A stretch of DNA of 22,859 nucleotides from a virus. This document shows, one piece after another, positions 1-22,859 of the stretch. The stretch is taken from positions 1 through 22,859 of the IMG/VR virus record IMGVR_UViG_3300042936_000101. One strand, given 5' to 3'. The position numbers were made by a program, and so were the translations under genes. How positions within the stretch are numbered: the stretch's first letter is position 1; each line of letters starts with the position of its first letter. The notes beneath the pieces are model-generated. The model had not been told where the DNA came from and ran no database searches. It saw nothing but the letters and a program-made list of their open reading frames with translations.

Positions 1-317
1 TCGGTGCTAAATACCTTGCTTTCAATATATCTGGCTGCTTTGATCTGCTGCACATCATAGACAAATCGGTATCGTTTGCCGTTTACTTCCGTATACTTAA
101 CAGGCTTACCTTCTATTTTATCGTCTAAAAAGCTAAGTGTTGCCCTTAGATTATTGAATTGCTGAATAGATAGGCTATCGACCTGGGTGTCTGTTAGGTT
201 GTAGATTATACCTACAAGCTTACTCTCTACGTCTAAGTTAGTCCAATCCTTTTCAGGCTTAGTAACTATTGGGTAAATTTGTTGGTACTGCCAAATCGTT
301 AATTCGTTCCAAGTCAT
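1..317 (-). CDS. Probable tail assembly chaperone (partial, runs off the left edge)
   Basis: From ATG 317, 105 codons are visible: MTWNELTIWQYQQIYPIVTK, then WTNLDVESKLVGIIYNLTDTQVDSLS, FNNLRATLSFLDDKIEG, and VNGKRYRFVYDVQQIKAARYIESKVFS. The order (short start, helices around a LTD-x2-V-D-SL phrase, then NGKRYR-YD-x5-AARYIE) resembles proteins at the place of tail assembly chaperones in siphoviruses of Bacteroidetes, before the tape measure gene. Such genes often have a programmed frameshift near the end, which lies outside the window. Confidence 0.6.
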   Translation of the reverse strand, partial: MTWNELTIWQYQQIYPIVTKPEKDWTNLDVESKLVGIIYNLTDTQVDSLSIQQFNNLRATLSFLDDKIEGKPVKYTEVNGKRYRFVYDVQQIKAARYIESKVFST

Positions 318-430
318 TTGTTTTCTTTTTTGTCTTGTTCTAACATCTTGTTGCTTTGATCTATTAATCTAACCCATACTATTGAGATAAGGGTTGCTGA
401 GATTAAAGAACATATTATTGCTACTATCAT
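314..430 (-). CDS. 38-residue single-helix membrane peptide
   Basis: From ATG 430: MIVAIICSLISATLISIVWV then RLIDQSNKMLEQDKKENK. A membrane helix is followed by a charged helical tail, like a miniature type III membrane protein. Its stop overlaps the start of the tail chaperone-like gene (ATGA at 317-314), so translation would be coupled. Confidence 0.45.
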   Translation of the reverse strand: MIVAIICSLISATLISIVWVRLIDQSNKMLEQDKKENK

Positions 431-507
431 TTCGTTTGGTTGTACATATCCCTAACTTCAATTATAGCTAAAAGTACTATAATTATTGCGAATGGTAAAA
501 GTATCAT
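427..507 (-). CDS. 26-residue single-helix membrane peptide (uncertain)
   Basis: From ATG 507: MILLPFAIIIVLLAIIEVRD then MYNQTK. It is almost entirely one hydrophobic helix. Its stop overlaps the next ATG (ATGA). It could be a true micropeptide or a chance frame in T-rich DNA. The ordered chain of overlaps with the next frame favours a real one only weakly. Confidence 0.35.
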   Translation of the reverse strand: MILLPFAIIIVLLAIIEVRDMYNQTK

Positions 508-598
508 TTTAATTGTTTTATAATATATACAAGATGCCCACCAATGTAAGCTACTGCAAACAAAGGTAAGCAAATTGCAAAGAAGTATAATATTTTTA

Positions 599-1063
599 TT
601 ACTTTAGAGATACGGCTACTGAGGTTGTGCTACTTTTGGCAGGTGGGTAAACTTTGGTAACCTCGCCAGTAACTCCGTTTATAATATCAAGTCCTTGATG
701 TGGCACCTTCTTTAAGAACTCTTCCATATCCTTTTTGGCTTTAGCTGCGCTATTGTACTCGGTCATTATTTCCTCGTATTGTGGGCTTTCGCATTTGCTA
801 TAATCGTACTTAACTCCGACCTCGCGAATGTTGAACTTGGCACTCATATACTCAAAGTCCTTGCCATTAAGAACGGCTGCTTGTAATACCGCATCTTTGT
901 AGTCCTTGTTTGCCTTTAGGGTTTCGAGCATATCCTCTAAGGCTTTAACTTGTAGATGTGTTTTTAACGGATCAAGTTCCCCTGCGTTTAAGCGTTCAAT
1001 TAATTGATAGGTAAACTCAGTCCTTTGCTCTTTTGTTGTTTCGAAGATTTGTTGTAGTTCCAT
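599..1063 (-). CDS. Hypothetical phage protein, coiled, of a Bacteroidetes-phage type
   Basis: A 154-residue protein from ATG 1063, one base after the preceding stop; the longer frame to 1099 would need a TTG inside the neighbour. It has a helical N-terminal two-thirds (TYQLIERLNAGELDPLKTHL, VKALEDMLETLKANKDYKDA), then FEYMSAKFNIREVGVKYDYSKC, and a helix ending EEFLKKVPHQGL. The EVGVKYDYS-C phrase is familiar to me from proteins of Bacteroidetes phages, of unknown role. The helical part could be a scaffold or a tail-assembly helper, consistent with the following tail chaperone-like gene. Confidence 0.7.
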   Translation of the reverse strand: MELQQIFETTKEQRTEFTYQLIERLNAGELDPLKTHLQVKALEDMLETLKANKDYKDAVLQAAVLNGKDFEYMSAKFNIREVGVKYDYSKCESPQYEEIMTEYNSAAKAKKDMEEFLKKVPHQGLDIINGVTGEVTKVYPPAKSSTTSVAVSLK

Positions 1064-1064
1064 T

Positions 1065-1277
1065 TTATATTGTTTCTGGTTTGTAATTATCAATGTCAAA
1101 AAAGCCGATTTCTGACTTATGTTCTGGTTTCCTTAATCTACGCTTTGCCGGTTCGTAACCCTTCTCGTTGCAGTAGGTAAGTATCTCAAGGTAAGTAGCA
1201 TCAATGTTACTCATCATTATGCTTATCGGCTCACTTGCGTAATATTTGTCTATGTATTCTTTTGCGCTTTGTGTCAT
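1065..1277 (-). CDS. Hypothetical small protein
   Basis: A 70-residue protein: a helical start (MTQSAKEYIDKYYASEPISI), a second helix (NIDATYLEILTYCNEKGYEPA) and a basic turn KRRLRKPEHK, then an acidic end. It could be a small DNA-binding or adaptor protein. The leader TTAAACACA is typical. Its stop is one base from the next start (TAAAATG). No family is recognised. Confidence 0.62.
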   Translation of the reverse strand: MTQSAKEYIDKYYASEPISIMMSNIDATYLEILTYCNEKGYEPAKRRLRKPEHKSEIGFFDIDNYKPETI

Positions 1278-1356
1278 TGTGTTTAATTAAATAGTCAGTT
1301 AATGCTGCCATTACAAAACCTGTTGCAATTAGCAGAAGGCAAATAGTGTAAATCAT
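1231..1356 (-). CDS. 41-residue single-helix membrane peptide
   Basis: From ATG 1356: MIYTICLLLIATGFVMAALT, then a basic tail (DYLIKHNDTKRKRIHRQILRK). One membrane helix is followed by many Lys/Arg, so the end should be cytoplasmic. It is coupled to the peptide before it by ATGA. The last 47 bases overlap the 70-residue gene in another frame, so the tail could be accidental. Confidence 0.4.
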   Translation of the reverse strand: MIYTICLLLIATGFVMAALTDYLIKHNDTKRKRIHRQILRK

Positions 1357-1439
1357 TTTGAGTAGATGTCTTGTAATTGTCCAATAAGGTAACAAGCTAC
1401 TAAAAATACGGCTAAAAGTTGTGCGGTTTCTTTTTTCAT
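1353..1439 (-). CDS. 28-residue single-helix membrane peptide
   Basis: From ATG 1439: MKKETAQLLAVFLVACYLIG then QLQDIYSK. The basic start, one hydrophobic helix and a polar end fit a tiny inner membrane protein. It has the leader ACACAAACACA directly before the ATG, like accepted genes here. Its stop overlaps the next ATG (ATGA). Small size lowers confidence. Confidence 0.5.
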   Translation of the reverse strand: MKKETAQLLAVFLVACYLIGQLQDIYSK

Positions 1440-1497
1440 TGTGTTTGTGTTTAGTTGATTAAATTGTGCGTTGGTCAGTCGCACCCCTGGTTTATTT

Positions 1498-1695
1498 TTA
1501 ATTATACATTAAAGGATTTTCTTTATAGTTGTAAACTTCCGGGTTTAATACTGCTGACAATTTCCAAATAATACGATTTGCCTCGCCTTTTGTATATTCA
1601 CACTTAGTTGTTAATTGTAACAATTCTAATGACTTAATTACTAATTCTAAATCATCATTTCCAATTACTAATTTTGAGTAGTTTAAATTTTCCAT
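1498..1695 (-). CDS. Hypothetical small protein
   Basis: A 65-residue soluble, helical protein (LVIGNDDLELVIKSLELLQLTTKCEYTKGEANRI, seen in pieces, then IIWKLSAVLNPEVYNYKENP). It is the first gene after the promoter at 1727-1760, with a typical A/C-rich leader. No known domain is seen. Its product may be made in quantity because of the clean promoter and leader. Function unknown. Confidence 0.65.
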   Translation of the reverse strand: MENLNYSKLVIGNDDLELVIKSLELLQLTTKCEYTKGEANRIIWKLSAVLNPEVYNYKENPLMYN

Positions 1696-1726
1696 TGTGT
1701 TTTGTGTTTGTGGTTAATTGATATAT

Positions 1727-1760
1727 CAAATATACAACCTTTACACATTCAACAATCAAA
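1727..1760 (-). promoter_or_regulatory. Bacteroidetes-type promoter (TTTG-N22-TATATTTG) after the terminase
   Basis: In the 122-base gap after terL the minus strand has TTTG and TATATTTG separated by 22 bases, the same spacing as the early promoter. The next ATG (1695) follows about 30 bases later after the A/C-rich leader ACAAACACAAAACACA. This should drive the genes toward the left edge. Confidence 0.75.
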
Positions 1761-1817
1761 TGGGTAAACTTTTTTTTAAAATTGTGATGAGCGGTAAATA
1801 TCAAGGATAAGCGGTAA

Positions 1818-2966
1818 TTATAGGAAGGCGTACCTACCCGTGCCACGTTTAAGGCTGAAGTTCTGCCAAGCCAAAGCCAAAGCCATTACGGCATCATCGT
1901 GAAAGCCTGAAGGTGCCGAGTACTTTACCCCGGTTGCCGTGTATTGATACTCAAATACTTCTAACTCCTGGCTTATTATCCCTTCAGGATAGCCTATCTT
2001 CCCTTGATGTATGGCAGCCTGTAAGCCTTCCATTAGTTGCTGCTTACTTGAACTTGTAAACTTTAAGCCTTGTATCATTACCCCTTCTCTTTGTAGGTCT
2101 TCGAGTATCGGGTCGCCAACCCCCGTAGAATCGACAAGGATAGGGCATTTTGGCAGCCTAAGGATAGTTTGCTTGGTATTATGCCAATCCATTTGGAAGC
2201 GGTCAAAATAAGCCACATTCCCGTCTTCGTCTAAGCCTACAATAACTGTCCAATCGACTGACTTAGCTAAGTCAATCCCATAAGTTACTACCGGCATTGT
2301 AGTTACTGGGTGTAAGCACTTACGAATATGTTGGCTACCAAAAGGGTTTGCTGCGTTCTCAGCAGGGTTTGCCATATACTCCTGCTCAAATACAACCTCT
2401 GGCAGTTGCTTACGAGCATCGTCTATTTCGTTTGGATCAATATAAGGATTATCGTATGTAGTAAACTTAAAGCTTTGCCAATCGGGTTCAGCTTTGCTAA
2501 ACAAACTAAAAAAGTAGTTTTTACCTTTAGGGGTGCTTAAGAATATAGCTTTACCCTTATAGTCCGTTAAGGTAGGTCTTATTGAATTTAGCCACCCGTC
2601 TTCAAGGTTAGGTATAAACGAAGCCTCGTCTATTATAACCAGGTTAAACTTGCGCCCTCTTAAGTTATCTAAGCGCTCCCCCGTAAAGAACTCCACCTTG
2701 CCACCATTCGGGAAGCTGATATTTAAGTCCGATTTGTTATTAGGGAACGGAAGGCTATTGCATAACTTCTCAAAGAATACCTTTGCCAATTTATAGGTAG
2801 GGGTTATGTAAGCAACCTGACCACCTTTGATTGCGGTTGTAATACATTTGATCTGGCTTAACTCCGATTTCCCAAACCTTCGACCGCACATAACAACTAT
2901 GTACCTGGCCTCGCACTCAAGTATCTTCTTTTGGTTTATATGTCCGTTAGGTAGTTCTATCCGCAT
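1818..2966 (-). CDS. terL: Terminase large subunit
   Basis: A 382-residue packaging motor: ATPase plus nuclease that pumps DNA into the capsid. The Walker A-like motif is CGRRFGKS at 27-34, Walker B is LVIIDEAS with Asp113/Glu114, and the coupling motif is STPKGKNYF at 144-152. The nuclease domain has Asp232 in YGIDLAKSVDWT, Asp279 in ILVDSTGVGD, and His356-Asp357-Asp358 in FHDDAVMALALAW. All key residues are present although the protein is somewhat shorter than many (420-500). It starts at ATG 2966 overlapping the small subunit. A gap with a promoter follows its stop. Confidence 0.95.
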   Translation of the reverse strand: MRIELPNGHINQKKILECEARYIVVMCGRRFGKSELSQIKCITTAIKGGQVAYITPTYKLAKVFFEKLCNSLPFPNNKSDLNISFPNGGKVEFFTGERLDNLRGRKFNLVIIDEASFIPNLEDGWLNSIRPTLTDYKGKAIFLSTPKGKNYFFSLFSKAEPDWQSFKFTTYDNPYIDPNEIDDARKQLPEVVFEQEYMANPAENAANPFGSQHIRKCLHPVTTMPVVTYGIDLAKSVDWTVIVGLDEDGNVAYFDRFQMDWHNTKQTILRLPKCPILVDSTGVGDPILEDLQREGVMIQGLKFTSSSKQQLMEGLQAAIHQGKIGYPEGIISQELEVFEYQYTATGVKYSAPSGFHDDAVMALALAWQNFSLKRGTGRYAFL

Positions 2967-3328
2967 TAAAGAATTGTCTTGCCGTCTACAAATACTATCT
3001 CAATTCTGTTATCTGTTTGAATATCCATTTGTTCTTTAGGCTTACCATAAACACGGGTTAGCAAAGTTTCTAAACTATAAAGGCTGCCCTTCTCTAAGCT
3101 CTTACGCATAGCTGCTGCAATCGTCTTTTCAAGTATAGTTGCCTTCGGGTTATCCCATACTGTTTTTAGTTCGTCTAAGTCCATTGACATCATAGCTTGT
3201 ATGGTATCGTTTATCTCAGCAAGTTTATAGCCTTGCTCTTTGAGTAGGCTTACATACTTACGAGGTCTGCCGTTTGGGTTTCTTATCTCGCCTTTCTGTA
3301 CTGGTTTCAAATTATGTTCGTTTGCCAT
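2966..3328 (-). CDS. terS: Terminase small subunit-like DNA-binding protein
   Basis: A 120-residue basic protein starting MANEHNLKPVQKGEIRNPNGRPRKYVSL. The GRPRK phrase followed by helices (LLKEQGYKLAEINDTIQAM, TILEKTIAAAMRKSLEKG) is typical of small terminase or DUF5681-type proteins that recognise packaging sites. The ending VYGKPKEQMDIQTDNRIEIVFVDG is also usual. It overlaps the large subunit start (TAATG at 2966), which fixes the pairing. It should bind phage DNA and guide the large terminase. Confidence 0.85.
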   Translation of the reverse strand: MANEHNLKPVQKGEIRNPNGRPRKYVSLLKEQGYKLAEINDTIQAMMSMDLDELKTVWDNPKATILEKTIAAAMRKSLEKGSLYSLETLLTRVYGKPKEQMDIQTDNRIEIVFVDGKTIL

Positions 3329-3352
3329 ATCTTCTTATTTATCTCTTTGTTA

Positions 3353-4564
3353 TTACAAAGGTAACCCGTTCTTTTTAATAACTAATGTCGGGTCAAGTTT
3401 ACGCATCCTATCTACTATCACTTGGCAATATTTAGGGTCAAGTTCCATTCCGTAGCACTTCCTTTTTAATTGATGTGAAGCTACCATTGTTGAGCCTGAA
3501 CCTAAAAATAAATCTAAAACATTCATTCCTTGTTTGCTTGAATTATTTAAAGCATTCTCAATTAAAGGAATAGGTTTCATTGTTGGGTGCAAATCATTTT
3601 TTAATGTCCTTTGAAATTCCCAAATATCTTCTTGCTTGTATCTTTCTCCATAAAATGAATTTTCAGGGCATCCGTAAACTATTGGTTCATATCTGCTTTT
3701 GTAATCTTTGCCACTTAAAGTTGCTTGATTTTTTTTCCAGATAATAATTGACTTCCAACTAAAACCCATTTCTTTTAAAGGGGTTAATAATAAATCTAAT
3801 TTCAAATCGCAAAAACTAAAATACCAAGCACCTTTATTAAATAAAGTAACATTTGATAAAACTTCCTTCATAAATTCAATAAATTCATCATCAGGCATTG
3901 AATCGTTTTTAATCTTATCGTGCTTTGCATTTGCTCCTTTATGCCCTAATATTTCAATCCCGTCTTTGGTTGTGTTTGATAATTCTTGACCTTTAAAATC
4001 TACATTGTAAGGAGGGTCAGTAAACACCATATCAGCCTTTTGTCCGTTCATTAAATTTGCTACTTGGTCGCTATCCGTACTATCCCCACAAAGCAATCTG
4101 TGTTCTCCTATCTCAAATAAATCTCCTAATACTATATCCGTTTCAATGCCCCCGTCTGGAACTGCAAAGTCATCTTCCTCAGCTTCTAATACTTCCGCAT
4201 CAAAGCCAGGTATATCTAACCCCCAATCTTGTAGCTGCTCTGCATCCCAATTATTTGCAAGGTCGTTCCAATCCCACTCGCCATAGCCTACGTTATCTTT
4301 TACTATAAATTCCTTTTGCTGCTGCTCGGTTAATTCACTTGCTTTAATGATTGGTATCTCTTTAAGTCCTGCTTCCTTACAAGCCTTAAGTCGCATATTG
4401 CCACCAAGCACAACCATATCGTCATTAACTACAATAGGTCTTAGTTTTAGCATTTGGGGGAACTCGTTAATTGATTTTACGAGCTTTGCAAACTTATCGT
4501 CCTTGATTATTCTGGGATTGTTTGGGTTTGCTTTTACTGTGTTGATTGGTACGTTTTGTATCAT
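3353..4564 (-). CDS. ParB-like domain fused to an adenine/cytosine-N4 DNA methyltransferase
   Basis: A 403-residue fusion. The N-terminal 75 residues are a ParB/Srx-type domain (NPNNPRIIKDDKFAKLVKSI and VVLGGNMRLKACKEAG at 51-66). An acidic linker (about 120-140) follows. The methyltransferase has DPPY at 183-186, then HPTMKP at 326-331 and DLFLGSGST at 351-359. Catalytic motif before SAM-binding motif is the order of the beta class, so it should methylate adenine N6 or cytosine N4. The typical ParB-N4/N6 fusion occurs in many phages next to terminase genes. No restriction partner is present. It may protect phage DNA or mark it for packaging. The stop is 25 bases before the small terminase start. 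Confidence 0.9.
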   Translation of the reverse strand: MIQNVPINTVKANPNNPRIIKDDKFAKLVKSINEFPQMLKLRPIVVNDDMVVLGGNMRLKACKEAGLKEIPIIKASELTEQQQKEFIVKDNVGYGEWDWNDLANNWDAEQLQDWGLDIPGFDAEVLEAEEDDFAVPDGGIETDIVLGDLFEIGEHRLLCGDSTDSDQVANLMNGQKADMVFTDPPYNVDFKGQELSNTTKDGIEILGHKGANAKHDKIKNDSMPDDEFIEFMKEVLSNVTLFNKGAWYFSFCDLKLDLLLTPLKEMGFSWKSIIIWKKNQATLSGKDYKSRYEPIVYGCPENSFYGERYKQEDIWEFQRTLKNDLHPTMKPIPLIENALNNSSKQGMNVLDLFLGSGSTMVASHQLKRKCYGMELDPKYCQVIVDRMRKLDPTLVIKKNGLPL

Positions 4565-4782
4565 AGTATTCCGTTTATTATATCGTTAGCTTCGTCTATT
4601 GCATCTTCTTGGTCTAAGTAAGTATCTACGTCTGCTATATGCTTATTGATTAAAGTTTCTGCCATAGCATAAGTATAATGTCCTATCGTGGTCATATCGT
4701 CTCCGTCTTTGCCAGTTTTACATACTGCTAAGAAATATACTTTATGTGTAAGAAGTAACCATATAGCTCTTAATTTTCTCAT
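4561..4782 (-). CDS. Hypothetical small protein
   Basis: A 73-residue protein. An N-terminal partly hydrophobic stretch (RKLRAIWLLLTHKVYFLAVC) is followed by an acidic helical end (INKHIADVDTYLDQEDAIDEANDIINGIL). The first part looks like a beta hairpin more than a membrane helix. It is coupled to the basic protein before it (ATGA) and overlaps the ParB-methyltransferase gene by four bases. No family is recognised. The acidic end might pair with the basic 40-residue neighbour. Confidence 0.55.
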   Translation of the reverse strand: MRKLRAIWLLLTHKVYFLAVCKTGKDGDDMTTIGHYTYAMAETLINKHIADVDTYLDQEDAIDEANDIINGIL

Positions 4783-4901
4783 CTTCCTTGCCCTCTATAT
4801 GCTTTTTCTCTTGGCGTGTGCTTGTTATAGGACTTCTTTGCAGAACCTCTTTTGCGTTTGCCAAAGCTAATTTTGTTCTTATTCTCGTTACCTTTTGCCA
4901 T
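4779..4901 (-). CDS. 40-residue very basic phage protein
   Basis: Forty codons from ATG 4901: MAKGNENKNKISFGKRKRGS, then AKKSYNKHTPREKAYRGQGR. About a third of the residues are Lys or Arg. The start MAKG, the core ISFGKR-G and the ending Y-GQGR resemble tiny basic proteins that I recall near packaging genes of Bacteroidetes phages. It overlaps the HNH gene by 14 bases and shares ATGA with the next gene. It probably binds nucleic acid. It might be an HNH or terminase helper. Confidence 0.72.
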   Translation of the reverse strand: MAKGNENKNKISFGKRKRGSAKKSYNKHTPREKAYRGQGR

Positions 4902-5160
4902 TTGGTATATTCTTTAAATGTATTTCAAATATTTCTTCTTTAGTCCATCTATTCTTAAAGTCATAATCGTAATGGCACTCTCTACACATAGCACATAAAT
5001 TAGTTATATGGTCTTGCAGTTGTTTTCTTTTACTGCCAAACTTTGACCTTGCAACTATGTGTGCTATATCTACTGCCACTTTACCACACACTTCGCAAAA
5101 AATGGTATCTGACGAATCAAAGCCCATTCCTTGCAAATAGTTTAAAGTGTGTCTTTGCAT
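4888..5160 (-). CDS. HNH endonuclease of the packaging region
   Basis: A 90-residue HNH nuclease. The zinc ligands are C22-x2-C25 and C56-x2-C59. The catalytic section is DIAHIVARS with His34, then Asn54 in HITNLCAMC and His63 in CRECHYDYDF. Small free-standing HNH proteins next to terminase genes (as in HK97) stimulate cutting of the DNA concatemer by the large terminase, and the terminase pair lies 1.5 kb further on the same transcript. A homing role is less likely given its size, lack of DNA-binding repeats and position. Its end overlaps a 40-residue basic protein by 14 bases. Confidence 0.87.
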   Translation of the reverse strand: MQRHTLNYLQGMGFDSSDTIFCEVCGKVAVDIAHIVARSKFGSKRKQLQDHITNLCAMCRECHYDYDFKNRWTKEEIFEIHLKNIPNGKR

Positions 5161-5215
5161 AGCTTCCCCATTAAATTTTCCGTTGATTAATAAATAAAAA
5201 ATTTAAGTATGCAAA

Positions 5216-5641
5216 TTATTTTTTGTCTATTTCCTTTAGTTTATTAATTGCCCATTCTACACCAGAAGTTCCACCCCAAGCGTCCCACATTAAACCGCCA
5301 CAACCTTCGCTATAAGGAACGTCTTTATGTTGCTGATGTCTTTTAAAGGAAGCCATACGAGCAATCGTATCTCTACTAATTGGCTCACGATTTGCCAACT
5401 GTCTTGCTCTTGCTTTACCTGTTGCTTCACCGCAAGAACCCCAACCATTTTTCTCAGCCCATTCTATTGCCCTCTTTGCGTTGTTAGTTGCTGACTCAGG
5501 ATAGTCGGTATAGCTTTCAGCAAATTTACCACCTGCAAGAATAGCTTTCCAAACCTTCATAGCTTTTTCCTCGGTATCGTAAATGCAAGACCCGTTTCCA
5601 ATCCGGTATTTGCCATTAGAGGCGCACTTTATTACTGGCAT
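5216..5641 (-). CDS. Small protein of head-associated type (two short conserved domains)
   Basis: A 141-residue protein with two recognisable parts. The first (1-36) reads KYRIGNGSCIYDTEEKAMKVW, a short motif seen at ends of phage head proteins. The second (about 46-135) contains TNNAKRAIEWAEKNGWGSCGE, ARARQLANREPISRDTIARMASF and EGCGGLMWDAWGGTSGVEWA. This second phrase set is widespread in phage head-region proteins, often fused to portal, protease or capsid-processing proteins, with unknown function. Here it stands alone between the glycosyltransferases and the packaging genes. No protease triad is seen. A 55-base gap follows. Confidence 0.6.
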   Translation of the reverse strand: MPVIKCASNGKYRIGNGSCIYDTEEKAMKVWKAILAGGKFAESYTDYPESATNNAKRAIEWAEKNGWGSCGEATGKARARQLANREPISRDTIARMASFKRHQQHKDVPYSEGCGGLMWDAWGGTSGVEWAINKLKEIDKK

Positions 5642-6627
5642 AGTTTACTATAAATATACTTTCGGTCTAAATTTATCTCGTCAAAGTTATACTTCTTTTG
5701 GCAGAACTCAAATAACTTTTGTCCGCTTTCCTTTCGCATATCCGCATCACTTACTAAATCTTTGATGTGTTTGTACCAATCCTTCTGACTTTTAACGTAA
5801 TGTACTGGCATATCTAAATAAGGGTTAACATAGCTAACTATGGCAGGGTTCTTTTTAGCAGCCGTTTCTAATACCTTTAGATTTGACTTCATAGCGTTGA
5901 ACTTGTTATCTACAAGTGGGATAACTGAAATGTCTGAGTCCGTATAAGCACCCATATATTCTGTAACCCTTGCATAGTTATAGATCGTGGGATTAAGCTT
6001 TAGTCCGCAAGTAAAAGCATCAATCATTTTATCCCATATAGGTTTCTCCCCGTCATTGTAACCTGCTATAACAGTTCTAATATTCATACCTTGTAACCTT
6101 TTAAAAGGTTGCCTTAGTATTTCAATATCCCTTTCGTGCGTTCCGCTACCTGACCAAAACAATCTAACCTTGTAATCTTCGGTCTTGTTATCCTGGAACT
6201 GCTCTTGCCCGTAGGGTAAAGCGTTTGGTAATATGTGAACGTTCTTATTGTATATGTTTATCTCACTTGCTAACCTTTCGTGAGTGCAGGTGCATAGGTC
6301 TGCTATCTTTAAGTAATCGGTAATTAGTTTAGGTATATTGTTAAGCTTATATCTTAAATACAATAAATGGCTTTCGTTTAGTTCCCAATGGTCATCGTTA
6401 TCGACTACTAATTTAAAGCCGTACTTAGTGCGCCAGGTGTCCATTTGCTTGGCATCTATCTCATTAAGCATTCTATTCATTAACACAATATCCCAACCTT
6501 GCTCTAATAACTCGTCATTAAGTACATCTGTTATAAGTGCGTACTCTTTTTCTAAGTGTACTATCGGCATCATAATTCTATGCAGTCCTACACCTGAGTT
6601 GGCAGAAGTTATACAAAGTATTCGCAT
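5632..6627 (-). CDS. Glycosyltransferase, GT-B fold (family 4-like)
   Basis: A 331-residue protein. I start it at ATG 6627 (MRILCITSANSGVGLHRIMM), since the longer frame would need a GTG and a 64-base overlap. The N-terminal Rossmann-like domain includes DIVLMNRMLNE and LVVDNDDHWEL. The C-terminal domain has the nucleotide-sugar side features VRLFWSGSGTHERDIEIL, TVIAGYNDG, ARVTEYMGAYTDSDISVIPL and NLKVLETAAKKNPAIVSYV, the usual place of the donor-binding Glu (E-x7 type). This matches GT4-type enzymes. The acceptor is unknown. It overlaps both neighbours slightly and so is translated with the acyltransferase and GT2-like enzyme. Confidence 0.82.
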   Translation of the reverse strand: MRILCITSANSGVGLHRIMMPIVHLEKEYALITDVLNDELLEQGWDIVLMNRMLNEIDAKQMDTWRTKYGFKLVVDNDDHWELNESHLLYLRYKLNNIPKLITDYLKIADLCTCTHERLASEINIYNKNVHILPNALPYGQEQFQDNKTEDYKVRLFWSGSGTHERDIEILRQPFKRLQGMNIRTVIAGYNDGEKPIWDKMIDAFTCGLKLNPTIYNYARVTEYMGAYTDSDISVIPLVDNKFNAMKSNLKVLETAAKKNPAIVSYVNPYLDMPVHYVKSQKDWYKHIKDLVSDADMRKESGQKLFEFCQKKYNFDEINLDRKYIYSKLCQ

Positions 6628-7292
6628 CTTATATTCTTTTGGTTGTGATAGATGTCTTGGTATTTTTCCCACACGCTTTGCGCCCGTGCCAAGCTTTCGT
6701 CTTTCATTCGTCTGTAATCTGTTCCATTACCGACATCGTGTCCTATGTGTTCTGACCTCATATCCGGAAGGTAGTAATTAGTAAAGCCTGATATTGTTGC
6801 TCGTTCTCCGTAATCTCTGTCTTGCATTCCGTATGGATCGTACTCAGTATTGTAACCGCCAACTGCATCTATAAGTTCACGGGTAATAAAGTTATCGCCA
6901 AATGGTGTATGCGTTTTATGTACCCCGTCTACTATTGGGGGCAAATCTTCTACACAATGTATTCCAATTATGCCTGTCTTCTCTATTTGTTGAGAAAACA
7001 TAACCCATTTTGACAACCAATTCTCAGGCAGTAATATGTCATTGGCTAATAAACAAACTGCATCATAGTTTTGCGTTATGCGTAACCCTGCATTAACTCC
7101 GGCTGCTATGCCTCTCTTTTCTTTTGATAAGTCATAACCGGCAAACGGGTAGTTAAAAGTTTCGTGCGTGTCGCTTCCGTTATCTATTAAGAAGCAGTCC
7201 GCATTATAACCAGAGTTAAAAAAGTTTTGGTTAATTACACGCTGCGTTAAATCGTGTCTGTTTTGTGCAAGTAATAAAATAGCTACTTTCAT
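6609..7292 (-). CDS. Glycosyltransferase, family 2-like (GT-A fold)
   Basis: A 227-residue protein with the GT-A start MKVAILLLAQNRHDLTQRVI, FLIDNGSD at 34-41, GIAAGVNAGLRITQNYDAVCLLANDILLPENWL (about 61-93, containing the metal-binding type pair Asn84-Asp85 at the DxD place) and the acceptor-side phrase DRDYGERATISGFTNYYLPD. It should transfer a sugar from a nucleotide donor to an acceptor that is not visible here. It has no membrane segment. The start coincides with the last base of the acyltransferase gene, and its end overlaps the next glycosyltransferase by 19 bases, so the three form one unit. Confidence 0.82.
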   Translation of the reverse strand: MKVAILLLAQNRHDLTQRVINQNFFNSGYNADCFLIDNGSDTHETFNYPFAGYDLSKEKRGIAAGVNAGLRITQNYDAVCLLANDILLPENWLSKWVMFSQQIEKTGIIGIHCVEDLPPIVDGVHKTHTPFGDNFITRELIDAVGGYNTEYDPYGMQDRDYGERATISGFTNYYLPDMRSEHIGHDVGNGTDYRRMKDESLARAQSVWEKYQDIYHNQKNIRCEYFV

Positions 7293-7771
7293 TATCTTAT
7301 GTTTGAGCCTATTTCCCTTGCCGGTACTCCTGCATATTTAGTATTTGGTTTTGCATCTCCTTTTAAGAAGGCACTTGCTCCTACCATACAATTCTCCCCT
7401 ACGTTTGCAAACTGATGCAGAACTGCATTAAGTCCTATATTAGCACCTTGATCTACAATAGAATGCCCACCTATTTTTGCTCCGCAACTTATTGTTACAT
7501 TATCTAAGATTGTGCAATCGTGTCCTATGTGTGCGTGTTTCATTATAAAACAATTATTGCCAATAAAGGTATCAATCTCGGTTCCTGCGTCTATTGTTAC
7601 AAGACCTGTAATAACATTGTTATCGCCTATGTATACTTTGCCTTTTTCTTTATTCCAGAACTTTTTATGCTCTGCTTTGTCTCCGATAATACAATAAGGA
7701 CCAATGTAGTTTCCGTCTCCGATAATTACGTTATCGCCAATGATAGCGGTGGGGTGGATAAAGTTAGCCAT
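7292..7771 (-). CDS. LpxA-like left-handed beta-helix acyltransferase
   Basis: A 159-residue hexapeptide-repeat protein (IIGDNVIIGDGNYIGPYCIIG and onward, about eight coils). It carries all four histidines that matter in UDP-GlcNAc acyltransferase LpxA with the same spacing: His81 and His84 in HAHIGHD (LpxA 122 and 125), His103 in GGHS (144) and His119 in LHQF (160). It ends at AGVPAREIG, lacking the C-terminal helical domain of LpxA (about 260 residues). It should move an acyl or acetyl group onto a sugar nucleotide or glycan. The two glycosyltransferases that follow, coupled by overlapping stops and starts, suggest that the three together remodel a host surface glycan or decorate phage DNA or virion. 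Confidence 0.8.
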   Translation of the reverse strand: MANFIHPTAIIGDNVIIGDGNYIGPYCIIGDKAEHKKFWNKEKGKVYIGDNNVITGLVTIDAGTEIDTFIGNNCFIMKHAHIGHDCTILDNVTISCGAKIGGHSIVDQGANIGLNAVLHQFANVGENCMVGASAFLKGDAKPNTKYAGVPAREIGSNIR

Positions 7772-8009
7772 TCTTTTTTTTATTTTTGGGTTTAGGTTGT
7801 TCTTCGTACCAAGTATACAAGCGTTTAATCATATCAAAAATACAATGGCTGCACCATACTGTTAATATGAAATCTGCACTCATATACTTGCGATAAATAT
7901 GCTCGTACATTTTTAAGATGTCTAAGTCGATATTTCGCACATAGCCATTCTGTACTGTATGCCAATTACCAATGTGTTGATCTAAAAAGTTGCGGTGTTC
8001 TATTTCCAT
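7764..8009 (-). CDS. Small conserved-type protein with a C-x2-C pair
   Basis: An 81-residue protein (start ATG at 8009; a longer frame would use a GTG at 8018). It reads DILKMYEHIYRKYMSADFI, LTVWCSHCIFDMIKRLYTWY and ends in a lysine-rich tail (KPKNKKKNG). The helix with WCSHC and the second helix with RLY-WY resemble small phage proteins of unknown function seen in Bacteroidetes phages next to the membrane protein just described. The two cysteines with His may bind zinc, with only three ligands evident. Its end overlaps the acyltransferase gene by eight bases. Confidence 0.6.
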   Translation of the reverse strand: MEIEHRNFLDQHIGNWHTVQNGYVRNIDLDILKMYEHIYRKYMSADFILTVWCSHCIFDMIKRLYTWYEEQPKPKNKKKNG

Positions 8010-8233
8010 AAGTTCCACATAAGTTTTGAAAGTAAAGGTGCTAACACTCCTGGTATAAATACAAACGCAATAATATCAGTACATATTGCAGGTAGTAAAT
8101 ATAAAATCAAACCTGTCCAAGCTGCTAAACAACTCGTGCAACTAAAAGGCTTAAAATCTAAATACCATTTTCTATGGAATTGGTGTATCTCTACAAAGAA
8201 TATTGCAAAGCATATCGCTGCTATAATTATCAT
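8000..8233 (-). CDS. Small membrane protein
   Basis: A 77-residue protein with an N-terminal helix (MIIIAAICFAIFFVEI), a conserved-looking phrase FKPFSCTSCLAAWTG with a C-x2-C pair, then two more hydrophobic segments (LILYLLPAICTDIIAFVFI, VLAPLLSKLMW). It has two or three membrane helices. I recall similar CxxC membrane proteins in Bacteroidetes phages without known role. It overlaps the sigma-like gene by four bases and the next by ten. It could alter the host envelope or exclude other phages; nothing seen decides this. Confidence 0.6.
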   Translation of the reverse strand: MIIIAAICFAIFFVEIHQFHRKWYLDFKPFSCTSCLAAWTGLILYLLPAICTDIIAFVFIPGVLAPLLSKLMWNLWK

Positions 8234-8706
8234 TTGCGTAATTGTTTTTTAAGTTCACGTTTAGTTAATTTAAGTTCCCTATGTATTGACATATAAGGTA
8301 TGCCTGTAACCCTACTAAGTTCTTTAGCGTTGCAGTTGTGCTTTATAGCATAAACTCTTAATAGTTCCGCTTTATACCAATGCATCTTTGACAACTCGTC
8401 TTCTACTTTGTTTAGTAAATCTTCGTCCCTATCGTGTACTATTAATTCAACCTCTAAAGGTTTTCGGTATGTTCTATAAAATTGGCTTGTATTACTCTGC
8501 ATCATATTAATCATAGTTCTAACTAAGTAAAACTTTAATACGTTCCGGGTGCGCATATCAATTAAACGCTCCTCGTCCATTTCGCATAGTACTTTAAATA
8601 TTTCGCTTCTTAAATCTTCTCGTAAATCTTCAGGCTGCATTTTATCTATTGCTTCCTTAAGTTCTCGGCTCTCCCAAAGTTCTAATATGATGCTATTCTT
8701 GTTCAT
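8230..8706 (-). CDS. HTH protein, possibly sigma-70-like
   Basis: A 158-residue protein with helices resembling sigma region 2 (LRSEIFKVLCEMDEERLIDM, then LKFYLVRTMINMMQSNTSQFY), an acidic linker (HDRDEDLLNKVEDELSKM) and a C-terminal helix-turn-helix of region 4 type (AKELSRVTGIPYMSIHRELKLTKREL). This layout suggests an alternative sigma factor that could switch the host RNA polymerase to late phage genes. Hallmark residues of region 2 are weak, so an ordinary phage HTH regulator is the main alternative. It is located at the end of the early block, just before modification and structural genes, which suits a late regulator. Confidence 0.5.
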   Translation of the reverse strand: MNKNSIILELWESRELKEAIDKMQPEDLREDLRSEIFKVLCEMDEERLIDMRTRNVLKFYLVRTMINMMQSNTSQFYRTYRKPLEVELIVHDRDEDLLNKVEDELSKMHWYKAELLRVYAIKHNCNAKELSRVTGIPYMSIHRELKLTKRELKKQLRK

Positions 8707-8998
8707 ATTCTTTTAAGGTTAGTTTGCCGTTGTCTTCGGTTGCTATGTAACAAAAACAATTTGCCGTCTTTGCTAAGTTTAAAAATGCTATTTGGTAGCT
8801 GCTTAGTTTATCGCCTATTGCTTTGGTCTCGCAATAAACCGCTACTCCTGTTTGTGTATGAAAACCTACTATATCTGGAACTCCTTTTAGACCTATGAAG
8901 GTTCGACCTCTAACCGCAAGATTATTGTTACGCCATACAAAGCACCCATTTTTATTTAAGGTCTTTATAGCTTCTTTGGTTAATTCGTTTGCGGTCAT
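8693..8998 (-). CDS. VRR-NUC domain nuclease
   Basis: A 101-residue nuclease of the PD-(D/E)xK fold, VRR-NUC group, which cuts branched or structured DNA. The visible core is GRTFIGLKGVPDIVGFHTQ with the Pro-Asp active-site pair, then VAVYCETK with the Glu-x-Lys pair, and a following helix SSYQIAFLNL with the usual Q. The start is ATG 8998 (MTANELTKEAI); the frame extends upstream only through a TTG, inside the methyltransferase. It probably resolves recombination or replication intermediates before packaging, in line with ERF in the same block. It overlaps the next gene by 14 bases. Confidence 0.88.
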   Translation of the reverse strand: MTANELTKEAIKTLNKNGCFVWRNNNLAVRGRTFIGLKGVPDIVGFHTQTGVAVYCETKAIGDKLSSYQIAFLNLAKTANCFCYIATEDNGKLTLKEYEQE

Positions 8999-9002
8999 AA
9001 AG

Positions 9003-9035
9003 CAAAAATATACTAAAGTTCTTGATATTGACAAA
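9003..9035 (-). promoter_or_regulatory. Possible promoter before the VRR-NUC gene (weak)
   Basis: TTTG-N21-TATTTTTG lies across the end of the methyltransferase gene. The -7 box ends only four bases before the ATG at 8998, so a transcript would be leaderless or nearly so. Such matches arise by chance in AT-rich DNA, hence the low confidence. Confidence 0.3.
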
Positions 9036-9903
9036 TACTTTTAAAAATCTGATAAGCTACCTGAGGCACTACTGCATTCCCGTATGCTTTTATACTTTCT
9101 TTTCTCCATTTAGAAAAGCTAATTCCGTCCAGTTCTCTGGGAACCCCATCATCTCCGCTACAAATCGGGGATTGAGTTGGAAACCCTGTCCAGCCATTTG
9201 ACGTAAAGTGTTTTGTAATACTACTCCCTTTTCTTTGTGTCTCTGTCTCGCCTTCTCTAAAGCTTCCTGACTTTTTGGAGTATTCCAATCGAAACTGTTT
9301 GGAGTCGGTAGCATTCCCAATGCTAATGCTCTTGTCAATGTTATTGAGTGCATTGATCCTTCCTTTACTTGTGTTGATTTCATTGTTGCTGTTGCGTTTG
9401 TTTGATCCATAGCTGTTGGAGTAGGCAATAAACCATATCCGGTCTCTTCGGTGTGGTGCGTTGAGGGCTGCAGCTGGAAGTAAAAACGGCAAGACTTCGT
9501 AGCCTTGAGTTTCCAAGTCAGACTGCACCTCGTCGAATACCATTCCCCCGTTCCAATTAGTAAGTCCGCGAACGTTCTCGCCCACAACCCAACTTGGTTG
9601 AATTTCCCGAATTGCTCTAAGCATTTCCGGCCAGAGGTGTCTCTCATCTTCTTTGCCAAGTCGCTTTCCTGCACTTGAGTAGGGTTGGCAAGGGAAGCCA
9701 CCACTAATGATGTCGATTGTTCCTCTGTGAATAGTGAAATCTGTTTTTGTGATGTCATTGTAAGATATTGAATTTGGGAAGTGATGTTTTAAAACTTTTT
9801 GACCAAAGGGGTTCCATTCACAATGAAATACGTTTTCCCAACCGCACCATTCGGCAGCTAAATCAAAGCCACCTATTCCGCTAAATAAACTGCCGTGTCT
9901 CAT
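9013..9903 (-). CDS. C5-cytosine DNA methyltransferase (Dcm-like, orphan)
   Basis: A 296-residue enzyme that adds a methyl group to carbon 5 of cytosine using S-adenosylmethionine. Motif I is FSGIGGFD at 7-14. Motif IV is SGGFPCQPYSSAGK with catalytic Cys72. Motif VI is ENV at 109-111. Motif VIII is HRRDR at 151-155. Motif X is YGNAVVPQVA at 274-283. The target-recognition region (about 165-265) is short, Ser/Asn-rich and lies almost wholly over the second gene encoded in another frame. No restriction enzyme gene lies near, so it probably protects phage DNA from host enzymes or marks it for packaging or replication. The start overlaps the preceding stop (ATGA at 9903-9900), and the leader is A-rich. 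Confidence 0.92.
   Translation of the reverse strand: MRHGSLFSGIGGFDLAAEWCGWENVFHCEWNPFGQKVLKHHFPNSISYNDITKTDFTIHRGTIDIISGGFPCQPYSSAGKRLGKEDERHLWPEMLRAIREIQPSWVVGENVRGLTNWNGGMVFDEVQSDLETQGYEVLPFLLPAAALNAPHRRDRIWFIAYSNSYGSNKRNSNNEINTSKGRINALNNIDKSISIGNATDSKQFRLEYSKKSGSFREGETETQRKGSSITKHFTSNGWTGFPTQSPICSGDDGVPRELDGISFSKWRKESIKAYGNAVVPQVAYQIFKSICQYQEL
9090..9758 (-). CDS. Overlapping gene inside the methyltransferase, conserved-looking phage protein of unknown function
   Basis: A 222-codon ATG frame lies entirely within the C5-methyltransferase gene, same strand, shifted by one base. Its product reads as a real protein: GRKCLEQFGKFNQVGLWART (43-62), EWYSTRCSLTWKLKATKS (72-89), two LPTP phrases (GLLPTPTAMD at 109-118 and MLPTPNSFDW at 149-158), and the ending LNPRFVAEMMGFPENWTEL (195-213). 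I recall the LPTPTA and MGFP-WT phrases from proteins annotated next to or inside phage cytosine methyltransferase genes, where the role is unknown. 222 codons without a stop in an alternative frame plus these phrases argue against chance. It may partner the methyltransferase. Confidence 0.72.
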   Translation of the reverse strand: MTSQKQISLFTEEQSTSLVVASLANPTQVQESDLAKKMRDTSGRKCLEQFGKFNQVGLWARTFADLLIGTGEWYSTRCSLTWKLKATKSCRFYFQLQPSTHHTEETGYGLLPTPTAMDQTNATATMKSTQVKEGSMHSITLTRALALGMLPTPNSFDWNTPKSQEALEKARQRHKEKGVVLQNTLRQMAGQGFQLNPRFVAEMMGFPENWTELAFLNGEKKV

Positions 9904-10658
9904 TTGAATGTTGTTTTGTTTTGTTTAATTTGTTCCTCAAAAAATAAAGCTACTGCAACTGCTCGTGCCTGGTTCTTTAGCCATTGTTCAGTCCATTCGT
10001 CCCGGTACTGCTTTGCGCTTATGATGTCCATTTTATTAGCCTTGTAAGTAATAATCTCCATTAGTTTCTTTTTAGCAAGTGCGCCATCTTCTTTTGTCCA
10101 TACCTTGATGCCCGTGCTATTAAGCTTTGTAAATACGCTTAGTGGGTTAAACAACCTGTCAAAAGTTCGGTTTTCTAAAAGCTTATATTCTTGGTAAGAG
10201 TAATCAATTATCTCTAAATCGGTTAAGTGCGGTATTGCTTCAACTCGTTCTTGTGGCATCATTTTTCTTACTTCGTTTGCTTTTTTCTTGTACCTATCCA
10301 TTACCTGACTAAAGTATGCAGGACTAAAGTTCTGGTAGTGGTCTATAAAGTCATTGGCTACCATTTGCTTAAACGCTACTTTAACTTCGTTTATTGTAAA
10401 GTTCCCGTACTCAGTTCTTATCCAATCTTCAAGGATTGCCAACTTAACATCTCCAGGATTGTTAATACCTACAAGCTGCATAAGGTAAATAAGGTTCTGC
10501 TTAAATATGGTAGAGTTTATGTTCCTCATTCGTTCCCCCGAAAAGGCGGTCATAATCTCCTGCTCCATAGGAAGTAGAGTGGATATAGTTGTAGTTTTTA
10601 AGGTTTTCGAGTTCGTTTTTATCAAGCTTTCGTTGATTGTTTGTAGTTCCTTTTGCAT
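9900..10658 (-). CDS. Replication accessory protein, possible helicase loader
   Basis: A 252-residue helical, charged protein. It has a conserved-looking core (FKQNLIYLMQLVGINNPGD, IRTEYGNFTINEVKVAFKQM, FIDHYQNFSPAYFSQVMDRY), of a kind I recall from phages of Bacteroidetes after the DUF1376 gene. The second half is a long basic helical region. No Walker motif is present, so it is not itself a helicase. Position directly after the initiator is that of lambda P, suggesting a helicase loader. The frame opens at ATG 10658, overlapping the initiator by 158 bases. Internal ATGs at 10568 (MEQEIM) or 10529 (MRNINS) would cut the overlap to 68 or 29 bases, and the core starts soon after, so the true start is uncertain. 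The stop overlaps the methyltransferase start (ATGA). Confidence 0.65.
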   Translation of the reverse strand: MQKELQTINESLIKTNSKTLKTTTISTLLPMEQEIMTAFSGERMRNINSTIFKQNLIYLMQLVGINNPGDVKLAILEDWIRTEYGNFTINEVKVAFKQMVANDFIDHYQNFSPAYFSQVMDRYKKKANEVRKMMPQERVEAIPHLTDLEIIDYSYQEYKLLENRTFDRLFNPLSVFTKLNSTGIKVWTKEDGALAKKKLMEIITYKANKMDIISAKQYRDEWTEQWLKNQARAVAVALFFEEQIKQNKTTFK

Positions 10659-11235
10659 ATTGTTTAGAGTTTATTAACCAAGTATTTGCTGCGTGTGTCC
10701 AACTTTTCATAGGGTTTTTCCCTACTTTCCAACCATTACTTTCATAGTAATTTACAAATTTTTCAGCTTCAATCTTTGCTTGATCTGTTCCTATCCGGAT
10801 TGACATATATTCGTAAACTTGTTCAAAACTACATTTACTTTTATTAGTATTAATATCTTTATTTATATTTTCATTTACATTTTCCATATGGGAGTCCATA
10901 TGGTGTTGCATATGCGTTTCATATGGGGGTTCATATGAGGGTTTGTCTTTAGGTTTCATATTGTTTCGCCTTGACTCAGTAAAGGTTTTACGCTTTTCTT
11001 TTTCAACATCAAGCCTGACATTGTACCATAAACCTTCGTTATCCTGAATAAACTTGCATTTAACTTGATCCCACAAGTGACCAACCGTATGTTGTATCAT
11101 ATGAGTGTTCATATGCCCTCGGTTAAACTGAAGCATAAGCAAGTCCATATATGCTCCCTTCTCTTCAAATGTCATTCCCATAGTGCCACTTACATAGTCA
11201 CCGGGATAAAATAAAAACGCTGGGTCTTTTGCCAT
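10501..11235 (-). CDS. Replication initiation protein, DUF1376-like, with origin-like repeats inside its gene
   Basis: A 244-residue protein. The N-terminal domain reads FLFYPGDYVSGTMGMTFEEKG (7-27) then AYMDLLMLQFNRG, the DUF1376-type phrase found at the head of phage replication proteins that act like lambda O. A low-complexity linker (about 90-135; His, Met, Asn, Lys and Glu rich) is encoded by two arrays of CATATG repeats and an AT-rich stretch. The second half (SFEQVYEYMSIRIGTD, then KFVNYYESNGWKVGKNP and SWTHAANTWL) resembles the C-terminal segment of such proteins that follows the linker. It should bind the repeats in its own gene and help load the helicase. The AUG touches the U run of a terminator. 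Its end overlaps the next gene by 158 bases. Confidence 0.8.
   Translation of the reverse strand: MAKDPAFLFYPGDYVSGTMGMTFEEKGAYMDLLMLQFNRGHMNTHMIQHTVGHLWDQVKCKFIQDNEGLWYNVRLDVEKEKRKTFTESRRNNMKPKDKPSYEPPYETHMQHHMDSHMENVNENINKDINTNKSKCSFEQVYEYMSIRIGTDQAKIEAEKFVNYYESNGWKVGKNPMKSWTHAANTWLINSKQYAKGTTNNQRKLDKNELENLKNYNYIHSTSYGAGDYDRLFGGTNEEHKLYHI
10835..10883. other. AT-rich stretch beside the iterons, possible DNA unwinding element
   Basis: Only about five of 49 bases are G or C. The stretch abuts iteron cluster 1 inside the initiator gene and encodes the Asn/Lys/Ile linker. In the lambda origin an AT-rich element lies next to the O-binding iterons in the same way and is where strands first open. 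Confidence 0.6.
10884..10942. repeat. Iteron-like cluster 1: five tandem 11-12-bp repeats, consensus YCATATGGGDGT
   Basis: The + strand units are CCATATGGGAGT, CCATATGGTGTT, GCATATGCGTT, TCATATGGGGGT and TCATATGAGGGT. CATATG begins at 10885, 10897, 10909, 10920 and 10932. One unit is 11 bp, which shifts the reading frame: two copies are read as Tyr-Glu and three as His-Met. The DNA unit is thus kept while the protein is not. This is the expected picture for initiator binding sites at a replication origin. Confidence 0.8.
11085..11120. repeat. Iteron-like cluster 2: three 12-bp units centred on CATATG
   Basis: CATATG occurs at 11098 and 11110, with a one-mismatch copy CGTATG at 11086, all at 12-bp steps. 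Further in-phase degenerate copies are CATAAG at 11134 and CATATA at 11146. The cluster lies in the N-terminal coding part of the initiator gene, about 140 bp from cluster 1. On the coding strand it reads as His-Met pairs. Confidence 0.6.
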
Positions 11236-11274
11236 AAAAAAAATAAACCCCGATAGCTGCGAACTACCAGGGTT
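11236..11274 (-). terminator. Intrinsic terminator/attenuator directly before the initiator start codon (hairpin B)
   Basis: On the minus strand AACCCUGGUAG and CUAUCGGGGUU form an uninterrupted 11-bp stem (two G-U or U-G pairs) around the 7-base loop UUCGCAG, followed by UA and eight U that touch the AUG at 11235. This is a full intrinsic terminator. Because it lies between the promoter at 11333-11362 and the initiator gene, it would act as an attenuator. It would also end transcripts of the DnaA-like gene. Confidence 0.75.
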
Positions 11275-11293
11275 ATTATTATTTAACCACTAA

Positions 11294-11325
11294 ACACATA
11301 GGCGGTTCGCAGTTCGTCTATGTGT
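11294..11325. promoter_or_regulatory. Leader hairpin A (12-bp stem on the + strand)
   Basis: ACACATAG and CTATGTGT form an exact 8-bp stem in either strand. On the + strand the stem extends to 12 bp through two G-U pairs, with loop UUCGCAGU, and is followed by CTTTTT, so it can also act as a + strand terminator. On the minus strand the two G-U pairs become A-C mismatches and the loop contains CUGCGAA, which is complementary to the loop of hairpin B. Confidence 0.7.
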
Positions 11326-11332
11326 CTTTTTG

Positions 11333-11362
11333 CAAATATAAACTAATTTTCCGTAATTTCAA
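11333..11362 (-). promoter_or_regulatory. Candidate promoter for the replication initiator gene
   Basis: The -7 box TATATTTG lies in the gap after the DnaA-like gene. A TTG triplet 19 bases upstream, inside the 3' end of that gene, serves as a -33 candidate (TTG-N19-TAnnTTTG). Transcription would start near 11326, which is exactly at the base of the first leader hairpin. The -7 match is complete; the -33 box is minimal. Confidence 0.55.
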
Positions 11363-11771
11363 TCTTTTGGCAAATTCTTTTTAATTTGTCCTTAAACCAA
11401 TCTTCCGTGTCAATTAGGTTGTTTGCTTGTTTGATATTGTGAATTGCGGTGGTATGGTCTTTAGTGCCAGTATATGCGCTTATCTCTTTAAGGTTCAATT
11501 TAGTGTACCTTCTGAGTAAGTAAGCAGCAGCCTTGCGACCAAAGGTGGTTCTTAAACTCCTATCCCTTCTTGATATATCGCATTCAAATACCTCTTCAAC
11601 TAATTTAACGATGCTTCTCGCACCTATATCCGCACCTAAAGGCTCGTTGTCTTCTAAGCCTAACAACCCTAACTGCGACATCATTTCGTGCAATTTAACG
11701 TGGGTGTTACGTTGAGCATAGTATAATTCCTTTAGTTGTCTTATTGAAACATCTCTATTTTTAGTTAGCAT
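11343..11771 (-). CDS. Stand-alone DnaA domain IV-like DNA-binding protein
   Basis: A 142-residue protein whose second half matches the DNA-binding domain of the replication initiator DnaA: GRKAAAYLLRRYTKLNLKE, ISAYTGTKDHTTAIHNI, where KDHTTAIH (104-111) replaces the RDHTTVLHA signature that contacts the DnaA box. The AAA+ ATPase domain is missing. The N-terminal 60 residues are helical and otherwise unknown. It probably binds DnaA-box-like DNA, either to steer replication at the phage origin or to compete with host DnaA. It lies directly before the initiator gene and its promoter region. Confidence 0.85.
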   Translation of the reverse strand: MLTKNRDVSIRQLKELYYAQRNTHVKLHEMMSQLGLLGLEDNEPLGADIGARSIVKLVEEVFECDISRRDRSLRTTFGRKAAAYLLRRYTKLNLKEISAYTGTKDHTTAIHNIKQANNLIDTEDWFKDKLKRICQKIEITEN

Positions 11772-11773
11772 AA

Positions 11774-11968
11774 TTAAAACGGCAATCCTTCCGTGTCTTC
11801 TTTAGGTTTGAAATCATTTAAATAAATCTTGTAATCTGGTTGCTTATCCTCTGTCTTGTAAGCATTAACCCACATTGAATATTTAACATCATTGATTGTA
11901 AAATTAATTACTTCTCCTTTAGTGGTTTGCTTTTTCCAACCGCCAGTACTCCATTTTTTTTGTTCCAT
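11774..11968 (-). CDS. Small protein with SSB-like acidic C-terminal tip
   Basis: A 64-residue protein with a beta-rich body (GEVINFTINDVKYSMWVNAY, then YKIYLNDF) and the ending EDTEGLPF. An acidic run closed by Leu-Pro-Phe resembles the C-terminal peptide of bacterial single-strand binding protein, which recruits DNA repair and replication partners. The gene lies among ERF, HTH, DnaA-like and replication genes, so it may be a reduced single-strand binding protein or an SSB mimic. It is too short for a full OB fold (about 100 residues). The body is not recognised. Confidence 0.6.
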   Translation of the reverse strand: MEQKKWSTGGWKKQTTKGEVINFTINDVKYSMWVNAYKTEDKQPDYKIYLNDFKPKEDTEGLPF

Positions 11969-11971
11969 TTT

Positions 11972-12181
11972 TTACTTTTTTATTAGTGAATATTTACTTA
12001 CAAATTTAGGTTGTTTCTTATTACCTACGTTAATTAAATCGGATTGTATCTTATATCCTTTGCGTTTTAATTCAAAGATAACTGCCGATAATCTCAGGCT
12101 ATTAAATTTCGTTAGAGCCTGGATTGGTGTCAATGTTTTGCCCGAAAGCAAGTGGTTCAAGATTTGTTGTTTCTGTGTCAT
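11972..12181 (-). CDS. Small winged-helix / helix-turn-helix DNA-binding protein
   Basis: A 69-residue protein: MTQKQQILNHLLSGKTLTPIQALTKFNSLRLSAVIFELKRKGYKIQ. This is a helix, the turn TLTPIQAL, a recognition helix (FNSLRLSAVIFELKRKG) and a wing (KIQSDLINVGNKKQPKF). The pattern matches a common short phage and prophage HTH domain that starts with a Q-QIL-HL helix. It could be a transcription regulator or a replication accessory. It overlaps the preceding gene by 80 bases and ends three bases before the next start. The inverted repeats at 13609-13738 are possible targets. Confidence 0.75.
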   Translation of the reverse strand: MTQKQQILNHLLSGKTLTPIQALTKFNSLRLSAVIFELKRKGYKIQSDLINVGNKKQPKFVSKYSLIKK

Positions 12182-12338
12182 TGTTATTGATTGGGTTAAA
12201 AAATACAGGTTTGTCTAATTTGTTTTCATACTTTTTAATAAAGGCTAATAAGTCCTCGTATGCCTCTTCGTTATACCAAGCGTAATGGTAAACTTCAGCT
12301 AACAATATTTGCCTTTCAAATGGTAACAGTTCTTTCAT
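12102..12338 (-). CDS. Hypothetical small protein
   Basis: A 78-residue protein with a helical N-terminal half (MKELLPFERQILLAEVYHYAWYN, then EEAYEDLLAFIKKYE) and an unstructured asparagine- and threonine-rich tail. It starts at the base where the ERF stop begins (12338), and its last 80 bases overlap the start of the HTH gene in another frame. The helical part is convincing as protein. The tail in the overlap may be filler. No known family; a partner of the recombinase is possible from position only. Confidence 0.55.
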   Translation of the reverse strand: MKELLPFERQILLAEVYHYAWYNEEAYEDLLAFIKKYENKLDKPVFFNPINNNDTETTNLEPLAFGQNIDTNPGSNEI

Positions 12339-12871
12339 TAACTTTTCTTTATTGTTTCTTTGATCTTATTAAATTCCTCTAAGGTCTTGATAGCTTTGAT
12401 TTTCTCGATAGCCTTATACTTTTGTTCCTGAGTAAACTTTGTCTTATCAAGTGCTTCAATTAAGAACGCCTTTTGCCCTTCGCTTACTTCGTCTTTATGC
12501 TCATTAGTAGCATCTGCATCTTTGGTATCGTCTATGGCAAACAGTCCGTTAAGTGCGTACTTCCTGGCATAGCTACTTGCTGCTCCGGTAATTTGCGAAG
12601 CGTCCATTCCTTTTTTGTTTTCCTCTTCACGAGCAAGACCGGTGCAAGTAATGTTATCTTCTCCGTTACTTAAACAAGCCGTAGCCTTTACATAAACTCT
12701 ACCGCCTACTTCTATTACTTCGTCGCTTAACATTAAAGCGTAGCCGTACTTATGGCAGATAGGTTTTGCAGCTTCGATAATATCTTCTGCACTTCGGTAC
12801 TTGTATTTAGCAAAAGCATTAAATTGGTTCTTAGGTGCTTTTAATTCCTGTTGTATTTTTATTAGGCTCAT
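12338..12871 (-). CDS. erf: ERF-family single-strand annealing protein
   Basis: A 177-residue recombinase of the ERF group, which anneals complementary single strands during phage recombination and genome circularisation. The N-terminal domain shows the family's order: MSLIKIQQELKAPK, then KYKYRSAEDIIEAAKPICHKY, a beta section (YVKATACLS), and the signature QITGAASSYARKYAL at 93-107 followed by FAIDDTKDAD. The C-terminal 50 residues are helical and highly charged and probably mediate partner contacts. The length is typical. The setting agrees: HTH, DnaA-like and replication genes follow on the same strand. Confidence 0.9.
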   Translation of the reverse strand: MSLIKIQQELKAPKNQFNAFAKYKYRSAEDIIEAAKPICHKYGYALMLSDEVIEVGGRVYVKATACLSNGEDNITCTGLAREEENKKGMDASQITGAASSYARKYALNGLFAIDDTKDADATNEHKDEVSEGQKAFLIEALDKTKFTQEQKYKAIEKIKAIKTLEEFNKIKETIKKS

Positions 12872-12873
12872 AA

Positions 12874-13095
12874 TTAATAATTTAAAGTTAAGACAATTCT
12901 TACGTTTCCTTTTCTACAAAGAAACCAATTATTTTCTTTATCATAATCAAACTCATACCCTAATACATTTAAATCATTCATTAAGGAACTTGTTACCCAC
13001 CCTTGTAGTATTATGTCGCAAGATTGAACTTGTATACAATAAAATTTGTTTAAATTTATACCTAAGTTTAATAAGTTTTGTATTTGATTATCCAT
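12874..13095 (-). CDS. Hypothetical small early protein
   Basis: A 73-residue protein. An N-terminal amphipathic helix (NQIQNLLNLGINLNKFYCIQ) is followed by two beta-like stretches (CDIILQGWVTS, YEFDYDKENNWFLC) and a final strand (RVIVLTL-like). The alternating helix-strand plan could be a small ferredoxin-like or binding domain, but there is no recognised motif. The leader is A-rich (AACAAATAACA). It ends two bases before the ERF gene starts, which suggests co-expression with recombination functions. Confidence 0.6.
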   Translation of the reverse strand: MDNQIQNLLNLGINLNKFYCIQVQSCDIILQGWVTSSLMNDLNVLGYEFDYDKENNWFLCRKGNVRIVLTLNY

Positions 13096-13097
13096 TG

Positions 13098-13295
13098 TTA
13101 TTTGTTTTGAGTGTCTATTGAATAGTGTTCTAAAATTTCGATAATAGGTTCTTGTCTTTTCTTTAGGCTTAAAAAATACTCGTAAGCCTGAGAATATTCC
13201 AAGTACATACTTGCGCTATCATATTTGTTATCTACTAAAGTATAATAAAAAATAGTGCCGTCTGGCTTAGTTTCTTTTACAAATTCAATCTTCAT
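13098..13295 (-). CDS. Hypothetical small early protein
   Basis: A 65-residue protein with a beta-rich start (MKIEFVKETKPDGTIFYYTLV), then a helical half (YLEYSQAYEYFLSLKKRQEPIIEILEHYS). No membrane segment, cysteine motif or known family is seen. It overlaps the preceding early gene by 11 bases and is followed two bases later by the next small gene, so it belongs to the same transcript. Function unknown. Confidence 0.6.
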   Translation of the reverse strand: MKIEFVKETKPDGTIFYYTLVDNKYDSASMYLEYSQAYEYFLSLKKRQEPIIEILEHYSIDTQNK

Positions 13296-13491
13296 ATAAT
13301 TCGTTTTTTAAAAGTTCAAGTTCTGCATTGTTTTCAACCCAACGAGTGAAGGTGTAATCATCATCTTCGTAATCGTAGTTTTTAGGCAGTAATTTTGGAT
13401 CGTACGGGTTTTGTGTACTGCTCCCGTCTTGCAGTAAGATAGTGCCAAATCTCTCGAATTGGAACTTCTGGTAGTTGGTTAAATGTGTCAT
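13285..13491 (-). CDS. Hypothetical protein, first gene of the early block
   Basis: A 68-residue acidic protein (many Asp, Glu, Tyr and Asn; the end is LELLKNELYED). It starts at the first ATG after the early promoter, behind a typical A/C-rich leader. No domain is recognised. The sequence NPYDPKLLPKNYDYEDDDYTF in the middle is tyrosine- and aspartate-rich, and the charge could suit a DNA-mimic or inhibitor of a host enzyme, as first-expressed phage genes often are. That is only a guess from position and charge. The stop overlaps the next gene by 11 bases. Confidence 0.65.
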   Translation of the reverse strand: MTHLTNYQKFQFERFGTILLQDGSSTQNPYDPKLLPKNYDYEDDDYTFTRWVENNAELELLKNELYED

Positions 13492-13508
13492 TTTGTGTTT
13501 TGTTTCAA

Positions 13509-13542
13509 CAAAGATAACACTTTACACAATACAAAGTGCAAA
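13509..13542 (-). promoter_or_regulatory. Bacteroidetes-type promoter for the early block (TTTG-N22-TATCTTTG)
   Basis: On the minus strand a -33 box TTTG and a -7 box TATCTTTG are separated by 22 bases. This fits the TTG-N17-23-TAnnTTTG form used by the primary sigma factor of Flavobacteria. The first gene of the early block starts at 13491, about 18 bases after the -7 box, with the A/C-rich leader AACAAAACACAAA. The box spacing is identical to the promoter at 1727-1760. Confidence 0.75.
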
Positions 13543-13608
13543 ACTTTAAAATTTATTTTTGTAACCTTGTTGCAAATAATGGGTTTTACATAGGACAAAA
13601 ACACGAGT

Positions 13609-13632
13609 TAATGTGCATTTTATCGCACATTA
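13609..13632. promoter_or_regulatory. Perfect inverted repeat TAATGTGC-N8-GCACATTA, candidate operator
   Basis: Eight bases are exactly repeated in inverse orientation around an 8-base spacer (24 bp in all). This is the usual size for a dimeric helix-turn-helix regulator site. It lies about 70 bp upstream of the -33 box of the left-facing promoter. A second inverted repeat with the same 8-base spacing lies further right. The regulator is unknown; the small HTH protein of this window is one candidate. Confidence 0.45.
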
Positions 13633-13780
13633 TGTAAAGAAAAGGTACGTTATGATGTAAAATGTTATCATTAAGCGCATCATATTGCACTTTAGATTGT
13701 GCTATTTATACGTATAGTTGTACTTAAATACGTACAAAAGTGAGGGTAAAAGTTGCCAAAGTCAGAAGTAAAATGCAGCC

Positions 13781-13805
13781 AAAAGTAGTAGTATTACTAC
13801 CTTTT
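13781..13805 (-). terminator. Hairpin at the 3' end of the GNAT gene, possible weak terminator
   Basis: On the minus strand an inverted repeat AAAAGGTAGT / ACTACTTTT (one bulged G, six-base loop) overlaps the stop codon of the acetyltransferase and ends in four T. It marks the boundary of the right-hand transcription block. The T run is part of the stem, so termination would be weak. Confidence 0.4.
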
Positions 13806-14232
13806 ATAGTAACTTTTGGAAGTAAAGTTTGTCAGAACCCCCGTATGAATACTCCGGTAGGTAAAGCCTAAACCCACACGAAATAAGGTTATTAGCTGAA
13901 GGGAAGTTGTCTAAGGTAGTGTAAGTAATAGCTATATGGCAAAAAGTAGATGCAGCCTTTAACCTGGTTTTAATCATTCGTCTTTGTATGCCCTGCCCTC
14001 TATGTGATTTCTTAACCCACGCCCTGTTAAAAATGCAAATGCCTTTAGAATAAATTGATCCGCAATAAGCAACTATTTCGCCTTCGTAAAGCATAACCCA
14101 CCACTCCCGGTTAAACTGGAACTCGTCTCCGCAACCCTTAAAGTTTGGGTTTGTGTAATCTAATTCTCTAAGTTGCTCGTAGGTTTCACGATCTAATATA
14201 TTGCCGAAGCTAAATATCTTTTTGAGGCGCAT
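13804..14232 (-). CDS. GNAT-family N-acetyltransferase
   Basis: A 142-residue acetyltransferase that should move acetyl from acetyl-CoA to an amine of unknown identity. The acetyl-CoA loop is visible as WVKKSHRGQGIQRRMI (an RxxGxG/A-type motif) in strand-helix order. Before it lies a beta hairpin (WWVMLYEGEIVAYCGSIYS), and afterwards come NLISCGFRLY and the closing strand. I start it at ATG 14232, which follows the local A/C-rich leader (ACACA). A longer frame would need a TTG at 14247. The gene overlaps the MazG-like gene by 23 bases and ends in a hairpin at the edge of the large gap. In phages such enzymes may modify a host or virion protein, tRNA or DNA base; nothing here decides among these. 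Confidence 0.8.
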   Translation of the reverse strand: MRLKKIFSFGNILDRETYEQLRELDYTNPNFKGCGDEFQFNREWWVMLYEGEIVAYCGSIYSKGICIFNRAWVKKSHRGQGIQRRMIKTRLKAASTFCHIAITYTTLDNFPSANNLISCGFRLYLPEYSYGGSDKLYFQKLL

Positions 14233-14413
14233 TGTGTATAGTTTCAAGTTTAGTCAAATACAGGATTGCATCTTGTAATTCTTGCTTCAAATGTGTTATC
14301 CATTCGCCTGTAGATAAATCTTCACGATCCATTGTGCAGTTGTACTTCTTTTTACCTACTTGCTCACGGCTGCGCATATCTTCAATAACTAAGCTAAGTA
14401 TTTTACTATCCAT
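14210..14413 (-). CDS. Small MazG-like / nucleotide pyrophosphohydrolase-related protein
   Basis: A 67-residue helical protein. The phrase GKKKYNCTMDREDLSTGEWITHLKQELQDA (about 20-49; read here in pieces: a GxKKY start, a DREDLS turn, then a W-x2-H-x3-E-x2-D helix) resembles the core helix of small phage proteins in the all-alpha NTP pyrophosphatase (MazG) group. The E-x2-D pair would hold magnesium. It is shorter than a full MazG domain (about 100), so it may be a reduced or non-catalytic form. It overlaps the GNAT gene by 23 bases. A role in trimming the nucleotide pool is plausible but unproven. Confidence 0.55.
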   Translation of the reverse strand: MDSKILSLVIEDMRSREQVGKKKYNCTMDREDLSTGEWITHLKQELQDAILYLTKLETIHNAPQKDI

Positions 14414-15148
14414 TTATTTGTCTGTTTTGCTATGTATCTTAAAACAAGTTTTACACTTGTATTGTATTTTCTTTACTCCGGTTGCGGTTGTCCTACGAAG
14501 TGAAATAATTAGATCGTCGCTCCCACATTCAGGGCAAGAGCCTCTGTCTTGTCCGAAGATAACTCCGTAATGTGTTTTTGGTTCTATGTGGTTTTTAAGT
14601 GCGTTAAATACTTGCTCTAATAATACTACGTCCTTCTGGCAGTACTTAATCATTTTAGCCATAGCTACTTTATCCTTATGCAGAACAATGTCTTTCCATA
14701 AACTATATTCTGTTTTGATCTTAGTGCCAATACCTAAATAGTCAGCTATGTAATTAAGTTTGTTGCTATTAAATCTAAACTTTTGCCTTGCTACCTTTAG
14801 CGTGTCGATAGTAACGTAAGAAGGGAACATATCTATTCCGTGAAATAAGCACCTGGTTCTTACCCACGGCAAATCAAACTTATCGCCATTATGTCCTACT
14901 AACTCAGATGCCGTGTTTGCTACTTCTACAAACTTTTGCAACATCTTTTTGTCGCATTGTTTACTATCCCATTCCAAATGGTAAACTTCTTTTTCGTCTT
15001 CCCACTTATAACAGATGCAAATAATAGCACGTTCTTTGATAATGCTTTCAGTAGAGATGTTTAACTTGTAACCTGCGCTCCAAAAGAAACCTATGTTGGG
15101 CGACGATTCCAAATCGAAATAGAGGCGTTTGCGTTTTGATTTTAGCAT
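14414..15148 (-). CDS. DEDD-type 3'-5' exonuclease (RNase H-like fold) with C-terminal zinc ribbon
   Basis: A 244-residue nuclease of the DnaQ/YprB-like ribonuclease H fold. Exonuclease motif I is FDLES with Asp12 and Glu14. Motif II is VGHNGDKFDLPW with Asp92. Motif III is YCQKDVVLL with Tyr169 and Asp173, so all four metal-binding acids of a DEDDy enzyme are present. The C-terminal 40 residues form a zinc ribbon (C205PEC208 and C232KTC235). The protein would trim 3' ends of DNA or RNA during replication, recombination or host DNA breakdown. The ribbon probably helps it bind nucleic acid. It lies at the border of the lysis genes and the early block, and the next gene's ATG follows its neighbour's stop directly. 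Confidence 0.85.
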   Translation of the reverse strand: MLKSKRKRLYFDLESSPNIGFFWSAGYKLNISTESIIKERAIICICYKWEDEKEVYHLEWDSKQCDKKMLQKFVEVANTASELVGHNGDKFDLPWVRTRCLFHGIDMFPSYVTIDTLKVARQKFRFNSNKLNYIADYLGIGTKIKTEYSLWKDIVLHKDKVAMAKMIKYCQKDVVLLEQVFNALKNHIEPKTHYGVIFGQDRGSCPECGSDDLIISLRRTTATGVKKIQYKCKTCFKIHSKTDK

Positions 15149-15151
15149 TGT

Positions 15152-15370
15152 TTATTTTTGGCTGAATTTATCTATAGTTGTAGTACCCATAGCAGCTATG
15201 CAAATAACCATTACGGCATCTACAAGCTTATCCGAAGGGGCAATCTCTTGATGTGTAAAGCTATTAGCTAATAAGGTAATGCAGATAAATAAAGCCGATA
15301 GTAAAGCAATCACTCGCTTAGTAGATACCGAACCCCTTTCGTCTGCTAATAAATTGGCTAACCATTTCAT
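15152..15370 (-). CDS. Putative holin, two membrane helices
   Basis: A 72-residue protein. A short basic, amphipathic N-terminus (MKWLANLLADERGSVSTKR) is followed by helix one at about 20-37 (VIALLSALFICITLLANS), a polar loop (THQEIAPSDK) and helix two at about 49-65 (LVDAVMVICIAAMGTTT), then IDKFSQK. Small size, two helices and a place ten bases after the endolysin gene fit a class II-type holin that opens the inner membrane at lysis. I recall similar two-helix proteins beside phage lysins, but their function is mostly assigned by position. It starts with ATG after an AT-rich spacer. Confidence 0.7.
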   Translation of the reverse strand: MKWLANLLADERGSVSTKRVIALLSALFICITLLANSFTHQEIAPSDKLVDAVMVICIAAMGTTTIDKFSQK

Positions 15371-15380
15371 AGTATTTATT

Positions 15381-15980
15381 TTATTTTAGTAAAGAATTGA
15401 ATAAAGCGAATTTTGTTAATCTGTCTTCAAGTCCGTGAGTTCCCCCATTGATGCGCTTTGTAAGAGCAATTACATCTTCTTTGTCAGCACCGCCATCGCA
15501 AATTTTCCATAGATTGTTTCTCTCAAAAAAGAATGCAGCCGACATCAAAGGGTATTTTGTAGCAACTAAATCTGGGTTAGCTAAAATATCATCTGCAACC
15601 GATTTGTCAAACTGCGTGTAATTATCTTTACCCGTTAATTGAATATAGCCGCGACCTCTAAATTTCCACCCGTCCCCACTTGCTTCGTCTCCGTTACCCA
15701 TTCTTGAACTGTAAACTCTATTGGCTATCTTCTCAGGCTTCCTTTCAAAAGCAAGTGCAGAAGCATCGTCTTTAAAATACTTGCCAAAAATAGACCTTAG
15801 ACCTTTAGCACTATAGTTAAGATTTTCCGTAAATACTTTGAAGTTTCCGCTTTCGTGTGCGCATTGAGATAAAAAATGTGCTAACCTAATATTACTATTC
15901 AAGCCAAACTTTGCTTCAATATCTGGTATTTGTTCTAATACATTTGCAGGTATCTTTGTCTTAATTGCTTCTAAATTCAT
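15381..15980 (-). CDS. Endolysin, glycoside hydrolase family 19 (chitinase-like muramidase)
   Basis: A 199-residue single-domain lysin that should cut the glycan chain of peptidoglycan. It follows the GH19 plan: an N-terminal helix, HFLSQCAHESGNF with the probable acid Glu43, TENLNYSA with the second acid Glu52, GRGYIQLTGKDNY at 109-121 (the most typical GH19 phrase), and the closing INGGTHGLEDR at 177-187. The length matches phage GH19 lysins. It has no signal peptide or wall-binding domain, so release should depend on a holin. Spanin-like genes precede it and a two-helix holin candidate follows, forming a lysis cassette. Confidence 0.92.
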   Translation of the reverse strand: MNLEAIKTKIPANVLEQIPDIEAKFGLNSNIRLAHFLSQCAHESGNFKVFTENLNYSAKGLRSIFGKYFKDDASALAFERKPEKIANRVYSSRMGNGDEASGDGWKFRGRGYIQLTGKDNYTQFDKSVADDILANPDLVATKYPLMSAAFFFERNNLWKICDGGADKEDVIALTKRINGGTHGLEDRLTKFALFNSLLK

Positions 15981-15981
15981 T

Positions 15982-16422
15982 TTAATTTATTTGAGAGTAT
16001 AAAAATAATGTTAGCATAGCGAATAGAACTGAGTTAAGCCTGTGAAGTTTTATTTCAAAATCTACTGCTTTTTCGTATTGCTCATAAATAGCTATGTTTT
16101 TATAATACCTATTGCGATAATCGTTTAACGTATCGTTTACTATTTTATTGCGTTGGGTAAGGGTATCTTTTAAAGTAAGTAAGTCAATGCGAAGGCTATC
16201 CCTTGTTTTGATGTTTGCCCTTAGTAAGCTATCAATACGGGCTTCTCTTAATGTAACTAAATTGCTCACGCTATCAAACGCAGCGTTTATCTTTTCGCCT
16301 TCTGCTTTACTAATAACAATCTTATCTTCGCCACCTATCTTCTTAACGTATTGGGCGAAGCTGAAACTTGGTGCTATTAGTATCAACAGAATTAGCAGAG
16401 TCCAATTTAGCCTTAACTTCAT
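15982..16422 (-). CDS. Exported coiled-coil protein with signal peptide and C-terminal hydrophobic segment
   Basis: A 146-residue protein with a clear Sec-type signal peptide (MKLRLNWTLLILLILIAPSFSFA, cut after about residue 23). A long charged helical region (about 40-125) holds several LxxL/R heptads. A hydrophobic C-terminal segment at about 131-142 (SVLFAMLTLFLY) has little after it. It begins inside the lipoprotein gene (80-base overlap) and ends two bases before the endolysin start. Secreted to the periplasm and possibly tethered at both ends, it may be a further spanin-like or envelope-spanning lysis factor. No family is recognised. The signal peptide is the firm part of this call. Confidence 0.6.
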   Translation of the reverse strand: MKLRLNWTLLILLILIAPSFSFAQYVKKIGGEDKIVISKAEGEKINAAFDSVSNLVTLREARIDSLLRANIKTRDSLRIDLLTLKDTLTQRNKIVNDTLNDYRNRYYKNIAIYEQYEKAVDFEIKLHRLNSVLFAMLTLFLYSQIN

Positions 16423-16633
16423 TTAGTTCCGTTTTTAATTCTTTTACTTCTTGCTTTAAAGTAACAATAGTTTTTACTGTCTTAGTAATTACCTTCTTGT
16501 TATCCTCAGATGCCACACCCTGCACCGCTTCACTTTGCACCTGGCTTTGTTTTACTTTGTCTTGCAACTCTTTGATCTGGTTATCGGTTTTAGTTCCGCA
16601 ACCTATCAATACAACAAGTAATAAATAGCGCAT
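16343..16633 (-). CDS. Small coiled-coil lipoprotein, possible outer-membrane spanin subunit
   Basis: A 96-residue lipoprotein precursor. A very short signal (MRYLLLVVLIGC) ends in a lipobox L-I-G-C with Cys12. The mature part is a long heptad-rich coiled coil: IKELQDKVKQSQVQS, then VKTIVTLKQEVKELKTEL and on to about residue 80. The end is polar (TKFQLRPIR). It has the size and form of an o-spanin, to pair with the 90-residue membrane protein before it. Its 3' end overlaps the next gene by 80 bases in a different frame, a compaction often seen in spanin gene pairs. An o-spanin usually carries proline-rich stretches, which are missing here, so another envelope role is possible. Confidence 0.55.
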   Translation of the reverse strand: MRYLLLVVLIGCGTKTDNQIKELQDKVKQSQVQSEAVQGVASEDNKKVITKTVKTIVTLKQEVKELKTELNEVKAKLDSANSVDTNSTKFQLRPIR

Positions 16634-16905
16634 TACTTAAAGCTTTTAAGTGCCTTTAGGTCTACTGCCATTTCCAAACGAGCCGTACTTGCTGCGTTGC
16701 TGCTATCACTTTTGCGCACCATTTCATACAAAGCCCCTATCTTATCGTCTTGCTTTTCGTTACGCTTTGCATTGTCTATATACAAGTAACTAATACCGCA
16801 TATACATAAAAACAACATACCGACAACTGGGTTCTTGCTGAACTCTTTGAATGAAATCGGTAACGGGTTAGTCGATACGTTTACGCTTCTTGCTGCTTTT
16901 GCCAT
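16633..16905 (-). CDS. Small membrane protein with one N-terminal helix, possible inner-membrane spanin subunit
   Basis: A 90-residue protein. A 25-residue basic start is followed by one membrane helix at about 26-43 (PVVGMLFLCICGISYLYI), then about 45 charged, helical residues (DNAKRNEKQDDKIGALYEM and onward) that could form a periplasmic coiled coil. This is the plan of an i-spanin such as Rz, and the next gene is a small lipoprotein of o-spanin type whose ATG begins at this gene's last base. A phage holin-associated or hemolysin-like membrane protein would look similar. The membrane helix is clear; the role is not. Confidence 0.55.
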   Translation of the reverse strand: MAKAARSVNVSTNPLPISFKEFSKNPVVGMLFLCICGISYLYIDNAKRNEKQDDKIGALYEMVRKSDSSNAASTARLEMAVDLKALKSFK

Positions 16906-16906
16906 A

Positions 16907-17338
16907 TTATTTTCTTTTCCAAAAGAATAAGATTAGCGTAATTATCAATATAAGCGCGATTAGAGCCTTATAAAATTCGCTAAAGGACTTATCCTTAGTT
17001 TTAGTTATCTTCGAAATTTGGGTACTTTCTGTGCGATTGAGAGCCATTGAGTCCGTTTTGGTCTGCTTACTATCTGTCTGCTTCTCTTTTGTACCCCTTG
17101 TATATGTCTCGGTGTACTTAGGAATTGTTATCATACTATCCTTAGTAACCCACAAAGTATCGTAGTAAGTAATGGTTTTGGTAAAATACTCTTCCTTTTC
17201 TACTATTTTAGTTACGCTATCTAAAACGATAACACGCACCGAGTCAAATGTTTTAACAACTGTGCTATCTAATTTATCGGTAGCCTTCTTAACTGAGGCG
17301 CACGAAGTAAGTAATAAGGCTAAAAGTATTAATCTCAT
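16907..17338 (-). CDS. Probable unimolecular spanin (u-spanin): lipoprotein with C-terminal membrane helix
   Basis: This 143-residue protein combines the two anchors expected of a one-piece spanin, which links inner and outer membrane and fuses them at the end of lysis. The N-terminal signal ends in a lipobox L-T-S-C with Cys13 as the lipidation site, which should place it in the outer membrane. The C-terminus has a strong membrane helix (about 124-140, ALIALILIITLILFFW) with a KRK stop, which should sit in the inner membrane. Between them lie about 100 polar residues rich in Thr, Lys, Ser and Asp, with predicted strands and no enzyme motif. T1 gp11, the model u-spanin, has the same plan and similar length. 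The neighbours are lysis genes. Topology is read from sequence; the lytic role is inference. Confidence 0.75.
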   Translation of the reverse strand: MRLILLALLLTSCASVKKATDKLDSTVVKTFDSVRVIVLDSVTKIVEKEEYFTKTITYYDTLWVTKDSMITIPKYTETYTRGTKEKQTDSKQTKTDSMALNRTESTQISKITKTKDKSFSEFYKALIALILIITLILFFWKRK

Positions 17339-17505
17339 TTAAGCTTTTTGGTCATTTTGTAATAGTAACGGATAGCCATACCACCAGAAACAATAGCCAC
17401 CAAACTCGCAATCAATGTGAATAGTGGTTGAATATTTGTAATGCTAATTGTAGCACTAATTAAAGATACGATTGTTGATTGGTCTGCTTGGTGGTTATTT
17501 CCCAT
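17335..17505 (-). CDS. Small single-helix membrane protein, holin or lysis accessory candidate
   Basis: A 56-residue protein. A polar N-terminus (MGNNHQADQSTIVS) leads to hydrophobic stretches at about 13-23 and 28-44 (PLFTLIASLVAIVSGGMAI), then a basic tail (RYYYKMTKKLK). The end would face the cytoplasm under the positive-inside rule. The start shares a base with the stop of the preceding gene, and the stop TGA overlaps the ATG of the spanin-like gene (ATGA at 17338-17335). This tight coupling and its place at the head of the lysis genes make it a holin or antiholin candidate. The alternative holin is the 72-residue protein next to the endolysin. Confidence 0.65.
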   Translation of the reverse strand: MGNNHQADQSTIVSLISATISITNIQPLFTLIASLVAIVSGGMAIRYYYKMTKKLK

Positions 17506-17891
17506 TATAGTTCTTCTTCTTCTTGTTTGTTAAATTCTACGCCAGTAACCCAATCTTGTAAGAAAGTAAAGTCCTCAAGGTTTGCCGGGTTCACTACGTT
17601 AATTATTTGAAAATCAAATTCTTTATCATTTAAGGCTTCAATATCTTTAGTCAGCTTCTTGATGCCTTCTTTAGAAAATTTGTACTCTCCTTTGTCCGTA
17701 AGCAATAAACAATCCTTTTCGTCGGTACTCGCATTATCTAAACGTAAAATCTCAACTTCGGCTTGGTATGCTTCGTGATGTGGTTTTACTTTGTTGTAAA
17801 TCTGGACTAACTTTTTTTGTGTCTTTGTTTCAGAGTTACCGATTACGGCATTGATGCTGCTTACTAATTGTAATAGTTGTTTGTACTTCAT
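17505..17891 (-). CDS. Hypothetical phage protein, lysine/glutamate-rich
   Basis: A 128-residue soluble protein. The N-terminal half is helical and amphipathic (QLLQLVSSINAVIGN, then a charged helix near 22-50). A small beta section follows (CLLLTDKGEYKFSKEGIKKL near 61-80). The end is acidic (NKQEEEEL). There is no membrane segment or catalytic motif that I recognise. Its stop TAA shares a base with the start of the 56-residue membrane peptide that follows, so it is probably translated with the lysis genes. Its place between a tail-associated gene and the lysis genes would also suit a small virion or scaffold protein. Function unknown. Confidence 0.7.
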   Translation of the reverse strand: MKYKQLLQLVSSINAVIGNSETKTQKKLVQIYNKVKPHHEAYQAEVEILRLDNASTDEKDCLLLTDKGEYKFSKEGIKKLTKDIEALNDKEFDFQIINVVNPANLEDFTFLQDWVTGVEFNKQEEEEL

Positions 17892-17918
17892 ACGTTGTTT
17901 TTTATTTGTAAAGATATA

Positions 17919-18260
17919 TTAAGGATTTTGAAACGGCAAAGGCAAAGATATAATCTTAGGATTGATTTGATCTGCAATCTGGCTATCTAAATTCTCGTCT
18001 AAAGATACTTGGTCAAGTCCTGCTTCTAACCAACCGCATACCATTTCGTAGGTAACTTGGTCATAAGGTACGAAGTCCGCAGGGTTAGGAGACGGAACGC
18101 TTAACGTACCATAAACCTCTGCAAAGTATGTTTTATCGTTTTCTACTTGCTCTGCTTGGTATCTCCAATGTATTACGCAGATAACGTCTGTTAAACCTTC
18201 TGCGTCAGTTGGGTAAGAGTCCATTGAACTCACGACCCATGAATAATTTGTTGTTGCCAT
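17919..18260 (-). CDS. Small conserved phage protein, DUF7936-like
   Basis: This 113-residue acidic protein opens with MATTNYSWVVSSMDSYP and continues with a beta-rich core (TDVICVIHWRYQ, YFAEVYGTLSV) and a helix after FVPYDQVTYEMVCGWLEAG. The layout (short aromatic start, paired beta strands, a PY-D-T-V-WL helix near the end) resembles the small DUF7936-type proteins I know from tailed phages of aquatic bacteria, where they lie after tail fibre genes. Their function is unknown. Here it also follows the fibre gene, separated only by a homing endonuclease and a remnant resembling its own start. It has no signal peptide or membrane segment. The family name is from memory and is moderately sure. 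Confidence 0.6.
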   Translation of the reverse strand: MATTNYSWVVSSMDSYPTDAEGLTDVICVIHWRYQAEQVENDKTYFAEVYGTLSVPSPNPADFVPYDQVTYEMVCGWLEAGLDQVSLDENLDSQIADQINPKIISLPLPFQNP

Positions 18261-18271
18261 TTTTCTATTTT

Positions 18272-18958
18272 TTATTGTTTATGATATTCCCATTTAAATC
18301 CGTAGGCTTGCTTGTATTTACCATTGCAGCAATTTGATATATTACCTTGACTAAATAAAGTTTCTCTTTGAACTTGTCTTGCCGAATCCCAAATCTTTAT
18401 TAATTCTCCATTTAAACTTAATTGAACTATTTTAATGGATTTTGCATCTACCACATTTTTAGACTGTTTTTTGCCAATTTTCAATATAGACATATTTTTT
18501 TTTGTTTCTTCCGTATGTTTATGTCCTTCTTTTCCAATTCTAGATTTATAATATTCTTTTAACTTATAACTGTTTCTTGCTTTATTTAAGTATTCTTTAG
18601 TTAATTCTTCAGACCTATTTTTCATCATTTCTTTAGTTTTGATAGAAATTTTTCTTTTAGTATCTTCAGAATGCCTAAAGCCTAAAATACCATCTCCCCC
18701 ATCTGTAATATTTACTAAAGTCCCTGTTTTATTATTACGTTTACCATATAATTTAATAAACTCTTTTTCTTTTTTTGCCGCTTCTTCCCAAGTTAAATCA
18801 TAAAACAAAATTTCAACATTGTATTCTGTTTTTGCTACAACATTATACCAAAATTTATTTCTTTTTGTTTTTTCATATGCCCTTTTTAAATGTGCGCCTA
18901 TACCTATATAAAAAGGCTCATTTTTGTCAAGTCTAATATGCCTGTATACGTATGCCAT
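18272..18958 (-). CDS. GIY-YIG homing endonuclease with NUMOD3 and NUMOD1 DNA-binding motifs
   Basis: A 228-residue free-standing homing endonuclease that would cut an allele lacking the insert and spread by repair. The N-terminal nuclease reads VYRHIR near 4-9 and FYIGIG at 16-21, a divergent GIY-YIG pair. A basic helix with Arg26 follows, then a candidate metal-binding Glu in EKEFIKLYG (64-72) and the usual LVNITDGGDG at 81-90. Two NUMOD3-type units follow (GFRHSEDTKRKIS near 93-105 and GHKHTEETKKNMS near 145-157). A NUMOD1-like C-terminus runs from about 177 to 225 (IVQLSLNGELIKIW, then a helix and YGFKWEY). Composition is visibly richer in A/T and lysine than in its neighbours, consistent with recent arrival. 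It sits between the fibre gene and the DUF7936-like gene, beside a remnant of the latter's start. Confidence 0.9.
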   Translation of the reverse strand: MAYVYRHIRLDKNEPFYIGIGAHLKRAYEKTKRNKFWYNVVAKTEYNVEILFYDLTWEEAAKKEKEFIKLYGKRNNKTGTLVNITDGGDGILGFRHSEDTKRKISIKTKEMMKNRSEELTKEYLNKARNSYKLKEYYKSRIGKEGHKHTEETKKNMSILKIGKKQSKNVVDAKSIKIVQLSLNGELIKIWDSARQVQRETLFSQGNISNCCNGKYKQAYGFKWEYHKQ

Positions 18959-18973
18959 TTAATTTAATTAAAC

Positions 18974-19012
18974 CTACTTATGTCTTACTACCCATTTGTA
19001 AGTTGTTGCCAT
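18974..19012 (-). pseudogene. Twelve-codon remnant resembling the start of the DUF7936-like gene at 17919-18260
   Basis: Directly after the fibre stop (TAA then ATG) lies a 12-codon frame, MATTYKWVVRHK, ended by TAG. It mirrors the start of the intact gene beyond the homing endonuclease, MATTNYSWVV: MATT, an aromatic residue, W and VV are shared, and the first ten or so bases after the ATG are the same. The simplest reading is that it is the cut-off head of a related gene, left when the homing endonuclease gene arrived. It could be a very short functional peptide or coincidence. Confidence 0.5.
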
Positions 19013-22000
19013 TTATTTATTTTTTAAAGTGTCTAATTCTGCTTTTAATTCTTGAATTGCCTTAATATATACTGCGTGTAATTGGTCATAATTAATACCC
19101 ATTTTATTTGTAGAAGGTGTTGTAAATACGGCTTCAGGTATTATTGCTTTCATTTCTTGTGCTATATTACCATTTTGTCTGCCTTCTCCATAATTCTTAT
19201 AGCCATCAATAAAATCAAACCATACAGGGTTCATTTTAAGTATTTCATTTAAACCATAACCAATACTACTAATATTTTGTTTTACTGATATATCCGAAAC
19301 AGGTGCTGATAAATTACCACTTGCATCTGCTAATACTGCTCTACTTCCTGTTCCTGCTAAATTACTAAAGGTTACTGCTCCACCAACTAACAATGTTCCT
19401 TGTATGTAAGCAGTACCATTTACAGATAGCAAATATCCAAAGTCAGACGTAAGACCCACAAGCAAATTTCCCGCACTACTTATGCGCATACGTTCGGCTG
19501 CGGCTGTACCAAAATTTAAAGAATCAGCACTATGTCCATATTCTACAAATCCTCTATATGTTTCATTACCAGTTGTACCATCTGCAAAATATATTCCCCC
19601 ATAAGATGTATTTCCAGAAGCAATAGTCATTCCTTTATTACCACTTGTTGTTCCAATTACTAATGTATTTGCAGCAGAACTATAACTATCTGGATTTGTG
19701 TTACCTATACCTACGTTACCAGCGTTGCCTGTTATTGTCATTCTCGTTGCTAATGGTACAGCATCACTAGGAGAACCTGTGTTAAAATCCAAATCAACTA
19801 TGTCGTTAGCTGCATTATTTACCCTTCTACCTGTTATGGAAGCGTAATTTATGTAACTGCCTGCACTATTTTGTTGTGCTAATAAAATACCACCACCAGC
19901 ACCAGTAGCTGGATTTGTGCCTGTCCCGACAATTCTAATCACTCCATTAGTAATAGGGGTAGCAGAAACAGCACTTAAAATATCTAACTTGTTTGAAGGA
20001 CTACTTGTACCTATACCTACGTTACCGCCTAAAGGTTGTAACAATAAATTATATGCAGTAGTATTACCATCAGTTCTTTGACTTTGTAAGTATGTGTTGC
20101 CATTGGTTAAAACATCTCCTGCTAAACCATATACCCCACCATTCATTAATTGAAATCTTGGAGTTGAACTTCCTAACGCATAAGGTGTTGATGAACTATT
20201 GCTTCCTAATACTACAAGTCCGTTTGCAGTTACACTACTTGAGAATGTAGCTGCTCCTGTATCTGCTATATTAAATACAGCGGTATTTGCTGAATTTCTA
20301 CCAAATAATATAAATTTACCTCCTCCACTTGGTGCTTTAATTGACATTGCAATATCTGCATCATCGGGAGCTGCATTAACATTAACTCTACTTGAGAATG
20401 TAGCACTCGTTCCACCCAAAGCACCCGTAAGCGTTCCACCTGCTAATGGTAGATAAGTAGAACTTGCAGCACTTGTAGTTAAGTAAGTTGAGTTATCATA
20501 GCTTATAGTAGTTCCGCTAATCTTAACAAAACCTGTTCCGTTTAAAGCAGCTTGTTTGCCATTAAACGTAGTCCAATCGGTACTTGATAATAAACCTTGT
20601 TGTGAACCACTTGCAGTTGCAATAGCTAAAGTAATAGTTCCACTTGTTGTAATAGGCGTAGAGCCAATAGTTACTCCGCTTGTTGCAGAAGATAAGCCTA
20701 CCGATGTTACCGAACCCGTGCCATAAGAAGTGCTATCTACACTACCATCGGCTTTTAAAAATTGCGAAGATGTACCGCCCGACTTAACTAAAGTAGTTGC
20801 GTTTAAAGTGCCTATGATTGTCGCAGCGTTACCACTACCACTTGTCTTATTTATGTATAAGCCTTCGCCACTACCACCCTTTGTAATATTTAAAGCAATA
20901 CCACTACCGCTTGAATGTGTTATGCCAACTGTATCGCCACTACCAGAACTTGAAAAAGTACCTTTAGCAGCAATTAAAGTATGCGTTCCTAAATCTACGT
21001 TAGCCGTTGCGCCCGTGTAAGGAACGTAACCCGTTACACTTGGTATTTGAGAAGTAAGTGCTAAAGTTCCCGTAGCACTTGGTAGCGTGTATGTATTTGT
21101 TCCGTCCGTAATAGTGGACTCTAATCTTAACTGACCTGTAAATCTGCCCGTTCCCGTTACGTCTAACTTATATGTATTGTTAGTATTGTTAATTGATACA
21201 TTACCAGAAGTATTTACCCTCATTTTTTCTGTACTACTTGTACCAATAATAGTAGCACCCGTTTGTGATATAATAACAAAGTCCCCTGCTACACCTGCCG
21301 AAACAAACTGCCCGTTAGTAGTTACAAGACCGAACTTAGCTTGGTATATAGAACCCGTTACCGCTTCGCCCATTGATACGCTCGGAGCATTACCGCTTAA
21401 ACGTAAATGATTATCAGCAGTAGTATTATAAATCTCAATAGACCTTTGGGGCGTTGTAGTTCCAATACCTAAACGATTATTAGTAGCGTCCCAAAAAAAG
21501 TTATTAGTTCCCGTTACACTATTTGCTCCGTTAAAAAATGTTACTTGCCCACTTGCACCCGAACCCGAAATTAAAGAAGTAGGGAACGTAATTAAGTTAC
21601 CTGCTCCGTTAATATACTGCGCACTTGTTCCTGAAAACGCTAAAGCTAAAGTTCCCGATGTTGTTAAAGGACTACCAGATACGCTTATCGCATCGCCACC
21701 TACTGTTAATGCTACGCTTGTTACAGTACCTACGGCACCGCTTGAACGTTGCCAAATAGTACCTGAATAAATCACATAATCGCCAACCGCAAAAGTAATC
21801 GGACCAGCGCCAAAGTTTACTGTTCCTGCTACGTTACAAATATAAACGTCTCCCGTGTCTCCCGTTCCGTTTGCAAGTGTAGGGGTGTTAGTCGCTGCGT
21901 TCCAAGTTCCTTTGTATTCCATAATAGAACTCGGTAGCTGACTAATAGGAACTTTACCACCACTATCCAAAGAAGCGTAACCATTACTTACACCCTTCTC

Positions 22001-22297
22001 ACTTCTTAATTGGTAAGTATCTAATAAAGCTTGTGAAGGGAAAACTTCGGTATAAGCCGAACCACTCCATAAGTAAAGTTTCTGAGTGTCTTTAGCACAA
22101 TAGATAACGTTAATATCGCCAACTGCAGGGAACCCTGCAAGGTTAGTATAAAACGAAACTGCACCGCTAAATATCGCCCCTAATTGTGCAAGTGTAATCT
22201 TCTTACTTACTCCACTATCCGGGTCTCCTATAATAGTTAAATCGGTACTAACTGGTGCTAACTCGGTAGCTAATTGGTTAATTTTTTTGCCTATCAT
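19013..22297 (-). CDS. Tail fibre / receptor-binding protein with C-terminal peptidase S74 chaperone domain
   Basis: A 1094-residue fibre. The N-terminal part (about 1-130) is the probable virion-anchoring section. A long low-complexity shaft follows, rich in Gly, Ser, Thr and Asn, with recurring phrases such as GTVTSV, NRLGIGTTTP and NVGIGTSSP that are typical of trimeric beta-structured fibres. The last 94 residues match the intramolecular chaperone (peptidase S74) family: Ser1001-Asp followed by Lys1006, the Ser/Lys spacing of five seen at the self-cleavage site of endosialidase-type fibres. After it come a Gly-rich turn, an IAQE motif near 1045, INYDQLHAV and a C-terminal coiled coil. The fibre should trimerise, cut off the chaperone, and bind a host surface glycan or protein. 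Repeated shaft coding is also visible in the DNA near 20220 and 20390. Adhesin-like proteins share the shaft, but the phage context is clear. Confidence 0.9.
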   Translation of the reverse strand: MIGKKINQLATELAPVSTDLTIIGDPDSGVSKKITLAQLGAIFSGAVSFYTNLAGFPAVGDINVIYCAKDTQKLYLWSGSAYTEVFPSQALLDTYQLRSEKGVSNGYASLDSGGKVPISQLPSSIMEYKGTWNAATNTPTLANGTGDTGDVYICNVAGTVNFGAGPITFAVGDYVIYSGTIWQRSSGAVGTVTSVALTVGGDAISVSGSPLTTSGTLALAFSGTSAQYINGAGNLITFPTSLISGSGASGQVTFFNGANSVTGTNNFFWDATNNRLGIGTTTPQRSIEIYNTTADNHLRLSGNAPSVSMGEAVTGSIYQAKFGLVTTNGQFVSAGVAGDFVIISQTGATIIGTSSTEKMRVNTSGNVSINNTNNTYKLDVTGTGRFTGQLRLESTITDGTNTYTLPSATGTLALTSQIPSVTGYVPYTGATANVDLGTHTLIAAKGTFSSSGSGDTVGITHSSGSGIALNITKGGSGEGLYINKTSGSGNAATIIGTLNATTLVKSGGTSSQFLKADGSVDSTSYGTGSVTSVGLSSATSGVTIGSTPITTSGTITLAIATASGSQQGLLSSTDWTTFNGKQAALNGTGFVKISGTTISYDNSTYLTTSAASSTYLPLAGGTLTGALGGTSATFSSRVNVNAAPDDADIAMSIKAPSGGGKFILFGRNSANTAVFNIADTGAATFSSSVTANGLVVLGSNSSSTPYALGSSTPRFQLMNGGVYGLAGDVLTNGNTYLQSQRTDGNTTAYNLLLQPLGGNVGIGTSSPSNKLDILSAVSATPITNGVIRIVGTGTNPATGAGGGILLAQQNSAGSYINYASITGRRVNNAANDIVDLDFNTGSPSDAVPLATRMTITGNAGNVGIGNTNPDSYSSAANTLVIGTTSGNKGMTIASGNTSYGGIYFADGTTGNETYRGFVEYGHSADSLNFGTAAAERMRISSAGNLLVGLTSDFGYLLSVNGTAYIQGTLLVGGAVTFSNLAGTGSRAVLADASGNLSAPVSDISVKQNISSIGYGLNEILKMNPVWFDFIDGYKNYGEGRQNGNIAQEMKAIIPEAVFTTPSTNKMGINYDQLHAVYIKAIQELKAELDTLKNK

Positions 22298-22743
22298 TCT
22301 GTATAGTTATAGATGCTCGGAACTTGGCATCTGTCATTTAAGTAAGGTAATTCCATTGTAATATCAATCTTAACTCCGGCTAAGTAATCTGGATCACTTT
22401 CAGTAAAGTAAGTCAAAGGTGCAGTATCGCCAATATCCCAAATCGCTTTAGGGTAACGTAACTGCGCAACTATGTCTTGACCTACTAAAGTCATATCCGA
22501 TAAAACCTCGGTTTCGTTTGTCTCTTCCATTAACATTCTGTCCATAAAATAAAGGCTAAAATTATAAGTAATATTTTTAGCGTTTATAGTTGCACCTGTT
22601 AAAGTGTAGAACATAGCAGGGTAAGTAACCTCGCCATTAGATAAACGTTCCCACACATCGCCAAAGTAAACAAAGTTAATTTGTTCGTGGTCGTTTCCGA
22701 GTGTCGTTATTTGTTTGACGATTTGGTTTAATGTCAGGCTCAT
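22294..22743 (-). CDS. Putative tail-terminator / tail-completion-like structural protein
   Basis: This 149-residue protein has the size of small neck or tail-completion proteins that cap the tail tube or join head to tail. The middle (about residues 45-85) alternates beta-strand-like stretches with acidic turns. The C-terminus contains ITMELPYLNDRCQVPSIYN, a form of ending I associate with small structural proteins of Bacteroidetes phages. No enzymatic motif is visible. Its stop overlaps the start of the tail fibre gene (ATGA at 22297-22294), so the two are probably translationally coupled. A head-tail connector or another virion protein is equally possible. The role is inferred from size and position, not from a firm motif. 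Confidence 0.45.
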   Translation of the reverse strand: MSLTLNQIVKQITTLGNDHEQINFVYFGDVWERLSNGEVTYPAMFYTLTGATINAKNITYNFSLYFMDRMLMEETNETEVLSDMTLVGQDIVAQLRYPKAIWDIGDTAPLTYFTESDPDYLAGVKIDITMELPYLNDRCQVPSIYNYTE

Positions 22744-22807
22744 TCTTAATTTTTTCTAAATAAACACGCAGTTTATTTTGGTTTTTTATTGTTGTTACTT
22801 TACTCAT
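22676..22807 (-). CDS. Very small ORF between two structural genes (uncertain)
   Basis: A 43-codon frame starts with ATG at 22807, overlapping the stop of the partial gene to its right. It fills the 56-bp gap and runs 68 bases into the next gene. The product is lysine-, asparagine- and arginine-rich (it begins MSKVTTIKNQNK and ends RKRPRTN), with no motif that I recognise. The upstream sequence is A-rich, as at other starts here. The long overlap in another frame makes it doubtful; it may only be a translational bridge or chance. Confidence 0.25.
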   Translation of the reverse strand: MSKVTTIKNQNKLRVYLEKIKNEPDIKPNRQTNNDTRKRPRTN

Positions 22808-22859
22808 AATTAGCAATCACTACAACCTCTATTCCCTTGATAAAGTTCCTCGAAGCTTT
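22800..22859 (-). CDS. C-terminal end of a phage protein, probably neck/head-tail type (partial)
   Basis: Only the last 19 codons are inside the window: an open frame enters from the right edge and stops with TAA at 22802-22800. The visible tail ends in a hydrophobic beta-like stretch (IEVVVIANYE). Its position just before a tail-terminator-like gene fits an HK97 gp10-like head-tail joining protein, but 19 residues are not enough to prove that. The next short frame starts inside its last codons. A chance open frame of this length is possible. Confidence 0.45.
   Translation of the reverse strand, partial: KASRNFIKGIEVVVIANYE

Follow-up and report, generated by a model that had tools for sequence, protein, structure and literature searches.

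A phage GIY-YIG endonuclease inserted at the start of a DUF7936 gene, with a native remnant on one side and an imported gene start on the other

Mobile endonuclease ORFs of fungal mitochondria replace the 3′ ends of genes, namely atp6 in Allomyces, and atp6, atp9, cox2 and nad3 in Glomus (PMC3630166). Native remnants are found in these fungal cases, and the changes are mostly synonymous (PMC3630166). For phages, a survey of endonucleases describes their location near or within essential genes and their domain swapping; a search for duplicated, truncated or hybrid genes in its text returned no account of gene-end replacement (PMC10448857). In the open-access literature, we found such replacement described for fungal mitochondrial 3′ ends alone, and a description may exist elsewhere.

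We analysed a viral record of 22.9 kb, called here the window, in its whole length. The DNA of the window was compared with related loci, designated by L numbers.

Layout of the locus and identity of the endonuclease

On the minus strand, the genes are ordered as follows: S74 fibre gene, stub, endonuclease, DUF7936 gene and 128-aa gene (Table 1). A sequence-only reading had proposed a homing endonuclease flanked by a broken copy of the neighbouring gene's start, and each of its features was found in place on that strand.

Table 1. Coordinates of the features in the window, and evidence for each
Feature	Position	Strand	Evidence
Upstream neighbour: tail-fibre gene with an S74 chaperone domain at its C-terminus	19013-22297	-	Pfam Peptidase_S74, E 1.8e-9
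Stub ATGGCAACAACTTACAAATGGGTAGTAAGACATAAGTAG (MATTYKWVVRHK, then stop), 12 codons, abandoned native DUF7936 start	18974-19012	-	first 29 nt identical to the native start of endonuclease-less L023, 26 nt to L002 and many others
Native portion of the stub, putative left homology arm (left junction at 18984 or slightly before it)	18984-19012	-	longest stretch identical to a gene start in an endonuclease-less locus
Entire inserted cassette: leader, endonuclease and replacement gene start	18204-18983 (approximate by a few nt)	-	breakpoints relative to L002 and L023
Cassette leader ACATAAGTAGGTTTAATTAAATTAA, common to L065 and L070	18959-18983	-	1 difference in 34 nt to L065/L070
GIY-YIG/NUMOD homing endonuclease gene, 228 aa	18272-18958	-	phrog_314, family residues, NUMOD matches, I-HmuI match
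DUF7936 gene, whole	18260-17919	-	PF25590, E 2e-22
DUF7936 gene, imported and respelled first 57 nt	18204-18260	-	18 differences from L002 in nt 12-57, then none to nt 270
DUF7936 gene, native remainder, putative right homology arm	17919-18203	-	212 nt identical to L002; PF25590
128-aa gene after DUF7936	17891-17505	-	gene order

The endonuclease matched phrog_314, annotated "homing endonuclease", with an E value of 4e-18. The window protein alone gave no match to the Pfam GIY-YIG profile; four of 17 family members did. Residues of GIY-YIG type (Y3-V-Y5 ... F16-Y-I-G19 for the motif itself, and R26/R33, E64/E66 and N83 for the catalytic Arg, Glu and Asn) are invariant in 17 relatives. A modular C-terminal DNA-binding region of the NUMOD/HTH kind was also recognised, with NUMOD3 in 13 of the 17 members, an I-HmuI NUMOD-like segment in 7, and a match of the C-terminal region to I-HmuI itself (1u3e, E 8e-4). 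Structure prediction gave the catalytic fold at low confidence. On its motifs and profile matches, the protein is assigned to the GIY-YIG homing endonucleases. A group I intron or another RNA element was rejected, as no credible Rfam match was obtained, the ~700 bp insert is too short for a ribozyme, and the gene possesses a new start codon of its own.

Similar endonucleases are present in two isolated phages, Flavobacterium phage Fpv1 (34% identity, located before Sak4) and the Bacteroides crAss-like phage PhiCrAssBcn18, and no stub was recognisable at either of them. Bacterial genomes yielded a single relative, a partial one in a Methylophaga MAG.

As for DUF7936, its fold was predicted with confidence (pLDDT 93); it had no match in the PDB at E<0.001, and the name was not found in the open-access literature. 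Elsewhere in the window, a 222-aa frame (9090-9758, minus strand) matching the phage DNA methyltransferase family phrog_1008 (E 3e-22) lies within a C5-cytosine methyltransferase gene (9013-9903, minus strand; phrog_363, E 3e-74; PF00145, E 5e-48) but in a different reading frame, so that two recognisable families are overprinted on one strand.

Native stub and imported start of the DUF7936 gene

In IMG/VR, the DUF7936 protein used as a query retrieved 47 loci. More than 30 of them have no endonuclease: there, ATGGCAACAACTTACAAATGGGTAGTTAGTTCTTTAGAC or a near variant begins at most a few bases after the upstream gene, mostly a fibre gene, and the stub sequence runs straight on as the DUF7936 gene. 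The stub is the original DUF7936 start, because 26 to 29 nt of this start are those of endonuclease-less relatives, as are up to 28 nt on its 5′ side (identical in L004 and L013). Such an extent of identity means that the resemblance to a gene start is not fortuitous. These uninterrupted junctions support the proposal, made from the sequence alone, that the endonuclease had invaded the first codons of DUF7936, at a site within the first ~40 bases.

Past base 29 of the stub, the sequence becomes ACATAAGTARGTTTAATTAAATTAA, common to the endonuclease carriers (window, L065 and L070). This leader is nearly the same in the three loci, despite their diverged endonucleases and DUF7936 genes. Distant carriers thus keep the leader better than the endonuclease itself, which suggests a promoter or initiation function for it.

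A short frame ahead of a full gene in loci lacking the endonuclease would, by the sequence-only reading's own criterion, have refuted that proposal. We looked for this arrangement in 201 endonuclease-less loci and found none; the scan returned ten loose pattern matches which, judged by eye, were not DUF7936 starts. A role of the stub as a conserved small gene in its own right was rejected, given its absence from all these loci.

The intact gene behind the endonuclease was then compared with its nearest endonuclease-less relative, L002. Divergence is confined to the beginning: the 18 differing positions include an inserted codon, and identity per 30-nt bin rises from 56% in the first and 70% in the second to ~100% in later ones. 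The imported tract runs from the start codon up to the conserved gene body. The frame is intact and the protein 96% identical. From the breakpoints, the replaced tract extends from 18983 (left end) to 18204 (right end), and the exchange amounts to ~780 bp gained for ~25 bp of native gene lost. The imported start of the window also encodes several different residues (NYS in place of YK, M in place of L), and is therefore foreign as well as respelled. By these comparisons, the intact DUF7936 gene of the window is a hybrid, made of a foreign start and a native body.

It had been suggested that the insertion left a partial duplication. A plain local duplication is not what the sequences show: the original start is in the stub, and it is the intact gene whose first 57 nt were imported, so that the start was replaced. 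The same reading had offered as an alternative that the endonuclease took the place of one of two tandem DUF7936 copies, which could be imagined from the two starts that flank it. No tandem DUF7936 pair was present in 295 loci, and past the imported start comes the body of the native single-copy gene, identical to L002 over 212 nt and followed by the same gene downstream. We regard replacement of a tandem copy as scarcely credible.

Recurrence in other loci, at other genes and at 3′ ends

Further searches brought the comparison to 230 distinct DUF7936 loci. Metagenomic contigs make up nearly all of the data. The endonuclease family was found directly upstream of DUF7936 in 23 of the 230, and directly downstream in 9. 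With more than 30 close relatives uninterrupted, this is a present/absent polymorphism at one site, as in homing elements. Ten carriers have a stub before the endonuclease (window, L014, L049, L050, L052, L053, L057, L059, L065 and L070). They represent nine different cassettes, because L050 and L052 carry the same one; cassette parts are also common to L014 and L057, and to L065 and L070. Four carriers (L086, L143, L195 and L328) are plain intergenic insertions, with no stub and an unmodified gene start, meaning that gene-end replacement is absent from some insertions.

The L050 and L052 loci have in common a block of ~925 bp, 99-100% identical, which runs from the stub through the endonuclease into DUF7936, up to nt ~100. 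Outside of this block, the two loci are unrelated upstream, and what remains of the gene is 56-93% identical in bins of 30 nt. The extent of this block indicates that the cassette moves as a unit, and lends indirect support to the predicted copying of the element into uninterrupted alleles.

To score start replacement, only genes with a close relative were counted, and a start was called replaced when its first 60 nt were more diverged than the rest by >0.25. By this measure, replaced starts were found in 6 of 16 carriers and 1 of 191 non-carriers (Fisher p 5e-7, counts uncorrected for shared ancestry). Over the first 20 codons, synonymous differences made up 27% of same-residue codons in carriers versus 10% in non-carriers. 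L053 illustrates this change most clearly: compared with endonuclease-less L173, it has CAG TTC GTA ATC TCG CAG CTT in place of CAA TGG GTG ATT AGC CAA TTA. All codons of the Q-W-V-I-S-Q-L segment are altered, with W changed to F and the others synonymous; the two genes are identical directly beyond, and ~97% identical over the remainder. In the clearest cases, then, it is the codons that change while the protein sequence is conserved. Two endonuclease-less loci, L333 (2495) and L030 (around 1472), have a gene start or end resembling the imported version of the carriers; from this likeness, they could be resistant alleles, donors or former carriers.

Could the start swap simply be passive co-conversion of the flank after entry of the endonuclease, as with SegF and SegG of T4, the change of spelling being drift rather than resistance? 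Flank co-conversion is known for phage homing endonucleases (PMC2988022), and the amino-acid changes in the imported start of the window go in the same direction. Against it, respelling clusters at the insertion site with near-complete identity just past it (L053 relative to L173, window relative to L002), carriers are enriched in synonymous change, and co-conversion alone leaves the stub unexplained. We hold it to be rather unlikely.

The same arrangement was found at a lysozyme gene. In L073/L020 and in L074, the endonuclease family lies behind a stub MEVNKAG... and ahead of a lysozyme gene starting MKINQAG with changed codons (2969-4123 in L073; L067 and L074 have the same target). MEVNKAG is the native start of the phage lysozyme gene (PF00959) in endonuclease-less relatives. 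Between the carriers L073 and L067, nt 1-60 of lysozyme are 97/90% identical and the remaining gene ~60%. The pattern is reversed when L073 is compared with endonuclease-less L234: 73-77% at the start, 90-100% afterwards.

Mirror-image cases were found at 3′ ends. There, the gene with the respelled 3′ end precedes the endonuclease, and its native 3′ end survives at the C-terminus of the endonuclease or past it; in L419 and L115, this remnant is in frame with the endonuclease. Scores of such end repeats were judged against alignments of unrelated pairs, 99.9% of which fall within a score of 36. In L419 (1763-2548), the endonuclease frame ends with VALITLDEQGNVDVQNKRIKNGRIM and a stop, the preceding phosphoesterase gene (PF00149) with VALITIDEEGKVDVQNKRIKNGKML and a stop, and 15 of 19 same-residue codons are respelled (score 61). 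By analogy with the other cases, the L419 remnant would be the native, older copy. In L115 (1131-1829), the replacement is at the 3′ end of DUF7936 itself (score 42). In L114/L122 (3001-3639), the endonuclease is followed by a remnant that corresponds to the native end in endonuclease-less L039. Respelling affects the last 30 nt of the preceding gene, which is called portal-like by position and sequence alone, without a family match. An imported end in frame with a native body, together with a native remnant, was therefore observed in the window, at lysozyme and in the 3′ cases. DUF7936 is targeted at both of its ends.

Some further loci are less clear. In L383, L392, L398 and L432, the endonuclease ends in QISYK, much as the preceding gene does; each remnant is too short for significance singly, and these are probably further 3′ replacements. 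In L111 (1076-1131 and 2324), the endonuclease is preceded by a fragment NSSFGKL and followed by MQNSPFGKL; without a clear start codon and below the 99% null, it may be a further 5′ case.

These observations bear on ordinary exchange of tail-fibre modules, in which recombination at the DUF7936 start left a partial start, and the endonuclease came later into the intergenic gap. Relatives are highly mosaic in the S74 end of the fibre gene that lies upstream. Stub and gene body also belong to different DUF7936 clades in L014, L053, L057, L065 and L070, which requires a travelling stub or a later recombination. Module exchange should however have left stubs in loci free of endonuclease, and there were 0 in 201. 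It does not foresee a leader common to distant carriers behind the stub, nor the single block formed by stub, endonuclease and gene start in L050 and L052, nor a repetition of the pattern at the lysozyme gene and at 3′ ends. It is, in our opinion, very unlikely.

Proposed mechanism and comparison with known systems

At the level of sequence, the loci establish insertion at gene ends, a native remnant, an imported end in frame with a native body, and a unit common to different phages. Their highly probable explanation is an intronless homing cassette, in which a free-standing GIY-YIG endonuclease carries a rescue end for the gene that it breaks. The plain intergenic insertions, the stubs of another clade than the gene body, the likeness of the L333 and L030 ends to imported ones and the amino-acid changes in the start of the window speak against it. 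Cutting by the enzyme would take place around AAATGGGTAGTTAGTTC, near codons 8-12 of a naive DUF7936 gene, and repair from the carrier phage would copy in the endonuclease along with the respelled start of the target gene. As placed by the breakpoints, the left crossover falls in the short native gene start, now surviving as the stub, and the right one in the conserved gene body; native end and gene body would serve as homology arms for the repair. With the right crossover in the body and an imported start in frame, the gene product remains intact. The respelled end would no longer be cut, making the carrier immune. The sequences show this design at further genes too and, in mirror image, at 3′ ends. 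In the engineered home-and-rescue drive HomeR, the rescue copy is reportedly recoded.

The stub may have a second use. Its stop codon adjoins the endonuclease start, so it probably feeds ribosomes to the endonuclease by termination-reinitiation. In the ten stubs measured (L073 included), the stop ranges from a 1-nt overlap with the endonuclease to 15 nt before it. Among endonuclease insertions after a long frame, 50 of 91 start at most 5 nt from its stop, which fits translational coupling in general.

Taking the loci together, we lean towards a widespread phage GIY-YIG family specialised in the invasion of gene ends. Its members would be natural home-and-rescue drives, each cassette having an uncuttable copy of the start or end of its target, and the native stub being kept both as homology arm and as leader frame.

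The mechanism would give a selfish endonuclease, without intron or intein, a route into the coding sequence of a conserved phage gene that is not destroyed, and possibly give the carrier a way to gain immunity. One phage enzyme family here replaces 5′ and 3′ ends of several genes. Puzzling short frames and abrupt mosaic breakpoints near phage gene ends would be accounted for, and a natural counterpart of engineered home-and-rescue drives would become accessible to direct test on simple DNA substrates.

In T4 intronless homing (SegF and gene 56, SegG and gene 32; PMC2988022), a free-standing GIY-YIG phage enzyme likewise acts on a neighbour gene; the free-standing enzymes cut at sites that lie hundreds to thousands of bp away from where they are inserted, and neither a truncated gene start nor an imported gene end was found in the part of that account covered here. 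Gene-splitting phage endonucleases (Aeh1 mobE in nrdA, T4 mobA in gene 60) also lie inside a functional gene whose function is kept, but there the gene is split into two polypeptides (PMC2988022), whereas here one continuous frame is restored. HomeR (PMC7968924) has a nuclease at its target gene that travels with a rescue of that gene; it is a synthetic Cas9 system of insects and ours a natural phage element, so that the likeness is one of working principle only.

The closest precedent is the swapping of gene 3′ ends by fungal mitochondrial endonuclease genes. As with these ORFs, of LAGLIDADG or GIY-YIG type, the endonuclease is inserted along with a replacement gene end, a native remnant stays on its far side, and the protein is conserved while the DNA diverges (PMC3630166). 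The fungal ORFs are mitochondrial, and affect 3′ ends only in that account (PMC3630166); here the targets are phage genes, hit mainly at their 5′ ends, with an abandoned start codon and a short leader frame, and 5′ and 3′ ends are both hit by one endonuclease family.
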